Source: Gemmatimonadaceae bacterium
Lineage (GTDB): Bacteria; Gemmatimonadota; Gemmatimonadetes; Gemmatimonadales; Gemmatimonadaceae
DNA: 64,000 nt
Assembly: GCA_020852815.1 (NCBI GenBank)
Contig: JADZAN010000019.1
Coordinates: 124,001 to 188,000, forward strand
Direction of reading: 5' to 3'
Within the stretch, counting starts at the first letter, position 1. Every line of letters begins with the position of its first letter. The position numbers and the translations under genes were made by a program. Below are positions 1 through 64,000 of this stretch, one piece after another. The notes beneath the pieces are model-generated. The model saw only the letters and a program-made list of their open reading frames with translations. It was not told the origin of the DNA and did not search any database.

Positions 1-1473
1 GCGCGCCGCCGCGACCGTTGGCGCCGCGCGCGCGCGTGCAAACGCAGAGTCGAGCGTGGCCTCGTGAAAGCCGGCGTAGTCGAGTGCACCTCCGCGCAGC
101 GCGCCGTCGAACATTCCGGCCAGGTGGGCCAGCGAGAGGTCGCCGGGAACTCCGGTCACCAGCGCATCGAACCGCTTGACCTTCGCGCGCGCCTCGATGA
201 GGAAGGCGCCGAGCTCCATCTGGCGAATCTCCATCGCGATTCCCTGCCGGCGAAGGTCCGCCTGCACCAGCTGTTCGAGGGCATTGTCGCCGCTCCCGAC
301 GGAGAGGAGCGTGAAGCGAAGCGCCTCGCCGCGGCGACGCCGAAGCCCGTCGTCGCCGCGCGTCCAGCCGGCCTCGTCGAGCAGGCGGGAGGCGGTCGCG
401 TCGTCGCGACGTCCGTCAGCCGCAAGCGCCGACGGGAGGGCGAACGGGTGCGTCGGCGACACGGCGCCGCCAGCCGGCGTCCCGTAGCCGGCGAGCGCCA
501 CGCGCACGATGCGTCCCCGATCGATCGCCGCGCGCACCGCCCGCCGCACCCGCACATCGTCGAACGGCGCACGCGACGCGTTGAAGACCATCGCGTAGGC
601 AAAGGTGATCGGATACGTGACGACCGCGAGCGTTGGATCGCGCGACACGAGGGCGGCCATGCTGGGCGAGATCCCCGCCAGGTCCAACTCCCCGCTCACC
701 AAGCCGGCAAACTTGGTCGTGGCCTCGTCGACCACCGCGACGATGACGCGCCCCACGCGCGGCGCTCCGCCCATCGACGCCGGAAAGGCATCGTTGCGAT
801 CGAAGATCCAGCGCTCCCCTGGGCGCCGCTCGACGAACCGGAACGGGCCGTTGCCTAACGGCGCGGTGGCGAAACGGTCGCGACGGAAGTCGGCGCGCGA
901 GACATGCGCCAGGCGATGCGCAGGAACGATCGGCAACTCGCAGAGGATGGCGGGGAGGTCGGGGAGTGGCTGGCGCGCGACCAGCGTCACCGTGCTGTCG
1001 TCGCTCACGTCGACGCGCTCGAGCCACGACAGGTCGGCGGCGCGCGGCGACGCGGTGGCGGGATCGCGCGCCGCCTCCAGCGTGAAGGCCACGTCGCGGG
1101 CCGTTGTCAGCGTCCCGTCGTGCCAGCGAAGCGTTGGCTCGAGATCGAGCGTCAGGGCGCGCCGATCGTCGCTCCACCGCCAGCGCCGCGCGTAGTACGG
1201 CACGGGGTGCAGCGCCGAATCGTAGCGCGCCAGCGTGACGAAGAGGGCGAAGCGTTGCACCTGGCGCGCCATGGGGTGCACCGTCACCAGCGGGTTCGCC
1301 GACTCCAGGTCGGCCCCCGACGCCACCACCACCGTTCCGCCGCGGGGCGCCTTGGCGACGGCGTCACCGCCGCACGCCGCGACACCGGCGAGCACGGCGA
1401 CGGCGCCCGCGCGCGCCAGCGCACGCGCAAACGCGCGAGAGGCCAGGCGCGCGCCATCCTCCGCGGTCCTCAC
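1..1473 (-). CDS. ABC transporter family 5 substrate-binding lipoprotein (3' end outside window)
   Basis: Periplasmic binding protein for a peptide- or nickel-type ABC importer. Reading the minus strand gives an open frame from about 1521 to the left edge, so the C-terminus is missing. Near the N-terminus is a lipobox ending at a cysteine (codon 1372-1374), followed by GGTVVVASGADLESANP. Further on are the family 5 stretches WHDGT and TTARDVAFTLEAA. The ATG at 1521 would overlap the divergent permease start, and would put the lipobox 50 residues in. The in-frame GTG at 1473 gives a normal 34-residue lipoprotein signal, so it is preferred. No clear Shine-Dalgarno supports either start. The gene is divergent from two permeases of the same transporter class. 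No ATPase gene is visible, so one probably lies to the left or elsewhere. The family is clear; the substrate is unknown. Confidence 0.85.
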   Translation of the reverse strand, partial: MRTAEDGARLASRAFARALARAGAVAVLAGVAACGGDAVAKAPRGGTVVVASGADLESANPLVTVHPMARQVQRFALFVTLARYDSALHPVPYYARRWRWSDDRRALTLDLEPTLRWHDGTLTTARDVAFTLEAARDPATASPRAADLSWLERVDVSDDSTVTLVARQPLPDLPAILCELPIVPAHRLAHVSRADFRRDRFATAPLGNGPFRFVERRPGERWIFDRNDAFPASMGGAPRVGRVIVAVVDEATTKFAGLVSGELDLAGISPSMAALVSRDPTLAVVTYPITFAYAMVFNASRAPFDDVRVRRAVRAAIDRGRIVRVALAGYGTPAGGAVSPTHPFALPSALAADGRRDDATASRLLDEAGWTRGDDGLRRRRGEALRFTLLSVGSGDNALEQLVQADLRRQGIAMEIRQMELGAFLIEARAKVKRFDALVTGVPGDLSLAHLAGMFDGALRGGALDYAGFHEATLDSAFARARAAPTVAAAR

Positions 1474-1530
1474 AAGGGCGCGGCTCGATTCGGGCGTTGA
1501 CGGCGCGTGTTTGCGGGGCATTATGTCGTC

Positions 1531-2544
1531 GTGCGCGCGCTCATCCGCCGTGGCGCCGAGTCGCTCGTCCTGTTCTGGCTCGTCGTCTCGCTCACCTTTC
1601 TCCTCGCCCACTTCGCCCCTGGCGATGCGGCCGACCTGCTGGTGTCACCGTCGGCCTCGCCCGACGACGTGGCACGCCTGCGGCGCACGCTCGGGCTCGA
1701 CGCCTCATTCGCCGAGCAATATGCACGCTGGATCGGCGGGGCGCTCTCTGGCAATCTCGGCGACTCGTTTGCCCTGCGCGAGCCGGTGGCAACGGTCCTC
1801 TGGCGCGCGCTCCCGGTCTCGCTCGCGCTCGGCGCCGCGTCGCTCACGCTGACCTTTCTCGTCGGCGTGCTCGCGGGGCTGTACCAGGCGTCGCAGCGCG
1901 GGCGCTGGCCCGACCGAGTACTCACCGCGCTTGGCATCACCGTCTATGCGGCGCCGTCGTTCTGGCTCGCCCTGTCGCTGGTGGCGCTCTTCACTGCGGG
2001 CGCCGCGTGGTGGGACTTTCCCCAGTGGCTGCGGCTCCCGGCCTTTGGCGTGCGCTCACCGGCATCGACGGCCACCGGGTGGCGCGCGATGGTGGAGGTC
2101 GCACGCCATGCCATCCTCCCGGTGACGGTGCTCGCCGCGGTGGGTGCCGCGGGAATCGCGCGTTACGCTCGTGCCGCCGCGCTCGACCTGACCGACAGCG
2201 ACTGGGTGCGCACCGCGCGCGCCAAGGGAGTGCGCGAAGGGGTGGTGATGCGTCGCCACGTCCTGGCCAATGCGCTGGCGCCGCTGGTGGTGCTGCTGGC
2301 GCTGTCGCTGCCGGGCATCGTCGCCGGATCGGTCTTCGTGGAAGGGGTCTTTGCCTGGCCCGGGATGGGGCGCGCGCTGCTGTCGGCGATCGCCGCCCGC
2401 GACTTCCCGGTCGTGATGGGGGCCACCGTCGTGTATGCCGGGCTCGTGATCATCTCCAACGCACTGGCCGACGTTGCGTTGCACCTGCTGGACCCGCGAC
2501 GCCGGACGGCCGACGCGCGCGGCGCGCGAGGACGCTCGCCATGA
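1531..2544 (+). CDS. DppB-type ABC transporter permease
   Basis: Inner-membrane permease of a peptide/nickel-type ABC importer. It has an N-terminal membrane segment followed by the family landmark HFAPGD, several further hydrophobic segments, and the cytoplasmic EAA-type loop near RAKGVREGVVMRRHVLANA. The end has the usual FAWPGMGRALLSAIAARDFP stretch. A GTG at 1507 is in frame, but the GTG at 1531 places the first RR pair where relatives have it and clears the divergent binding-protein gene. Its stop overlaps the next ATG (ATGA at 2541-2544), so the two permeases are almost certainly translationally coupled. The substrate cannot be told from sequence. Confidence 0.88.
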   Translation: MRALIRRGAESLVLFWLVVSLTFLLAHFAPGDAADLLVSPSASPDDVARLRRTLGLDASFAEQYARWIGGALSGNLGDSFALREPVATVLWRALPVSLALGAASLTLTFLVGVLAGLYQASQRGRWPDRVLTALGITVYAAPSFWLALSLVALFTAGAAWWDFPQWLRLPAFGVRSPASTATGWRAMVEVARHAILPVTVLAAVGAAGIARYARAAALDLTDSDWVRTARAKGVREGVVMRRHVLANALAPLVVLLALSLPGIVAGSVFVEGVFAWPGMGRALLSAIAARDFPVVMGATVVYAGLVIISNALADVALHLLDPRRRTADARGARGRSP

Positions 2545-3407
2545 CGGGCATCGCTCGCCGCATGTCGCCGCCTGCGCGCGCGGCGATGGGGGCGCTGGTC
2601 ACGCTCGCCCTCCTCGCGCTCGTGGTGCCGGCGCTGGCCTCGGTGGATCCACTGGCGATCGACGACGTGGTGGGGGCACGCCTCGTGGCCCCCATGGCGC
2701 GCGACGCCGCCGGGGCGCTGCACCCGTTAGGCACCGACCGCTTCGGGCGCGACATCCTGGTGCGGATGCTGCTGGCGGCGCGCATCTCGCTCACCGTGGG
2801 CGTGGTCGGCTCGCTTCTCGCCACCGTGGTGGGCGTGGCCGTCGGCGCGATGAGCGGCTGGTGGCGCGGCGCCACAGATCGCGCGGCCATGGCCGTGGCC
2901 GACACGCTGCTCGCCGTCCCGCGCCTCATCCTCCTGCTGCTGTGCGCCACGCTGTGGGGCCCCGGGACAATGACGGTCATCGTCGTCCTCGCCCTCACCG
3001 GGTGGATGAGCGTGGCTCGCCTGGTGCGCGCCGAGGTGCAACTGGTCGCCACCCGCCCGTTCATCGAGGGGGCGCGGGCAACGGGAGTACCCGAGTGGCG
3101 CACGCTCTGGCGACACGTGCTCCCCAATGCCGTGGGCCCCGCCATCGTCGCACTCACGCTCGGAGTCGGTAACGCCATGCTGCTGGAGAGCGGGCTCGCC
3201 TTCCTGGGGCTTGGCGTGCAGCCGCCCACGCCCAGTTGGGGGAACATGATTGCCGGTGGCCGCGACCTGATCGTGACGGCCCCGTGGGTGGCACTGGCCC
3301 CGGGCCTCGCACTCATTGCCACGGTCCTGGCGTGCACGGTGCTGGGCGACGCCTGGCGCGAGACGCTGGCGGGCGACACGGCGCGCGCGCTGGGCGAGCG
3401 GGCCTAA
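2541..3407 (+). CDS. DppC-type ABC transporter permease
   Basis: Second inner-membrane permease of the same importer, about 288 residues. Landmarks are the pre-loop GTDRFGRDILVRML in the first third, membrane segments around it, the EAA loop EGARATGVPEWRTLWRHVLPN, and the C-terminal FLGLGVQPPTPSWGNMI typical of DppC/OppC. The start ATG at 2541 overlaps the stop of the preceding permease by 4 bases. The stop TAA lies inside one copy of the recurrent heptamer (3402-3408). No DppD/DppF ATPases follow; the next gene is unrelated. The family is well supported. Confidence 0.9.
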   Translation: MTGIARRMSPPARAAMGALVTLALLALVVPALASVDPLAIDDVVGARLVAPMARDAAGALHPLGTDRFGRDILVRMLLAARISLTVGVVGSLLATVVGVAVGAMSGWWRGATDRAAMAVADTLLAVPRLILLLLCATLWGPGTMTVIVVLALTGWMSVARLVRAEVQLVATRPFIEGARATGVPEWRTLWRHVLPNAVGPAIVALTLGVGNAMLLESGLAFLGLGVQPPTPSWGNMIAGGRDLIVTAPWVALAPGLALIATVLACTVLGDAWRETLAGDTARALGERA

Positions 3408-3656
3408 CGACGTTCAGCGACATCGAGCGATGGCGAACGTCGTCGAGCGCCGGTGCGGGGCGGCGCGCGCGATCAGACGAAGTCGGGGGTCCCGTTTCCA
3501 GAATCGGGGTCACGCCTTGCGCCTCGTGTCCGGGAGACCGTACTTGGGGCGTTGGCGACGGATGCCCGATTTCGCGTCCCGCCGGCACATCGTCACCGGC
3601 AGCTGCAACCGGCACCGGCGCTGGACGCTGCCGCTCACCTGCGAGGAAACGTCTTC

Positions 3657-4238
3657 ATGGCCTCCCTGCTCGATGGCCTCATGCAACAAATGGGTGGCGA
3701 CACCCTGCGCCAGCTCAGCCAGCAGCTCGGCACCGACGACACCACGACGCAAGCGGCGGTCGGCGCCGCCCTTCCCGCCCTCGTCGGCGCTCTGGCCCGC
3801 AACTCACAGTCGGCCGATGGCGCCGCCGCGCTGGCCGGCGCGCTCGACCGCGACCACGATGGCAGCGTGCTCAACGACCTCCCCGCGCTGCTGGGGAGCG
3901 GCGGCGGCGCGGGCGCCAGCATCCTGAAGCACATCCTGGGTGGCAAGCAGGGAGCGGTCGCTGGCGGCATCGGGAGCGCGGTCGGACTCGACGCGGCCAA
4001 GAGCGGTCAACTGCTCAGCATGTTGGCGCCAATCGTGATGGGCGCGCTTGGCTCGGCCAAGAAGAGCGGCGGGCTCGACGCTGGTGGACTCGCCGCGATG
4101 CTGGGTCAGGAACGCGCGTCGCTCGGCGCACAGGGCGGCGGTTCGCTGGGCGGGTTGATGCAGCTCATCGACCGCGATGGCGACGGCTCGGTCGTCGACG
4201 ACATCGGGGGAATGCTTGGGAAGATGATGGGGCGGTAA
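3657..4238 (+). CDS. DUF937 family protein with two Asp-rich calcium-type loops
   Basis: A 193-residue DUF937/YidB-like protein, rich in Ala, Gly and Leu, with no signal peptide or obvious membrane segment. The start ATG at 3657 is preceded by GAGGA; longer in-frame starts would add an unlikely Arg/Pro-rich leader. It opens with LLDGLMQQMGGDTLRQLSQQ. Two loops of form DxDxDGS occur, at about residues 64-70 (DRDHDGS) and 172-178 (DRDGDGS). These resemble EF-hand or dockerin calcium loops. The family's function is unknown. The gene stands alone between the permeases and the convergent mannosidase. Confidence 0.8.
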   Translation: MASLLDGLMQQMGGDTLRQLSQQLGTDDTTTQAAVGAALPALVGALARNSQSADGAAALAGALDRDHDGSVLNDLPALLGSGGGAGASILKHILGGKQGAVAGGIGSAVGLDAAKSGQLLSMLAPIVMGALGSAKKSGGLDAGGLAAMLGQERASLGAQGGGSLGGLMQLIDRDGDGSVVDDIGGMLGKMMGR

Positions 4239-4259
4239 ACCGCAACCGTCGCGATCGCG

Positions 4260-7001
4260 TCAGCACCGTTGCACGCGAATCGTGACGACGGCGCGCGGAG
4301 GGGCGATGAAGTCGATGCGCCCCTCCCGCACCGGAAGCGCCGCCAGCGCGCTTTCATCGAGGCGCGCCAGGCAGGCGCTCGATGCACCGCGTACCGTCCA
4401 CGCCCCCTCCACGGTCACATCGAGGAGATTGACGCAGCGCAGCACCAGCGCCCGTCCATCCTCGGACCGCTTGCACGCCGAGAACGCCAACCCTTCCCCC
4501 TCGAGCAACGGCCCCGCGAAGGCGTCAGGCGGATCGACGGCGGAACGCCAGCTTTCCCCAACGAGGGGAAGCAGGAACGACTCGGCGGCTTCCTCGACCT
4601 GGGCAAGCACGGCCGGCGTGCGCGGGCCGTGCGCCAGCAACGCGAAGTGCCCTTCGAAGCCTCCCGCGCACTGCGCGCCCGGCGTCGATTCCGGCCACCC
4701 CGCGTGACCGGGGCGTTCGGGGAGATCGGGACGTGACAGCTCGCCCACCGCGCGCACCAGGGTGACGACGATCGCGCCGTCGGTGCGCGCCTCGTATTCG
4801 GCCAAACCGTCGCTGAGGAGCGTCGCGCCGCGCCACGCATCGAATCTCGAGACCGAGCGATGCAACGGAGCGGTAGGGAGCACCGACTCGCGCGCCTGGC
4901 CCTGCTCGGCGACGAGCCCCTCACTCGGGATCTCCCGCTCAACGGCGCCGAACGCCGCGTCGCCCCACGCGGTCGCCCCGGGCACGTCGGTGCGAAAGAC
5001 GCAGCGAATGCTGGCGTCGCGCGCCGTGTTCGTCCCGCGCACCACGAACTGCACCATCTCGCCGGCCGCGTCCAGCCGCACGTCGACGGTGACCGTGACC
5101 GGCGAGGCCCTGTGGCGCACCGGCTCTCCCGCCGCCGTCAGCAGCGTGCGCGCCGGCACGCTGGCCGTCATCGTCAGCCGCAACGCCCCGCGCAGCGGGC
5201 CGCGCTCCACGATGCGATGCGCGCTGATGCGCCCCACGCGCCGAGTGCCGGGAATCGGGGACGGGGTGTAGAGGTCACCGCGCTCACCCTCCACCTCGAG
5301 CGAGACCACGTCGACCAGCGCGCGACCGTTCGGCCAGGCCACGCACAATCGGCCCGCCTCGTCCACCCACACGCGACACCGCCCGTTGTCGAGTTCGTCT
5401 CGCGTGGCGCGCACTGCGTGCGCGAGCGCGGGGAGATGTGCGGCCGTGCGCGCGCCACCACGCGCGAGCGGCAGCAGCTGCAAGCCGAGCGCTGGCACCG
5501 GCGGGAGCCAGGCCAGGACGCGACGACGCAGCACCAGGCGGTTGCGCGGATAGTCGCGCGGCGACTCCTCGCGCACGTGCACGAGCGCCCGCGAGAGTTC
5601 CTGCACCGGGATGGTCCCGTCGCCCAGCCGAAGGGTGCGCACCGACGCGGTAGGGCGTGGGGCGCCGGCCGAATCGGGGCCGACAGGGACCGTCCCCAGC
5701 ACCTGGTCCACCTCCAACTCCGCAATGCCGGCACGTGGAACAGGGCACCGGTTCCGCACCACGACGACCGTGCGCCACGCCGACTCACGCGCGCGGGCAA
5801 CCGTCGCGTCGTGCCCCAACAGCGCCAGGCGCGAGCGCACGGCTGCCAGCGCGCCCACGCGCTCCACCTGGTCCAGCCGTTGGTCCAGCGCACACGCCAC
5901 GGCGTCGATCGAGCAGCCGCACAGCGTGTCGTGCGGATGGCAGGCGAGCAACGTGCGCCAGAGCGCGCGCACTGCATCGTATCGTGCCTCGCCCCCTCGC
6001 GCCGTTGCACCGTGCCACCACGCGAGGCTCGACCAGGGCTCCACATCGCGCAGCATCAGCCGCTCCGCGAGGGCGTTGCGCCGCTTCTGGTGCGCGCGCG
6101 TCGCCAAGGTCCCCTGCAGCGACCAGGCGTAGTGCGGCGAGTGCCGCAACTCCCCTTTCACGTGTGGGAGGCGCTGCGACGCACTGCGTTCGATGAGTGC
6201 CCTGGCGAAGGTTGCCAGGCTGGCCGGTTGCACCTTGACGGCGCCGGCATCGTCGCCGGCCGCGACGCGCGTCAGCGCGCGCAGCGCGTCTCGCCAGTGC
6301 GACTGCCGCGCGTGGTGATCGGCGCCGTTCGGGATAAGCGCGACGCCTAACGTCGTGCGCCCTTCCAGCACTTCGCGCATGCGCGCCCAGCGGCGCGATG
6401 CGTCCTCGGCGCCCACTGGCAGGTTGGAGCCGAACTCGTAGCCGCTGGGAGGGAGGTGATAGAGGAGCACGTGCGAGCCGTCGCTCCCCTCCCAGCGCGC
6501 CACGTCCCCAGGCGGCCACGGCGCCCCGCCGTAACCGCGCCAGACGATCGCGACGCCGAAGCCGAAGCCGTGCGCCAGCGTGGGGAGCGCTGCCGGATGC
6601 CCGAACGCATCCGGGCAGTACAGCACCGGTGGCGACGCGGCGCCAAGGCGCGCCAGCACTTCGCGCCCCGCCAGCAGGTTGCGGACGAGCGCTTCGCCCG
6701 AGGGAATGAGGTTGTCGCCGAGGACGAACCACGGTCCAGCTTCCAACCTCCCGCTCGCCACGGCGCGTGCCACGTCGCCGATGCGCTCGCCCCGAGCCTC
6801 GAGGTAGTCGATGAGGGCGATGCCCTGCCCGTCGAGCAGGAACGGCGCGCCTGACGCCTCGTCCGACGCGTCATCGAGCAGTTCATCGACGAGGTCGACC
6901 AGCCCGAGCCGGAACTCGCCGGCCGTCCGATACCACTCGCGATCCCAGTGCGTGTGCGTGACCAGGAGGAGGGTGTCGAGCGATTGGTGCGGCGGCGTCA
7001 T
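4260..7001 (-). CDS. Glycoside hydrolase family 38 alpha-mannosidase
   Basis: A 913-residue retaining alpha-mannosidase expected to hydrolyse alpha-mannosides such as mannosyl-glycerate or oligosaccharides. The N-terminal GH38 catalytic domain carries the zinc motif HTHWDREW at about residues 16-23 and PDAFGHP, whose Asp is the expected nucleophile. The middle and C-terminal beta domains follow, with length normal for the MngB-like branch. There is no signal peptide, so it is likely cytoplasmic. The start ATG at 7001 directly precedes the conserved N-terminus. It diverges from sodA and converges with the DUF937 gene. No sugar transporter is adjacent, so the substrate is open. Confidence 0.9.
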   Translation of the reverse strand: MTPPHQSLDTLLLVTHTHWDREWYRTAGEFRLGLVDLVDELLDDASDEASGAPFLLDGQGIALIDYLEARGERIGDVARAVASGRLEAGPWFVLGDNLIPSGEALVRNLLAGREVLARLGAASPPVLYCPDAFGHPAALPTLAHGFGFGVAIVWRGYGGAPWPPGDVARWEGSDGSHVLLYHLPPSGYEFGSNLPVGAEDASRRWARMREVLEGRTTLGVALIPNGADHHARQSHWRDALRALTRVAAGDDAGAVKVQPASLATFARALIERSASQRLPHVKGELRHSPHYAWSLQGTLATRAHQKRRNALAERLMLRDVEPWSSLAWWHGATARGGEARYDAVRALWRTLLACHPHDTLCGCSIDAVACALDQRLDQVERVGALAAVRSRLALLGHDATVARARESAWRTVVVVRNRCPVPRAGIAELEVDQVLGTVPVGPDSAGAPRPTASVRTLRLGDGTIPVQELSRALVHVREESPRDYPRNRLVLRRRVLAWLPPVPALGLQLLPLARGGARTAAHLPALAHAVRATRDELDNGRCRVWVDEAGRLCVAWPNGRALVDVVSLEVEGERGDLYTPSPIPGTRRVGRISAHRIVERGPLRGALRLTMTASVPARTLLTAAGEPVRHRASPVTVTVDVRLDAAGEMVQFVVRGTNTARDASIRCVFRTDVPGATAWGDAAFGAVEREIPSEGLVAEQGQARESVLPTAPLHRSVSRFDAWRGATLLSDGLAEYEARTDGAIVVTLVRAVGELSRPDLPERPGHAGWPESTPGAQCAGGFEGHFALLAHGPRTPAVLAQVEEAAESFLLPLVGESWRSAVDPPDAFAGPLLEGEGLAFSACKRSEDGRALVLRCVNLLDVTVEGAWTVRGASSACLARLDESALAALPVREGRIDFIAPPRAVVTIRVQRC

Positions 7002-7164
7002 GCGAACGGAGTCTGGGCCGATCGTCTGCGTGCGGCAAGGGGGCGCGCGATCGGGGGCGCGTTTGCGCGTCGATGCACGCGCGCAGGCGCTTCACACTCC
7101 CGTGCCCCTCGATTTACTTCCGTTTGTGACACTTCCCCTCTGACCATACGGGAGACCGTACGTT

Positions 7165-7776
<612 letters not shown>

Positions 7777-7777
7777 G

Positions 7778-7912
7778 AAGGCGGACGGGGGACGGGGGAC
7801 GGGAGTGCGCGCGGGAGAATGCGCGATGAAACCGCGAAGCGAACGAAAAAGCGGCGCCAAACGGCGCCGCTTTTTCACTCCCGTCTCCCGTCTCCCGTCT
7901 CCCGTCCGCCTT
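7778..7912. repeat. Large imperfect inverted repeat with heptamer tandem units around a terminator
   Basis: The left arm (7778-7807) contains three copies of a GACGGGG-type heptamer. The right arm (7876-7912) is its reverse complement with four copies of a CCCGTCT heptamer. The outer ends AAGGCGGACGGG and CCCGTCCGCCTT pair exactly. The centre holds a perfect GC-rich hairpin. The right arm ends in the stop codon of speA. The arms differ by one heptamer, which suggests slippage. It looks like an extragenic repeat element. Confidence 0.75.
7846..7875. terminator. Bidirectional intrinsic terminator between sodA and speA
   Basis: Five A, then the stem GCGGCGCC (7851-7858), loop AAAC, stem GGCGCCGC (7863-7870), then five T. 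With A and T tracts on both sides of a perfect 8-bp GC stem, it can end both the rightward sodA and the leftward speA transcripts. Confidence 0.9.
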
Positions 7913-9887
7913 ACCTCGCCGCCTCCCCCTCCAGGTACGTATACCCCTCCAACCCCGCGACATACTCGGCGATGAACGTGTTCGCCTCCTGCCGCGTGAT
8001 CCCCTCCGCCCCCCCCACCTTGCGGCGGAACGTCGTGAGGAGCTGGGGCGCCGAGAACTGGACGTAGTTGAGCACCTCGGTCACCGTGTCGCCGTGCACG
8101 AGGTCGGTCATCTCGTACCCGTTAGGCGTGAGCCGGATGTGCACCGCGTTGGTGTCGCCAAACAGATTGTGCAAGTCGCCCAGGATCTCCTGGTACGCCC
8201 CGGTCAGGAAGATCCCGAGGATGTAATCCTCGCCTTCGCGATACGGATGCAACTCGAGACTCGGGCGCCCATCCCTCCCGCCGACGAAGCGATCGATCTT
8301 TCCATCCGAATCGCAGGTCACGTCCTGCAGTGTACCGCGGCGCCCGGGCCGCTCGTTGAGGCGGTGGATGGGGATGATGGGAAAGAGTTGATCGATGGCC
8401 CAGCTGTCGGGGAGCGACTGGAAGAGCGAGAAGTTGCAGAAGTAGCGATCGACGAGCGTGGCGTCGACCTCCTTCAGGATCTCGTCGTAGGCTTCGCGAT
8501 TCTCGGCGATCACCGCGGCGATGCGGTTGATCGTCGCGAAGTAGATCGTCTCGGCAAGCGCGCGTTCGCGCAACGAGAGCACACCCGAGTTGAACAGCTG
8601 CTGCGCGCGTTCCTTGTCGAACGAGGCGTCATGGAAGATCTCCACGATCTTCCGCTTGGGGAGCTTCTTCTTCCCCAGCGTGCGGTGATCCTCGACCATC
8701 TCGTGCAGCAGGACGTGATGATCGTCGGTGAGGTCGGGGAGCGTCGGCTCCGCCTGTGACTCGACGTCAATTACCCGCAGCAGGAGGAGCGCATGGTGTG
8801 CCGTGAGCGCCCTCCCCGACTCGCTGATGATGTGCGGCATCGGGAGCGCCGCCTCGCGGCACGTCTCCGCCAGCCCGTAGATCACGTCGCTCGCGTACTC
8901 CTGCAACGTGTAGTTGACCGACGCGTTGTTGACCGAGTTGGTCCCGTCGTAGTCGACCCCCAACCCGCCGCCCACGTCCACGTGCGTGATGTTCACCCCC
9001 AGCTTGTGCAGCTCGGCGTAGTAGCGCGACACCTCCTGCAGCCCCGCCTTGATGAAGCGGATGTCGGTGATCTGGCTCCCCAGGTGGAAGTGCACCAATC
9101 GCAGGATGTCCAGGTCCCCCTGTTCGCGCAGGCGATCGATGAGCTTCATCAGCTCGGCGGTGTTCAGCCCGAACTTGGACTTCTCGCCACCGCTCTGCGC
9201 CCAGCGCCCTGCCCCCTCCGACGCCAGCTTGATGCGCACGCCGGCCTTGGGCGTCACGCCCAGGTCCTTCGCCGCGTCGAGAAGCACATCGAGTTCGCTC
9301 AGTTGCTCCAAAACGATGAAGACGTTGTGCCCCAGCTTCTGTCCCATGAGGGCGAGGCGCATGAACTCCTCGTCCTTGTAGCCGTTGCACACGATGATGT
9401 GCTCGGTGCTTTCCGACAGGCCAAGCACCGCCTGCAGCTCGGGCTTGGAGCCGCACTCGAGGCCGACCCCATGCTTGCGGCCGAACTCGACGATCTCCTC
9501 CACCACGTGTCGCTGCTGGTTCACCTTGATCGGATAGACCGTGGTGTAACCGCCCGTGTACTCGAACTCGCGGATCGCGCCGGCGAACGACTCGCTCAGG
9601 TTCTCGATGCGCCGCTTGAGAATGTCGGAGAAGCGCAGCAGCACCGGGAGCTGGACACCCTGCGCCTCGAGGTCGACGGCGATCTCGAACAGGTCGAGCG
9701 TCTTGTCCGGAATCGACGGGTCGGGGCGGACAATGACGTGCCCCGACGCATTGACGTCGAAGAAGCCAGCTCCCCACCCCTCGATGTTGTACAGCTCCTT
9801 CGCGTCCTCCACCCCCCATGTCGCGGCATTCGCCGCCGGCGTCGTGGAAACGGTCGGGACTTCAGCGGAAATTCGGGTGCTCGTCAT
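7911..9887 (-). CDS. speA: Biosynthetic arginine decarboxylase
   Basis: A PLP-dependent arginine decarboxylase of about 658 residues, which makes agmatine for polyamine synthesis in the cytoplasm. The N-terminal PLP barrel carries YPIKVNQQ with the Schiff-base lysine. Next come ECGSKPEL, the phosphate-binding stretch HVDVGGGLGVDYDG, and the C-terminal active-site cysteine region TCDSDGK. Length and motif order match E. coli SpeA. The start ATG at 9887 is chosen over an upstream in-frame start that would add an Arg/Pro-rich leader. It diverges from the persulfide dioxygenase gene. No agmatinase or agmatine deiminase is nearby. Confidence 0.95.
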   Translation of the reverse strand: MTSTRISAEVPTVSTTPAANAATWGVEDAKELYNIEGWGAGFFDVNASGHVIVRPDPSIPDKTLDLFEIAVDLEAQGVQLPVLLRFSDILKRRIENLSESFAGAIREFEYTGGYTTVYPIKVNQQRHVVEEIVEFGRKHGVGLECGSKPELQAVLGLSESTEHIIVCNGYKDEEFMRLALMGQKLGHNVFIVLEQLSELDVLLDAAKDLGVTPKAGVRIKLASEGAGRWAQSGGEKSKFGLNTAELMKLIDRLREQGDLDILRLVHFHLGSQITDIRFIKAGLQEVSRYYAELHKLGVNITHVDVGGGLGVDYDGTNSVNNASVNYTLQEYASDVIYGLAETCREAALPMPHIISESGRALTAHHALLLLRVIDVESQAEPTLPDLTDDHHVLLHEMVEDHRTLGKKKLPKRKIVEIFHDASFDKERAQQLFNSGVLSLRERALAETIYFATINRIAAVIAENREAYDEILKEVDATLVDRYFCNFSLFQSLPDSWAIDQLFPIIPIHRLNERPGRRGTLQDVTCDSDGKIDRFVGGRDGRPSLELHPYREGEDYILGIFLTGAYQEILGDLHNLFGDTNAVHIRLTPNGYEMTDLVHGDTVTEVLNYVQFSAPQLLTTFRRKVGGAEGITRQEANTFIAEYVAGLEGYTYLEGEAAR

Positions 9888-10064
9888 GGGGAAAAAACGT
9901 AGGGCATTTGGACGGCAAGTGGTACCGGCATTGCCAGTCGCTCCCCCACACCTCGGCGTCCACCACGCCGCACGCGCGCCCCGGCGGGGGGTGTCACCCC
10001 CTTGCCACATGCGCCAGCTTTCTCCCGTCACCTGACCCGGTCGTACTCACTCGGTGGAGGAGTC

Positions 10065-11522
10065 GTGCTGCTGAAGCGTTTCTATCACGAAGGGCTGGCA
10101 CAGGCGAGCTACCTCGTCGGATGCCAGAAGACGGGGGAGGCACTCGTCATCGACGCCAATCGCGACGCAGATCAGTACATCGCCGCCGCGACCGCCGAGG
10201 GCGTGCGCATCACCCACGTGACCGAGACGCACATCCACGCCGACTATCTCTCGGGGAGTCGCGAGCTGGCGGCGCGCACGGGGGCCACGCTCCTTCTCTC
10301 CGCGGAGGGCGGGCGCGACTGGCAGTACGCCTTCGCCACGCGCGACGGCGCGCAGTTGCTGCGCGATGGCGACGCGTTCTCGGTGGGCAACCTGCGTTTG
10401 GACGTGATGCACACGCCTGGGCACACGCCCGAGCACCTGATCTTCATTCTCACCGACACGCCGGCGGCGGCGCAGCCGGTGGGCGCGTTCACGGGCGACT
10501 TCATCTTTGCTGGCGACGTGGGACGCCCCGACTTGCTCGAGCGTGCCGCCAAGGTGGAAGGAACGATGCGCGCCGGCGCGGCCCAGCTCTTCCAGTCGCT
10601 GCAACGCTTCGTCACGCGATATCCCGACTACCTGCAACTCTGGCCCGGGCACGGGTCCGGCTCGGCGTGCGGCAAGGCACTCGGCGCCGTACCGCAGACC
10701 ACGTTAGGCTACGAGAAGTTGGCCAACTGGGCGCTGCAGATCGACGACGAGCCGACGTTCATCGAGGCAGTGCTCGAGGGGCAACCCGATCCGCCGCGCT
10801 ACTTCGCGACGATGAAGCACCTCAACCGCGAAGGGCCGGCCATCCTCGGTCATCGCCCTGCGCCGGCGCACGCATCGGCGGCGCACCTCGACGACGCCCT
10901 GGCTGGCAGCGCGCTCGTGGTGGATATCCGCCGCGCCGACGTCGCCGCCAATCGCTTCATTCCGGGAACGCTCAACATTCCGCTCAACAAGTCGTTCACG
11001 GGATGGGCCGGCTGGCTCGTGGGCCATGATCGTGACGTCTTCCTGCTGGACGATGCCTCCGACGATCGCGCGGCACGCGACGCGGCCGCCGAGCTGGCGA
11101 TGATCGGCCTCGATCGCGTGGCCGGCTGGTTCGGAAGCGAGGCCTTCACGGCGTGGAGCGCGTCGGGACGCCGCTTCGACAGCGTCGAGCAGGTCGATCC
11201 CTCGACGCTCGCCGAGTGGGCGGGCGAGGCGACGGTGACGGTAGTCGACGTGCGCGCCACGTCCGAATGGGAGGACGGACACCTGCCGGGTGCGTTGCAC
11301 GCGCCGCTCGGGCGCCTGTCGGACGCTCTGCCACGCCTGGCGGGCGCCGATCGGCTCGTGATGCAGTGCCAGGGGGGCGGGCGCTCGGCGATTGCGGCCT
11401 CGCTTGCCCGGCTGCATGGCGTCTCGGCGGTGGCCAACCTGCGCGGCGGCTTTGCCGCCTGGCGATCGGCCGGGCTCCCCGTGGAGCGCGGGTCGTCAGG
11501 CGCAATCGCGGGTACGCGTTAG
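10065..11522 (+). CDS. Persulfide dioxygenase-like metallo-beta-lactamase fold fused to two rhodanese domains
   Basis: A 485-residue fusion expected to oxidise persulfides and move sulfane sulfur. Residues about 1-250 form the MBL domain with THIHADY (H56, H58, D60), HTPGHTPEH (H120), TGD near 145 and WPGHGSG, matching the single-iron ETHE1 ligand set. Tyr61 stands where a second metal His sits in classical MBL enzymes. The first rhodanese domain (VVDIRRADV) shows no catalytic Cys loop and is probably structural. The second has the loop CQGGGRS with Cys at about 435, so it is likely active. Start GTG 10065 follows GGAGG and gives the usual LLKRFY N-terminus. The DUF502 gene begins directly after the stop. 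Confidence 0.88.
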   Translation: MLLKRFYHEGLAQASYLVGCQKTGEALVIDANRDADQYIAAATAEGVRITHVTETHIHADYLSGSRELAARTGATLLLSAEGGRDWQYAFATRDGAQLLRDGDAFSVGNLRLDVMHTPGHTPEHLIFILTDTPAAAQPVGAFTGDFIFAGDVGRPDLLERAAKVEGTMRAGAAQLFQSLQRFVTRYPDYLQLWPGHGSGSACGKALGAVPQTTLGYEKLANWALQIDDEPTFIEAVLEGQPDPPRYFATMKHLNREGPAILGHRPAPAHASAAHLDDALAGSALVVDIRRADVAANRFIPGTLNIPLNKSFTGWAGWLVGHDRDVFLLDDASDDRAARDAAAELAMIGLDRVAGWFGSEAFTAWSASGRRFDSVEQVDPSTLAEWAGEATVTVVDVRATSEWEDGHLPGALHAPLGRLSDALPRLAGADRLVMQCQGGGRSAIAASLARLHGVSAVANLRGGFAAWRSAGLPVERGSSGAIAGTR

Positions 11523-12170
11523 GTGCGGCCGCGCACCGCCGCGCAGGGCGTGGCCCGGCGCCTCCTCACGTACTTCCTTCGCGGGCTGGTCTTCCTCGCG
11601 CCGGTGGGGATCACGGCGTACATCTGCGTCGTGGTCTTCCAGGCGGTGGACGGCTGGCTCGGCCTCCCCGTCCCCGGCGCCGGCTTTGCCGTCTCGCTCA
11701 TCCTCATCACGCTGTTCGGCTTCCTCGCGTCGAGCTTCATCACGCGCAGCCTCATCGGGGCGCTCGACGACCTGCTGGAGCGGCTCCCCTTCGTGCGGCT
11801 CCTCTACTCGTCCACGCGCGACCTCGTGAGTGCCTTCGTGGGTGAGAAGCGTCGCTTCGACAAGCCAGTGGTGGTCGAGCTCTTCCCGGGGGGCAATGCC
11901 CGCGCGTTAGGCTTCGTGACGCAGGACGCGCTCACGCAGCTCCAAATGCCCGGCTACGTCTCCGTCTACATGCCCCACTCGTACAACTTCTCGGGACAGA
12001 TGTACCTCTTTCCCACGAGCGCCGTGACGCGACTCGACGCCAACAGCTCGGACATGATGGCGTTCATCGTCTCGGGAGGGGTGACGGAGATCCCCACGCT
12101 CGCTGCAACGGTGCGCGCCGGCCAGGGCGGCGCCGACGCCACCACCGTGGTCGCGCACACTCCCCCCTGA
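11523..12170 (+). CDS. DUF502 family inner-membrane protein
   Basis: A 215-residue membrane protein of the DUF502 family, whose biochemical function is unknown. Two hydrophobic segments near the N-terminus (about residues 17-40 and 52-75) flank a short loop. A conserved soluble part follows, with PFVRLLYSSTRDLV, FPGGNARALGFVT and VYMPHSYNFSGQMYLFP. The start GTG immediately follows the TAG of the preceding gene, so the two are almost certainly cotranscribed. This context gives only a weak hint of a link to sulfur metabolism. Confidence 0.85.
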   Translation: MRPRTAAQGVARRLLTYFLRGLVFLAPVGITAYICVVVFQAVDGWLGLPVPGAGFAVSLILITLFGFLASSFITRSLIGALDDLLERLPFVRLLYSSTRDLVSAFVGEKRRFDKPVVVELFPGGNARALGFVTQDALTQLQMPGYVSVYMPHSYNFSGQMYLFPTSAVTRLDANSSDMMAFIVSGGVTEIPTLAATVRAGQGGADATTVVAHTPP

Positions 12171-12240
12171 TGTCCCGGCCATGCGACCGTTCCGCCGCGA
12201 GGCCCGCCGCCCTGCCCTTTCATCATCAGCTCCCGGATCC

Positions 12241-13638
12241 ATGTCGCGATTCTCGTTGTCGTTAGGCAGTCGCCCTGCTCCGGCGCGCCGCCACCAGGGC
12301 CGGGCCGCCGCGCTCGCCCGGTTCGGGGCGGTCGCTTCGTTGCTGCTCGCGGCGCCGGCGGCGCTCGATGCCCAGGCGGCGCCACTCGGCCCGCGTGAGG
12401 CGCCCCACAGCGGCAAGGCAACGCTCCTGCGCCCCGCCGCGGTGTGGGACGGAGCCAGCGACGCGCCGCGCGCGGGCGCGGTCGTCCTGGTGGTTGGCGA
12501 CCGCATCGAAGCCGTCGGCGATGGGGCCAGCATCAAGGCGCCCGCGGGAGCACAAATCGTCGACCTCCCGGGGCTCACGCTCACCCCCGGGTTGATCGAG
12601 GCTCACTCGCACGTGCTCCTGCACCCCTACAACGAGGCAACGTGGGACGACCAGGTGCTGCGCGACCCCACGTCGCTGCGTGTCGCACGCGCCACGATCC
12701 ACCTGAAGAACACCCTGATGGCGGGCTTCACCCTCATTCGCGACCTGGGCACCGAGGGCGCGGGCTACGCCGATGTCGGGCTCAAGCAGGCCATCGACCA
12801 GGGAATCATCGTTGGCCCGCACATGCTCGTGACGACCAAGGCGATCGTGGGGCGCGGGAGCTACGGCCCGCGCTCGTTCGCCAACGACGTGGAGATCCCG
12901 CAGGGTGCCGAGGAAGCGGGAAACGCGGAGGAGCTGGTGCGCATGGTGCGCGACCAGATCAAGCACGGCGCCGACTGGATCAAGATCTACGCCGACTACC
13001 GCTGGGGCCCCAACGGCGAGACGCGCCCAGCCTTCACCGAAGCCGAGATGCGTGCCGCGGTTGAAGTCGCCGAGTCGAGTGGCCGCCACGTCGTGGCACA
13101 CTCGTCGTCGGCCGAGGGGATGCGACGCGCTACGCTGGCGGGCGTGACGAACATCGAGCATGGCGACTTCGGCACGAGCGAGGTCTTCTCGCTCATGAAG
13201 GAGCGCGGCGTTGCCTTCTGCCCCACCCTCGCCGCGGGCGACGCCACGGCGCAGTACGCCGGGTGGAAGAAGGGGACCGACCCCGAGCCGGCGCGCATCC
13301 GCAACAAGCGCGAGTCGTTTGCGCGCGCGCTCGCCTCCGGCGTGACCATCTGCAACGGAAGCGACGTGGGCGTCTTCACGCATGGCGACAACGCCCGTGA
13401 GCTGCAACTGCTGGTCGACTACGGCATGTCGCCGCTCGACGCGATGCGCACGGCGACCGCGACCACGGCGCGCGTCCTTCGCATGGACGACACGCTGGGG
13501 AGCGTCAAGCCCGGTCTCCGGGCCGACCTGGTGGCGATGGATGGCGACCCCACGCGCGACATCGCGGCCACGCGCCGTGTCCGCTTCGTGATGAAGGGGG
13601 GAGTTGTCTATCGAAACGACGGCGCCACGAAACGGTGA
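12241..13638 (+). CDS. Secreted imidazolonepropionase-like amidohydrolase
   Basis: A metal-dependent hydrolase of the amidohydrolase superfamily, in the branch of secreted imidazolonepropionase or Xaa-Pro dipeptidase-like proteins. A signal peptide runs to about residue 42 (hydrophobic FGAVASLLLAAPAALDA). The metal-binding HSH follows LIEAHSHV, and later come DWIKIYADY, VVAHSSS, NIEHGD and NGSDVGVF, which supply the further His and Asp ligands. Start ATG 12241 is preferred for the signal peptide, but an in-frame ATG at 12181 is possible. The substrate cannot be assigned; relatives act on N-acyl amino acids, dipeptides or organophosphates. Confidence 0.82.
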   Translation: MSRFSLSLGSRPAPARRHQGRAAALARFGAVASLLLAAPAALDAQAAPLGPREAPHSGKATLLRPAAVWDGASDAPRAGAVVLVVGDRIEAVGDGASIKAPAGAQIVDLPGLTLTPGLIEAHSHVLLHPYNEATWDDQVLRDPTSLRVARATIHLKNTLMAGFTLIRDLGTEGAGYADVGLKQAIDQGIIVGPHMLVTTKAIVGRGSYGPRSFANDVEIPQGAEEAGNAEELVRMVRDQIKHGADWIKIYADYRWGPNGETRPAFTEAEMRAAVEVAESSGRHVVAHSSSAEGMRRATLAGVTNIEHGDFGTSEVFSLMKERGVAFCPTLAAGDATAQYAGWKKGTDPEPARIRNKRESFARALASGVTICNGSDVGVFTHGDNARELQLLVDYGMSPLDAMRTATATTARVLRMDDTLGSVKPGLRADLVAMDGDPTRDIAATRRVRFVMKGGVVYRNDGATKR

Positions 13639-13664
13639 GCGCTGAAGCCTTTCGGCGGTGCGCC

Positions 13665-13697
13665 GCACCCTGCGGCGCCAGCGCACCCTGCGGCGCC
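13665..13697. repeat. Two-copy 18-bp tandem repeat
   Basis: The 15-mer GCACCCTGCGGCGCC occurs at 13665-13679 and again at 13683-13697, with period 18. It lies between the amidohydrolase stop and the next lipoprotein gene. The units are partly palindromic. Confidence 0.7.
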
Positions 13698-13759
13698 GAT
13701 ATGGGGGCGCGCTGACGCCGTAGTTGGCGCCTGGCGCGACCCGCGGTCAGATTCCCAGT

Positions 13760-15049
13760 ATGCTCCGTCCCCCCCTTCCGCTCCCCCTCCCTCGCCCCCT
13801 CGCGCGAGCCGTGCGGCGCCCCCGTTGCCTCGCCGCGCCGCTCGCCGTGCTCGCTCTCGCGCTCGCGGCGACCGGCTGCGCTCCGGCGTCCGATCGCGAC
13901 GGCGCCGCCGCGCTCCAGGCACTCGACTCGCCGGCCGGCCCTAACAGCGGAGAGCCGTTTCTCTCCACCGACGATGCCGGCACCGTTCACCTCTCGTGGC
14001 TCCAGCGCACAGGCGACTCCACGTGGGCGCTACGCTACTCGCGCCTCGAGGGCGAGACGTTCACGCCTGCGACCACGATCGCCGAGCACGGCGGCTTCAT
14101 GGTCAACTGGGCCGACTTCCCCTCGGTGCAGGCCGGCCGCGACGGCGTCCTCTACGCCCACTGGCTCCAGCGCCGGAAAGGGGGGAAGTACAGCTACGAC
14201 GTGATGATCACCCTCTCCGCCGATTCCGGCCGCTCGTGGCGCGACGCGACGCTCCTCCATCGGGACGGCGTGGCGGCGGAACACGGCTTCGTCGCGATGT
14301 GGCCGGGCGACGGTGGCGACATGGAGGCCGCGTGGCTCGATGGGCGAGCCTCGGCGTCGCGGGACACCACCGCGCGTGCCATGCAAGTGGCCACGACGCG
14401 CATCGGAGCCGACGGATCGTTAGGCGAGGAAACGTTCCTCGACCACCGCACCTGCGACTGCTGCCAGGTGGCGGCCACGCTCACCGCGCGCGGACCGGTC
14501 GTGGCCTATCGCGATCGCACCGACGACGAGGTCCGCGACATTGCCGTCGTCCGACGCGTCGACGGCCGCTGGACCGCTCCCGCCGCGGTCCATGACGACC
14601 ACTGGCAGATTGCCGCGTGTCCCGTGAACGGTCCGGCGCTCGCCTCGCGCGGCGACACCGTCGTCATCGCCTGGTTCACCGGCGCGCAGGACACGGCGCG
14701 CGTGCGTGTGGCCTACAGCACCGATGCCGGTGCCACGTTCGCCCCCCCGCAGCGCATCGATGGCGGCAACCCCGCCGGCCGCGTCGACGTCGAACTCCTC
14801 GATGGCGGGAGCGCCGCTGTCACCTGGCTCGAACGCACCGACAGTACCTCGGCCGAGGTGCGGTTGCGCCGCGTGAAGCGCAACGGTGGCGTCGGTGCGC
14901 CGGTGGTCCTCGCACGCTCGTCAGGCGCTCGCGCCAGCGGCTTTCCCAGGATCACCCGCCGCGGTCCCGAACTCATCGCCGCGTGGACCATTCCCGGCGA
15001 CACCGCGCGCATCCACCTCGCCCGCTACCGCCTCGACGCGCTCCCATGA
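13760..15049 (+). CDS. Sialidase-like beta-propeller lipoprotein with a CDCC motif
   Basis: A lipoprotein of about 429 residues. The signal peptide ends in the lipobox AATGC; the long Pro/Arg-rich n-region makes the exact start uncertain. The mature part has Asp-box-like stretches (SADSGRSW, STDAGATF) and repeated short beta-rich blocks, as in BNR/sialidase-fold propellers. A CDCC cluster in the middle (RTCDCCQ) and a later Cys in IAACPVNG could bind metal or form disulfides. True sialidase arginines were not identified, so a glycosidase role is doubtful. Its stop overlaps the start of a thioredoxin-like gene by 4 bases. It is likely periplasmic or outer-membrane anchored. Confidence 0.75.
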   Translation: MLRPPLPLPLPRPLARAVRRPRCLAAPLAVLALALAATGCAPASDRDGAAALQALDSPAGPNSGEPFLSTDDAGTVHLSWLQRTGDSTWALRYSRLEGETFTPATTIAEHGGFMVNWADFPSVQAGRDGVLYAHWLQRRKGGKYSYDVMITLSADSGRSWRDATLLHRDGVAAEHGFVAMWPGDGGDMEAAWLDGRASASRDTTARAMQVATTRIGADGSLGEETFLDHRTCDCCQVAATLTARGPVVAYRDRTDDEVRDIAVVRRVDGRWTAPAAVHDDHWQIAACPVNGPALASRGDTVVIAWFTGAQDTARVRVAYSTDAGATFAPPQRIDGGNPAGRVDVELLDGGSAAVTWLERTDSTSAEVRLRRVKRNGGVGAPVVLARSSGARASGFPRITRRGPELIAAWTIPGDTARIHLARYRLDALP

Positions 15050-15624
15050 TTCCTGCACCAACCCGTACCACCGTGGCCCAGTTCGGCGCGCCGTTCAAGC
15101 GCCGCGCACTCGTGATGCTCGCCGCGTTCGCCGCGATCCCGATGTCCGCGTGCGGGAGGCCCGACGCCACCCCGGCCGAGGTGGCCATCGGAAAACCGAT
15201 CCCCCCCTACTCCGCCGCCACCCTCGACGGCGCCACCCGGTCGATCGCCGACCAGAAGGGGAAAGTCGTCCTGCTCAACGTGTGGGCGACGTGGTGCGCC
15301 CCCTGCCGCGACGAGATTCCCTATCTCCAGTCGCTGTACGACCGGCATGCAGCGAACGGCCTCGAAGTCATCGGCGTGAGCGTAGACGCGCGCGGCTCGG
15401 AGGAGACCATCCGCGAGTTCTCCAAGGACTTCCGGATGACCTATCCCATCTGGCTCGACCCCGACGAGAAGGTGCAGACGCTCTACATGGCGCTGGGTGT
15501 TCCCGCCTCCTACCTGATCGACCGTGGCGGCGTCCTGCGGTGGAAGCACCTCGGCACCGTGCGCGCGACCGACACCTCGTTCACCAACGCCCTCGACGCC
15601 GCGTTAGGCAGCGGGACGCCCTGA
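15046..15624 (+). CDS. TlpA/ResA-type thioredoxin-fold lipoprotein
   Basis: A periplasmic-side thiol-disulfide oxidoreductase of about 192 residues. An N-terminal hydrophobic segment ends in the lipobox MSAC, so it is probably lipid anchored. The TlpA/AhpC-TSA domain follows with the active site WCAPC inside NVWATWCAPCRDE, and the cis-Pro region GVPASYLID. Its ATG at 15046 overlaps the TGA of the CDCC lipoprotein gene. The pairing suggests that it keeps that protein's cysteines reduced, or that both serve one periplasmic process; this is inference. A strong hairpin follows the gene. Confidence 0.88.
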   Translation: MIPAPTRTTVAQFGAPFKRRALVMLAAFAAIPMSACGRPDATPAEVAIGKPIPPYSAATLDGATRSIADQKGKVVLLNVWATWCAPCRDEIPYLQSLYDRHAANGLEVIGVSVDARGSEETIREFSKDFRMTYPIWLDPDEKVQTLYMALGVPASYLIDRGGVLRWKHLGTVRATDTSFTNALDAALGSGTP

Positions 15625-15654
15625 GCGAAGACGCCCGCCGCGGGCCGCCAGATG

Positions 15655-15688
15655 CAAACGGGGCGCCCCAAGTTGGGCGCCCCGTTTG
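15655..15688. terminator. Bidirectional hairpin terminator between the TlpA-like gene and tnaA
   Basis: A perfect 14-bp inverted repeat: CAAACGGGGCGCCC at 15655-15668 and GGGCGCCCCGTTTG at 15675-15688, with a 6-base loop. The outer AAAC/GTTT pairs give short A and T runs on either side. It lies between two convergent genes. Confidence 0.85.
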
Positions 15689-15705
15689 TCCGTCGCGCGA
15701 GATAG

Positions 15706-15738
15706 GCGCGCCGTGCGCGACACGCGCGCCGTGCGCGA
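15706..15738. repeat. Two-copy 18-bp tandem repeat near the tnaA 3' end
   Basis: GCGCGCCGTGCGCGA occurs at 15706-15720 and 15724-15738, period 18. It sits between the hairpin terminator and the stop codon of tnaA. Confidence 0.7.
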
Positions 15739-15750
15739 GATGCGCTCCCT

Positions 15751-17142
15751 TCATTCCGCGTAGAGACCCGGGGCAATCGGCGACAGCCGTGCGGTGAAAT
15801 GCCGGAGCGCCGGCGGCTGCTCCACGATGCGCATGCCGCGCAGCGCGTGCGCGCGCTGCCGCACGTACGCGATCACCTCCGCCAGGTAGTCCACGTGCGA
15901 CTGCGTGTACACGCGCCGCGGGAAGGCGAGACGCAGCAGCTCCATGCGCGACGGCTTCTCGCTCCCGTCGGGCTGGAGCCCGAACATCACCGTCCCGATC
16001 TCCACTGCCCGCACACCACCCTCGAGATAGAGCGCGCACGAGAGCGCCCACGCCGGATACTCCAACTGCGGAATGTGCGGCAGGAGCCGGCGCGCATCCA
16101 GGTACAGCGCGTGACCGCCAGGCGGCACCAGCATCGGCACGTCGGCGGCGTGCAACTTCTCGGCAAGGTACTCCACCGAGCGAATGCGATAGCGCAGGTA
16201 GTCCTCCTCGAGCACCTCCTTCAACCCAACGGCGATCGCCTCCAGGTCGTAGCCGGCGAGCCCGCCATAGGTCGGGAAGCCTTCCGTGAGGATGAGGTTG
16301 TTGCGACACCGGTTGGCCACACCCTCGTCGTTGAGCGCGAGGAAGCCACCGATGTTGGCCAGCCCGTCCTTCTTCGCGCTCATCGTGCAGCCGTCGACGT
16401 ACGAAAACATTTCCCGCGCAATCTCGGTCGGCGTCTTGTCGCTGTAGCCAGGCTCGCGAAGCTTGATGAACCAAGCGTTCTCCGCAAAGCGACAGGCATC
16501 GAGGAAGAACGGGATGCCGTGACGCCGGCAGAGTTCGTGCACTGCCCGGATGTTGGCCATGCTCACCGGCTGGCCGCCGCCGGAGTTGTTCGTCACCGTC
16601 ACCATCACGAGCGGAATGCGCCCCTCGTGCTCTCGCATCGTCTGCTCGAGCGCTTGGAGGTCCATGTTCCCCTTGAAGGGGTGCATGAGCTGTGGATCGC
16701 GCCCCTCGGCGCACGGGAGGTCGAGCGCCACGGCGCCGCGATCCTCGACGTTGGCCCGCGTGGTGTCGAAGTGCGTATTGTTGGGAACCACGTCGCCGGG
16801 CTTCACCATCGCCGAGAAGAGGATCCGCTCGGCGGCGCGCCCCTGGTGCGTGGGAAGGACGTGCGCCAGGTGGGTGATGTCGGACACCGCGTCGCGAAAG
16901 CGGTGGAACGAGCGTGCACCGGCATAGGACTCGTCGCTCTGCATCATCGCCGCCCACTGGTTGGCCGACATCGCGCCGGTCCCCGAGTCGGTCAGCAGGT
17001 CGATGAGGACGTCGCGTGCGTCGAGTCGAAAAACGTTGTACGAGGCGTGATGGAGCGCCGACTCACGCTCGGCGCGGGTCGTTTGCCTGATCGGTTCGAC
17101 GGTGCGAACGCGGAACGGCTCGATGATCGTGTGGGAGAACAT
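15751..17142 (-). CDS. tnaA: Tryptophanase (tryptophan indole-lyase)
   Basis: A 463-residue PLP enzyme splitting tryptophan into indole, pyruvate and ammonia in the cytoplasm. The family shared with tyrosine phenol-lyase is clear from LIDLLTDSGTGAMS, PTHQGR, SGGGQPVSMAN and the PLP-lysine motif MSAKKDG (K257/K258). Three specificity positions favour tryptophanase. Asp126 is in HFDTTR, where the phenol-lyase has Thr. Ile is in AVEIG, where it has Arg. His is in LRHFTARL, where it has Phe. No TnaC-like leader peptide or tryptophan permease was recognised. The gene diverges from a DJ-1/PfpI gene. Length is normal. Confidence 0.92.
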   Translation of the reverse strand: MFSHTIIEPFRVRTVEPIRQTTRAERESALHHASYNVFRLDARDVLIDLLTDSGTGAMSANQWAAMMQSDESYAGARSFHRFRDAVSDITHLAHVLPTHQGRAAERILFSAMVKPGDVVPNNTHFDTTRANVEDRGAVALDLPCAEGRDPQLMHPFKGNMDLQALEQTMREHEGRIPLVMVTVTNNSGGGQPVSMANIRAVHELCRRHGIPFFLDACRFAENAWFIKLREPGYSDKTPTEIAREMFSYVDGCTMSAKKDGLANIGGFLALNDEGVANRCRNNLILTEGFPTYGGLAGYDLEAIAVGLKEVLEEDYLRYRIRSVEYLAEKLHAADVPMLVPPGGHALYLDARRLLPHIPQLEYPAWALSCALYLEGGVRAVEIGTVMFGLQPDGSEKPSRMELLRLAFPRRVYTQSHVDYLAEVIAYVRQRAHALRGMRIVEQPPALRHFTARLSPIAPGLYAE

Positions 17143-17255
17143 GGGCGAGAAGGTGCGGAAGGTGTACGACTCGCGCGTGAGGGACTCTCCCGCCTATCGT
17201 GTAGGGGATGACCGTCATTCAACAACTCCGGTACGGGGAGCTCGGGGAGCCCATC

Positions 17256-17858
17256 ATGCGCCGAACCGTCGCCATCGTCCTCTTCGACGACGTCGAGGTC
17301 CTCGACTTCGCCGGCCCTTTCGAGGTTTTCTCGGTCTGCGGACGCAGGTCGCAACTCGATCCCTTCGACGTCTACACGGTGTCGGAGCGCGGCCAGACGA
17401 TCCGCGCGCGGAACGGGCTCGTCGTCACGCCGCTGCACTCCTTCGAGAGCGCGCCGCACCCCGACCTCCTGCTCGTCCCAGGCGGCTTTGGCACGCGGCG
17501 GGAGATGAAGAACCCGGTGATGCTGGAGTGGATTGCCCGAACCGGAGCGTCGAGCGAGTACCTCCTCTCGGTGTGCACGGGGGCGCTGGTGCTGGCGTGC
17601 GCGGGGCTGCTCGACGGACTCGCCGCCACCACGCATCACCTCGCGTTCGATGAGCTGCGCGCGGTCGCACCAGTGACGACCATCCGCGACGGCGCGCGCA
17701 TCGTCGACAATGGGCGGGTGATTCTCTCGGCGGGGGTGAGCGCCGGCATCGACATGTCGCTCCACGTGGTCGCGCGCCTGCTTGGCGAGGACCTCGCGCT
17801 GGAGACGGCGCGCTACATGGAGTACGAAGGCGACTGGCATCAGCACGCGCGCCAATGA
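17256..17858 (+). CDS. DJ-1/PfpI family protein, isonitrile hydratase-like
   Basis: A DJ-1/PfpI-superfamily protein of about 200 residues. The nucleophile elbow is SVCTGALVLACAGLLDG with Cys at about 107. The upstream conserved glutamate region is in FAGPFEVFSV, and ATTHH follows the elbow. This arrangement is shared by isonitrile hydratase (InhA type) and the N-terminal domain of some AraC regulators; no helix-turn-helix domain follows here. Start ATG 17256 has GGGGAG six bases upstream, which favours it over ATG 17208. It is divergent from tnaA. The reaction is unproven, and chaperone or deglycase roles are also possible. Confidence 0.8.
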   Translation: MRRTVAIVLFDDVEVLDFAGPFEVFSVCGRRSQLDPFDVYTVSERGQTIRARNGLVVTPLHSFESAPHPDLLLVPGGFGTRREMKNPVMLEWIARTGASSEYLLSVCTGALVLACAGLLDGLAATTHHLAFDELRAVAPVTTIRDGARIVDNGRVILSAGVSAGIDMSLHVVARLLGEDLALETARYMEYEGDWHQHARQ

Positions 17859-17870
17859 CGCGATCAAGCG

Positions 17871-17907
17871 CACGGGGGCGCCGCGGCAATCGCCGGACGC
17901 CCCCGCG
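17871..17907. terminator. Hairpin between convergent genes, possible terminator
   Basis: CGGGGGCG at 17873-17880 can pair with CGCCCCCG at 17898-17905 across a 17-base loop. It lies between the converging DJ-1 and YceI genes. There is no T tract, so intrinsic termination is only possible. Confidence 0.4.
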
Positions 17908-17929
17908 CGCTCGATCGCGGCGAGTGGTG

Positions 17930-18517
17930 CTACTGCCTGACCGCTTCGATGGTGATGTTGATCTCGACTTCATCGCCCAGCATCACGCCGCCCCCCTCGA
18001 TGGCGCGGTTCCAGGCAACCTTGTAGTCGGTGCGATTGATCCTGGTCGTGGCCTCGAAGCCCATGCGGTCCTTGCCCTGCGCATCCTTCGTGACGCCGTT
18101 GTAGCTCCCCTCGAGCACCACCGGCCGGGTAATGCCGCGAATGGTCAGGTCGCCAAAGACCTTCAGCGACTCTCCCTTGAGCTCGACGCGCGAACTCCTG
18201 AAGGTGAGCGCCGGAAAGGAGTCGGTGGCGAAGAAGTCATTCGACCGGAGGTGATTGTCGCGCATCTCGTTGTTCGTATCGATGCTCTTGGCGTCGATCG
18301 AGACCGAGACGCTCCCATTGGCGAGCGACGCCGGATCGGCGGTGATGCTCCCATCCCACTTGGCGAAGGTGCCGCGCACGCGCGTCACGTAGTGGCGGAT
18401 GCGGAAGGTGAGTTCGGAGTGTACCGGGTCGATCTTCCAGGTCGGGGTCTGGGCGTACAGGCGGGTGGGTGCGGCGAGGAGGGCAGCGGAGAACGCGAGC
18501 AGGAGCAAACGACGCAT
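17930..18517 (-). CDS. yceI: YceI family periplasmic lipid-binding protein
   Basis: A secreted YceI-domain protein of about 195 residues, a lipocalin-like barrel that binds isoprenoid-type lipids in relatives. The signal peptide is MRRLLLLAFSAALLAAP, cleaved near YAQ. The domain begins WKIDPVHSELTFRIRH and holds VRGTFAKWDGSI, NEMRDNHLRSNDFF, and FGDLTIRGITRPV. The ATG at 18517 gives an exact signal peptide; a longer frame upstream is unlikely. It is divergent from the BNR propeller gene across an AT-rich stretch. Confidence 0.92.
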   Translation of the reverse strand: MRRLLLLAFSAALLAAPTRLYAQTPTWKIDPVHSELTFRIRHYVTRVRGTFAKWDGSITADPASLANGSVSVSIDAKSIDTNNEMRDNHLRSNDFFATDSFPALTFRSSRVELKGESLKVFGDLTIRGITRPVVLEGSYNGVTKDAQGKDRMGFEATTRINRTDYKVAWNRAIEGGGVMLGDEVEINITIEAVRQ

Positions 18518-18650
18518 GGCGACGGCCTCGGGTGAGATGTCTCGTTTGTGAGATATATACCCGTCAATCTTCGGCAGTTCCACTCGCCGTGCCGGTCGAC
18601 AGCGGATGGTGTAGGCGATAGCCTATCGGCGTCTCTCAACGTCGAGCGCA

Positions 18651-21600
18651 ATGCATCGTCCAACCCGACTCCTACGCGCCGTGGCCGCCTCCGTTGCAGC
18701 TGCGCTTGCCTCCAACCCGGCGATCACCGCCACACTCGAGGCGCAGGGGACGCTCGACCTCTCGGCGCTCCGGGCGCGCTCCATCGGTCCGGCGAACATG
18801 AGCGGGCGAATCGTCGACATCGCGGTCAACGAGGCGAACGCGTACGAGTTCTACGCGGCCAGCGCGACGGGCGGGATCTGGAAGACGACCGACAATGGCG
18901 TGACCTGGGCCCCCGTCTTTCATCGCGAGCGTGTGCATTCGATCGGGGCGATTACCGTCGACCAGCGCGACCCGCGCATCGTCTGGGTGGGAACCGGGGA
19001 GGCGACCAACCGGCAGAGTTCCGGGTGGGGCGACGGCGTCTACAAGTCGACAGATGCGGGCAGGACGTGGACGAATGTCGGCCTGCGCGAGAGCAAGCAT
19101 ATCGCGCGCATCGCCGTCGACCCCGGCAACTCCGACGTCGTCTACGTCGCCGTCCCGGGGCACCTGTGGGGAGCGAATCCGGAGCGCGGTCTCTACAGGT
19201 CGATCGATGGTGGCGCCACGTGGACGCGCATCCTGGCCCGGGATGAGGACACTGGTGTCGTCGACGTCGCGCTCGACCCGTCCGATCCCTCCATCGTGTA
19301 TGCCGCGCTCTATCAACGCCGCCGTGCACCGTTCGGCTTCGTGGGCGGTGGACCAGGGAGCGGTCTGTACAAGAGTACCGATGCCGGGCGCACCTGGCGC
19401 CAGCTCACCAACGGACTTCCCACGGGAACGGTGGGGCGTATCGGGATCTCGATCTACCGCAAGGACCCGCGCGTCGTCTACATCTCCCTCGAGCAGGGAG
19501 CGCGCTACACGTCGTCCATTTCATACGGACAGCGGCTGGGAGGCGTGTTCCGCTCCGAGGACAAGGGTGAGACGTGGCGCCACATGAGCGACTGGAACCC
19601 GCGCCCCGCCTACTCGTCGCAGATCCGTGTGGACCCCAGCGACCAGGGGCGCATCTACATGGTGCAGTACTCGGTGAGCGACGACAGCGGCAAGACGTTT
19701 GTGGAGCCGCGCCAGACGCTGCACGGCGACGACCGCGTGGTGTGGGTGGACCCGCGCGATTCTCGTCACCTCATCAAGGGCGATGACGGTGGTGTTGGCA
19801 TCAGCTACGATCGCGGAAGGAAGTGGCTGTACGTGGCCTCGCTCCCGGTCTCGCAGTTCTACCACGTCTCGGCGAGCACGTCGTCTCCCTACTTCGTGTG
19901 CGGGGGCCTGCAGGACAACGGGAGCTGGTGCGGCCCGAGCCAGACGTACTCCACGCAGGGCATTCTCAACGACGACTGGTACCGCGTGGGCGGCGGCGAC
20001 GGCTTTCACAACGTGATCGACACGACGGACAATCGCACCGTCTATTCCTCGTCGCAGTACCTCGGCATCACGCGCGTGGACGTGCAGACGCGCGAGGCGA
20101 AGAACCTGCGCCCGACGGTGAAGGAGGGTGAAGGTCCAAAGCTCGGCAACTGGGGTGCGCCCGATCCCAGGGTCGGAAAGAAGATCCCCCCCGCCGGGTG
20201 GAACTCGCCCTTCGTGATCTCGGCCCACGACGCGCGGACCGTCTATGCCGGGATGGCGGTGCTGTGGACGAGCAACGATCGCGGTGACACCTGGCGCGCG
20301 TTAGGCAACCCGACCACCGGCGTGGACCGGCGATCGCTCACCATCATGGGACAGCCGCCGGAAGCGCACACGCTCTCGCTCGACGACGGCGTCTCGTACT
20401 ACCCGACGGTGTCGGCGTTCAGCGAGTCGCCGCGCGTCGCAGGACTCCTGTACGTGGGGACCGACGACGGCAACGTGAAGCGCTCGCGCGATGGCGGGCG
20501 CACATGGAGCGATCTCACGTCGCGCTTTCCTGGCGTGCCGAAGCAGACGTGGGTCGCCTCGCTCTTCGCGTCGAGGCACGCCGCCGGGACGGTCTACGCC
20601 GCCTTCGACGGCCACCAGGCAGACGACTACACCAACTACCTCTTCAAGTCGACCGACTACGGCGACACGTGGAGCCCCATCGTCAACGACCTCCCCGCCG
20701 AGCGAACGATCAAGGTGATCGTCGAGGATCCGCGCAACGCGCAGCTCCTGTACCTCGGCACCGAGTTCGGCCTGTACTTCTCGATCGATGGCGGCGCGCA
20801 CTGGTCGCCCTTCGACGGCGGGCTCCCGACGGTTCCGATCAACGACCTCGTGATCCAGCCACGCGAGAACGACCTGGTGCTGGGCACGCACGGGCGCGGG
20901 ATCTGGATCGTGGACCAGGTGCACGCGCTGCAGGAGATGACACCGGCGGTGCGCGCGAGTTCGGCGCACCTGTTCTCCATCGCACCGGCCTCGATGACGC
21001 GTATGTCGAGCACCAAGGCGCACGCGGGCGACCTTGTCTTTCGCGGGGAGAACCCGCCCGTGGGAGCGATCATCGACCTGTGGGCGCGCGACGGCGTGCC
21101 GGAGGGGACCGTCGTCACGATCCACGGCGCGTCGGGGCGCGAGGTTGCGCGCGTACCGGTAGCCGCCAGGAGCAACGGCGGCGTGGTCCGCGTGGTGTGG
21201 AACCTGCGGCATCCCGAGCTGCGCGCCGGGCGCGGCGGCGGTGACGACGACGATCCGTTCGGCGGCGGCCTGCCCGGGCGCTGGGCAACGCCTGGGACCT
21301 ACGAGGCGCGCGTGACGTTAGGCGGCCAGTCGCTCGCCCGCCGCTTCGAGGTTCGCGAAGATGCGCGCGTGCGCCTTGCCCCGCTGGCGCGCCAGCAGTG
21401 GACCGAGTCGCTGGACCGCATCGCCGCGCTCTACCGTGATGCCGCGGCACTCACCGACTCGGCGCGCGGCGAGGTCAAGCGGCTGGAGGGAGCGTCGCCG
21501 CGCGACGAGCGCCGGGTGAGCGAGGCGCGCGACGTGGCGGAGACGGCCGCCGAACTCGTGCAGCGCATCGCGGCGCTGTACGGCAACACGGTTCGCGTCT

Positions 21601-21701
21601 CCGAGCCACCAACGACCGACCAGCGCGCGCAGATGGGATACTTCCCGACGGTGCTCAAGAGCCTGCAACTGCGTTGGGCTGCGCTGGGAACGCGCTCCTG
21701 A
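18651..21701 (+). CDS. Secreted VPS10/sortilin-type BNR propeller protein
   Basis: A 1016-residue exported protein. After a signal peptide (to about residue 32, ending EAQ), the first 750 residues are a multi-bladed propeller with about ten Asp-box repeats. Examples are TTDNGVTW, STDAGRTW twice, SIDGGATW, SEDKGETW, SNDRGDTW, SRDGGRTW, STDYGDTW and SIDGGAHW. A beta-sandwich region follows (GASGREVARV, VVRVVWNLRHPELR), then a charged helical C-terminus of about 120 residues. Such proteins are often annotated as glycosyl hydrolases, but no catalytic residues were identified. The ligand or substrate is unknown. It probably acts in the periplasm or outside the cell. Confidence 0.85.
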   Translation: MHRPTRLLRAVAASVAAALASNPAITATLEAQGTLDLSALRARSIGPANMSGRIVDIAVNEANAYEFYAASATGGIWKTTDNGVTWAPVFHRERVHSIGAITVDQRDPRIVWVGTGEATNRQSSGWGDGVYKSTDAGRTWTNVGLRESKHIARIAVDPGNSDVVYVAVPGHLWGANPERGLYRSIDGGATWTRILARDEDTGVVDVALDPSDPSIVYAALYQRRRAPFGFVGGGPGSGLYKSTDAGRTWRQLTNGLPTGTVGRIGISIYRKDPRVVYISLEQGARYTSSISYGQRLGGVFRSEDKGETWRHMSDWNPRPAYSSQIRVDPSDQGRIYMVQYSVSDDSGKTFVEPRQTLHGDDRVVWVDPRDSRHLIKGDDGGVGISYDRGRKWLYVASLPVSQFYHVSASTSSPYFVCGGLQDNGSWCGPSQTYSTQGILNDDWYRVGGGDGFHNVIDTTDNRTVYSSSQYLGITRVDVQTREAKNLRPTVKEGEGPKLGNWGAPDPRVGKKIPPAGWNSPFVISAHDARTVYAGMAVLWTSNDRGDTWRALGNPTTGVDRRSLTIMGQPPEAHTLSLDDGVSYYPTVSAFSESPRVAGLLYVGTDDGNVKRSRDGGRTWSDLTSRFPGVPKQTWVASLFASRHAAGTVYAAFDGHQADDYTNYLFKSTDYGDTWSPIVNDLPAERTIKVIVEDPRNAQLLYLGTEFGLYFSIDGGAHWSPFDGGLPTVPINDLVIQPRENDLVLGTHGRGIWIVDQVHALQEMTPAVRASSAHLFSIAPASMTRMSSTKAHAGDLVFRGENPPVGAIIDLWARDGVPEGTVVTIHGASGREVARVPVAARSNGGVVRVVWNLRHPELRAGRGGGDDDDPFGGGLPGRWATPGTYEARVTLGGQSLARRFEVREDARVRLAPLARQQWTESLDRIAALYRDAAALTDSARGEVKRLEGASPRDERRVSEARDVAETAAELVQRIAALYGNTVRVSEPPTTDQRAQMGYFPTVLKSLQLRWAALGTRS

Positions 21702-21754
21702 CGGGCGCACGCACCGCGTCCCTGCACCGCCCCCGGGCCGCAGGGCTCGGGGCG

Positions 21755-23275
21755 GTGGCGCGCCTCGCCGCCGCGATCTCGCGCGCCGGTGTGAACTCGA
21801 GCGCCGTGGTCATCGCGCTCGCCATGGCTGCGACGGCCTGTGCGCCTGCCACGTCGCCTGGGGGCGCGCGGCAGGGCGCGCGTGACCTGCGCTGGGGCGG
21901 CGACGCGGAGGGCGGTGCCCCCTTCGTGGAGTCGGACCCGACGCATCCCGACAGCATGCGCGGCTTCGACGTCGAGATTGCCGAGATGCTGGCCCGCGGG
22001 TTGGGGCGCACGCCGCGGTTTGTGCAGGTGGCCTATCAGTCGATTGCACCGTCGGTGGAGCGCGGCGACTTTGACGTGGGGCTCTCGGGCATCGAGGATC
22101 GCGCCGACCTTCACGACCTCTACGCGCTGTCGCTCCCCTACTTCCAGTTTCGCGAAGTCCTGGCGGTTCGCCCCGCCGACACGTCGCGCTATCGCGCGCT
22201 TGCCGACCTCCGGGGGCGGCGCGTAGCGACCCTCGGCGCCACACTCGCCTATCAGATGCTGCTCGAGGCGCAGGCGTCGCACGGCGTGCTGCCGGTATCG
22301 TACGACGACGACGTGCATCCCTACAGCGACCTGGTGGCCGGGCGCGTGGACGCGGTCCTGCTCGACCATGTGATCGCCGAGCGATCGCTGCGTCGCATGG
22401 GTGGCTTCACGGTCCAGCCTAACGCCTTGGCGCGCGGGCACTACGTGGCGGTCTTCGCGCGCGCCGACACTGCGCTGCGCGACTCGGCCAACGCCATCCT
22501 TCGGGAACGCATGCGCGACGGAAGCCTCGAGCGGACGTTTCGGCGATGGCAGGTGTGGGATGCGGACCAGGCGTCGCACTTCACCACGGTACTCTCGGAT
22601 TCGGTGGCGCGTGCCGTGGCAGCGCGGGTGCCGGCCACGACGACCGTCGCCCGTTACCTCCCCGCCCTGCTGCGCGGTGCGGGGCTCACGCTCGTCCTCT
22701 CCTGCCTGGCGATGCTGTTCGCCGTGGTCCTCGGGGTGGCGATTGCAGCTGGGCGCGTGTACGGCACGACACTCGTACGCGCCTTGCTCACGGTCTACGT
22801 GGAGGTGATGCGCGGCACGCCGGTGCTGCTGCAGCTCTTCGTGCTGTACTACGGGCTCTCGAGTGTCGTGCGCCTGCCCGCCTTCCTGGCCGCGATGATC
22901 GGGCTGGGCCTGAATTACGCCGCGTACGAATCGGAAATCTATCGCTCGGCGCTGGTGGCGATCTCGCCGTTGCAGCTGGAGGCAGCGAGGACGCTGGGGC
23001 TGTCGGAGTGGCAGGTGCTGCGCCTGGTCCGCGCGCCGCAGGCCTTCCGGCTCGCGCTGGCCCCGATGACCAATGACTTCGTGGCGCTCCTCAAGGACTC
23101 GTCGCTCGTCTCGGTCATCACGGTGGTGGAGCTGACGAAGGCGACGTCGATCTACGCCACCAACATCGGCAGCTGGCTCGTGCCCGGCGTGCTGTGCGGG
23201 GCGATGTACCTCGCCATGTCGCTCCCGCTGTCGCGCGCGGCGCGCCGCCTCGAGCAGCGGTGGAGCCCCCGATGA
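21755..23275 (+). CDS. Amino-acid ABC transporter binding protein fused to its permease (GlnH-GlnP type)
   Basis: A fusion of a family 3 amino-acid binding domain and a His/Glu/Gln-type permease. The N-terminus holds a lipobox ATAC (Cys29), then the binding domain with RGFDVEIAEMLARGLG, GDFDVGLSGI and LDHVIAERSL (to about residue 250). The permease half begins near residue 300. It has several membrane segments, EVMRGTPVLLQLFVLYYG and the EAA loop LEAARTLGLSEWQVLRLVRAPQA. GTG 21755 is chosen because it gives a compact lipoprotein signal; an in-frame TTG at 21674 would overlap the preceding gene. Its stop overlaps the ATPase start (ATGA). The substrate is likely a polar amino acid, but this is unproven. 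Confidence 0.85.
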   Translation: MARLAAAISRAGVNSSAVVIALAMAATACAPATSPGGARQGARDLRWGGDAEGGAPFVESDPTHPDSMRGFDVEIAEMLARGLGRTPRFVQVAYQSIAPSVERGDFDVGLSGIEDRADLHDLYALSLPYFQFREVLAVRPADTSRYRALADLRGRRVATLGATLAYQMLLEAQASHGVLPVSYDDDVHPYSDLVAGRVDAVLLDHVIAERSLRRMGGFTVQPNALARGHYVAVFARADTALRDSANAILRERMRDGSLERTFRRWQVWDADQASHFTTVLSDSVARAVAARVPATTTVARYLPALLRGAGLTLVLSCLAMLFAVVLGVAIAAGRVYGTTLVRALLTVYVEVMRGTPVLLQLFVLYYGLSSVVRLPAFLAAMIGLGLNYAAYESEIYRSALVAISPLQLEAARTLGLSEWQVLRLVRAPQAFRLALAPMTNDFVALLKDSSLVSVITVVELTKATSIYATNIGSWLVPGVLCGAMYLAMSLPLSRAARRLEQRWSPR

Positions 23276-24021
23276 GCGCCTCGCTCGAGATTCGCGGGTT
23301 GTGCACCACGCGTGGGGAGCGCGAGATCCTGCGCGGCGTCAACCTCGACGTTGCGCCCGGGGAGATCTGCGCCCTGATGGGTGTGTCGGGTGCCGGCAAG
23401 TCGACGGTGCTGCGCTCCATTGCCGCACTCCAACCATTCACGGCAGGCGTGATTCGCGTGGGTGACGTGACGCTGCGCGCGGGGGCGCTGCCCGGTGAGG
23501 GCGCGCTGCACCCCCTGCGGCGCACGGTCGGAATGGTCTTCCAGGCCCATGCCCTGTTCGAGCATCTCACGGTGCTGGACAACATCTCCCTTGCGCCCGT
23601 GCACGCGCTGGGCTGGACGCGCGCGCGCGCCGACGAGGTCGCACGTGCGCTGCTCGAGTCGCTGGGCGTGCTGCACCGCGTCGCGGCGCTCCCCCGCGAG
23701 CTGTCGGGAGGCGAGGCGCAGCGCGTGGCGATTGCCCGCGCGCTGGCCCCCGATCCCCTGCTCCTCCTGATGGACGAGCCCACGTCGGCCCTCGATCCCG
23801 CGCGCCGCGGTTCGTTAGGCGAGACGCTGCGTGCGCTGGCCGCCACCGGTCGCTCGCTCCTGATCTCGACGCACGATGTGGCCTTCGCGCGCAGTCATGC
23901 CGACCGCGTCGCCGTCCTGTCGAAGGGGACGATGGTCGAGTGCGGCGCCGCCGACGCGGTCCTCACGCGCCCGCAGCACGTGGCCACGCGCGAACTCCTC
24001 AGCGCCGGACGCGACGACTGA
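23272..24021 (+). CDS. Amino-acid ABC transporter ATPase, GlnQ type
   Basis: A 249-residue ABC ATPase that powers the preceding fused binding-protein/permease. The Walker A motif GVSGAGKS is at 37-44. The Q-loop follows in VGMVFQAHALF, then the signature LSGGEAQR, Walker B LLLLMDEP and the switch His in STHD. Its ATG overlaps the TGA of the permease fusion by 4 bases. Together the two genes form a complete two-gene importer (fused subunit dimer plus ATPase dimer). It converges with the HlyD gene. Confidence 0.92.
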   Translation: MSASLEIRGLCTTRGEREILRGVNLDVAPGEICALMGVSGAGKSTVLRSIAALQPFTAGVIRVGDVTLRAGALPGEGALHPLRRTVGMVFQAHALFEHLTVLDNISLAPVHALGWTRARADEVARALLESLGVLHRVAALPRELSGGEAQRVAIARALAPDPLLLLMDEPTSALDPARRGSLGETLRALAATGRSLLISTHDVAFARSHADRVAVLSKGTMVECGAADAVLTRPQHVATRELLSAGRDD

Positions 24022-24030
24022 CGCCTTGCG

Positions 24031-25203
24031 TCACGGCGCGGGACGCACCCGGCTGCCGTCGACGATGCGCTCGTCGGGACGCACGATCACCAACGCGCCG
24101 GCGGCGAGACCGCCGGTCACCTCCACCTCGCGCCCGCCGCGACGCCCGATGCGCACCTCGTGGCGGCGCGCGCGCCCATCCACTAGCGCGAGCACGGCCC
24201 ACCCGGAATCGAGCGGAACGAGCGCCGACGACGGGATGCGCAGCACGCGATCTCCCTGCCACAGGATGATGCTGACGTCGACCTCGAAGGCGTCGCCCAG
24301 TCCCGACACCGGCTGCTCGAACTGCCCGATCACGTTGACGCGCTGCTCGTCGACGCCGAGCGCCGAGCGCTTGGTGAAGGCCGCGGGCTCGATTCGCGAG
24401 ACACGCGCCAGCATCGGCGGGCGTCCCGAGCTCCGTACCTCCATCGTCATGCCGACGGCGACCTGCGACGCATCGCGCGAGAGAATGTCGCTCACCACTT
24501 CGAGGCTCGCCGGGTCGCCCACCTCGACAAGTGGCGTGCCAGCCATCACGACCCGGTCGTGCGCCTCGAAGACGCGGAGCACGCGTCCGCGAATGGGCGA
24601 TGGCACGCGCACAGCGCTCGCGCTCCCTGACGCGGGACTGGCGCCGAGCAGCGCGGCGCGGGCGGCCCGCTCTCCTTCGCGCGCCGCGTTCACACGGGCG
24701 TTGGCCACGTCCAGTTCGCGCTCGCGGTCCAGCACCAGCCGCTCCGCTTCTTCGCGCTGGCGGTCGGATAGGGCGCCTTCGGCCGCCAGGCGCACGGCGC
24801 GCGAGCGGTCGCGTCGCGCCTCGTCGAGCGCGAGTTGCACCTGCGCGACCTGCGAGCGTGCCTCGCGCGTGCGGCTCGCGGCCTGCGCAATGAGGGCGCT
24901 CCCCTCGGCGCGCGCGCGCGCATCCAGCGGCGCCGGATGCATCGTCGCCACGACCCCGTTGGCGGCGACCGAATCGCCGGGGACGAGGCGATTCTCATCG
25001 ACACGACCGGTGATCGGCGCCGCGATCTCCACGTGGTCGCGCACGCGCGTGCGCCCATCCTCCTCCAGCGTCACCCGCAGCGACCCGAACGTGGCGGGGA
25101 CGATCTCGACGGCGAGCGGCGCCGGGCGCATGCGCCACGACACCGCCCCCACCACGACGACGGCCCCAACGATCCACAGCGCTCTCGCGCGCGTCATGAG
25201 CAT
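24031..25203 (-). CDS. HlyD/MacA-type periplasmic adaptor of an efflux system
   Basis: A membrane-fusion protein of about 390 residues. One N-terminal membrane anchor (ALWIVGAVVVVGAVSW) is followed by a barrel-sandwich hybrid split by an Arg/Ala/Glu-rich coiled coil (about residues 85-200). C-terminal beta-barrel domains follow, ending VTGGLAAGALVIVRPDERI. Its ATG at 25203 lies 4 bases after the FtsX-like permease stop, and an ATPase gene precedes that. The three form a MacAB-like tripartite unit with the ATPase and permease on separate chains. No outer-membrane TolC-type gene is adjacent. The cargo is unknown. Confidence 0.88.
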   Translation of the reverse strand: MLMTRARALWIVGAVVVVGAVSWRMRPAPLAVEIVPATFGSLRVTLEEDGRTRVRDHVEIAAPITGRVDENRLVPGDSVAANGVVATMHPAPLDARARAEGSALIAQAASRTREARSQVAQVQLALDEARRDRSRAVRLAAEGALSDRQREEAERLVLDRERELDVANARVNAAREGERAARAALLGASPASGSASAVRVPSPIRGRVLRVFEAHDRVVMAGTPLVEVGDPASLEVVSDILSRDASQVAVGMTMEVRSSGRPPMLARVSRIEPAAFTKRSALGVDEQRVNVIGQFEQPVSGLGDAFEVDVSIILWQGDRVLRIPSSALVPLDSGWAVLALVDGRARRHEVRIGRRGGREVEVTGGLAAGALVIVRPDERIVDGSRVRPAP

Positions 25204-25207
25204 GGTG

Positions 25208-27571
25208 CTACTCCCTGGTCTTGAGTACCGCCACGAGGTCGAGGCGATCCACGCGCCGCCGCACCGCCACCGCCGAGAGCGCGGCGGCCATGGCAATGAC
25301 GCCGGCACCGAAAAGGTACGTCGCGGGGCGCGCCACGACAGGAATGCGGAACAGCGCCGACTCGAAGCGCACCGCGATCAACCATGTGAGAAGGTACGCG
25401 ACCGCAAAGGCCACCGGGAACGACGCCACCGTGAGCGCCCCTTGCTCGCCCGTGAGCATCCCGCTCACCTCGCCGCGCGTGAAGCCAAGGATGCGCAGCG
25501 ACGCCATCTCGCGGCCACGTTCGGAGAGTGCGACGCGCGCGCCGTTGTACACGATCCCGGCCGCGATGACACAGGCAAAGCCCAGGGTGAAGGCGAGCGA
25601 GATCGAGAAGCTCTCGGCGATGGTGCGCTCGAAGCTCCCCAGCATCGCGCTCCGGACCGACACGCCGCTCACCACCGGCATTGCCTTGAGATGACGATAC
25701 AGCGAATCGATGCGCCGCGGATCCGCGCGGAGCACAACGCCCGTGAAGACCGGCGTGCCGCCCTCGAGCCGCTGCAGCGCAGCGGGCGCCATGTAGGCGG
25801 CGGTGCCCAGCATGTCGTCGTTTGTTCCCGAGACCTCCACGCGCGCCACGCGCCGCTCCCCTTCCAGGAACTCCAGTTGCAACGCATCGCCGCGGCGGGC
25901 GCCGAGCTTCTCGGCGAGTGCCGAGGACAGGAGGATCCCCTCGCTCGGCACCTGGCGGATGGTCCCGTCGATATCGACCACGCGGCGGAGCGCGGCGTGC
26001 GGCGGAAAGGCGACGATCGCCGTCCGGTAGCTGCGCTCGTGGTGCCGCAGGCGCGCCGGCACCATGCGAAAGCCCTCGGCCTCCTGCACGCCGACCGCGC
26101 GCGCCACCTCGCGCACCCCCTCCTCGCGCAGTGGTTCGCGAAACGTGACCGTCACGTCGCCGCGGTCGACCACGTGAAACTGCTGCAGCTTGATGTAGTC
26201 CACCGAATCGAAGAGTCCTTGCGTGGCAATCACCAGTCCGCCGGCCAGCGCCAACCCGAGGATGGAAAGCATCGTCCTGCCGGGGCGCCGCTCGAGGTTG
26301 CGTGCGACCACGAGGTGTCGCGGAGACTTCGTGACCCACGACAGCGCACGCTCCAGGCTCCCGCGCCGGAAGCGCGCCGGAGCCTCGGGGCGCATGGCCT
26401 CCGCCGGCGGGAGCGCGACGCCGCGCATCACGGCGCCTAACGCGCCCAACAGGCCGGAGACGACGCCGATCGCCGCGGCGGCCAGGACGATGCTCCAGTC
26501 CGGCGTGAAGGCGGCGGCTGGGAACTGGTAGAACCGCGCGTAGACGAGTGCCAGTTGCCCAGCCGACCACAGCCCGAACACCGTCCCGGCCACCACGCCC
26601 GCGAGCACGGGGACCATGGCCAGGAGGAGGTAGTGCTGCGCCACCGTCACGTTGGAGAACCCAAAGGCTTTGAGCGTCGCGATCTGCTCGCGCTGCATGT
26701 TGACGAGTCGCGACAGGACCACGTGCAGCAGGAAGGCGGTGACCGCGAGGAAGATCGCCGGGAGGAGGATGCTGGTGACTTGCGTCTCGTCGATCTCGCC
26801 GTCGAGGAACTGCGACGAGACCTGGTCGGCTCGCGCGTACGCACCGCCGGTGCCGAACGGCGCCAGGAGGGTGTCGACGCGTTCCAGCACCGGCGCCACC
26901 GCCGCACCAGGCGCAAGGGCGAGCGCGAGGTCGTTGAAGGCCCCCACGAGGTCGAAGGGAGCGGCCAGCGCCCCCCGCGCCATCCAGAGGATGCCAAAGC
27001 GCCGGTTGTCGGGAAAGAGCCCGCCGCTGGCGATCTCGTAGACGTACTCCGGCGAGACACCGACACCAACGAGCCGCAGCCAGCGCCGTCGTCCGTTCAG
27101 GACCACCCCCACCGAGTCGCCGAGTGAGAGCGCGTTGGCCGTCGCGAAGGCGCGCGAGGCAATGACCTCGTCGTCGCGCGATGGTTCAGGCCAGCGTCCG
27201 GCCGTCAGGTGCACCTCGTTGAGCGCGGTGGTACGCGGCACCGGAATCGAGACGAGCCGCACCACGGCCGGCTCGGCGAGTCGCGGGACGTCGGCGACGA
27301 CCTCCATGACGACACGGGCGTCGACGGCGGCCACGCCTCGTATCGCGCGCAAGCGCTCGAGCGACTGCAGGGGCGCGCGACGCAGCGACACGAAGACGTC
27401 GGCGAAGCGCGACGACGCATAGTACGCATCGCGCGAGTGCCGCAGGTGGCCATGCATGGAGCGGAGCGCAACAAAGGTCGCGATCCCGCAGGCCACCACC
27501 GCGGCAATGGCGCCCATCTGCCCGCGATAGTGCCAGGCGTCGCGCAGGAGCTTGCGCTTCAGCGTGCGCAT
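25208..27571 (-). CDS. FtsX/MacB-type ABC transporter permease
   Basis: A 787-residue permease with two FtsX-like modules. The order is an N-terminal membrane helix (MGAIAAVVACGIATFVAL), a long periplasmic domain, three helices near residues 270-380, a fourth membrane helix (TMLSILGLALAGGLVIATQG), a second periplasmic domain and three C-terminal helices. The last part carries EMASLRILGFTRGEVSGML, a common FtsX cytoplasmic loop. The start ATG 27571 lies 2 bases after the stop of the ATPase gene. The duplicated layout resembles LolCE-like or MacB-like exporters. The partner is the downstream HlyD adaptor. Confidence 0.88.
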   Translation of the reverse strand: MRTLKRKLLRDAWHYRGQMGAIAAVVACGIATFVALRSMHGHLRHSRDAYYASSRFADVFVSLRRAPLQSLERLRAIRGVAAVDARVVMEVVADVPRLAEPAVVRLVSIPVPRTTALNEVHLTAGRWPEPSRDDEVIASRAFATANALSLGDSVGVVLNGRRRWLRLVGVGVSPEYVYEIASGGLFPDNRRFGILWMARGALAAPFDLVGAFNDLALALAPGAAVAPVLERVDTLLAPFGTGGAYARADQVSSQFLDGEIDETQVTSILLPAIFLAVTAFLLHVVLSRLVNMQREQIATLKAFGFSNVTVAQHYLLLAMVPVLAGVVAGTVFGLWSAGQLALVYARFYQFPAAAFTPDWSIVLAAAAIGVVSGLLGALGAVMRGVALPPAEAMRPEAPARFRRGSLERALSWVTKSPRHLVVARNLERRPGRTMLSILGLALAGGLVIATQGLFDSVDYIKLQQFHVVDRGDVTVTFREPLREEGVREVARAVGVQEAEGFRMVPARLRHHERSYRTAIVAFPPHAALRRVVDIDGTIRQVPSEGILLSSALAEKLGARRGDALQLEFLEGERRVARVEVSGTNDDMLGTAAYMAPAALQRLEGGTPVFTGVVLRADPRRIDSLYRHLKAMPVVSGVSVRSAMLGSFERTIAESFSISLAFTLGFACVIAAGIVYNGARVALSERGREMASLRILGFTRGEVSGMLTGEQGALTVASFPVAFAVAYLLTWLIAVRFESALFRIPVVARPATYLFGAGVIAMAAALSAVAVRRRVDRLDLVAVLKTRE

Positions 27572-27573
27572 GG

Positions 27574-28284
<711 letters not shown>

Positions 28285-28291
28285 GGGCGCG

Positions 28292-28762
28292 TCACGGAAG
28301 CCGTGTCGCCTGGAACGCCACGAGTTGCCACCGCCCCCCGCGCTCGACCCACACATCGGTGAATCGAATGCGATAGGGCGAGGGCTGCGCCTTGAGCTTG
28401 ACGCGCAGGAGTCCCGTCACCACGCCGGTGGACCCATAGGCGCGAGCGCGCAGCGAATCCGGGGTTAGGTAGTCGAGCGCATAGGGTCCACCGGGCCCCA
28501 CCTCGGCAAGGACAGTGCGCTTGTCATCGAAGGCGCCGCTGGAGCGGGCGTAGGTCAGGTCGGGGGCCAGCAGCGAGTCGAGGGCGGCGCGATTGGCGGT
28601 GAAGTCGGCGCTCACGCGTGCCTCCGTCAGGCGCAACAATCGCTGCTCGGCCGCGGTCTGCGCACGCCCCGCGACCGGCATCACGAGGGCGGCCACGGCC
28701 GCCGAGGCCGCGAGCACGACACGCAGCGCGTTGTTTCGAACGATCGCCGAGTTGGAAGACAT
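28292..28762 (-). CDS. Secreted SnoaL/NTF2-like protein
   Basis: A 156-residue protein with a signal peptide ([23 protein letters not shown]) and a single NTF2-like domain of the DUF4440/SnoaL type, ending [23 protein letters not shown]. The pocket residues needed to call an isomerase or hydrolase are not evident. It is the first gene of the efflux operon, only 7 bases from the ATPase, but no mechanistic link to export is known. Confidence 0.75.
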
Positions 28763-28806
28763 GGGACGCAGGTGCGGGAAGGGTGAAGGAATGACCCACG
28801 ACGCAG

Positions 28807-28834
28807 CGAGGGCGACCGAAGCCGGTCGCCCTCG
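28807..28834 (-). terminator. Hairpin terminator after the IorB-like gene
   Basis: A perfect 12-bp stem, CGAGGGCGACCG (28807-28818) with CGGTCGCCCTCG (28823-28834), loop AAGC. It lies just past the stop of the molybdenum hydroxylase large subunit and before the efflux operon on the same strand. No T run follows, so efficiency is uncertain. Confidence 0.7.
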
Positions 28835-28866
28835 TCGCGGCGTTCGTGGGAGACGTCGCTCCGCGC

Positions 28867-31125
28867 TCAGGCCCAGCGGAAGCCGCTCTTCGACAGCGGG
28901 AGCGAGCGCACACGCTTGCCCGTCGCGGCGAAGATCGCGTTGCACAGCGCCGGAACCACCGGCGGCAGCGCCGGCTCGCCGATCCCCGTCGGCGAAAAGT
29001 CGGTGAGCTTGAAGTGCACCTCCACCGGCGGCGCCTGGCGCATGCGCAGCAGCGGGTACTGGTTGAAGTTCGATTGCTCGGCGCGTCCGGCCTTGATCGT
29101 GATTTCCTGCGTCATGGCCTCGGAGAGCCCGTCCAGGACGGAGCCTTGCACCTGCTGCTCCGCACCGCTGGGGTTGATGATCTGGTTGCCGACGTCGCCG
29201 GCAACCCAGACCTTGTTCACCTTCACGGCCCCATTGGCGGCCACGCTCGCCTCCACCACCTCGGCAAAGTAGCCGCGATGGCTGAAGTGGAAGGCCACGC
29301 CGCGCCCCGTCCCCTTGGGCAGCGTCACCTTTCCCCAGTTGGACTTCTGCGCCACGAGTTCGAGGACGCCGCGCATGCGCCCCGCGTCGTACGCCGCCGA
29401 CCCGTCCGGGTTGGCCACCAGGCGCGGATCGCCGAGGAGCGCCAGGCGGAAGTCGACCGGATCCTTGCCGGCCGCCTCGGCCAGTTCGTCGATGAACGAG
29501 TGGAAGACGTAGGCGAGCGCGTTGCTCCCCGGGGCGCGCAACGGCCCGGTGGGGACGCCGGACGGGATGTTCGTGACGTCGTACTGGAAGTTGGCAATGA
29601 AGCGCGACGGGAACTCGGTGGGCGCCATCCCCGCGCTGGGGCCGAAGCGCTCCCCTTCACCAAACGAGACGAAGTGGTTCTTCCAGGCGACGATCTTGCC
29701 GGCGGCGTCCACGCCCGCCGTGAGGTTGTGCCACCCCGCGGGACGATAGAAGTCGTGGCGCATGTCGTCCTCGCGCGACCACAGGAGCTTGACCGGGGTC
29801 CCTGCTTCCTTCGCGATCCACGCGGCTTCGACCATGTAGTCGTTGCTCAGGCGGCGCCCGAAGCCACCGCCGGCGCGGATCATGTGAATCGTGACCGCCT
29901 TCTCGTCCACGCCTAACGTCCTGGCCACGAGCTGGCGCCCCGGCTGCGGGTTCTGCGTGGGGGCCCAGATCTCCACCTTGCCGTCCACGACGGAGGCGGT
30001 GCAGTTCTGCGGCTCGAGCGTGGCGTGCGAGATGAACGGGTAGAAGTATGTCGCCGAGACAGTCTTCGCGGCCGTGGCGAGCGCCGCGTCGGGATCGCCG
30101 TCCTTGCGCAGCGTCTTGAACGGTGCCGCCTTGGCAAGGCGCGCCGCCTCCGCCGCGTATGTGTCGCTCCCCTGCGAAGCGGTCGCCCCTTCGTCCCACA
30201 CGACTTGCAGGGCGCCGCGCGCCTTCTGCGCATACCACCACGAGTCGGCGACGATGGCGACCCCGCCGAGCAGTCCGTTCAGCGCCGTCCCGCCCTCGAC
30301 CACGAAGGCGTCCTTGATCCCGGGCATGGCCCGGATCGCGTCGAGGTTGGCCGACTTCACCTTGCCGCCGAAGACGGGGCACTTCTCGAAGATGGCGTAC
30401 TTCATTCCCGGGACCGTCACGTCGATCCCAAACAGCGGCTTGCCGGTGACCAGCAGCGGGTTGTCGACCCCCTTGCGGAACTTCCCGATGATCCGGAAAT
30501 CCCGGGGATTCTTGACCGGCACGCTCTTGAGGTCGGGCGCGGTGAGCGTCGCCGCCCTCGCGACCAGGTGGCCATAGGGCGCCGTGCGTCCCGACGCCTT
30601 GTGCTCGACGACTCCGGGCGAGGTGGTGAGTTCCGACGCCGGCACTCCCCAGTTTGAGGCGGCGGCCGCGAGCAGCATCTGGCGCCCGGCCGCACCGATG
30701 CGTCGATGCTCGTCCCAGTTCATTGGGGTGGCGGTGCTCCCGCCGGCAAACTGCTGCCCGTACTTGTCGGGCTCACTGTCGCCCTGCACCACCGTCACCT
30801 GGTTCCAGTCGACGTCCAGTTCCTCGGCGATGAGCATGGGGAGCATGGTCTTGATCCCCTGCCCGATCTCCGGGTTCTTGTTGACGATCGTGACCTTGCC
30901 GTCCGGCGTGAGGCGGATGAAGACGTTGGGACGGAACTCGTCGGCCGCCGCCGGCTGCAACGCGGCCGCGGTGCCGGCGAGCGCCTCCGCGGGGCGCAGG
31001 TAGGCGCCCAACAGGAGGCCGCCGCCGGCAATGGCCGACACGCGCAGGAAATCACGGCGATCCACACGCGGGGACATCTCGGTCTTCACGGGCTCGGTGA
31101 CCCGGGGAGTCGTGAGCGAATCCAT
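28867..31125 (-). CDS. Molybdopterin-binding large subunit, isoquinoline 1-oxidoreductase (IorB) type
   Basis: A 752-residue xanthine-dehydrogenase-family large subunit that hydroxylates N-heterocycles or oxidises aldehydes at a molybdenum cofactor. The N-terminus holds a twin-arginine signal, RRDFLRVSAIAGG, so the folded enzyme is exported with its small subunit. Family stretches include RAGGGFGRRLSNDY, GPLRAPGSNALAYVFHSFIDELA and GDVGNQIINPSGAEQQVQGS. It lies 9 bases after the [2Fe-2S] subunit gene, with an excellent AAGGAGG ribosome site at 31127-31133. No cytochrome c electron acceptor gene is adjacent. The substrate is undetermined. Confidence 0.88.
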   Translation of the reverse strand: MDSLTTPRVTEPVKTEMSPRVDRRDFLRVSAIAGGGLLLGAYLRPAEALAGTAAALQPAAADEFRPNVFIRLTPDGKVTIVNKNPEIGQGIKTMLPMLIAEELDVDWNQVTVVQGDSEPDKYGQQFAGGSTATPMNWDEHRRIGAAGRQMLLAAAASNWGVPASELTTSPGVVEHKASGRTAPYGHLVARAATLTAPDLKSVPVKNPRDFRIIGKFRKGVDNPLLVTGKPLFGIDVTVPGMKYAIFEKCPVFGGKVKSANLDAIRAMPGIKDAFVVEGGTALNGLLGGVAIVADSWWYAQKARGALQVVWDEGATASQGSDTYAAEAARLAKAAPFKTLRKDGDPDAALATAAKTVSATYFYPFISHATLEPQNCTASVVDGKVEIWAPTQNPQPGRQLVARTLGVDEKAVTIHMIRAGGGFGRRLSNDYMVEAAWIAKEAGTPVKLLWSREDDMRHDFYRPAGWHNLTAGVDAAGKIVAWKNHFVSFGEGERFGPSAGMAPTEFPSRFIANFQYDVTNIPSGVPTGPLRAPGSNALAYVFHSFIDELAEAAGKDPVDFRLALLGDPRLVANPDGSAAYDAGRMRGVLELVAQKSNWGKVTLPKGTGRGVAFHFSHRGYFAEVVEASVAANGAVKVNKVWVAGDVGNQIINPSGAEQQVQGSVLDGLSEAMTQEITIKAGRAEQSNFNQYPLLRMRQAPPVEVHFKLTDFSPTGIGEPALPPVVPALCNAIFAATGKRVRSLPLSKSGFRWA

Positions 31126-31134
31126 GGGGCCTCC

Positions 31135-31641
31135 TTATGCGTTGTCGTCCCCCGGCCGCCCGGCCGGGGTCGTGGCCGGCTGCTCCGTGCCGGCTGCCTT
31201 GCGGATCGCCGCCTTGATGCGCAGGTACGTCGCGCATCGGCAGAGGTTCCCGTTCATCGCCGTATCGATCTGCTCGTCCGTCGGCTTGGGCGTCCGGGCA
31301 AGGAGCGCGGCCGCCGTCATGAGCTGGCCGGCCTGGCAGTAGCCGCACTGCGGGACGTCGAGCTCGTCCCACGCCTGCTGCAGCGCGGTGAGCGTCCCGG
31401 CATTGGGCGCCAGCCCCTCGATCGTGACGATCGACGCCCCCTCCGACGCCGCCACCGTCGTGCGGCAGGCGCGCGTTGGCGTACCATCCTTGTGCACGGT
31501 GCACGAGCCGCACTGCCCGATACCGCACCCGTACTTGGTCCCCTTCAAGTCGAGGACGTCACGCAGGACCCACAGGAGCGGCATGTCCGCCGGGACATCG
31601 ACCGTGTGAGTCTTCCCGTTGACCTTGAGTGTGTACGCCAT
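31135..31641 (-). CDS. [2Fe-2S] small subunit, isoquinoline 1-oxidoreductase (IorA) type
   Basis: A 168-residue electron-transfer subunit carrying two [2Fe-2S] centres. The plant-ferredoxin-type site is CGIGQCGSC with a later Cys in TRACRT, at about residues 39-62. The second site is CGYCQAGQ with CRCATYLR further on. It has no signal peptide and presumably travels with the Tat-exported large subunit, as known for IorAB-type enzymes. It is the upstream gene of a two-gene operon. Length is normal, with a short Pro/Gly tail. Confidence 0.92.
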
Positions 31642-31775
31642 GGTGGGACGCTCTGAGAGGAGGACGATCCTGAAAGGGAGCCAGACCCCGATCGTAATCT
31701 TACGCGTTCTTCACGCTACGCGCTGCCTGGCATACGGCCGCGTCCGGCCGCCTGACGCCACGGGGCGAACGGGCG

Positions 31776-33686
31776 CTACCGCCCCGCCTCGCGCACCACC
31801 TCGACCAGGGCATCGCCATAGCGCGCCGCCTTCGCCGCCCCAATCCCGTAGATCCCCTCCAGCGCCGAGACGGTGCGCGGCCGCAGCTCGGCGATCTCGT
31901 GCAGGGTGCGGTCGCTGGCCACGACGTATGGCGGAACCCTGCCGGCGCGCGCGAGTTCCAGGCGACGCGCGCGCAGTGCCTGGAAGAGCGCCGCGTCCTC
32001 GGCCGAGAGCTCGGAAACCTCGTTGCGCGGACGGCTCCCGCGCGGCGCCACCGCTGAGCGGGGGCGCTCGTGCCGTGGCTGGTCGCTGGGGAGGAGTAGT
32101 CGGACCGTTCCTGTCGCGAAGAGCACACGCTTGCCGGCGGGGGTGAGGGCCACCATGGGGCGATCGCCCCCGGTGAAGTCGACCCAACCGGCGGTGACGC
32201 AGCGGCGCAGGAGCGCGGTGATCCACGCTTCGCTGCGCCCGCGCAGCGCACCAAAGGTGCGCGTCTCCTGCAGCCCCGATCGCTCGAGGCGCGGATCGGG
32301 GGTTCCGGCGAGCAACTTGACCGCGGCCAGCATCCCGAAGCGGCAATGCGTGCGCGCCACCGCGCTCAGCGCCTTGCGCACGGCGATTGCCGTCTCCTCG
32401 GCGTCGCTCGCGTTAGGCTCGTCGAGGGCGGTGCAGCTGTCGCAGCGCCCGCACCCCGACAGCGTCTCGGCCTCGTCGCCAAAGTAGCGCAGGATGGCGT
32501 CGTGCCGGCAGCTACCGCCCTCGGCCCACCGCATGAGTTCGAGGAAGAGCGACCAGCGGTGTTGCACGCGTGCCTGGTCCACCTCGCCGAAGTCGTTGGG
32601 CATCTCCAGCAGCCGGCGGCGCAGGGGGAGGTCGCCTGGGGAATGACACATCACGCCGATGGCATCATCACCATCGCGTCCGGCGCGCCCAACCTCCTGG
32701 TAGTACGCCTCGATGGACCCTGGCGGGGCGAGATGAATGACGGCGCGCACATCGGCGCGGTCGATCCCCATCCCGAAGGCGTTGGTCGCCACGATGACGT
32801 CGATGGCGCCGTCGCGAAAGCGTTGCTGCGCGCGCTCGCGCACCTCGCCCGACATCCCGGCGTGGTAGCCGTCCACGCGCCACCCCGCGCGCTTGAGGCG
32901 TGCGAACTCCTCCTCCGTCTTCTTGCGCGTGGGGGCATAGACGATGGCCGCCCCGCGTGCTCCCCGTGCCCCGCCAATCGCCTCCTGCAGTGCCGCATCG
33001 ACCACGCGCGACAGGTCGGCGGCGCTTCGCACCTCGTGAACCCGCAATCCAAGGTTAGGGCGAGCGAAGCCGCGCACCAACTGCGGCGTGTCGGCGCCAA
33101 GCCCGAGGCGCTCGAGGATCTCGTCGCGCACGATCGGCGTCGCCGTCGCCGTGCAGGCCATCACGCGTGCGTCGGCGAGGTCGGCGACCAACTCGCCGAG
33201 CTGGAGGTATTCCGGGCGGAAGTCGTGTCCCCACTCCGAGATGCAGTGCGCCTCGTCGATCGCGACCAGCGGGCAGTCGAGTTCCTTCACCAGGCTGCGG
33301 AACCCCGGAAAGGCCAGCCGCTCCGGGGCGACGTAGGCGATCTGGAACTCGCCGCGCGCCAGCGCCGACATCCGGCGGCGCACCTCATCGGCGTCGAGCG
33401 TGGCGGCGAGGAAGGTTGCCCGCACGCCGCGTTCGGTGAGCGCGGCCACCTGGTCGTGCATGAGCGACACGAGCGGCGACACCACCAGCGTGGTCCCCGG
33501 GAGTACCGTGGCGGGGAGCTGGTAGATGAGTGACTTCCCGCCCCCGGTGGGCGCGACGAGGAGGAGGCGACGAGCGCGGAGGATGGTCTCGATTGCCTCA
33601 CGTTGCCCGGGGCGAAAGGCGTCGTAGCCCAGTTGCTTGAGGGCGGCGTCGAGGTCGGGGAGCGGGAGGGGGGCGGCGTGCGTCAT
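31776..33686 (-). CDS. recQ: ATP-dependent DNA helicase RecQ
   Basis: A 3'-5' DNA helicase of about 636 residues for recombination and repair. The order is helicase motif 0 (FRPGQREAIETIL), Walker A APTGGGKS, motif II DEAHC, ATATATP, the second RecA domain with GMGIDRADVRAVIHLAPP and QEVGRAGRDG, then the RQC zinc site with Cys in GSCRHD and CGRCDSC. A winged helix follows, and an HRDC domain (LFQALRARRLELARAGRVPPYVV) ends the protein. The ATG at 33686 is preferred over the in-frame GTG at 33701. It is divergent from the secreted M28 peptidase. Confidence 0.95.
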   Translation of the reverse strand: MTHAAPLPLPDLDAALKQLGYDAFRPGQREAIETILRARRLLLVAPTGGGKSLIYQLPATVLPGTTLVVSPLVSLMHDQVAALTERGVRATFLAATLDADEVRRRMSALARGEFQIAYVAPERLAFPGFRSLVKELDCPLVAIDEAHCISEWGHDFRPEYLQLGELVADLADARVMACTATATPIVRDEILERLGLGADTPQLVRGFARPNLGLRVHEVRSAADLSRVVDAALQEAIGGARGARGAAIVYAPTRKKTEEEFARLKRAGWRVDGYHAGMSGEVRERAQQRFRDGAIDVIVATNAFGMGIDRADVRAVIHLAPPGSIEAYYQEVGRAGRDGDDAIGVMCHSPGDLPLRRRLLEMPNDFGEVDQARVQHRWSLFLELMRWAEGGSCRHDAILRYFGDEAETLSGCGRCDSCTALDEPNASDAEETAIAVRKALSAVARTHCRFGMLAAVKLLAGTPDPRLERSGLQETRTFGALRGRSEAWITALLRRCVTAGWVDFTGGDRPMVALTPAGKRVLFATGTVRLLLPSDQPRHERPRSAVAPRGSRPRNEVSELSAEDAALFQALRARRLELARAGRVPPYVVASDRTLHEIAELRPRTVSALEGIYGIGAAKAARYGDALVEVVREAGR

Positions 33687-33885
33687 CGCTCGCAAGTTCA
33701 CGGGTGACGTGCGCGCGTCGCAACCATTTCATCGCACGATGTGGCAGATTCACGGCGGGGACGGCGCCGCGCGCGCGCGATATCGTCACCCCGCGGCGTT
33801 GTGCGCACAGCGCACGAGGAGAACGTCGCGTACTGGAAGGAGCGATTCCCGTCGCCCCCACGCCCAACCTCCCGCGATCCCATCG

Positions 33886-35679
33886 ATGGCCACTCCGAGA
33901 TCATTTCACGCGCTGTTCCTCGTCACGGCGCTCGCGTTCGCGAACAGTGCGCAGGCCCAACGCCGCGGTGCGGTGAACGAGTACGGCAATCCGCCCAGGC
34001 TCGCGCCGGCGCCGACCACGGCGGCCATCACGCCGCGCGACCTCCAGATTCGCCTGTACCAGTTCGCCGACGATTCCATGCAGGGGCGGCAGGTGGGGCG
34101 CGCGGGGAACATGAAGGGGACGGCGTACATCGCCGCGGAGCTCAAGCGCCTGGGGCTCGTCGCCGCGGGCGACAACGGCGGCTACTTCCAGACGCTCCCC
34201 TATCACCTGCGTTCGTTCACGTCGCACTCGCGCCTCTCCGTCAGCGGCAACCCGCTCACCTGGGAGAAGGACTGGGTCGCCGTGCCCGGGGTGCGGGCGC
34301 CACGCCCGGTCGTTGGCGCGGAGGTGATCTTCGGCGGCGTGGCCGGCGACACGTCGCGACAGATCAGTGCGGCCGACGCCGCGGGGAAGTTCGTCGTGGT
34401 GCTCGCGGCACCGCCCTCGGCGAACGCGCCCCGTGGCCCTGTGGCGCGCTTCGCGCCTCCACCGCCATCCAGGCTGGGGAGCGCGGCGGCCGTTGCCACG
34501 GTCGACCTCGACGCGCTCACGCCGGCGCAGCGTCGCGCGATCAACGAGCCCGTGGTGGCGACGCAGGCGCAGGTGGGGCGCGGTCGTCCCGGGGGGCCGG
34601 CGAGCGCCACCGACTCGCTCACGCTCCTCAAGCAGCAGCTCGACCAGCTCGCGCCCCAGGCCATACTCCGCCTGACGAGAGACGGCGCGGCGCGGCTGTT
34701 CGGCGTGCAGTCCGTGGAAGGGCTCGCACTCGGCACACGCGGCGGGACGGTGAACGCGTCGCTCGACTACGTGGAGCTGCCCAGCGACTATGCGCGTAAC
34801 GTCGTCGCGATCCTTCCGGGGAGCGACCGCGCGCTGGCCGGGCAATACGTCGCGCTGGGCGCGCATAACGACCACGTCGGCTTCAACACGCCGGTCGACA
34901 AGGATTCGCTCAAGGCATTCAACAACGAGCGCAACCGTCGCCTGCTGGCCAACAACATGATTGCGCTCACCACCGAGCAGCTCTCGGCGATTCGCGTGAA
35001 CATGGACAGCATCCGCAAGGTGCACCCGGCGGCGCGGCTCGACTCGATCAACAACGGCGCGGACGACGACGGCTCCGGGTCGATGGCGCTGCTCGAGATC
35101 GCCGAGTTCCTGTCGTCGCAGTCGGTCAAGCCACGGCGCTCGACCTTGTTCGTGTGGCACACGGGCGAGGAGGCGGGGCTGGTGGGCTCGGCCTTCTTCA
35201 CGCGCAACCCGACCGTCCCGCTCGACTCCATCGTGGCGCAGCTCAACATCGACATGATCGGGCGCGGACGCGAGGGCGACCTTCCCGGCGGCTCGTCCGA
35301 CTACCTCGGCGTGGTCGGGTCGTTCTTCGACTCGAAGGACCTGGGCGAAACGGTGGCTCGCGTGAACGGCAAGCAGGCCAGGTCGCTGTCGCTCGACTAC
35401 AAGTACGATTCCACGCTCAGCTGGACGGGGTACAACAACATCTACGGGCGCTCCGATCACTACAACTACGCGCTGCAGGGGATCCCGATCGCCTTCTTCT
35501 TCACCGGGCTGCACGGCGACTACCACCAGCGCACCGACGAGCCCGAGTTCATCGACTATCCGCACTACGCGCGCATCACCAACTACATCCGCGACATCGC
35601 GGTCGATGTGTCCAATGGCCCGCGCCCGCGCATCAACGGGACGCGTCCGGCCAAGCCGCCGCGTCCGTCGGTCCCGTAG
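33886..35679 (+). CDS. Secreted M28 family aminopeptidase
   Basis: A zinc exopeptidase of about 597 residues. The signal peptide is MATPRSFHALFLVTALAFANSAQAQ. An N-terminal part with a PA-like insertion (about residues 110-280) precedes the catalytic domain. Zinc ligands are visible: His in ALGAHNDH, Asp in GADDDGSG, Glu-Glu in HTGEEAG, Asp in LNIDMIGRG, and His in GLHGDYHQRTDE. An insert with an Asn/Arg-rich stretch (LKAFNNERNRRLLANNM) sits between the first two ligands. It acts outside the inner membrane on peptide N-termini. The ATG at 33886 gives an exact signal peptide. Confidence 0.9.
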   Translation: MATPRSFHALFLVTALAFANSAQAQRRGAVNEYGNPPRLAPAPTTAAITPRDLQIRLYQFADDSMQGRQVGRAGNMKGTAYIAAELKRLGLVAAGDNGGYFQTLPYHLRSFTSHSRLSVSGNPLTWEKDWVAVPGVRAPRPVVGAEVIFGGVAGDTSRQISAADAAGKFVVVLAAPPSANAPRGPVARFAPPPPSRLGSAAAVATVDLDALTPAQRRAINEPVVATQAQVGRGRPGGPASATDSLTLLKQQLDQLAPQAILRLTRDGAARLFGVQSVEGLALGTRGGTVNASLDYVELPSDYARNVVAILPGSDRALAGQYVALGAHNDHVGFNTPVDKDSLKAFNNERNRRLLANNMIALTTEQLSAIRVNMDSIRKVHPAARLDSINNGADDDGSGSMALLEIAEFLSSQSVKPRRSTLFVWHTGEEAGLVGSAFFTRNPTVPLDSIVAQLNIDMIGRGREGDLPGGSSDYLGVVGSFFDSKDLGETVARVNGKQARSLSLDYKYDSTLSWTGYNNIYGRSDHYNYALQGIPIAFFFTGLHGDYHQRTDEPEFIDYPHYARITNYIRDIAVDVSNGPRPRINGTRPAKPPRPSVP

Positions 35680-35705
35680 GCGGGACACGCACGACTCGCG
35701 CGATT

Positions 35706-35739
35706 GCGCTCGGCGCGGGGACGATCCCTCGCCGAGCGC
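35706..35739. terminator. Hairpin between convergent M28 peptidase and TonB receptor genes
   Basis: GCGCTCGGCG at 35706-35715 pairs perfectly with CGCCGAGCGC at 35730-35739 across a 14-base loop. It lies in the short gap between two converging genes; no T tract is present. Confidence 0.55.
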
Positions 35740-35747
35740 GGCGCTCG

Positions 35748-37937
35748 CTACCAGCGCATCTCCGCCGTCACGAAGATCGCGCGTGCGGGCAGCACGAAGT
35801 AGCGCACCGTGCCTGACGAGGAGACCGACCCGCTGCCATAGCGCTGCGAGTTGCCCAGGTTGGCGCCGCGCACCATGAGGGCGTAGCGATCGCGCGACCA
35901 GCGTGCCGTGGCATCGAGCACGTGGTACGACGGGAGCACCCGGTCGGCACTCGACGTGTTGTCAAGGAAGGCGCGCGACTGGAAGCGCCCTTCCACACCC
36001 ACGGTGAACGACCGGGCGACGGCAACGTCGGCGCGCTGCACGCTCATGAAGCGCGGGGTGAGCAGCGGTTCCACGTTGCGCCGCAGCACCGGCGTGCCAC
36101 GCGAGGAGTCGGTGAACTGGCGAATGCGGTTGGTGCTCCAGGCCACGTTGCCGCCCAGCGACAGTCGCGACGTCGCGCGCCACGCCGCATCCACCTCGAG
36201 GCCGCGACGGTAGCTTTCCCCAACGTTGCGACGAAGCACCGCCCCCGAGGCAGTGGGCGCGCCGATGCGCGCGATGTCGTTACGGAAGTCCATCGAGTAG
36301 ACGTTGGCCGACAGGTCGTAACGTGCGCGCGCCACGGTGAACCCCGCCTCGAAGTCGCGCACCGTCTCCGGGCGCACGCGGGTGAAGTCGCCGTAGTCGC
36401 CCACGTTCGTCGCGTTCAAGTCGTCGTCGCCGGCCAAGAGGTCGCTGCGCGCGGGTTCGCGCGTGGTGGCGCCGTAGGACGCGAAGAGGTTTACGCCATT
36501 GGCGAGCGACAGCGTGACGCCGCCTTTGGGGTTGAGGAAGCTCCAGTCGATCGATCTTTCGCTGATTCCCGCGTTGGCGTCCGGCTCGTAGCGGAACTCG
36601 GCATGGCGCCCCTGCACGTCGGCGAACCAGCGCAGGCGTCCGACGTCGTACGACGCCTTGAGGAAGGCACTGATGTCCGACTTGTGCCCGGTGTTGTCGT
36701 AAAGTGTGGTGGCGGGCTGCAGGTAGCCGCGATGCGCTCTCGCGTAGTCGTTGGCGTTGACGCCCGCAAACACTCGCAGCGCGCCGCGCTGGTGGTTCAC
36801 CGCGCTGGTGACGCCGTACCAGGTGTGCGCCAGGTTGAAGCGATAGCGATCGGGGAGGTAGAAGTAGTCGTAGCTCCCCGAGGCGGAATTGCGATAGACC
36901 GTCGTGTTGAGCGACGTGGCGTCGCTCACGAGGCGGGTATAGGCGAGCGCCACCATCTGCTGCCCAAAGCGATCACGCTCGTCAGGCGCCAGCGGGTTGT
37001 ATCTGCGGTTGGTGCGCAGCTCGTCCCGCGTCGCCCCCACGTAGGCCAGCGTATCCGAGAGCACGCCAGCCAGCGCCGTGAGCTTGACGATGTCGCGGTC
37101 GCCGAAATAGCCGGCGCCGAGCAGCGCCGAGCCACCGGCGACGCCCGCATGTTCGCGATAGCCGTTGGTCTGCAGGACGCCCAGGCGAGCCTGCACGGCG
37201 AAGCGGCGCCCCGGCCCGGCGAGCCCGCTGGCGGCGGAGGCGCTGACCCGGCGCGCCCCGAACGACCCCACTTGCAGCTGGACGTCACCGCTCGCCTGGC
37301 GCTGCGCCACCGGCATGGTCTCGAAGTTGACCGACCCGGCAAACGACGCCGTGCCGGCGCTCGACGTCCCCACCCCGCGTTGCACCTGCACCGACTGCAC
37401 GCTCGACATCAGGTCCGCGAAGTTGGCGAAATAGAGGACCTGGTCTTCCATGTCGTTGAGCGGGATCCCGTCGATCGTGATGTTGATGCGCGTCTGGTCC
37501 ATCCCGCGCAGCCGGAGATAGCTGTATCCCCAGTTGGTCCCGGTCTCGGTGTGCGCCGTCATCGCCGGTGCCGCCCCCACGAGGAGGAGCGGGACGTCCT
37601 GCCCGAACTGGCGCTGCCGAATGGCCGCCGCCGGAATCGTCTTTTGCGCGATGGGGGCCGCGTCGGAAGCGCGGATCGCCGTGACCAGCACGCGCTCGAT
37701 GCGCCGCACGCTGTCGCCCGGCACCGAGTCGCGGCGCGCGGGGAGCGTATCGCGCGCCTGCGCGGCCAGCGATGACGACCAGGCGGTCGCGGCAATGGCG
37801 ACAACGCGCGCGAGCGGAGTGAAGCGCGCGAACGAAGTTAAGCGCGCGAGCGGTCCAAGGCGTGCGAGCGTTACAGGGCGGGCGCCGATCGATCGGCGCG
37901 CACGGCGCGCGGTGCGCGCCTGGGGCAGGCAAGACAT
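35748..37937 (-). CDS. TonB-dependent outer-membrane receptor under TPP riboswitch control
   Basis: A 729-residue outer-membrane receptor. After the export leader comes the plug domain: QKTIPAAAIRQRQFGQDVPLLL, the LRLRGMDQTRINITIDGIPLND region and VQVQRGVGTSSAGTASFAGS. A 22-strand-type barrel follows, ending with aromatic residues (ARAIFVTAEMRW). The 5' leader is a clear thiamin pyrophosphate riboswitch 7 bases from the start codon, and the last element of the aptamer doubles as the ribosome binding site. It is therefore likely to import thiamin, a phosphate ester or a pyrimidine precursor when TPP is low. The N-terminal leader is unusually long and contains a 6-residue repeat encoded by an 18-bp tandem repeat. 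Confidence 0.9.
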   Translation of the reverse strand: MSCLPQARTARRARRSIGARPVTLARLGPLARLTSFARFTPLARVVAIAATAWSSSLAAQARDTLPARRDSVPGDSVRRIERVLVTAIRASDAAPIAQKTIPAAAIRQRQFGQDVPLLLVGAAPAMTAHTETGTNWGYSYLRLRGMDQTRINITIDGIPLNDMEDQVLYFANFADLMSSVQSVQVQRGVGTSSAGTASFAGSVNFETMPVAQRQASGDVQLQVGSFGARRVSASAASGLAGPGRRFAVQARLGVLQTNGYREHAGVAGGSALLGAGYFGDRDIVKLTALAGVLSDTLAYVGATRDELRTNRRYNPLAPDERDRFGQQMVALAYTRLVSDATSLNTTVYRNSASGSYDYFYLPDRYRFNLAHTWYGVTSAVNHQRGALRVFAGVNANDYARAHRGYLQPATTLYDNTGHKSDISAFLKASYDVGRLRWFADVQGRHAEFRYEPDANAGISERSIDWSFLNPKGGVTLSLANGVNLFASYGATTREPARSDLLAGDDDLNATNVGDYGDFTRVRPETVRDFEAGFTVARARYDLSANVYSMDFRNDIARIGAPTASGAVLRRNVGESYRRGLEVDAAWRATSRLSLGGNVAWSTNRIRQFTDSSRGTPVLRRNVEPLLTPRFMSVQRADVAVARSFTVGVEGRFQSRAFLDNTSSADRVLPSYHVLDATARWSRDRYALMVRGANLGNSQRYGSGSVSSSGTVRYFVLPARAIFVTAEMRW
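37806..37877. repeat. Four-unit degenerate 18-bp tandem repeat in the receptor leader
   Basis: Four consecutive 18-bp units begin at 37806, 37824, 37842 and 37860. Each starts GCGCGCGA or GCGTGCGA, with diverged ends. They encode six-residue repeats of type ARLGPL, ARLTSF and ARFTPL in the basic leader of the TonB receptor. Confidence 0.75.
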
Positions 37938-37944
37938 CGTTGGA

Positions 37945-38025
37945 CTCCCTACGCCGGTACGAACCGGATCAGGTTCTACGGGACTCTCTCAGCCGGCGAT
38001 CACTCGCGTCGTCGGCACCCCGGTC
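37945..38025 (-). promoter_or_regulatory. TPP (thi-box) riboswitch
   Basis: Read on the minus strand, the leader shows the THI-box blocks in order: GGGGTGCC (38014-38021), GGCTGAGA (CTGAGA at 37987-37992), CCCGT, ACCTGATCCGG (ACCTGATC at 37967-37974) and ACCGGCGTAGGGA (AGGGA at 37946-37950). A GAC/GTC pair closes the outer stem. The terminal AGGGAG is 7 bases from the ATG of the TonB receptor and is the only ribosome site candidate. Ligand binding would therefore hide it, as in translational THI switches. No terminator or antiterminator hairpin is seen between aptamer and start. Confidence 0.95.
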
Positions 38026-38130
38026 ATGTGCGCGAAGGTTAATCGGGCAACACCGCGCGGCGAAAGCCCTCAGGCGCGCCGCGCGCCTCGACGGGAGCGC
38101 ACGCCGAGTGCGCCCCCGCTGCCTGCGGCA

Positions 38131-38658
38131 TCACTTCACGATCCGGCGCTCCACCGAGGTCTTGAGATCCTCCTCGATGACCGGTGAGCGCAACAGATCG
38201 CGCACGCGCTCCAGGCGCGACATGGCCACGTCGTTCCGCTTGGCCTTCTGCCACAGGATCGCTGCCTCGAACGTTGCCCTGAGTTCCATCGTCGGGTCGC
38301 CGAAGCGCGCCGCCTCCTGCGCCGTCTCGTCGAGCGTGGTTGCCGCGTCGACCACCTTCCCCTGGAAGAGCTGCGCACCGGCCATGCGCCACAGGGCCGT
38401 CCCCGAATAGATGCGCGCCTCGCGCTGTTCGGCGGCAATTGCCTTGTAGAGCTTGATGGCCTCGGCGTCGCGTCCGTTCACCGAGGCGGCGTCTGCCTGG
38501 GCCAGGAGGCGTTGCAGCCTCTCGGGATCGGGGGCCGGTTCCACCCTGGTGGTCGCCGGGACATAGGACCTCGAGGCGAGCGATTGCAGCGCGAGCGCGG
38601 GGGCTGCTGCCAGGGGGAGGGCAAGCGCGCTGAGCAGGATGCGAGTGGCAGGGCGCAT
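38131..38658 (-). CDS. Secreted TPR-like hypothetical protein
   Basis: A 175-residue protein with a signal peptide (MRPATRILLSALALPLAAAPALA). The mature part is helical with alanine-rich pairs of helices (LLAQADAASVNGRDAEAIKLYKAI; ALWRMAGAQLFQGKVVDAATTL), like two or three tetratricopeptide units. No catalytic motif is seen. It lies upstream of the riboswitch on the same strand, with about 105 bases between its stop and the aptamer. ATG 38658 is chosen for the signal peptide. Confidence 0.7.
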   Translation of the reverse strand: MRPATRILLSALALPLAAAPALALQSLASRSYVPATTRVEPAPDPERLQRLLAQADAASVNGRDAEAIKLYKAIAAEQREARIYSGTALWRMAGAQLFQGKVVDAATTLDETAQEAARFGDPTMELRATFEAAILWQKAKRNDVAMSRLERVRDLLRSPVIEEDLKTSVERRIVK

Positions 38659-38887
38659 GACGAGTACCTCCGTATGGGGAATCGCGAGCGCATCGCACCA
38701 TGGGTGCACTCGCGTGGTAGCCAGTCAGACGCCTGCGGCGCGTGCAGAGATTCGCCGCGGGGACGGAGGGCGACATACGGGTGACCAACGGCAGGGGGCC
38801 GCCACGTGCAGTGCACGGGCGGCCCCATTGCTCGATGCAACGGCGGGCGGCGAGACCTCGCGTGACCCGCGCCGGGTGTCGCGTCGG

Positions 38888-38936
38888 CTACGCTGCCGCT
38901 ACGCCGCCGCTACGCCGCCGCTACGCCGCGGCTACG
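38888..38936. repeat. 11-bp tandem repeat abutting the S9 peptidase stop
   Basis: Four units of CTACGCCGCCG (with one or two changes) run from 38888 to 38931, and a fifth partial unit starts at 38932. The partial unit includes the stop codon of the peptidase gene. The 273-base gap from 38659 to 38931 shows nothing else recognisable. Confidence 0.8.
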
Positions 38937-41862
38937 ACGCGATCTTCTCCTTCTTCTGACGGCTCTTGAGGTGTTCTTCCATCTTGAGGCGCGGCACGCC
39001 GTTCACCATCCAGTCGGGCGCGGGTGCTCCCTTGAGGTAGTGGTCGAAGTACTCACGCATGCGGATGGTGTAGTCCTTCTGGTTCTTTGGCAGCTGCAAA
39101 CCGTGGTTCTCCCCCACGTACTGCAGCATGATGACGTCCTTGTCCAGTTCGCGCAGGTGGTTGAACCAGGTGATCCCCTGGTTGAAGTCGACGGCGCCAT
39201 CCTTCTCGTTATGCAGGATCATCAGCTTGGTCTGCACCTGGTCGGCGTGGAAGGCCGGCGAGTTGCGCAGGTAGGCCTCCATGTTCTCCTGCACGCTCCC
39301 CTTGAAGCGCCCCTGCGAGTTCTCGAAGATCGCCATGTCGGCGGTGCCGGTGTTCCAGTAGACGCTGGCGTACATGCTCACCATGTCGGTGAGCGGGGCG
39401 CCGGTGACGATGCTCTTGAACAGCGTCCCCGTCTGCGTGGCGAGGAACGACGACTGGTACCCTCCCCAGCTGTGCCCATGCAATCCGACGTTGGCCGGGT
39501 CGACGATCCCGGTCGCGATCGCCGCCTTCACCGCCGGCACCACGCACCACACCGACGACATTCCCGGGTCGTTGATCTTGTACACGATGTCCGGCTGCAG
39601 CACGGCGTAGCCGCGCGACGTGTAGATGCTGGGGTTGAAGGCGCGCGTTTCGTTTGGCACCGCGTACTGGTGCAGCCCCTGCGACAGCTTCTCGTAGATG
39701 TAGACGACGGTGGGATACTTCTTGCCCGGCTCGTAGTTGGCCGGGAGGTAAAGCGCCCCCTGCAGCGTATCGCCCTTGTCGCTCACATAGTCGACCAGGC
39801 GCGCCCCGGACGACCAGGCGTAGTCCTTCTGCTGCGGATTGGCGTCGGTGAGTCGGCGCGGCGAGGCCAGTGTCTTGTCGCTCACCCAGTAGTCGGGGAA
39901 CTGCTGCACCGTCTGCCGCGTGAAGATCCACGTCTCCGCATCGCGCGCACGCGAGACGAAGTACTTGGCGTCGTCCCACAACAGCGACTGCGCGCCAGCC
40001 TTGAGCGGCTGCACCACGGCCAGCCCTTCCTTCTTTGTCCACTCGCCATACGTCTGGAGGTACACCGGCCGAGTGAGGTCGATGCCGCGCTCCTTCGGGT
40101 TGAAGACCAGGCGCCGCGTGTAGCGGATCCGGTCCTTCTTCCCGTTCCCCGTCAGGTTCACCAGTGCCCCGCCCTTCACCGGGACCTTCCACACGTCCCA
40201 GTTGTCGAACAGGAGGACGTGCTGGTTGTCGCTCGCCCAGCCTAACGGCTGGACGGGCGGGCGATCGACGTTGTGATCGTCCTCGCTGTCGATGAACGAG
40301 GTGGGCGCACCCTGCGTGACGTTGCGCACCATCTTCGACGCGAAGTCGTAGACGTGGTAGTTGCCGTCGTCGTAGAAAAGCGCCTTGGTCCCGTCGGGCG
40401 ACGGCTGCCATGCGTAGCGCACCGACTTCACGGCCAGCGTCCGCGCGCCGGTCGCCAGGTCGATCACGTAAAGGTCGCGCCGCTGCCCGCCATCGATGTT
40501 GTCGCGGCGCTCATACGCGCGACGATCGTTGCCGACGGCATAGCGCTCACGCGGCGCAAGCGCCACGTCGCGCAGCTCGTCGTCGGCGAGTCGGATGAAC
40601 TTCTTCTCCGCCAGGCGATACTCGGCCAGGTACGAGTACGTCTTGTCGCGCTGCTCCTCCACCTGCTGTTGCGACTGCAGGCGCGGATCGCCCTTGCCAT
40701 GCCAGATCACGAGCGTCGGCAGGTCATCGTCGGTCCCGCCCACGCCGGCCGGCGACTGCATTGCCCCGGGCGTCCCGGCCACTGGGCGCACGTCGGGGCG
40801 CGGCGTCTTGGAATCGGGGCCGGCGCGGCGTGCCGCAATGCCGAAGAAGATGGCGCTCCGGTCGCTGGCCCACCGCGGCGCGCGATCCGGCGAGATGCGC
40901 ATCCCCAGCGGAAAGCCTGACGAGTCGGCCGCGGCGCTGTAGGTCGTCCTGGCGGGCGCCGGCAAAGAAGCGTTGGACCATCCCAGCACGCTGTACACCG
41001 TGTCGCTGGCCGCGCTGTCCGGCCGTCCGCGCAGGACCGACAACGCGAACCCGCTGTCGCTCCACGCCAGCCGCCGGTAGAGCTGCTTCTCGCTATCGAG
41101 CGTATGCACCACGTCGGTGGACAGGTTGCGGAGTTGCACGCCATTCCCCACCAGGTCCCTGGTCTCGACCGTCCACGCGAGCCACGCCCCGGCGTCGTCG
41201 ACGGCGAACTCGCCCACCGCGCCCACGGTGCTCAGAGCACCGCTCCTCAGGTCGACCAGAATCATCTCGGCGGCATTGGTCCCCTCGGCGTTGTAGCGGT
41301 GCAGCACCGCGTAGTTGGGGCGCTCGCCGGCAAAGACGGCGCGTCGCACCTTCTCCACGTCGCGCTTCTCGCCCGTGGACAGGTTCACGAGCACCGCCCC
41401 GTTCTGCAGCGGCTTGCGCTCCTTGCGCAGCTTCCGGGCGTCGGCGGCCTTGGGGTATGTCATGAACAGCGCCCACTTCGCGTCGCCGGAGAGGAGGAGC
41501 GGCGCGTCGCCACCGCCGCCAAAGCCCTGTTGCAGTGGCGGTTCACCGATCGGGAATCGCCACTCCTTTCCCCCGTCGGCCGTGGGGCGGATCACGACCT
41601 CGGCGTCACCCTCGTTGGGAGCGAGCACGTAGGCGAACCACTTTCCGTCGTTGGAGGTGACGGCGTTGCGGATCGTCTTCCAGAAGGCGAGATCGGCAGG
41701 GTCGAGTTCCTTGAGCGCGAGGCGCGGTGCAGCGGCGGCGCCTTGCGCCTGCAGCGGCGCCGACGCGATGAGCCACGTGGCCAGGGTGGCGACGAGCAGG
41801 AACAACGCCGGCCGCACCCGCGGCGGCACCGTACCGACGGAACCGGAGCGAACTGACAGCAT
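38932..41862 (-). CDS. Secreted S9 family prolyl oligopeptidase
   Basis: A serine peptidase of about 976 residues. The signal peptide is built on ALFLLVATLATWLIASAPLQAQ. The first two thirds form a beta-propeller gate; the C-terminal alpha/beta-hydrolase domain holds the catalytic Ser in HGHSWGGYQ, Asp in NEKDGAVDF and His in GENHGLQ. It is longer than typical DPP4-like enzymes (about 700-800 residues), through an extended propeller. ATG 41862 is chosen; ATG 41883 is also possible. It probably degrades short proline-containing peptides outside the cytoplasm. It is followed by an 11-bp tandem repeat. Confidence 0.9.
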   Translation of the reverse strand: MLSVRSGSVGTVPPRVRPALFLLVATLATWLIASAPLQAQGAAAAPRLALKELDPADLAFWKTIRNAVTSNDGKWFAYVLAPNEGDAEVVIRPTADGGKEWRFPIGEPPLQQGFGGGGDAPLLLSGDAKWALFMTYPKAADARKLRKERKPLQNGAVLVNLSTGEKRDVEKVRRAVFAGERPNYAVLHRYNAEGTNAAEMILVDLRSGALSTVGAVGEFAVDDAGAWLAWTVETRDLVGNGVQLRNLSTDVVHTLDSEKQLYRRLAWSDSGFALSVLRGRPDSAASDTVYSVLGWSNASLPAPARTTYSAAADSSGFPLGMRISPDRAPRWASDRSAIFFGIAARRAGPDSKTPRPDVRPVAGTPGAMQSPAGVGGTDDDLPTLVIWHGKGDPRLQSQQQVEEQRDKTYSYLAEYRLAEKKFIRLADDELRDVALAPRERYAVGNDRRAYERRDNIDGGQRRDLYVIDLATGARTLAVKSVRYAWQPSPDGTKALFYDDGNYHVYDFASKMVRNVTQGAPTSFIDSEDDHNVDRPPVQPLGWASDNQHVLLFDNWDVWKVPVKGGALVNLTGNGKKDRIRYTRRLVFNPKERGIDLTRPVYLQTYGEWTKKEGLAVVQPLKAGAQSLLWDDAKYFVSRARDAETWIFTRQTVQQFPDYWVSDKTLASPRRLTDANPQQKDYAWSSGARLVDYVSDKGDTLQGALYLPANYEPGKKYPTVVYIYEKLSQGLHQYAVPNETRAFNPSIYTSRGYAVLQPDIVYKINDPGMSSVWCVVPAVKAAIATGIVDPANVGLHGHSWGGYQSSFLATQTGTLFKSIVTGAPLTDMVSMYASVYWNTGTADMAIFENSQGRFKGSVQENMEAYLRNSPAFHADQVQTKLMILHNEKDGAVDFNQGITWFNHLRELDKDVIMLQYVGENHGLQLPKNQKDYTIRMREYFDHYLKGAPAPDWMVNGVPRLKMEEHLKSRQKKEKIAS

Positions 41863-41999
41863 GGGACCTTCCCGGTTGAGCATTCGAACGCGGCCAGCGC
41901 GCCCCCGCGCGCTGGCTGTCGGGGAAGTTGGGCCGTTGCACGATGGCCGGCCAGAGCGCCCATGTCCCCCCACCCCTCCGGTCCCGGGCGCCCGATCCC

Positions 42000-44000
42000 C
42001 TACGGTCGCCCCGCCTGACGGATGGTGCGCCCAATTCCCTCCGACTCGAGCGCCACGCTCCAGAAGCTCGAGTTGTTGTTGTCCCAGTTCACGAGCCAGT
42101 TGTAGGTCGCATCGGCCTCGCGCAGCGCGGCGCGACGGCGAATGTCCGTGCGCGGTGCGCGAGCCAGGAAGTCGGCGTAGGCTCGCACCGCGTGGTACAT
42201 CTCGAACCCATCGCGAAAGTGACGCCCAATCGCCGCCCGCTCGGCGCCCGCGCTCCACGGAAGGAGCGGATTGAAGCTGGCGCGCGTCGTGTCGTCGAGC
42301 GCCTGCAGCCGCCAGTTGAGCGAGCGATACCACGTCTTGTCGTTCCCCCACAGCAGCTGTCCGTTCCGGGCCCGCATGGCGCGCGCGAAGGCCAGGCGCC
42401 CCGAAAGCGACGAGTCCGCGGCCAGCGACTGGATGCGCCGCCAGCGCGCCGCCCTTCCCCCCGCCTCCCCCCCGAGCATCCCCGCCGCGGCGCTCCACCG
42501 CCCCGCCGACGCGGCACGAATCGCCAGCGTCTTCCGCGCCTCGAGCGCGAGCGGCCGCGCGCCGTTCGCCACCAGCGCCGCCAGGACGGAATCGGGCGCC
42601 AGGACGCGCACGAGGTACTGCCGCGCCTCGGGCGACACGCCGGGGGCGGCCAGGGCGTCGCGCCACCGCCGGCCGGCAAGGAGGAGTTGGACCTTCATCG
42701 GTGCGACGGCCGGGTCGTCGCCGAGGGAGTCGGCCTGCGCGATGGCCTCGGCGGTGCGCCCGCGACGAATGAGCGCAACCAGCCGCAACGATCGCCCAAT
42801 CGGCGAGAGCGACGGGGCCGGGACGGCCAGCGCCTGCAAGGGGATGCGCAGTGCATCGGTCGAGTCGCGTGCGGCGTGCCACATCAAGCGGTCGCGCATC
42901 GCCACCGCCCACGCCGCATTGGGGCGCGCGGCGCGCTCCCACTCCATACGCCAGCGATCGCCGTCGATCGTCACCTCACCCATCAACGCCGTGCGCAGGA
43001 CGTCGTCGATGCGCCGGTCATCGAGCGATGGCGGATCGAATCCCTGGCGCAGGAGATAGCGCATCTCCTCCAGGGCGCGCGCCCGGTGCGCCGCGTACAG
43101 GGCGAGGGCGGCGTTCCACGCCGCCGTTGTGTCGCCGGCGAAGTACGCCAGGCGAATGCGCGACGCGGCGACCCACGGGCCTAACGGGTGGTGCGAAAAG
43201 CGACGGTCCCAGTCGTCGTGCATCGCGGCGAACGCCCGCCACCGCTCGCTCGGAACGGAGTCGCGCACCTCCTGTGCCCACCCGTCGGGGATACCGCGCT
43301 TCATCGACAGCTGCAACGCGACGAAGGCCACCGAGCCCTCACGCAGCGAATGCGCGTTGGCATCGCCCCAGGCCGGCACCGAATCGCGCGGGAGCGCGCG
43401 CAACACCAGCAGCGATTGCGCCCACGCCGGGAGCGGCGGGGATGACGTCGGCACCTCGCCTCCCCTTGCGGCGCCGTACAGGCGCTGCACGAGCGCCGGC
43501 GATAGGTCGCTCGCCAGTTGCGGCGCCGCGGTCACCTCGAGCGCCTCCACGGCACGCCTAACGGAGGGTTGCCACTCGTCGGCGACGATCGCCGGCACGG
43601 CGAACGCGGCGTCGACCAGGGCGCGCGCCGTGCGCTCCACTCTCCGCACATCCCCTGACACACCGGCGGCGGCGAACGCCGCTTCTTCCGCCGCCAGCGA
43701 GAAGTGCCTGGAGGTGTCCACCTGCGCCGGCACGTCGGCGCCCCACATGCCGTAGGCATGGTCCCACAGCGCGCTAGCCTGCGGTGCGCGCGTCAGCACG
43801 AACGGGTACAGGAATCGCAGTTCGGCGCGCAGGCGGTAGTCGAAGTCGTCGACGATCTCCACCGCCTGCAGGAACTGATCGGCGGTGGCCAGCGGCGCGT
43901 CTATGTCATAGTGGTCGGGGCCACCGCACGGATACACGGGAATGGCCAGCGCCACGAGCAGCAGCGCGGTACGGGCGATGAGTGGACGAAGGCTCGGCAT
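42000..44000 (-). CDS. Uncharacterised secreted helical-repeat protein, partner of DUF3142
   Basis: A 666-residue protein I cannot assign. The signal peptide LIARTALLLVALAIPVYPCGGPDHYD could be a lipoprotein signal (Cys at about 25). The body is almost entirely alpha-helical, with Ala/Leu/Arg-rich repeats resembling tetratricopeptide or Sel1-like scaffolds. The C-terminus (ADATYNWLVNWDNNNSSFWSVAL) is Trp/Asn-rich and may be a conserved cap. No catalytic motif is seen. It begins 3 bases after the DUF3142 gene, so the two are cotranscribed. A joint role in an envelope process is inference. Confidence 0.75.
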   Translation of the reverse strand: MPSLRPLIARTALLLVALAIPVYPCGGPDHYDIDAPLATADQFLQAVEIVDDFDYRLRAELRFLYPFVLTRAPQASALWDHAYGMWGADVPAQVDTSRHFSLAAEEAAFAAAGVSGDVRRVERTARALVDAAFAVPAIVADEWQPSVRRAVEALEVTAAPQLASDLSPALVQRLYGAARGGEVPTSSPPLPAWAQSLLVLRALPRDSVPAWGDANAHSLREGSVAFVALQLSMKRGIPDGWAQEVRDSVPSERWRAFAAMHDDWDRRFSHHPLGPWVAASRIRLAYFAGDTTAAWNAALALYAAHRARALEEMRYLLRQGFDPPSLDDRRIDDVLRTALMGEVTIDGDRWRMEWERAARPNAAWAVAMRDRLMWHAARDSTDALRIPLQALAVPAPSLSPIGRSLRLVALIRRGRTAEAIAQADSLGDDPAVAPMKVQLLLAGRRWRDALAAPGVSPEARQYLVRVLAPDSVLAALVANGARPLALEARKTLAIRAASAGRWSAAAGMLGGEAGGRAARWRRIQSLAADSSLSGRLAFARAMRARNGQLLWGNDKTWYRSLNWRLQALDDTTRASFNPLLPWSAGAERAAIGRHFRDGFEMYHAVRAYADFLARAPRTDIRRRAALREADATYNWLVNWDNNNSSFWSVALESEGIGRTIRQAGRP

Positions 44001-44003
44001 GCG

Positions 44004-44855
44004 TCAGCGAGGGAGATACGTCTGGTAGTCCACGCCACCAGGGAAGATCCACATCCCGCGATACCACGGCGAGCGCGCCGCCGTCGGGATGATGTCGAAC
44101 CAGGCACGGTGCGTCGTGGGGCCGCTGGCGAGCCGACGCTCGAACGCCCCGAGTCCTAAGCGAAATGGGATCGCGGCGCGGTTCAGGCGCGCCATCACCT
44201 CGCGCGCCCGTTCCGGCGTGTAGCCGTCGCCGGTGTCGAACAGCTGCACGATGTGGCCGTCGACGAGCGGGCCAAAGCGCTTCCCGTAATCGGGATCGGC
44301 AAGGTGCGCCACCAGCGAGGTAATCCAGAGCGAACGCCCCGCCAGCGAGCGCCCCGGCCTTCGCAGGCGTTCGAGGAGCGCCGCGTAGTCGGCAAGGCGC
44401 GACACCGGCGCGTCGTAGTCGAGCTGCACCGTGTGCCTTGGGCCGCCGCGCTCCACGACGCGCAGCACGCGCCCCAGGCGCTCGTCCAGTCGTGCGGCGA
44501 CCGAGTCGGCGGGGAGCGCGCGCCAGCTCTCGTTGATCGAGTGCTCGAGCCGAATGACGAGCTCCGCATCGTGCCCGACGGTTGCATCGAGCGGCCGGCC
44601 GAGTGAGGTCGCCAGCGCCGCGGCTGCCGCGCTCCCCCGCCAGTCGATGGTGGCCACCCAGACGCCGGCGCGCAGGTCGGGAACGGTCGAGCGTCCGCGC
44701 GCGAGCACCGCCGAGTCGCTCGCGCTCCAGATCCACTGGCCGGTGACTGGCGCCGGCGGCCGCTGCGCATCGTTGGCCACACCGCGATCGCACGCGCCCG
44801 TCACCGTCAGCAACAACGTCGCCGCCAGCCGCACGCAGCCGAGCATCTCACGCAT
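44004..44855 (-). CDS. DUF3142 lipoprotein
   Basis: A lipoprotein of about 283 residues. The signal peptide LAATLLLTVTGAC ends in a lipobox. The mature part has a TIM-barrel-like pattern: VWVATIDWRG, TVQLDYDAP, SLWITSLVAHLADPDYG, VQLFDTGDG and FRLGLGAFERR, as expected for DUF3142, a family with no proven activity. The Asp residues in LDYDAP could be catalytic if it is a glycosidase; this is speculation. ATG 44855 is chosen for the compact lipoprotein signal. It directly precedes the 666-residue helical protein. Confidence 0.75.
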   Translation of the reverse strand: MREMLGCVRLAATLLLTVTGACDRGVANDAQRPPAPVTGQWIWSASDSAVLARGRSTVPDLRAGVWVATIDWRGSAAAAALATSLGRPLDATVGHDAELVIRLEHSINESWRALPADSVAARLDERLGRVLRVVERGGPRHTVQLDYDAPVSRLADYAALLERLRRPGRSLAGRSLWITSLVAHLADPDYGKRFGPLVDGHIVQLFDTGDGYTPERAREVMARLNRAAIPFRLGLGAFERRLASGPTTHRAWFDIIPTAARSPWYRGMWIFPGGVDYQTYLPR

Positions 44856-44917
44856 GGCCGCCATCGCGCCAGCGCCCTGCACCCGTCACTCGCCGAACGA
44901 CGGGCGCGGCCCTGCGC

Positions 44918-45592
44918 CTAGTACTGCTCGGGATGTCGTGCCGCGATCCCGTCATACAGCGCGCGAATGCGCCCCTTGTCGGTCTCCCAGTCGCCCGCAG
45001 GCGTGAACGGCTCGCCGACGATGATGCGTCGGCGCTCGAAGTCGAGCGCCACCGGGATGATCGGAACCATCGCCCGGTGCGCGATGCGATAGAAACCGCT
45101 CTTCCACTCCGCCACCTTCTTGCGAGTACCCTCGGGCGCGATGGCCAGGTACATGCGTTCGCGCCGGGCAAACTCCTCCGCGTACTCATCCACCACCTGC
45201 CCCGCGGACCGGCTCTCCCGATGGATCGGGATTCCGCCAAAGTGACGAAGGATCGAGCCGATGGGGCCAAGAAAGATCGTGTGCTTCCCGAACCAGTTGG
45301 TATGCAGGTCGAGCGCGAGATAGGCGCAGAAGCCGACGACAAAATCCCAGTTGGAAGTGTGCGGTGCCACGATGATCACGCCGCGCGGCAGGTGAGGAAA
45401 GTTGCCGATCACCTTCCATCCGGAGAGTCGGAGCGCGGTACGACCCATCCATCGTCCCACCCCTCCACCACGACGCGGAATCGCCGGCGGAAGTTCGGGG
45501 AGCCATGGATCATCAGGGCGCTCGCGCCGTGCGATGGCCAGGAGTGCGCCCGCGACAGCCGGGTAATCGGGTGCTGCGGGGACATGGTCCAT
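44918..45592 (-). CDS. PlsC-type 1-acylglycerol-3-phosphate acyltransferase
   Basis: A 224-residue acyltransferase of the PlsC/LPLAT family, expected to acylate lysophosphatidate or a related acceptor at the inner membrane. The catalytic HX4D motif is HTSNWD at about residues 78-83, and the second block is APEGTRKK. It lacks long hydrophobic anchors apart from VVGFCAYLALDL. The start ATG 45592 opens with MDHVPAAPDY. It stands upstream of the DUF3142 pair on the same strand, with a 62-base gap, so cotranscription is possible. Confidence 0.88.
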   Translation of the reverse strand: MDHVPAAPDYPAVAGALLAIARRERPDDPWLPELPPAIPRRGGGVGRWMGRTALRLSGWKVIGNFPHLPRGVIIVAPHTSNWDFVVGFCAYLALDLHTNWFGKHTIFLGPIGSILRHFGGIPIHRESRSAGQVVDEYAEEFARRERMYLAIAPEGTRKKVAEWKSGFYRIAHRAMVPIIPVALDFERRRIIVGEPFTPAGDWETDKGRIRALYDGIAARHPEQY

Positions 45593-45721
45593 GCGTCGCT
45601 CGAGAGGGAGCAGGAGGAACTCCGGACAGCGGCACCATGCAACGGTTGAAAGTTACGCCGTCCGGGCCACACTTTCACGCATGCCGAATGTCACCTCCCG
45701 CCTGCGGCGCGGGAACCACCA

Positions 45722-46303
45722 ATGAGCGACGCGCGCGATCCGATGCGTCGACGCCTCGCCCGGCGCGGTTTGGCCTACCTGCTGCTGGCGGTTGCTGCCA
45801 GCGGGATCGTCTTTCTGCGACAGCAGGCGCGCCGCGCCGACGCCGGTCGCGACTCCCGCACGGTGAGCGGCGCCACGCTCGGCGCGGACGCCCTCCTCCC
45901 ACTCGAAGGGGGACAGCGCTACCTGATCGAGGCGTCTGGCGATCGCCAGCGGCTGGGCGCCCTCGCGCTCAACGCCGTCATCGTCGTCGACCAGGCGACG
46001 CGCATGCGGGAGAGATTCACCCCATCATTCATCGACGCCAGGCGCAACGCGGGGCGAGGACGCATTCGGCAGCTGCTGGGCTCCTTCGTGTCACCTCGCG
46101 ACGGTGAGTACCTGGTGCGACTGGAGACGACGCCCGCCGCGACCAGGCATTCGGCCGATTCGTTCTACGTGGTGCGCGCCGCGAGTGGGCGCGACCTCTC
46201 CCGATCGTTCGGCATGATGGCGCTGGGCGTGCTGCTCTTTCTCGTGATCCTCGCGCTGGGCGGGATCGTGGGGCGCTCGTTCCTCGATGGCGATGCGACC
46301 TGA
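45722..46303 (+). CDS. Hypothetical membrane-anchored protein with two membrane helices
   Basis: A 193-residue protein I do not recognise. An N-terminal helix (GLAYLLLAVAASGIVFL) follows a basic start. A periplasmic-looking beta-rich domain of about 120 residues (ALLPLEGGQRYLIEASG, DGEYLVRLETTPA) comes next. A C-terminal helix (MMALGVLLFLVILALGGIVG) ends the protein. The layout is that of a small envelope protein held at both ends. It is isolated, divergent from the acyltransferase gene and convergent with infA. Confidence 0.7.
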   Translation: MSDARDPMRRRLARRGLAYLLLAVAASGIVFLRQQARRADAGRDSRTVSGATLGADALLPLEGGQRYLIEASGDRQRLGALALNAVIVVDQATRMRERFTPSFIDARRNAGRGRIRQLLGSFVSPRDGEYLVRLETTPAATRHSADSFYVVRAASGRDLSRSFGMMALGVLLFLVILALGGIVGRSFLDGDAT

Positions 46304-46366
46304 GGCCTGGCGCGCGGCGATGGCAGCGATCGCTGTAAACGCGTGATGGCCGTGATGGCAGCGGCG

Positions 46367-46612
46367 TCAGCCGCCGCTTGGCTGCACCCGGCTCGTGTTG
46401 TAGCGAAAGGTGATGCGACCGCGCGAAAGATCGTACGGCGACACCTCGAGGCGCACGGCGTCGCCCGCGAGAATGCGGATGCGGTGCTGGCGCAGCTTCC
46501 CGCCTAACGTGGCGAGCACGTCGTGCCCCCCCTGGATCGTCACGCGAAACGTCGCGTTGGGGAGCACTTCCGTCACGGTCCCTTCGAGCTCGATCGCTTC
46601 CTGCTTGGCCAT
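46367..46612 (-). CDS. infA: Translation initiation factor IF-1
   Basis: An 81-residue S1-type OB-fold protein that binds the ribosomal A site during initiation. The start is [24 protein letters not shown], and the C-terminal block is [28 protein letters not shown]. It carries a ten-residue tail after the usual end. It is not in a ribosomal protein operon here, so it may be a second copy or a relocated gene. The true start (46612) lies well inside a longer open frame. Confidence 0.95.
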
Positions 46613-46840
46613 CCAGACCTCGCGCGCAGTCCGCCAGCCCGCGACCCGGGGCGAACTCCCCGGACGCTCCGTGGCCGGCACAACCGAAATCGGGCACGAC
46701 CGGTACGCGACACCCGCTCACTCCGACGCCGCGCCCGATATCGGATCGCTTGAAACTGAAGCGCTCCCCCAGTGCGTGCAAGGGATTGGCGCGCCCCCCC
46801 GCACGAGGGCGCGCCAGCCGCTCGAACCACGCTACCAGCC

Positions 46841-48241
46841 CTACTTCCCCGCGGGACGCAGGCGTTCGGGCATGTCGGCGACCACGAACGCCATCACCGC
46901 GAGCGACGCCACCACCTGCGACACCTCGCGCGGATCGAGCTTGTCCGGCGTGTCGGCATCGGTGTGATGGAACCAGAAGTAGCGCGAGTCCTCGACGTTG
47001 AGCCCCATCCCCGGCACGCCGAGCGCCATGATCGGGCCGATGTCGGCCCCACCGCCCCCCTTGGTGATCTTCCCCGCGGCGATCGGGTCGAGGAGCTTCC
47101 CGATCTCGGCGAGCTTGGCCAGTGCCGCATCGGGGCCGGTGAAGCCGTAGCCCAGCGGCTTGAAGACGCCGCCATCCGACTCGATGGCCAGGATGTGGTT
47201 GTCCAGCTCGCCCTTGTGTGCGTCGCGATAGCCGGCGCCGCCGCGCCCACCATTCTCCTCGTTGGTCCACCCCACCACGCGAATGGTCCGCTTGGGGGTG
47301 AGGCCGAGCCGCTTGAGCACGCGCAGCGCCTCCCACGCCGCCACCACGCCCCCGGCATCGTCCATCGCCCCGCGCCCCACGTCCCACGAGTCGATGTGCC
47401 CCCCCATCACGATCACCTCGTCGGGGAACTGCGACCCGCGGATCTCGCCCATCACGTTGCGCGACGGCGCATCGGGGAGTGTCTGCGCCGACATCATGAG
47501 CTTCACCACGACTTTCTGGCCGCGCTGCACCATGCGCGCGATCATGTCGGCGTCCTCGGGGGTGATCGCCGCGTGCGGGATCTTTCGCACCGTGGAGTCG
47601 TAGCTCATGGAGCCGGTGTGCGGGGTGCGCATCGAGTACGGCGTCACCGACCGGATCAACGAGGCGAGCGCCCCCGCCTTGGCCGCGGCGATCGCCCCCT
47701 GGCGACGGTACGCGCCCGTCTCTCCGTAGTTAGTCCATGGGAAGGTAAAGAGGACGATCTTCCCCTTCGCCTCCGCGGCGCGCCGCTCCAGGTCGGCGAA
47801 CGACTGCGCCACCATCACTTCAGCCGTGATCCCCGAGGCCGGCGTCCCGATGCTCCCGCCCAGGCCAAGCATTGGCAGCGGGGCGCGGCGCGGCAGCACC
47901 ATCTCGGCCGACTCCTGGCCGCGCACCCAGTGCGGGACCATCACCGGCTCTCCCCGAACATTCTCCAGCCCGTCTTCCTTCATGCGCTCGATGATCCAGT
48001 CGATGGCGCGCTCCAGCTGCGGCGAGCCACTCAGGCGGTGGCCGTGCGTTTCGGTGAGGAGGGCGATGCGGTTCCACGCCGCGCTGTCCTTCATCGACTC
48101 GGCGATGATGCGATCGGCCGTGGCCTTGTAGCGGGAGGCAATCGACTGCGCCGGCGCCACGCGTGCCGCCAATGCGAGGAGGGCGAGCGCAGCGACCACG
48201 TGGCGCCCCAGCGGGCGCATTCCGGAACGAACGAGGGACAT
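46841..48241 (-). CDS. Secreted M28 peptidase, carboxypeptidase Q-like
   Basis: A zinc peptidase of about 466 residues. The signal peptide (VVAALALLALAARVAPAQ) leads into a PA-like domain (residues about 110-250) and then the catalytic domain. Metal ligands are seen in GGHIDSWDVGRGAMDDAGG (His, Asp), WTNEENGGRG (Glu-Glu), AIESDGG (Asp) and FHHTDADT (His). This matches plasma glutamate carboxypeptidase/carboxypeptidase Q-like M28 enzymes. ATG 48241 is chosen for the signal. It is likely an exopeptidase in the periplasm or outside the cell. Confidence 0.9.
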   Translation of the reverse strand: MSLVRSGMRPLGRHVVAALALLALAARVAPAQSIASRYKATADRIIAESMKDSAAWNRIALLTETHGHRLSGSPQLERAIDWIIERMKEDGLENVRGEPVMVPHWVRGQESAEMVLPRRAPLPMLGLGGSIGTPASGITAEVMVAQSFADLERRAAEAKGKIVLFTFPWTNYGETGAYRRQGAIAAAKAGALASLIRSVTPYSMRTPHTGSMSYDSTVRKIPHAAITPEDADMIARMVQRGQKVVVKLMMSAQTLPDAPSRNVMGEIRGSQFPDEVIVMGGHIDSWDVGRGAMDDAGGVVAAWEALRVLKRLGLTPKRTIRVVGWTNEENGGRGGAGYRDAHKGELDNHILAIESDGGVFKPLGYGFTGPDAALAKLAEIGKLLDPIAAGKITKGGGGADIGPIMALGVPGMGLNVEDSRYFWFHHTDADTPDKLDPREVSQVVASLAVMAFVVADMPERLRPAGK

Positions 48242-48316
48242 GGGGAACGGGGGTGGGGGAGTCGCGCGATGGATGGTCACCAGAGGAACGGGTGACCGCC
48301 CCCGTTCGCTGGCCCC

Positions 48317-48790
48317 CTAGAATACCACGCCGATCGTCCCCACGGAGCGGTCCAGTGGATCGTGGCGCTGCACCTGCCCGAACACCCCCAGGCCGCCAAG
48401 GTGCAGCCGCACCCCCGCGCCGTAGGAGAGCCCGCGCCGTTCACCCGCCTTGCCCCAGTCGTAGATGCCGTAACCCGCCATGGCATACGGCGTGACCACC
48501 GGCAGCCGCAACGGGACGACCGCGCTGGCCACCGCGTTGCGACGCCCGTTGCGCCAGTCGCCGCCGGCGATAGTGACGTCGCCGCGCAGGGCGAACGGAA
48601 CCAGCGGCACGTCCAGCTGCACCGCGCCGTACGCGTCCAGGTTGCGCGGCGAGAACGAGACCGAGTCCTGCTTCACCGCGCGCCCGGCGCCTAACCAGAG
48701 CGAGATGGGGCGCGCCTGCGCGCGTGCGGCGGTGGATGACACGAGGTACATCGCCGCGACCAGCACGTGGATGCGTCCAAGGGGCGGCAT
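48317..48790 (-). CDS. Small outer-membrane beta-barrel protein
   Basis: A 157-residue exported protein with a signal peptide (IHVLVAAMYLVSSTAARAQ) and alternating hydrophobic strands with aromatic girdles (TPYAMAGYGIYDWG, LSYGAGVRLHLGGLGVFGQVQ). It ends in VGTIGVVF, whose terminal Phe is the classical outer-membrane assembly signal. It is probably an 8-stranded barrel. The role is unknown. It lies just beyond the terminator that follows ompW, on the same strand. Confidence 0.8.
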   Translation of the reverse strand: MPPLGRIHVLVAAMYLVSSTAARAQARPISLWLGAGRAVKQDSVSFSPRNLDAYGAVQLDVPLVPFALRGDVTIAGGDWRNGRRNAVASAVVPLRLPVVTPYAMAGYGIYDWGKAGERRGLSYGAGVRLHLGGLGVFGQVQRHDPLDRSVGTIGVVF

Positions 48791-48867
48791 GGGAGGCTCC
48801 GGTCGGGGGAACAGGTGAGGGAATGCATCTGCTACCCCTTCGAAGATCGGAGGGTCGGCCGAAAAAC

Positions 48868-48911
48868 GTGAGGGGCAGCACAGCGCGACGCGCGCGCTTG
48901 CTGCCCCTCAC
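48868..48911 (-). terminator. Intrinsic terminator of ompW
   Basis: On the minus strand, GTGAGGGGCAGCA (plus 48899-48911) pairs perfectly over 13 bp with TGCTGCCCCTCAC (plus 48868-48880), followed by GTTTTTC. The T run lies on the downstream side only, so it ends leftward transcription from ompW, 54 bases after its stop. Confidence 0.9.
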
Positions 48912-48964
48912 CAGCCTCGAGCCTTCGCCGGCCGCGCCGGCGACACCCGGTGCTGCGATGCTTG

Positions 48965-49597
48965 CTAGAAGCGGATCCCGAAGCCGACGCTGAGGAGGAG
49001 CGGATCGACCTTCACCGCCGAGACCTTCGTCCCGCCCTTCGTGACGTCGGACCCGATCGTCACCTTCTTGATGTCGATGTTGAGGAAGTGCTTGGCGCCA
49101 ACCTTGATGTCGGCACCGAGCTGCCCGGCCACACCCACGCTCGAGCTCTCGAGATCGAGGGCCCCGACGTTCGCCACCTTGATGTCGACGCTCGAAATCA
49201 ACGTGAGGTTGGCGCCAGCGCCGATGTACGGACGGAAGACGCCCTCGGGGAGGAAGTGATACTGCAGGAGGAGCGACGGCGGGAGGTGCTTGAACGTCCC
49301 GATCTTCGCCCCGTTCAACTCCACGTCGTGCTGCTGCGGATACGTGAGCACGAGCTCCGCAGCCACGTTCTTCGTGAAGAAGTACGACACGTCGACTTCG
49401 GGGAAGATCTTCTTGGAGACCGTGATGGCATCGGCGGCCACGGAGAGCGACGGAATCGCGTCGGACTTGTCGGCCGGCGTAAGCGACAGCGCGCGCAGGC
49501 GCACCATGAACTTGCCTTCGGCGGGTTGTTGCGCGGCAACAGGGGCCGAAGCCAGCGTGAGAGCCCCGAGCAGGGCGACGACAACCTTGGTATTCAT
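48965..49597 (-). CDS. ompW: OmpW family outer-membrane protein
   Basis: A 210-residue 8-stranded barrel of the OmpW family. The signal peptide is MNTKVVVALLGALTLASAPVAAQQ. Family features are RLRALSLTPADKSD near the mature start, PEVDVSYFFTKNVAAELVLTYPQQHDV, TFKHLPPSLLLQYHF and FRPYIGAGANLT, ending in GFGIRF with a terminal Phe. It forms a hydrophobic channel in relatives. The ATG at 49597 has AGGAG upstream. A 13-bp inverted repeat spans the start codon and the 5' leader, and a perfect palindrome lies further upstream. A strong terminator follows. Confidence 0.93.
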   Translation of the reverse strand: MNTKVVVALLGALTLASAPVAAQQPAEGKFMVRLRALSLTPADKSDAIPSLSVAADAITVSKKIFPEVDVSYFFTKNVAAELVLTYPQQHDVELNGAKIGTFKHLPPSLLLQYHFLPEGVFRPYIGAGANLTLISSVDIKVANVGALDLESSSVGVAGQLGADIKVGAKHFLNIDIKKVTIGSDVTKGGTKVSAVKVDPLLLSVGFGIRF

Positions 49598-49645
49598 CGA
49601 TATTGCTCCTGAGTTTGAAGGAGTGGACGCACTCGATGAATACCA
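49588..49645 (-). promoter_or_regulatory. Leader stem that would occlude the ompW start codon
   Basis: The 5' leader arm TGGTATTCATCGA (plus 49633-49645) is the exact reverse complement of TCGATGAATACCA (plus 49588-49600), which contains the ompW ATG. The 32-base loop holds the ribosome site AGGAG. Pairing would bury the start codon; whether this regulates translation is inference. Confidence 0.6.
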
Positions 49646-49653
49646 GCGCGCCC

Positions 49654-49667
49654 CACCCAATTGGGTG
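49654..49667. promoter_or_regulatory. Perfect 14-bp palindrome upstream of ompW
   Basis: CACCCAATTGGGTG is a perfect palindrome, 57 bases upstream of the ompW start codon, in a region of lower GC. It has the size and position of an operator for a dimeric repressor. The cognate regulator is unknown. Confidence 0.5.
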
Positions 49668-49758
49668 AGGCGTTGAGGGCTAGTTCTGTCAGTCGAGGGG
49701 GAGCCCACGCTGAGGCGCAACTCCGCTTGCGAAACGCGAGGCGCCGACAGGCCCTCCC

Positions 49759-50952
49759 CTAGCGTCCGGGGACCCCGTACTTCTTCAGGATTTCCCGCAC
49801 ACGCTCGATGGGGAGCGCCTCGACGGTCCGCCCGTTGCTCGTCACCGTCGTGGCGGCGAACAGCGAGTTGTAGACCGCCTCCTCGGTGGCCTCGACGGCC
49901 GCCTGGAAGAGCGCCGACATGCCGTCGTTGGCCAGCTCCGGCGTGGTGCGGAGCATCGCGGCTCGGCTGTTCTCCCCGGGCGCCGGGAGGCGGCGCCGCA
50001 CGCCATCGGCGGTCGAGAAGGCCAGGACGTAGTCACCGCTTCCGTTCGACGCCGCCGAGCCGGTGCGCGACAACCCCATGATGGCACGCGCCGCGAGGCG
50101 TTCCAGGTTCCGGTCGGACAACGGCGCGTCGGTTGCCACGACCATCATGATCGAGCCGTCGCCACGCTCGGCGTCGACGTCGTCCTTGAACGAGTAGCGC
50201 CCCAGCTCCTTCCCGATGGGGACGCCCAGGACCTGCAGCACGCCGCCGAAGTTGGACTGCACGAGGACGCCGACGGTGTAGCCGCCTAACGAAGCAGGCA
50301 GCACGCGCGACGATGTCCCGATCCCCCCCTTCCACCCGAAGGCGACGGTCGATGCGCCGGCGCCCACCGCCCCCTCCTGCACCGCCCCCTCGCGCGCCGA
50401 CTCGAGTGCCTGGCGCACGTGCTCGGGACGAATGGCCCGCTCGCGGATGGCGTTCAGCGTTCCATCGTTTGTCTCGCCGACCACCGGGTTGATCGAGCCG
50501 ACGTTCTGCATTCCCGGCTTGGCCAGCATCCACTCGACCATCGCGTCGGCCGCCTTCCACACGCACAACGTGCACGTGAGCAGGATGGGAGTCTCCAACT
50601 CGCCAAGCTCCCGAAGCTGCGTCACGCCCAGCAGCTTGCCGAAGCCGTTCCCCACGTGCAGCGCCGCCGGGACGCGGTCAAAGAAGGGGTTCCCGCCATG
50701 CGGCAGGATCGCCGTCACGCCGGTGCGCACGCGATCGCCCTCGATCACCGTCACCTGGCCCACGCGTACGCCGGCAACGTCGGTGATGGCGTTGAGCGCC
50801 CCGGTCCTGAAGATCCCGGGGGCCACGCCAAGGTCGCGAGCGCGCGCTCGCCCCGCGCCGGCCGCCGGCGCCTGCTGGGCCGACGACTCGCTCACGAGGA
50901 GCGCCTGGAGGAGCGGCGCGAGCGCCAGCGCGCGCAGGAGGCAATGGCGCAT
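49759..50952 (-). CDS. Secreted P1 (DmpA/S58) family aminopeptidase
   Basis: A 397-residue N-terminal-nucleophile peptidase, exported by a signal peptide (LRALALAPLLQALLVSESSAQQ). DmpA-type enzymes are made as one chain and self-cleave before a Ser to give two subunits. The expected site is the Gly-Ser in RGDGSIMMVVATDAPL. Other landmarks are GIFRTGALNAITDVAGVRVG, GLTETNDG-like VVGETNDG and FGWKGGIGTSSRVLP. It acts on D- or beta-amino-acid-containing or ordinary N-termini in relatives. It starts 7 bases after the stop of the YpfJ-type metallopeptidase gene, so the two probably share an operon. Confidence 0.9.
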   Translation of the reverse strand: MRHCLLRALALAPLLQALLVSESSAQQAPAAGAGRARARDLGVAPGIFRTGALNAITDVAGVRVGQVTVIEGDRVRTGVTAILPHGGNPFFDRVPAALHVGNGFGKLLGVTQLRELGELETPILLTCTLCVWKAADAMVEWMLAKPGMQNVGSINPVVGETNDGTLNAIRERAIRPEHVRQALESAREGAVQEGAVGAGASTVAFGWKGGIGTSSRVLPASLGGYTVGVLVQSNFGGVLQVLGVPIGKELGRYSFKDDVDAERGDGSIMMVVATDAPLSDRNLERLAARAIMGLSRTGSAASNGSGDYVLAFSTADGVRRRLPAPGENSRAAMLRTTPELANDGMSALFQAAVEATEEAVYNSLFAATTVTSNGRTVEALPIERVREILKKYGVPGR

Positions 50953-50959
50953 GACATGC

Positions 50960-51862
50960 CTAACGGTTGAACGTGTCGCACGCCGAGGCGACGCCGCCGT
51001 CGAAGCCGCGCCGGAACCACTGCATGCGCTGTTCCGATGACCCGTGCGTCCACGACTCCGGGCTCACGCGCCCCGTCGACATCTTCTGCAACCGGTCGTC
51101 GCCCACCGCCGCGGCCGCCCCCAGCCCCTCCTCGATGTCGCCGGCGTCGAGAATCCCCTGCTTGGCCGCCGTCGATGCCCACACGCCGGCATAGCAGTCG
51201 GCCTGCAGCTCCAGGCGCACGGAGAGCGCGTTCCCCTCGCGCTCGCCGGCGCGCTGCTGTGCGCGATGCACCTGCCCGCTCGTCCCCATGATGTTCTGCA
51301 CGTGGTGCCCGATCTCGTGCGCGAGCACGTACGCCTGCGCAAAGTCGCCCGGCGCGCGGAAGCGGTCCCTCAGCTCCTGGTAGAAGGCAAGGTCGATGTA
51401 GACCTTCTCGTCGCCGGGGCAGTAGAACGGCCCGGTGGCCGCCTGCCCGTAGCCGCACGCCGTCTCCGTCACATCGCGGAACAGCACCAGCTTGGCATCG
51501 CGGTATTGGCTCCCCTGCGCGGGGAGAGCGCGCGTCCAGTAGGACTGCGTGCTGTCGAGCACCGCCGACACGAAGAGCACCAGCGGCTCCTCGTTGGGGT
51601 CGTGCACCGGCGCCGCTTCCGACGACGGCGCGGGGGCCACACCGGCGCCGCCGCCGGCAAGCCCCAGGAAGTCCTGCTTGAAGACGGCGCTCAGGATGAG
51701 GAGGAGGACAATCCCCCCTAACCCGAGCTTGCCGCCGCCGAAGCCGCGCCCGCCGCCGCCGAGTCCTCCCCCGCCAGCGCCAAAGCCGCCGCCACCGCCC
51801 CCACCGGAGGCGCCGCGACGATCCTCCAGGTTCTCGCTTCTCCCACGCGGATTGATGCGCAT
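50960..51862 (-). CDS. ypfJ: YpfJ-type neutral zinc metallopeptidase, membrane anchored
   Basis: A metallopeptidase-family protein of about 300 residues. The N-terminus is cytoplasmic (MRINPRGRSENLEDRRG), followed by a Gly-rich linker and one membrane helix (GLGGIVLLLILSAVF). The catalytic domain has the zincin motif HEIGHHVQ in the second half, preceded by FYCPGDEKVYIDLAFY and followed by RLELQADCYAGVWA, whose Glu would be the third ligand. Cys pairs (TACGYG, FYCPG) suggest disulfides outside the membrane. Its stop TAG is inside a copy of the recurrent heptamer, directly ahead of the P1 peptidase gene. The substrate is unknown. Confidence 0.88.
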   Translation of the reverse strand: MRINPRGRSENLEDRRGASGGGGGGGFGAGGGGLGGGGRGFGGGKLGLGGIVLLLILSAVFKQDFLGLAGGGAGVAPAPSSEAAPVHDPNEEPLVLFVSAVLDSTQSYWTRALPAQGSQYRDAKLVLFRDVTETACGYGQAATGPFYCPGDEKVYIDLAFYQELRDRFRAPGDFAQAYVLAHEIGHHVQNIMGTSGQVHRAQQRAGEREGNALSVRLELQADCYAGVWASTAAKQGILDAGDIEEGLGAAAAVGDDRLQKMSTGRVSPESWTHGSSEQRMQWFRRGFDGGVASACDTFNR

Positions 51863-51940
51863 GCCGTGCTCTCCGATCGCGTTGACCACAGGAAGCGGCA
51901 CCCTCGTCGTGACGGCGCCGCCAGATGCAATGCTCCCCCG

Positions 51941-53134
51941 CTACCCGGCGTGTGCCAGCTCCTCGCGCAGGCGCGCCAGCAGGCGACCGGCGCGCTGCGC
52001 CGCCTCGGCCAGCCTGGGCGGCGGGACGATGAACGAGATGCGGAAGAACCCCTCGCCCCCGGCGCCGAACCCCGACCCTGGCAGGACGATCACCCCTTCC
52101 TCGTCCATCAACCGGTCGGCGAACGCCTTGCTGGAAATCCCCTCGGGGAGCGGGATCCAGAGGTACATCGTTGCCGCCGGCGACGTCACCGCGAACCCCG
52201 CCGCGCCGAAGGCCGCCACCGCGGCATCGCGACGCTCGCGAAAGATCGCCACGTTGCCCGGCACGAAGTCTCCCCAACTCTCGATTGCCGCCACGCCGGC
52301 GGACTGGATCCCCATGTACGTCCCGGTGTCGATGAAGGTCTTCACCTTCGCCAGCGCACCGGCAATCTCTGGCTTGGCCACCGCCCAGCCACACCGCCAC
52401 CCCGTCATGTTGTACGTCTTGGACAGCGAGTGGAACTCGATCGCCACGTCACGCGCCCCCTCGATCTCGAAGATCGACGGCGGAACGTAGCCGTCAAAGG
52501 CCAGCTCGGAGTAGGCGTTGTCGAAGACGAGCAGGATGTCGCGCGAGCGGCAATACCGCACCACGCGCTCCAGGTAGTCGCGTGGCGCGATCGCCGTCGT
52601 CGGGTTGTTGGGGTAGTTCAGGTAGACCACCCGCGTGCGCGACGCCACCGCGTCCGGCAGTTCCTCGAGCTCGACCAGGAAGTCGGTCCGTGGACGCAGC
52701 GGGTACACATGCGGCGTGGCATCGCTCAGCAGCGTCCCGCCCAGGTACGCCTGATACGCCGGCTCGGGGATCACCGCCACGTCGCCGCGCCCGAGAAACG
52801 CAAAGGCGACGTGTGCCAGCCCCTCCTTCGACCCCAGGAGCGGGACGACCTCGTTCATCGGGTCGACCGACACCCCGAAACGCTTCGCCATCCACGCCGC
52901 CGTCGCCTCGCGGAACGGGACGTGCCCCAGCCCGAACCCGTATCGCCCTAACGAGGGAACGCTTGCCGCCCGCTGCAATTCCGCCACCGCCGCGGCGGGA
53001 GGCGCGAGGTCGGCATCCCCCGCCCCAAGGTCGATGACATCCACCCCGCGCTGCAGCAGCTCGCGCTTGCGCTGCGGAACGTGGGCAAGCGGATAGGCGG
53101 GAAACTGCCCGAAACGATAGGAGAAACGCGGCAC
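51941..53134 (-). CDS. PLP aminotransferase, LL-diaminopimelate aminotransferase-like
   Basis: A 397-residue fold-type I class I/II aminotransferase in the cytoplasm. It has LGAGDADLAPP near the N-terminus, YGFGLGHVPFREA, LLGSKEGLAH, YLNYPNNPTT, DNAYSELAFDG, and the PLP-lysine motif SLSKTYNMTGWRCGW. The C-terminal substrate-Arg region is FFRISF. The order and the SKEGLAH stretch resemble DapL, which makes LL-diaminopimelate for lysine and peptidoglycan. A general alanine or aspartate aminotransferase remains possible. No other lysine-pathway gene is adjacent. Confidence 0.8.
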   Translation of the reverse strand: MPRFSYRFGQFPAYPLAHVPQRKRELLQRGVDVIDLGAGDADLAPPAAAVAELQRAASVPSLGRYGFGLGHVPFREATAAWMAKRFGVSVDPMNEVVPLLGSKEGLAHVAFAFLGRGDVAVIPEPAYQAYLGGTLLSDATPHVYPLRPRTDFLVELEELPDAVASRTRVVYLNYPNNPTTAIAPRDYLERVVRYCRSRDILLVFDNAYSELAFDGYVPPSIFEIEGARDVAIEFHSLSKTYNMTGWRCGWAVAKPEIAGALAKVKTFIDTGTYMGIQSAGVAAIESWGDFVPGNVAIFRERRDAAVAAFGAAGFAVTSPAATMYLWIPLPEGISSKAFADRLMDEEGVIVLPGSGFGAGGEGFFRISFIVPPPRLAEAAQRAGRLLARLREELAHAG

Positions 53135-53217
53135 GATATGCTGGGGGATCTCGGTGGCTACGAAGGTCGCGCGACGGCGCCCCGCAATCTAGCCCGCCCC
53201 CCGCCGCGGTCGACCGC

Positions 53218-54714
53218 TCAGGGGGCGCCGTCCTGCTCGCCCAGCACCGAGGTCAGCGACTCCGGCATCGCGACCAGCGTGAAGGTGAAGACGCTGCCCC
53301 CCCCCTCACGCGGGCGATACGTCACCGTCCCCCCTTGCGCCTCGGCCAGTACGCGCGCCGTGGGAAGTCCGAGCCCCGCCCCCCCCGTGTCGTAGCGCAC
53401 GTTCCTGGACCGGAAGAACGGGATGAAGATGCGCCCCAGGTCGTCCTCGGACACCCCGCGCCCGCGGTCGCGCACCTCGATCACCAACTGATCCTGCTCG
53501 CGCCGCGCCTCGAGTTCTATGGGCGACCCCGGAGGTGAGTACTTGCCCGCGTTCTCCACCAGGTTCACCACCACGCGCAACGACGCCACGAAATCGAAGC
53601 GCCCCACCAGCGGTCCCTCGTCGTCTGCAACGATGCGCACCACCGGACGCGCGCCAAGAATGGGGGTGAGCTGCCGCGTCGCGGCGCCAATCAGGTCCTC
53701 CAGCGTGTTCACGTCCATGTTGAGCGCCAGCTCTCCCGCGCGCGCCCGCGACAGGTCCAGCAGGTCGCCAACCATGCGCGACAGCCGGTCGGCCTCCTCC
53801 TCGATCTGTTCCGCCGCGCCCTCACCCCGCCTGATGAGCGACGCCGCCAGCAGCTTGATGGTCGTGAGCGGCGTGCGCAGGTCGTGCGACACCGAGGCCA
53901 GCACCATGTCCTTCATGCGATCGGCCTGCCGCAACTCGTCGGCGTGCGCCGCGTCAGCCGCCAGCCGCATGCGGTCGAGCCCTAACGCCGCGTAGTGTGC
54001 CATGGCACGCAGCGTATCGGTGCGCGTCTCGCGCAGCGATGTCGCGTTCACTCCCTCGACCGTCATCTCCCCGATGGGGCCGCCGTCGGCGTGCAGCGGA
54101 AAGGACATCGCCTTGGGATGCGTGACCTGATCGGCGGCACCTGGCTTCCGCGTCACCAGCGCCACCACCTCGCCCGCCTCGCCAGGCGCGCCGCGCACGA
54201 TGCGGCACTCCCGCGCACCGAGCAGGTCACACGTTGCTACCGCCACGCGCTCCACCGCCTCGGCCGGACTCACGGTCGACAACATCTCGGCGCCGAGGTC
54301 CGCCATTTGTTGCAGCTCCACGCTGCGTTGATAGGCCTCCGCCGCCTTGTACTGCGCGCGCACGAGCAGTCGCGTCGAGATCGCCGCCGTCACGAAGAAG
54401 GCGATGAGGACGGTGAGGTCGTGCGGCTTGTTGAGGCTGAACTTCCCGAACGGCGGCTGGAAGATGACGTCGATCGCCACGAAGCCGATCGTTGCCAGGA
54501 AGAAGCCCAGGCGCTCCCCGCCCACCGAACTCGCCACGAGCACGAGGAGAAGCATGGGCAGGACGATGTGCACCTCGTCGACCGTGGCGCGGTACGGGGC
54601 CAGGATCACGACGAACGACAGCATCGCCGCCGTCCCTCCCAGCCAGGCGAGACGGCGGTTGCGACGAATGGTCCGGGGATCGTACTCGGGATACTCGCGG
54701 TGCTCGCCGCCCAT
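53218..54714 (-). CDS. KdpD-like sensor histidine kinase lacking the KdpD/Usp input domain
   Basis: A sensor kinase of about 498 residues. It has four closely spaced N-terminal membrane segments of the KdpD DUF4118 type (LAWLGGTAAMLSFVVIL to LTVLIAFFVTAAISTRLL). A GAF-like domain follows (about residues 140-260). The HisKA box is ASVSHDLRTPLTTIK, and the ATPase domain has NLVENAGKYSPP, DRGRGVS and GGAGLGLPTARVLAE. The long cytoplasmic KdpD and Usp domains found in full KdpD are absent. It begins 19 bases after the stop of a KdpE-like regulator, so the two form one operon. No kdpFABC genes are in the window; the stimulus is unknown. Confidence 0.88.
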   Translation of the reverse strand: MGGEHREYPEYDPRTIRRNRRLAWLGGTAAMLSFVVILAPYRATVDEVHIVLPMLLLVLVASSVGGERLGFFLATIGFVAIDVIFQPPFGKFSLNKPHDLTVLIAFFVTAAISTRLLVRAQYKAAEAYQRSVELQQMADLGAEMLSTVSPAEAVERVAVATCDLLGARECRIVRGAPGEAGEVVALVTRKPGAADQVTHPKAMSFPLHADGGPIGEMTVEGVNATSLRETRTDTLRAMAHYAALGLDRMRLAADAAHADELRQADRMKDMVLASVSHDLRTPLTTIKLLAASLIRRGEGAAEQIEEEADRLSRMVGDLLDLSRARAGELALNMDVNTLEDLIGAATRQLTPILGARPVVRIVADDEGPLVGRFDFVASLRVVVNLVENAGKYSPPGSPIELEARREQDQLVIEVRDRGRGVSEDDLGRIFIPFFRSRNVRYDTGGAGLGLPTARVLAEAQGGTVTYRPREGGGSVFTFTLVAMPESLTSVLGEQDGAP

Positions 54715-54733
54715 GCGTTCCCGCTCTCGGGGT

Positions 54734-55483
54734 TCAGCCCTGGCGAGGAATCTCGAAACGGTATCCGACGCCGGGCTCGGTGACAATCAGCTGCGGTGAC
54801 GAGGGATCGGGCTCGATCTTCTTGCGCAGCGCGGTGATGAAGACCCGCAGGTACTGCGAGGCGTTCCCGTGCGAACGCGCCCACACGGCGTCGAAGAGCT
54901 GCCGGTGTGTGAGCGTGCGCCCGGCCTGCGTGGCCATGGTGCGCAGCAACGACCACTCCAGCGGCGTGAGGTGCAGCCGCTCGCCATTGCGGAACGCGCC
55001 GCGACGATGGAAGTCGATCTCGATGTCGCCGGCGCGAATCACCGCGGGGAGGTCGCTCTCCGATACGGTGGCGCGCCGCAGGTGCGCGCGCACCCGCGCC
55101 ACCAACTCGGCGGAGCCGAACGGCTTGGTGAGATAGTCGTCGGCGCCAAGGTCGAGCAGCCGCACCTTCTCCGCCTCGGAATGCCGCGCCGAGAGCACGA
55201 CGATCGGGACCTGGCTCCAGGCGCGCATCTCGCGGCACACCTCGTCGCCCGCCATGTCGGGGAGGCCGATGTCGAGGATGACGAGATCGGGCATGCGCGT
55301 GGCGGCGAGTGACAGCCCCTCGGCGCCAGTGGCGGCGTCGATCACGCGCGATCCGCGCTCCTCGAGCAGTTGCGCGAGCGCTTTCCGGATCTGCGGCTCG
55401 TCGTCGATGATCAGGACCAGGGCGTCGATCTGTTCGGTCGGCACGACGAACCGCTGGTGTCCTACGGAGATGGTCGAGGTCAT
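54734..55483 (-). CDS. KdpE-like OmpR-family response regulator
   Basis: A 249-residue response regulator. The receiver domain has the acidic pair IIDDEP, phospho-Asp in LVILDIGLPD, Thr/Ser in VVLSARH and Lys in LTKPFG. The winged-helix DNA-binding domain follows (LHLTPLEWSLLRTMATQAG, YLRVFITALRKKIEPD, GVGYRFE). About 15 extra residues precede the receiver. It is the first gene of a two-gene operon with the KdpD-like kinase. The ATG 55483 lies downstream of a low-GC stretch (55490-55580) likely to hold the promoter. Target genes are unknown. Confidence 0.9.
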   Translation of the reverse strand: MTSTISVGHQRFVVPTEQIDALVLIIDDEPQIRKALAQLLEERGSRVIDAATGAEGLSLAATRMPDLVILDIGLPDMAGDEVCREMRAWSQVPIVVLSARHSEAEKVRLLDLGADDYLTKPFGSAELVARVRAHLRRATVSESDLPAVIRAGDIEIDFHRRGAFRNGERLHLTPLEWSLLRTMATQAGRTLTHRQLFDAVWARSHGNASQYLRVFITALRKKIEPDPSSPQLIVTEPGVGYRFEIPRQG

Positions 55484-55690
55484 GGCCCCTATCCTATCGT
55501 GCGAAACCTGAATAGAACATTGCAGAAAGTTTACAGGCTTGGTGGGCGCTTTGGCGAGCATGAGTTGAATTCCCCATCCGCCACGCTCCCGGATGCCGAC
55601 GCGCTCCCCTCACACGCCCGAGCGTACCGAAATTCAGGATCAGATCTCCCGTTCCACACGAACTGAAACTCGCAACGCGCTGCGCCACAG

Positions 55691-57724
55691 CTACTTGCGC
55701 TTGACCAGCGTGAGGATGGTGTAGGTGGCCACCAACTCGTGATCCTGGTTGCTCACGTTGACGTCCCACGCCACGACCCCCTGCGCCACGCCGTCAGGAG
55801 GCGTCTCCTTCGCGGTCTTCTGCTTGCAGGTGAGCTTCACCTGGATCGTGTCGCCGGCATGGACCGGTTTGGTGAAGCGCAGGTTCTCCATTCCGTAGTT
55901 GGCCAGCACCGGCCCCGGCGCCGGATCGACGAACAGTCCCGCCGCCGCCGCGATCACGAAGTAGCCATGCGCCACGCGGCGCCCGAAGATCGAGTCTTTC
56001 GCGGCGATCTCGTCCATGTGGGCGTAGAAGTGATCGCCACTCAGCCCTGCAAAGTTCACGATGTCGGCCTCGGTGACGGTGCGACGGTGCGTCGTGAGCG
56101 TCTCGCCGATCTCGAGTTCGTCGAAGTACTTCCGGAACGGGTGAATCCGGTCGGCGGGCTGGTCGGCCCCCGGTATCCACTCGTTGGTGATGCGCGTGAG
56201 TGTCTGCGGCGCCCCCTGCACCGCGGTGCGCTGCATGTAGTGCAGTACACCGCGGATCCCGCCCATCTCCTCGCCGCCGCCGGCGCGCCCCGGGCCACCG
56301 TGCACCAGATGCGGCAGCGGCGAACCGTGCCCGGTTGCCTCCTTCGCACTGTGGCGATTGAGGACGTACATGCGCCCGTGATAGGCCGCCGTGCCGAGCA
56401 CCACGTCGCGCGCCACCTCGTCGTCGGCGGTGAAGAGCGACCCCACCAGCGACCCCTTCCCCATCCGGGCGAGAGCGATCGCGTCGCCCACCGTGGCGTA
56501 CGGCATCACGGTGTTGACGGGGCCGAAGGCCTCGACGTCGTGCGGTGCGGCGGTATCCAACGGTCGGTTGCAGGCGAGGAGCGTGATGGGATAGAACGCC
56601 CCCTTTTCCGCGTCGGCGTGCACCAGGCTCCCCAACTCCCCACCAAAGACGACCTCGGCGCCGGCGCGAATCGCGTCGCAGGCCTTCCCCACCTCGCGCA
56701 CCTGCGCGCGCCCGGCCAGGGGGCCCATCTTCACGCCATCGACCGCGGGGTCACCCACTTTCACCTCGCCCAGGCGCTTGCGCAGCGCGGCGATCACGTC
56801 GTCTGCCAGCGCCTCGGGGACGATGGTACGGCGGATGGCGGTGCACTTCTGCCCCGCCTTGCTCGTCATCTCGCGCACGACCTCCTTCACGAACAGGTCA
56901 AACTCGTCCGTGCCGGGAACGGCGTCGGGGCCAAGGATGGCGCAGTTGAGCGAGTCGGCCTCCATGTTGAAGCGCACCGCGTTATGCACCACGCGCTTCG
57001 ACTCCTTGAGCATGCGCCCGGTGGACGACGAACCGGTGAAGGCGACGGCGTCCTGGCAGTCGAGATGGTCGAGGAGGTCGCCCGCACTCCCGCAGATGAG
57101 CTGGATGGCCCCCGCCGGGAAGACGTTCGATTCGATGATCATGCGGAACGCCGCCTCGGTGAGGAACGAGGTCAGTGTCGCCGGCTTCACGATGCAGGGG
57201 ACGCCCGCCAGCAGCGACGGCGCCATCTTCTCCATCATCCCCCAGACCGGGAAGTTGAAGGCATTGATGTGCACCGCGCACCCTTCCAGCGGGACGCAGA
57301 TGTGGCGCCCGACGAAGGTCCCCAGCTTCGAGATACCCTCCGTAGCGCCGTCGACATGGAACGACTCGTTAGGGAGTTCGCGACGCCCCTTGCTGGCGTA
57401 CACGTAGAACGTCCCGATCCCGCCATCGATGTCGATCCACGAGTCTGTCCGGGTGGCGCCCGTTGCCGTGGAGAGCGCATACAGCGCTTCCTTGCGCTCC
57501 CCGAGGTACTTCGCCACCTCCTTCAGCATCAGCGCGCGCTGGTGGAAGGTGAGGCGACGCAACTGCGGCCCCCCCACCGAGCGGGCGTAGTCGAGCATCG
57601 CCTTGAAGTCGAGTCCCTGGCTGCTGGCCTCCGCCACCTTCTCCCCCGTGACGGCATGCAGGAGATCGGTGGCGGATCCGGTGCCCTGCACCCACTGGCC
57701 AAGGGCGAAGTTCTGGAGTCGCAT
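55691..57724 (-). CDS. paaZ: Bifunctional ring-opening enzyme of phenylacetate degradation
   Basis: A 677-residue fusion of aldehyde dehydrogenase and MaoC-type enoyl-CoA hydratase, cytoplasmic. PaaZ hydrolyses oxepin-CoA and oxidises the resulting semialdehyde. The dehydrogenase half (residues about 1-515) has [36 protein letters not shown] with the general-base Glu, and the nucleophile Cys in AGQKCTAI. The hydratase half has [14 protein letters not shown], with Asp and His of the active site, and HGYFVIA. Length matches E. coli PaaZ. Other paa genes lie 3-6 kb to the right, but paaABCDE and paaK are not seen. Confidence 0.95.
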
Positions 57725-57985
57725 GGGACGTGTGGCGGTGTTGGAGTCGGCGGAGCGTGACGCGAGCGAGGTCGACGGCGAGTCGCGCAGAGGAAGCTAA
57801 CGGCCCGAGGCGAGCGGGGCGAAATACCGGACGCTCGCGTCGGCGCTTCGCTCTTTCACCGGCGCGCCCCGCCCTCCACTGTGGATATGCGGTTCCGCAT
57901 CGAGGGCGTTTCCGACGCGCCGCTGGGACGACGGTCGGGGGGCCAGCGCCCGGCGCCGCGCACTCCCTCATTTCCAGGAGGAGTC

Positions 57986-58504
57986 ATGCTGAACCGAACT
58001 CCACTCCGCAGAGGACTCATTGCCGGGGCGCTGGGCGCCACCGTGATTGCCGTGTGGACCTTCGCCATCGATGCCTTCACCGACCGCATCGGCGTCACCG
58101 GCGCCCTGATCGGGGCGTGGATCTACGAGGCGTTAGGCGTCGGATTCGGCGGCCGCGGCTTCGGCGCGCACATCGGCACGTGGCTGGTGGCGCTGTACAT
58201 CGGCGTCATGGCCATTGGTGTCGTCGCGAGCTGGCTCTACAACGCATCCCGGCAGAAGCCCTCGCTCGCCTTCGGGCTGGTGATGCTCGTCGTCGTCCTC
58301 GAACTCATCCTGCTCAACCTCACGGGACTCGCCTCCCGGAACCCGATCTTCGGCGGGATGGCGTGGCTCTACGGGCTTACCGGGAACATCCTCGGTGCGC
58401 TGGCCATGGGGCGTTACCTCTGGCGTACGCATCATCCGGCCAACGAGTGGGATTGGCACGACGCCAACGATCGTCACTTCCACGCGGGGACGAAGCAGGC
58501 GTAG
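57986..58504 (+). CDS. Hypothetical four-helix membrane protein
   Basis: A 172-residue integral membrane protein I cannot assign. There are four hydrophobic segments, at about residues 10-30, 55-75, 90-110 and 125-145. The C-terminal tail is His-rich (HHPANEWDWHDANDRHFHAG) and could bind metal. The start ATG 57986 has an excellent AGGAGGAG ribosome site at 57976-57983, which rules out the longer in-frame start at 57881. It is the first gene of a plus-strand pair with ggt. Confidence 0.78.
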   Translation: MLNRTPLRRGLIAGALGATVIAVWTFAIDAFTDRIGVTGALIGAWIYEALGVGFGGRGFGAHIGTWLVALYIGVMAIGVVASWLYNASRQKPSLAFGLVMLVVVLELILLNLTGLASRNPIFGGMAWLYGLTGNILGALAMGRYLWRTHHPANEWDWHDANDRHFHAGTKQA

Positions 58505-58522
58505 TCCGCATCGGGTAGCCGC

Positions 58523-58551
58523 GCCCGGGGCGAGGTGGTAACGTCCCGGGC
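58523..58551 (+). promoter_or_regulatory. Hairpin abutting the ggt start codon
   Basis: GCCCGGGGCG (58523-58532) pairs with CGTCCCGGGC (58542-58551) over 10 bp with one G-U pair. The 9-base loop AGGTGGTAA holds the only ribosome-site-like sequence. The ATG begins at the very next base. It could tune ggt translation, or act as a weak terminator for the preceding gene. Confidence 0.55.
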
Positions 58552-60408
58552 ATGTCCAGCCTCCATCGCCCCAGCGTCGCCACGTCGGTCGTGGCGTCAT
58601 TGCAGGCCGCGCGCAATCGCCACGTTGCCGTGCGCTGCGGTTTGTTAGTCCTCGCCGTGCTCGCCACCGTCGCGTCCCTGCCGGCGGTGGAGGCGCAAGC
58701 GGTGCGGCGCCGTGCAACGAACAACGCCCAGCCCCCGGGGCCCGCGTTCGGCGGCACCGGGGGCGTTGCCTCCACGCGCGGACTCGTCGTCTCGGCGTCG
58801 AACCTTGCCTCCGACATCGGCGCTGCCGTGCTGGCGCGGGGGGGCAACGCCGTCGACGCCGCGGTGGCCACGGCCTTCGCCCTAGCGGTCACGCACCCCT
58901 CGGCCGGCAACATCGGCGGCGGCGGCTTCATGGTCGTCCGCAAGGCCACGGGCGAGGCCACCACCTTCGACTTCCGCGAGAAGGCCCCGCTCAGCGCCAC
59001 GGCGACGATGATGCTCAACGCCGACGGGTCGATCGCCTACGCACGCACCGACTCCGGCTGGCTCGCGCCGGGCGTCCCGGGCACGGTGCGCGGGATGGAG
59101 ATGGCGCACAAGGCGTTAGGCAGGCTGGCGTGGCGCGACGTGGTGGCGCCGGCCGCGCAGCTCGCGGCGCGCGGATTCATCCTCTCCCCGGCGCTCGCGG
59201 CGGAACTCAACGAGCAGCTGCGCACCACCTTTGCCCCCTTCCCCGCCTCGGTGGCGGCCTACGGCAAGAAGGGCGGCACGCCGTGGCGCGCCGGTGAGCG
59301 GCTGCGCCTCGGCGACCTGGCGCGAACGCTTGCGGCGATCGCCGAGGGAGGCGCCGACGCCTTCTACACCGGGTGGATCGCCGACTCGCTCGATGCGCAG
59401 ATGCGCGCCAACGGCGGGATGATCACCAAGCGCGACCTGGCGGAGTACCGCGCCGTGGAGCGCGAGCCGCTGCACGGCTCGTATCTCGGCTACGAGATCA
59501 TCGCCATGCCCCCGCCCAGCTCGGGAGGGACGGTCCTGATCGAGGTGCTCAACCAGCTCGAAGCACTGGGGGCCGACCGCTTCGCGCGAACGTCGACCGA
59601 CTACCTGCACCTGCGCATCGAGGCGGCGCGGCGCGCGTACCTGGACCGGGCGCGCTTTCTCGGCGATCCCGACTTCGGGGCGATCCCGGTCGATCGCCTC
59701 ACGGCGAAAGGCTACGCCGACTCGCTGGCCCGCACGATCGACCCGCACCGCGCCACGAGCTCGGTGGCGTTAGGCGGCTCGCTGGTCACGACGGCGGAGA
59801 CAATGCAGACGACGCATTTCTCCGTGGTGGACGCCGAGGGGAACGCGGTCGCCGTGACCTACACGCTGGAAGGGGGATACGGTTCCGGCGTGGTGGTGCG
59901 CGGCGCGGGCTTCATCCTCAACAACGAGATGGGGGACTTCAACAAGAAGGCCGGCTACACCTCCACCCGCGGCGATATCGGGACGCCCCCCAACCTGATC
60001 GCCCCTGGGAAGCGGATGCTCTCGTCGATGACGCCGACGATCCTGGCAAGAGACGGAAAGCTGGCGTTGGTGACCGGTTCGCCCGGCGGGCGCACGATCC
60101 CCAACACCGTGCTCGACGTCGTCCTCGGCGTGACGGCGTTCAAGCAGTCGGTGCGTGCCGCGGTCGATGCGCCACGCGTGCACCACCAATGGCTCCCCGA
60201 CGAGACGCGCTACGAGGCAGGCGCCATCCCCGACTCGGCGAAGGCCGATCTCGAGGGGATGGGACACCGACTGCGGAAGGACCCCGTGCGGTCGCAAGGC
60301 GATGCGCACAGCATCTGGTACGATGCCGCGACGCGGACGGCGTACGGGGCGAATGACAAGCGGTCGCCGGATTCCAAGGCGAGCGTGCCGGCGCGCGTGC
60401 AGCGCTGA
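58552..60408 (+). CDS. ggt: Gamma-glutamyltransferase
   Basis: A 618-residue periplasmic Ntn-hydrolase that cleaves gamma-glutamyl bonds such as in glutathione. It is made as a precursor that self-cleaves before the catalytic Thr, here in TTHFSVVDAEGNAV, about two thirds along. Family features are DIGAAVLARGGNAVDAAVA, HPSAGNIGGGGFMV, FREKAP, and GFILNNEMGDF in the small subunit. A signal peptide (LLVLAVLATVASLPAVEAQ) lies 27 residues after ATG 58552. The in-frame GTG at 58630 would give a shorter normal signal, so the start is uncertain. A 10-bp hairpin directly precedes the ATG. Confidence 0.92.
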   Translation: MSSLHRPSVATSVVASLQAARNRHVAVRCGLLVLAVLATVASLPAVEAQAVRRRATNNAQPPGPAFGGTGGVASTRGLVVSASNLASDIGAAVLARGGNAVDAAVATAFALAVTHPSAGNIGGGGFMVVRKATGEATTFDFREKAPLSATATMMLNADGSIAYARTDSGWLAPGVPGTVRGMEMAHKALGRLAWRDVVAPAAQLAARGFILSPALAAELNEQLRTTFAPFPASVAAYGKKGGTPWRAGERLRLGDLARTLAAIAEGGADAFYTGWIADSLDAQMRANGGMITKRDLAEYRAVEREPLHGSYLGYEIIAMPPPSSGGTVLIEVLNQLEALGADRFARTSTDYLHLRIEAARRAYLDRARFLGDPDFGAIPVDRLTAKGYADSLARTIDPHRATSSVALGGSLVTTAETMQTTHFSVVDAEGNAVAVTYTLEGGYGSGVVVRGAGFILNNEMGDFNKKAGYTSTRGDIGTPPNLIAPGKRMLSSMTPTILARDGKLALVTGSPGGRTIPNTVLDVVLGVTAFKQSVRAAVDAPRVHHQWLPDETRYEAGAIPDSAKADLEGMGHRLRKDPVRSQGDAHSIWYDAATRTAYGANDKRSPDSKASVPARVQR

Positions 60409-60507
60409 GCCGACACGCCAGCCGCAACGAACCACCGGGGACAGGCAAGACGAAGAGCGACGCGCGGTGTCGGGACGGAGCCTCGTCGCGACACTCGGCG
60501 TGTTGCG

Positions 60508-61104
60508 CTACTCCTTGGTACGGCTCCAGGGTTGGAGGGTGGGGAATGCGCGCATGCCCCAGTCCGCCGGCTTCTCTCGCAGCGGTTCCGTCGGCTGCAA
60601 CGTGGCGTGGAGTTCGCCGGGGAGTGCCTGGTACAGGGCAGTCCCCTCGCTCTTCCAGGCGAGCATCTCGTCGGAGACGTCCTTCACGATCCTGGCCGGG
60701 TTGCCCACCACCACCGTGCGGTCGGGGACCTGCATCTCGGCGGGAATGAAGCAGAGCGCCCCCACGATGCAGCCGGCGCCAATGGTGGCGTTGTCCATCA
60801 CGACGGCGTTCATCCCGATGAGCGCGTTGCGCCCGATGCGCGCGCCATGGATCACCGCCCCGTGCCCGATGTGCGCCCCCTCCTCGAGGACCACCGTGAC
60901 GCCGGGGAACATGTGCACCGTGCAGTTCTCCTGCACGTTGCAGCCGTCGGCGATCTCGATCGCGCCCCAGTCGCCGCGCAGCGCCGCGCCGGGGCCGATG
61001 TAGACGTCGCGGCCGATGGTCACCTGCCCGGTCACCGCGGCCTGCGGATGGACGTACGCGCTGGGATGGATGACGGGGACGATGCCGTTGAATGCGTAGA
61101 TCAC
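60508..61104 (-). CDS. paaY: Gamma-carbonic-anhydrase-fold hexapeptide protein, PaaY type
   Basis: A 198-residue left-handed beta-helix protein. Hexapeptide repeats run from PSAYVHPQAAVTGQVTIG to NATIGAGCIVGALCFI, with His in HMFPG, HIGHGAVIHG as likely zinc ligands, and IPDRTVVVGNPAR-like PDRTVVVGNPARIV at the end of the helix. PaaY is a thioesterase clearing toxic CoA intermediates of phenylacetate breakdown. The start is taken as GTG 61104, giving IYAFNGIVPVIHPSA as in relatives; upstream sequence in this frame overlaps the preceding lipoprotein gene. The neighbouring paa genes support the name. Confidence 0.88.
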   Translation of the reverse strand: MIYAFNGIVPVIHPSAYVHPQAAVTGQVTIGRDVYIGPGAALRGDWGAIEIADGCNVQENCTVHMFPGVTVVLEEGAHIGHGAVIHGARIGRNALIGMNAVVMDNATIGAGCIVGALCFIPAEMQVPDRTVVVGNPARIVKDVSDEMLAWKSEGTALYQALPGELHATLQPTEPLREKPADWGMRAFPTLQPWSRTKE

Positions 61105-61123
61105 GTCAGGGTCGCTCCACCGC

Positions 61124-61501
61124 TCAGGGTCCGGGCTTCCTGGTGCCGCCCACGACGCGAGGGATCCGCGCCGGGTCGCCGCCGGCTGAACCGCGAGCAC
61201 CCGCCGGCCTTCGCCCCGCCCCGCCAGCCGCCGATGACGTCGCGCTCTGCGAGCCATCCTGCGTCCAATAGCACCAGACGCGGTCGCCGACGGCCGTGTT
61301 GCGGTACTTCTCCTCCGTCACGAGACAGCGCGTCCCGTCAACTGCAATGAGCGAGGTGGGCGCTTCCTTGGACGCAACCGGCTTCTCGGCCAACCCGGTC
61401 ACCGCCCCACCCCGCCCCGCCCGCCCCGGCAGCATCATGCACCCGCCCAGCGCCGGCGCGAGCAGGAGGAGTGTCACCATCGTTCGTGCGCCCGTACGCA
61501 T
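61124..61501 (-). CDS. Small hypothetical lipoprotein
   Basis: A 125-residue lipoprotein with signal MRTGARTMVTLLLLAPALGGC. The mature part is short, with one recognisable block (SLIAVDGTRCLVTEEKYRNTAVGDRVWCYW) and a Gly/Ala/Pro/Arg-rich disordered tail. The two Cys in that block may form a disulfide. I know no function. It lies between paaJ and paaY on the same strand, 19 bases before paaY. It may be cotranscribed with them without being part of the pathway. Confidence 0.7.
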   Translation of the reverse strand: MRTGARTMVTLLLLAPALGGCMMLPGRAGRGGAVTGLAEKPVASKEAPTSLIAVDGTRCLVTEEKYRNTAVGDRVWCYWTQDGSQSATSSAAGGAGRRPAGARGSAGGDPARIPRVVGGTRKPGP

Positions 61502-61696
61502 CCTCGTCACCTCCCATGCCTGACGTTGTGTCATCCGTTGAGCCGCGGTCCATGGCCCCGCTCGCGTTCTACACCACGCCCGCAACAGGTTGCCTTGCGA
61601 CACGCGAACGGCGCCAGCAGCGCGGTTCGCACGCCCGTCTCCCATCTCCGCCAGCCTTCGCTGAGGCAAGCGTTCTCCCGTCCGCGGTTGCGCGTT

Positions 61697-62911
61697 TCAG
61701 ACCTTCTCCAGGATCATCGCAAACCCCTGCCCCACCCCGATGCACATCGTGCACAGCGCGTAGCGCTTCCCCGTGCGTTGCAGCTCGCGCGCGGCGGTGA
61801 GCGCCAGCCGCGCCCCCGACATGCCTAACGGGTGGCCGAGCGCAATGGCGCCGCCGTTGGGGTTCACGCGCGGGTCGTCGTCGGCGACTCCCAGTTCGCG
61901 GAGCACCGCCAGCCCCTGCGCGGCAAAGGCCTCGTTCAACTCGATCACGTCCATCTCGTCGACCGTGAGCCCCGAGCGCTGCATCACCAGTCGCGTGGCC
62001 GGCACCGGCCCGATCCCCATGATGCGCGGCTCCACCCCCGCCGCTCCCGCCGCCACGATGCGCGCAATGGGCGAGAGCCCCTCCTGCTTGCACGCCGGCT
62101 CGCTGGCAATCAGCAGCGCACAGGCGCCGTCATTGATACCTGACGAGTTCCCCGCCGTCACCGAACCCTTGCCGTCGGTCCGGAAGGCGGGCTTGAGCCT
62201 GGCCAGGACGTCCAGCGTGGTGTCGGGTCGGATGAACTCGTCGTGCACGACGTCCACCGTCGTTCCGCGCCTGGGGCCAGGCACCTGCACGGCGACGATC
62301 TCCTCGCCCAGCCGCCCCGAGTCGCGCGCCGCCGCCGCCTTCTGCTGCGAGCGGAGCGCGAAGGCGTCCTGGTCGTCGCGCGACACCGACCACTGCGCAG
62401 CCACGTTTTCTGCCGTTTGTCCCATCGAGTCGATCCCGTACCGCTCCTTCATCGCCGGGTTCACGAAGCGCCACCCCAGCGAGGTGTCGAACAGCTGCGC
62501 GTCGCGGGCAAAGGCGGTGCCCGCCTTGGACATGACGTAGGGCGCGCGCGACATGCTCTCCACGCCACCGGCAATGTAGATCCCCCCTTCGGCCAGCTTC
62601 ACCGCCCGCGCGGCATTCGCCACCGCGCTCAACCCCGACGCGCACAGGCGGTTCACGGTCTCGCCGGGAACGGTCACCGGGAGCCCCGCCAGGAGCAACG
62701 ACATGCGGGCCACGTTACGGTTATCCTCGCCCGCCTGGTTGGCGCACCCCATGATGACGTCATCGACCTTCTCCGGCTCCACGCGTTGCACCCGCTCGAG
62801 CAAGGCACGAATCACGAGGGCGCCGAGGTCGTCCGGGCGCACCGAACTCAACGCACCGGCGAAGGAACCGATCGGCGTCCGCACGCCGTCGACGATGAAG
62901 GCATCACGCAT
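61697..62911 (-). CDS. paaJ: 3-oxoadipyl-CoA / beta-ketoadipyl-CoA thiolase
   Basis: A 404-residue thiolase that splits 3-oxoadipyl-CoA (or dehydrosuberyl-CoA) to acetyl-CoA and succinyl-CoA. The nucleophile Cys is in VNRLCASGLSAV, near residue 90. The C-terminal catalytic His is in GGAIALGHPLGMSGAR, and the second Cys in CTMCIGVGQG. ESMSRAPYVM and the long middle loop match the PaaJ/PcaF branch; the two cannot be separated by sequence alone, but the paa neighbours favour PaaJ. Its ATG overlaps the PaaI stop by 8 bases. Confidence 0.9.
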   Translation of the reverse strand: MRDAFIVDGVRTPIGSFAGALSSVRPDDLGALVIRALLERVQRVEPEKVDDVIMGCANQAGEDNRNVARMSLLLAGLPVTVPGETVNRLCASGLSAVANAARAVKLAEGGIYIAGGVESMSRAPYVMSKAGTAFARDAQLFDTSLGWRFVNPAMKERYGIDSMGQTAENVAAQWSVSRDDQDAFALRSQQKAAAARDSGRLGEEIVAVQVPGPRRGTTVDVVHDEFIRPDTTLDVLARLKPAFRTDGKGSVTAGNSSGINDGACALLIASEPACKQEGLSPIARIVAAGAAGVEPRIMGIGPVPATRLVMQRSGLTVDEMDVIELNEAFAAQGLAVLRELGVADDDPRVNPNGGAIALGHPLGMSGARLALTAARELQRTGKRYALCTMCIGVGQGFAMILEKV

Positions 62912-63359
62912 GGCGAACCTGGGAAGTCCCGTCGGGAAAGTGGGGGCGCGACGTCTTGTAGGCCGTTCCCTTGAACAGCGCCACGATCGCCCCGTGCTGG
63001 TTGGTGACGGTGACCCGGTAGTAGCCGAGCCGGTTGGACGACGCCTCCTCTGCCGCCACGGCCGTGAGCACGTCGCCCGGATGGATCGCCGCCGGGTAGG
63101 TGATGGAGTTGTCCACCGCCACCGTCACGTTGCCGTGCGTGTTGCAGGCAAAGGCGAACGCCGAGTCGGCGAAGGAGAAGACGATCCCGCCGTGGGCGAC
63201 GCCAAAGCCGTTCACCATCTCCGCGCGCACCGTCATGCGGCAGGTCGCGCGGCGCGGCGCGATGGCGACGACCTCCAGCCCCAGCCAGCGCGACAGCGCG
63301 TCGCTGGCCAGCATCCCCTCCACCACACGCTCGGCGAGCTGCTGCGGATCGTTGGTCAT
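62904..63359 (-). CDS. paaI: Hotdog-fold acyl-CoA thioesterase, PaaI type
   Basis: A 151-residue thioesterase of the phenylacetate pathway that removes stalled hydroxyphenylacetyl-CoA. The hotdog motif is AHGGIVFSFADSAFAFACN, where Asp is the catalytic residue in the family. VDNSITYPAAIHPGDVL and NQHGAIVALFKGTAYK follow. The start ATG 63359 lies 5 bases after the PaaH stop, and the stop overlaps the start of paaJ. Three genes (paaH, paaI, paaJ) thus form one compact operon. Confidence 0.92.
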   Translation of the reverse strand: MTNDPQQLAERVVEGMLASDALSRWLGLEVVAIAPRRATCRMTVRAEMVNGFGVAHGGIVFSFADSAFAFACNTHGNVTVAVDNSITYPAAIHPGDVLTAVAAEEASSNRLGYYRVTVTNQHGAIVALFKGTAYKTSRPHFPDGTSQVRHA

Positions 63360-63364
63360 CGCCG

Positions 63365-64000
63365 TCACACCTGGAAGCTCTCGGCGTTGCGCACCATGCG
63401 CCGGAAGAGCGGCGATGGCCGATACCGGTCGTCGCCGGTCTCCGCCTGCAGCGCCTCGAGGTGCTCGAGGAGCCTGGAGAGCCCCACCTCGTTCCCCCAG
63501 GCCAGCAGCCCCTTGGGATAGTTGACCCCCTTGGTCATCGCCAGCTCGATGTCGGCCGCGCTGGCAATCCGCAGGTAGAGCGCGTCGGCCGCCTCGTTCA
63601 CCAGCATGGCCAGCGTGCGCCTGACGATGACGGTGCCGAGCGTTTCGTCCTTGACCGGCTGCGGCGCGGGCGCTCCCTCGCGGTAGTCGTAGAAGCCGCG
63701 CCCGCTCTTGCGCCCCAGGAGCCCCGCCTCGAGCAGGCGCTTCTGCGTGAGCGACGGGCGATAGCGCGGGTCGTAGTACATCGCGCTCCACACGCTCTCC
63801 GTCACCACGTAGTTCACGTCGTGGCCGATGAAGTCCATCAGCTCGAACGGCCCCATTCGGAAGCCCCCGATGGTCTTCATCGCCCAGTCGATCGTTGCCA
63901 CGTCGGCCACCCCTTCCTCGAGCATGCGCAGCGCCTCGCCATAGAAGGGGCGCGCGATGCGGTTGACGATGAAGCCCGGCGTGTCGGACGCGCGCACCGT
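63365..64000 (-). CDS. paaH: 3-hydroxyacyl-CoA dehydrogenase, C-terminal part (5' end outside window)
   Basis: The C-terminal 211 residues or so of an NAD-dependent 3-hydroxyadipyl-CoA dehydrogenase. It begins within the end of the Rossmann domain (DTPGFIVNRIARPFYGEALRMLEEG), then GFRMGPFELMDFIGHDVNY and LGRKSGRGFYDY. A second helical domain with AMTKGVNYPKGLLAWGNEVG follows. This duplicated C-terminal layout is that of PaaH-type enzymes. The frame continues to the right edge, so the start and NAD-binding motif are not seen. It heads the paaH-paaI-paaJ operon. Confidence 0.9.
   Translation of the reverse strand, partial: TVRASDTPGFIVNRIARPFYGEALRMLEEGVADVATIDWAMKTIGGFRMGPFELMDFIGHDVNYVVTESVWSAMYYDPRYRPSLTQKRLLEAGLLGRKSGRGFYDYREGAPAPQPVKDETLGTVIVRRTLAMLVNEAADALYLRIASAADIELAMTKGVNYPKGLLAWGNEVGLSRLLEHLEALQAETGDDRYRPSPLFRRMVRNAESFQV

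Follow-up and report, generated by a model that had tools for sequence, protein, structure and literature searches.

The closest described counterpart of the locus studied here is OMthi (BT2390) of Bacteroides thetaiotaomicron, a TonB-dependent receptor linked to a TPP riboswitch, for which a role in thiamin uptake is backed by mutants (PMC5613172). A comparable arrangement is found in Caldithrix abyssi, where Cabys_3975-3977 comprises a TPP riboswitch, a BT2390-like TonB receptor, a symporter and a pyrophosphokinase (PMC5317091). In Gemmatimonadota, a survey of the phylum reported that thiamin synthesis is far less common in the Gemmatimonadales (PMC10469786). Here, we analyzed a stretch of 64,000 nucleotides (hereafter, the window) from a Gemmatimonadaceae bacterium (assembly GCA_020852815.1, contig JADZAN010000019.1, positions 124,001 to 188,000), in which a preliminary description had recognized a THI-box in the leader of a TonB receptor and no second thiamin gene. 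The locus is, probably, a TPP-sensing translational OFF switch acting on the outer-membrane thiamin importer of a thiamin auxotroph.

Results

A TPP riboswitch adjoins the start of a TonB-dependent receptor gene

Scanning the whole window with cmscan yielded a single Rfam match, that of the TPP riboswitch aptamer or THI element (RF00059; 62.7 bits against a gathering cut-off of 54.3 bits; E 6.2e-10), which lies on the minus strand at positions 37929..38032 and covers the model over its full length (1-105). The element is a typical RF00059 member with good support, as had been anticipated from the THI-box blocks, and its predicted ligand is TPP. No other TPP riboswitch match was found in the 5.38 Mb genome. 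From P1 to P1, the aptamer spans 38025-37943 (5′ GAC, 38025-38023; 3′ GUC, 37945-37943); the range originally noted for it, 37937-38025, runs from the A of the ATG up to the 5′ GAC of P1. In its Rfam extent, the aptamer directly reaches the start codon of the receptor (37937-37935). Inspection of the leader alignment by eye indicated that P1 is swapped whole between clades (GAC/GUC versus GCCGC/GCGGC) and that the outer P2 pair of orthologous leaders is C-G, A-U or G-C. The minimum free energy fold of the leader by itself was no better than that of shuffled sequences (z 0.83), so that it is the covariance model and the comparison of leaders, rather than fold stability, that support a riboswitch.

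The gene behind the riboswitch (35748..37937, minus strand) encodes a TonB-dependent outer-membrane receptor of 729 residues, with plug (PF07715, 40.9 bits) and barrel (PF00593, 96.2 bits) domains both scoring over their cut-offs. Its predicted model has a regular receptor shape (pLDDT 72.6, pTM 0.76) and, among solved structures, best matches PqqU/YncD, the structure of which was solved with the cofactor PQQ; by sequence, the match among solved structures was an uninformative 35 bits to the receptor 9rvq. A role as siderophore or heme receptor was rejected, as the matches to NCBIfam models fell far under their cut-offs. Since the downstream neighbor is convergent, the receptor gene is monocistronic. 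No further thiamin gene was found in the window, in agreement with the preliminary description; ThiL and a PnuC/PnuT gene are encoded on other contigs. The accompanying claim that the receptor stands alone holds for this genome but not for many of its relatives, in which PnuC/PnuT and kinase genes adjoin it. Orthologous receptor loci numbered 62 among 80 genomes of the family.

The aptamer contains the only Shine-Dalgarno candidate

The motif AGGGAG (37945..37950, minus strand) is at once the 3′ end of the aptamer and the sole Shine-Dalgarno candidate, with 7 nt between it and the ATG, as already pointed out in the preliminary description. In the Rfam alignment, its AGG pairs with CCU in P4 and its final G is the first base of P1; the CCU and AGG of P4 were invariant in 26 distinct relatives. 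GGGA lay 5-14 nt (mostly 7-9 nt) ahead of an in-frame start in 53 of the loci examined, and the Shine-Dalgarno-ATG spacing and layout were maintained in most close relatives. Only 5 nt separate the 3′ GUC of P1 from the ATG, which is too short for a terminator, and scans for terminators and sigma-70 promoters around the leader predicted neither. Because the sole Shine-Dalgarno candidate lies within the aptamer and this layout is kept in close relatives, direct translational repression is the best mechanism for the window, with the TPP-bound aptamer predicted to mask the ribosome site. At high cytoplasmic TPP, the aptamer would fold and the P4/P1 junction would sequester AGGGAG, turning the receptor off; at low TPP, AGGGAG would be freed and the receptor translated.

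About 20 loci from other clades have a start codon near GGGA that is not in the reading frame of the receptor. At L055, L059, L146, L152, L156 and others, this start is situated 7 nt past GGGA. Such starts may reflect a short leader ORF or an expression platform of another kind, and direct blocking of the Shine-Dalgarno sequence is thus not universal.

The genome lacks genes for making thiamin

Of the thiamin genes sought in the window's genome, ThiL was present, and ThiC, ThiE and a PF04263-type thiamin pyrophosphokinase were not found. Given this gene set, the bacterium is expected to depend on thiamin or its phosphates, as a thiamin auxotroph. Across the 80 family genomes, PF04263 pyrophosphokinase was absent throughout, while ThiL was matched in all 80 and over its cut-off in 76. 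The preliminary description had proposed uptake of thiamin or of a precursor across the outer membrane; the thiamin half of this proposal is supported, whereas import of the precursors HMP and HET was rejected as unlikely for this genome, which has no ThiE to join them and for which the known salvage route is thus closed. Three cultured Gemmatimonadota have been reported to grow without need for added vitamins (PMC7844134, PMC11271474, PMC9862903). These reports count against the auxotrophy reading, but, as far as their accessible text goes, the tests were made in media that were complex or contained yeast extract.

A second TPP riboswitch was seen in four relatives (G019, G055, G068 and G079); in L013 (G068), it precedes a ThiM-like gene, with ThiE close by. 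These relatives can probably also salvage precursors.

Receptor and ThiC replace each other across genomes

Among the 80 family genomes, 79 of which had been selected for carrying a TPP riboswitch, 58 had the receptor only, 18 had ThiC only, four had both and none had neither. The Fisher test of this near-exclusion gave p 2e-14, uncorrected for kinship. Each of the 62 receptor genes was preceded by a TPP riboswitch on its own strand, as established from coordinates for 51 and by cmscan for 11. Riboswitch and receptor also occur together in a culturable relative, Roseisolibacter sp. H3M3-2 (L164). In 80 further genomes, mostly from other families, ThiC was present in 65, the receptor in three and neither in 12; all three receptor genomes were devoid of ThiC, and two had the riboswitch. 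Swaps between receptor and ThiC were observed within genera g6, g20, g21 and g38, the last of which belongs to another family and includes two genomes with receptor and riboswitch but no ThiC (G041 and G108) and one with ThiC but no receptor (G037). The pattern is therefore not the product of one old event. The reciprocal distribution of receptor and ThiC makes the receptor a likely vitamin B1 importer.

Several points of this comparison count against the reading. One is the choice of the family genomes for carrying a TPP riboswitch, and another is the four genomes harboring both receptor and ThiC. A further one is a receptor lineage of Gemmatimonadaceae at L153:2514-5941 and L155:2507-6389, in which pnuC, kinase and receptor genes stand in a row with a NUDIX-like gene and where no TPP riboswitch was found; the genome carrying L155 (G048) is also without ThiC. 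The receptor of this lineage may be otherwise regulated or have another substrate. Directly upstream of pnuC, at L155:2374-2467, lies a long, almost perfect hairpin that scores weakly against microRNA families from its symmetry alone and is perhaps a small mobile element or a terminator.

A PnuC/PnuT carrier and a NadR-like kinase accompany the receptor

A PnuC/PnuT gene was present in 61 of the 62 receptor genomes versus five of the remaining 18, and in 18 receptor genomes it was no more than 1 kb away from the receptor gene. Directly behind pnuT, 52 of the 62 receptor genomes encode a small P-loop kinase similar to the NadR kinase domain. The four elements, from riboswitch through receptor and pnuT to kinase, are lined up as in an operon in G016 and G112; in G158, G169 and G244, it is the kinase that adjoins the receptor, with pnuT elsewhere. 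The window's genome has pnuT and kinase (G000:C24:59799-60347) together on contig C24, with no TPP riboswitch. No member of this kinase family was found in G144 and G184, which do have the receptor, PnuC/PnuT and ThiE.

The PnuC/PnuT protein scored above the nicotinamide-riboside-transporter cut-off (TIGR01528), and the kinase matched the NadR kinase domain. The Pnu motif reads WxxWxxxD both in Gemmatimonadota and in the Bacteroidota NAD-locus proteins, and WxxWxxxN in 4qtn, such that it does not separate the groups; the distinction between PnuT and PnuC specificity is taken from context only. The Gemmatimonadota kinase has no NMNAT half, and its conserved block at the DTD motif differs from that of NadR. 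As TMP formed by such a kinase could feed ThiL, we propose the NadR-kinase-like protein as a candidate for the missing thiamin kinase. Searches of the literature for a NadR-type thiamin kinase, or for a TonB receptor of nicotinamide riboside, returned nothing relevant.

The receptor is related to those of NAD-salvage loci

A scan of genome contigs from 84,980 species was performed with the receptor and the best 80 matches were examined. Most were from Gemmatimonadota, under names including Gemmatimonadaceae and Gemmatimonadetes, which bears out the phylum suggested in the preliminary description, and four were from Bacteroidota. Three of the latter (L158, L171 and L176) reside in loci with NadV, PnuC and NadR; the remaining one, L179, has PnuC and NadR genes in its vicinity. 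NadV and the N-terminus of NadR were assigned from reading of the sequence and not from a profile search. No TPP riboswitch was found at these four loci. Two of the same Bacteroidota genomes have another receptor behind a TPP match (L199, 68.9 bits; L202, 44.0 bits and thus below the cut-off). Gemmatimonadota receptors shared 36-40% identity (39-40% on average) with the NAD-locus receptors versus 23-29% (26-27% on average) with L199 and L202. In a maximum-likelihood tree, in which the OMthi-type set consisted of L199 and L202 only, with their type assumed and BT2390 itself outside the comparison, these two were set apart from the Gemmatimonadota and NAD-locus receptors with a support of 100/100.

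The preliminary description had referred to the THI-box-controlled receptors of Bacteroidetes; in this comparison, the receptor is not of that type but groups with NAD-salvage-locus receptors, which comes partway to the clustering given there as a refutation. Tree and identities together suggest that TPP control of a TonB receptor arose independently here, on an NAD-salvage-related receptor. Receptor, Pnu carrier and kinase look like a nicotinamide-riboside uptake module that was independently recruited for thiamin.

Discussion

In the route that best accommodates these findings, thiamin or its phosphates would be taken through the outer membrane by the receptor in a TonB-driven manner and would cross the inner membrane via the PnuC/PnuT-family protein. 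The NadR-kinase-like protein encoded behind pnuT would then probably phosphorylate thiamin to TMP, which ThiL would turn into TPP. A broader formulation, to which we give about an even chance, is that the whole nicotinamide-riboside-type module of receptor, Pnu carrier and NadR-type kinase was placed under a TPP riboswitch in Gemmatimonadaceae, where it serves thiamin and has replaced ThiC several times, the kinase, with only a ribosylnicotinamide-kinase fold, being a new thiamin kinase acting before ThiL.

The relatives in NAD-salvage loci and the ribosylnicotinamide-type kinase make a non-thiamin substrate conceivable. The receptor might still import nicotinamide riboside or NMN, the presumed substrates of its Bacteroidota relatives, with the TPP riboswitch merely coupling NAD salvage to the thiamin state, as its nearest homologs outside the phylum adjoin NadV and PnuC-NadR genes in the absence of a TPP riboswitch, and both the carrier and the kinase bear NAD-type signatures. 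We consider this very improbable, for it leaves unexplained both the mutual replacement of receptor and ThiC and the presence of a TPP switch on every one of the 62 receptors; moreover, the kinase departs from NadR in its missing NMNAT half and its DTD-motif block, and the Pnu family is known to include carriers of either substrate (PMC7749635). Import of TMP or TPP, which ThiL would use as such or following dephosphorylation in the periplasm, would dispense with a thiamin kinase altogether. Such a route would suit a family that has ThiL and no PF04263-type enzyme, as well as the two kinase-free receptor genomes, G144 and G184, though both of these have ThiE. It is nonetheless rather unlikely in view of the kinase gene right behind pnuT in most receptor genomes, its position beside the receptor in three genomes (G158, G169 and G244) where pnuT is elsewhere, and the substrate reported for PnuT, which is thiamin (Jaehme et al. 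2018, as cited in PMC7749635).

As to the mode of regulation, the out-of-frame start codons of other clades would fit a riboswitch working on transcription, in a Rho-dependent manner, or on mRNA stability, instead of one that masks the Shine-Dalgarno sequence. Against this, the 5 nt left between P1 and the ATG in the window, the failure to find a terminator-like site and the spacing preserved in close relatives render action at either of these levels unlikely.

If the thiamin reading holds, a probable outer-membrane thiamin importer can be named for a widespread family, mostly uncultured, in which thiamin synthesis has largely been lost, and the predicted dependence on vitamin B1 may be useful in devising culture media. 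TPP-riboswitch control of TonB receptors would appear to have had at least two origins, on different receptors, and the kinase offers a testable candidate for a new thiamin kinase. The arrangement is of interest less for its riboswitch than for the loss of ThiC where the receptor occurs and for the kinship of the import set with NAD-type proteins.

Comparison with known systems

The locus resembles that of OMthi in the TPP riboswitch placed before a TonB receptor and in PnuT as the inner-membrane partner. It differs in that the receptors L199 and L202, taken here to be of the OMthi type, form a separate branch, distant in sequence from those of Gemmatimonadota, and in that B. thetaiotaomicron has thiamin biosynthesis and the pyrophosphokinase Tnr3, whereas the window's genome has neither ThiC and ThiE nor a PF04263 pyrophosphokinase. 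With the Bacteroidota NadV loci (L158, L171 and L176, and more loosely L179), it shares a homologous receptor, a PnuC-family transporter and a kinase of the ribosylnicotinamide-kinase type; in contrast, those loci have no TPP riboswitch near by, encode a full NadR including the adenylyltransferase half and adjoin NAD-salvage genes. Caldithrix abyssi, finally, provides another predicted thiamin auxotroph outside Bacteroidota with a TPP riboswitch on a TonB receptor, but its receptor is reportedly of the BT2390 type and is paired with a different inner-membrane carrier and a different kinase.
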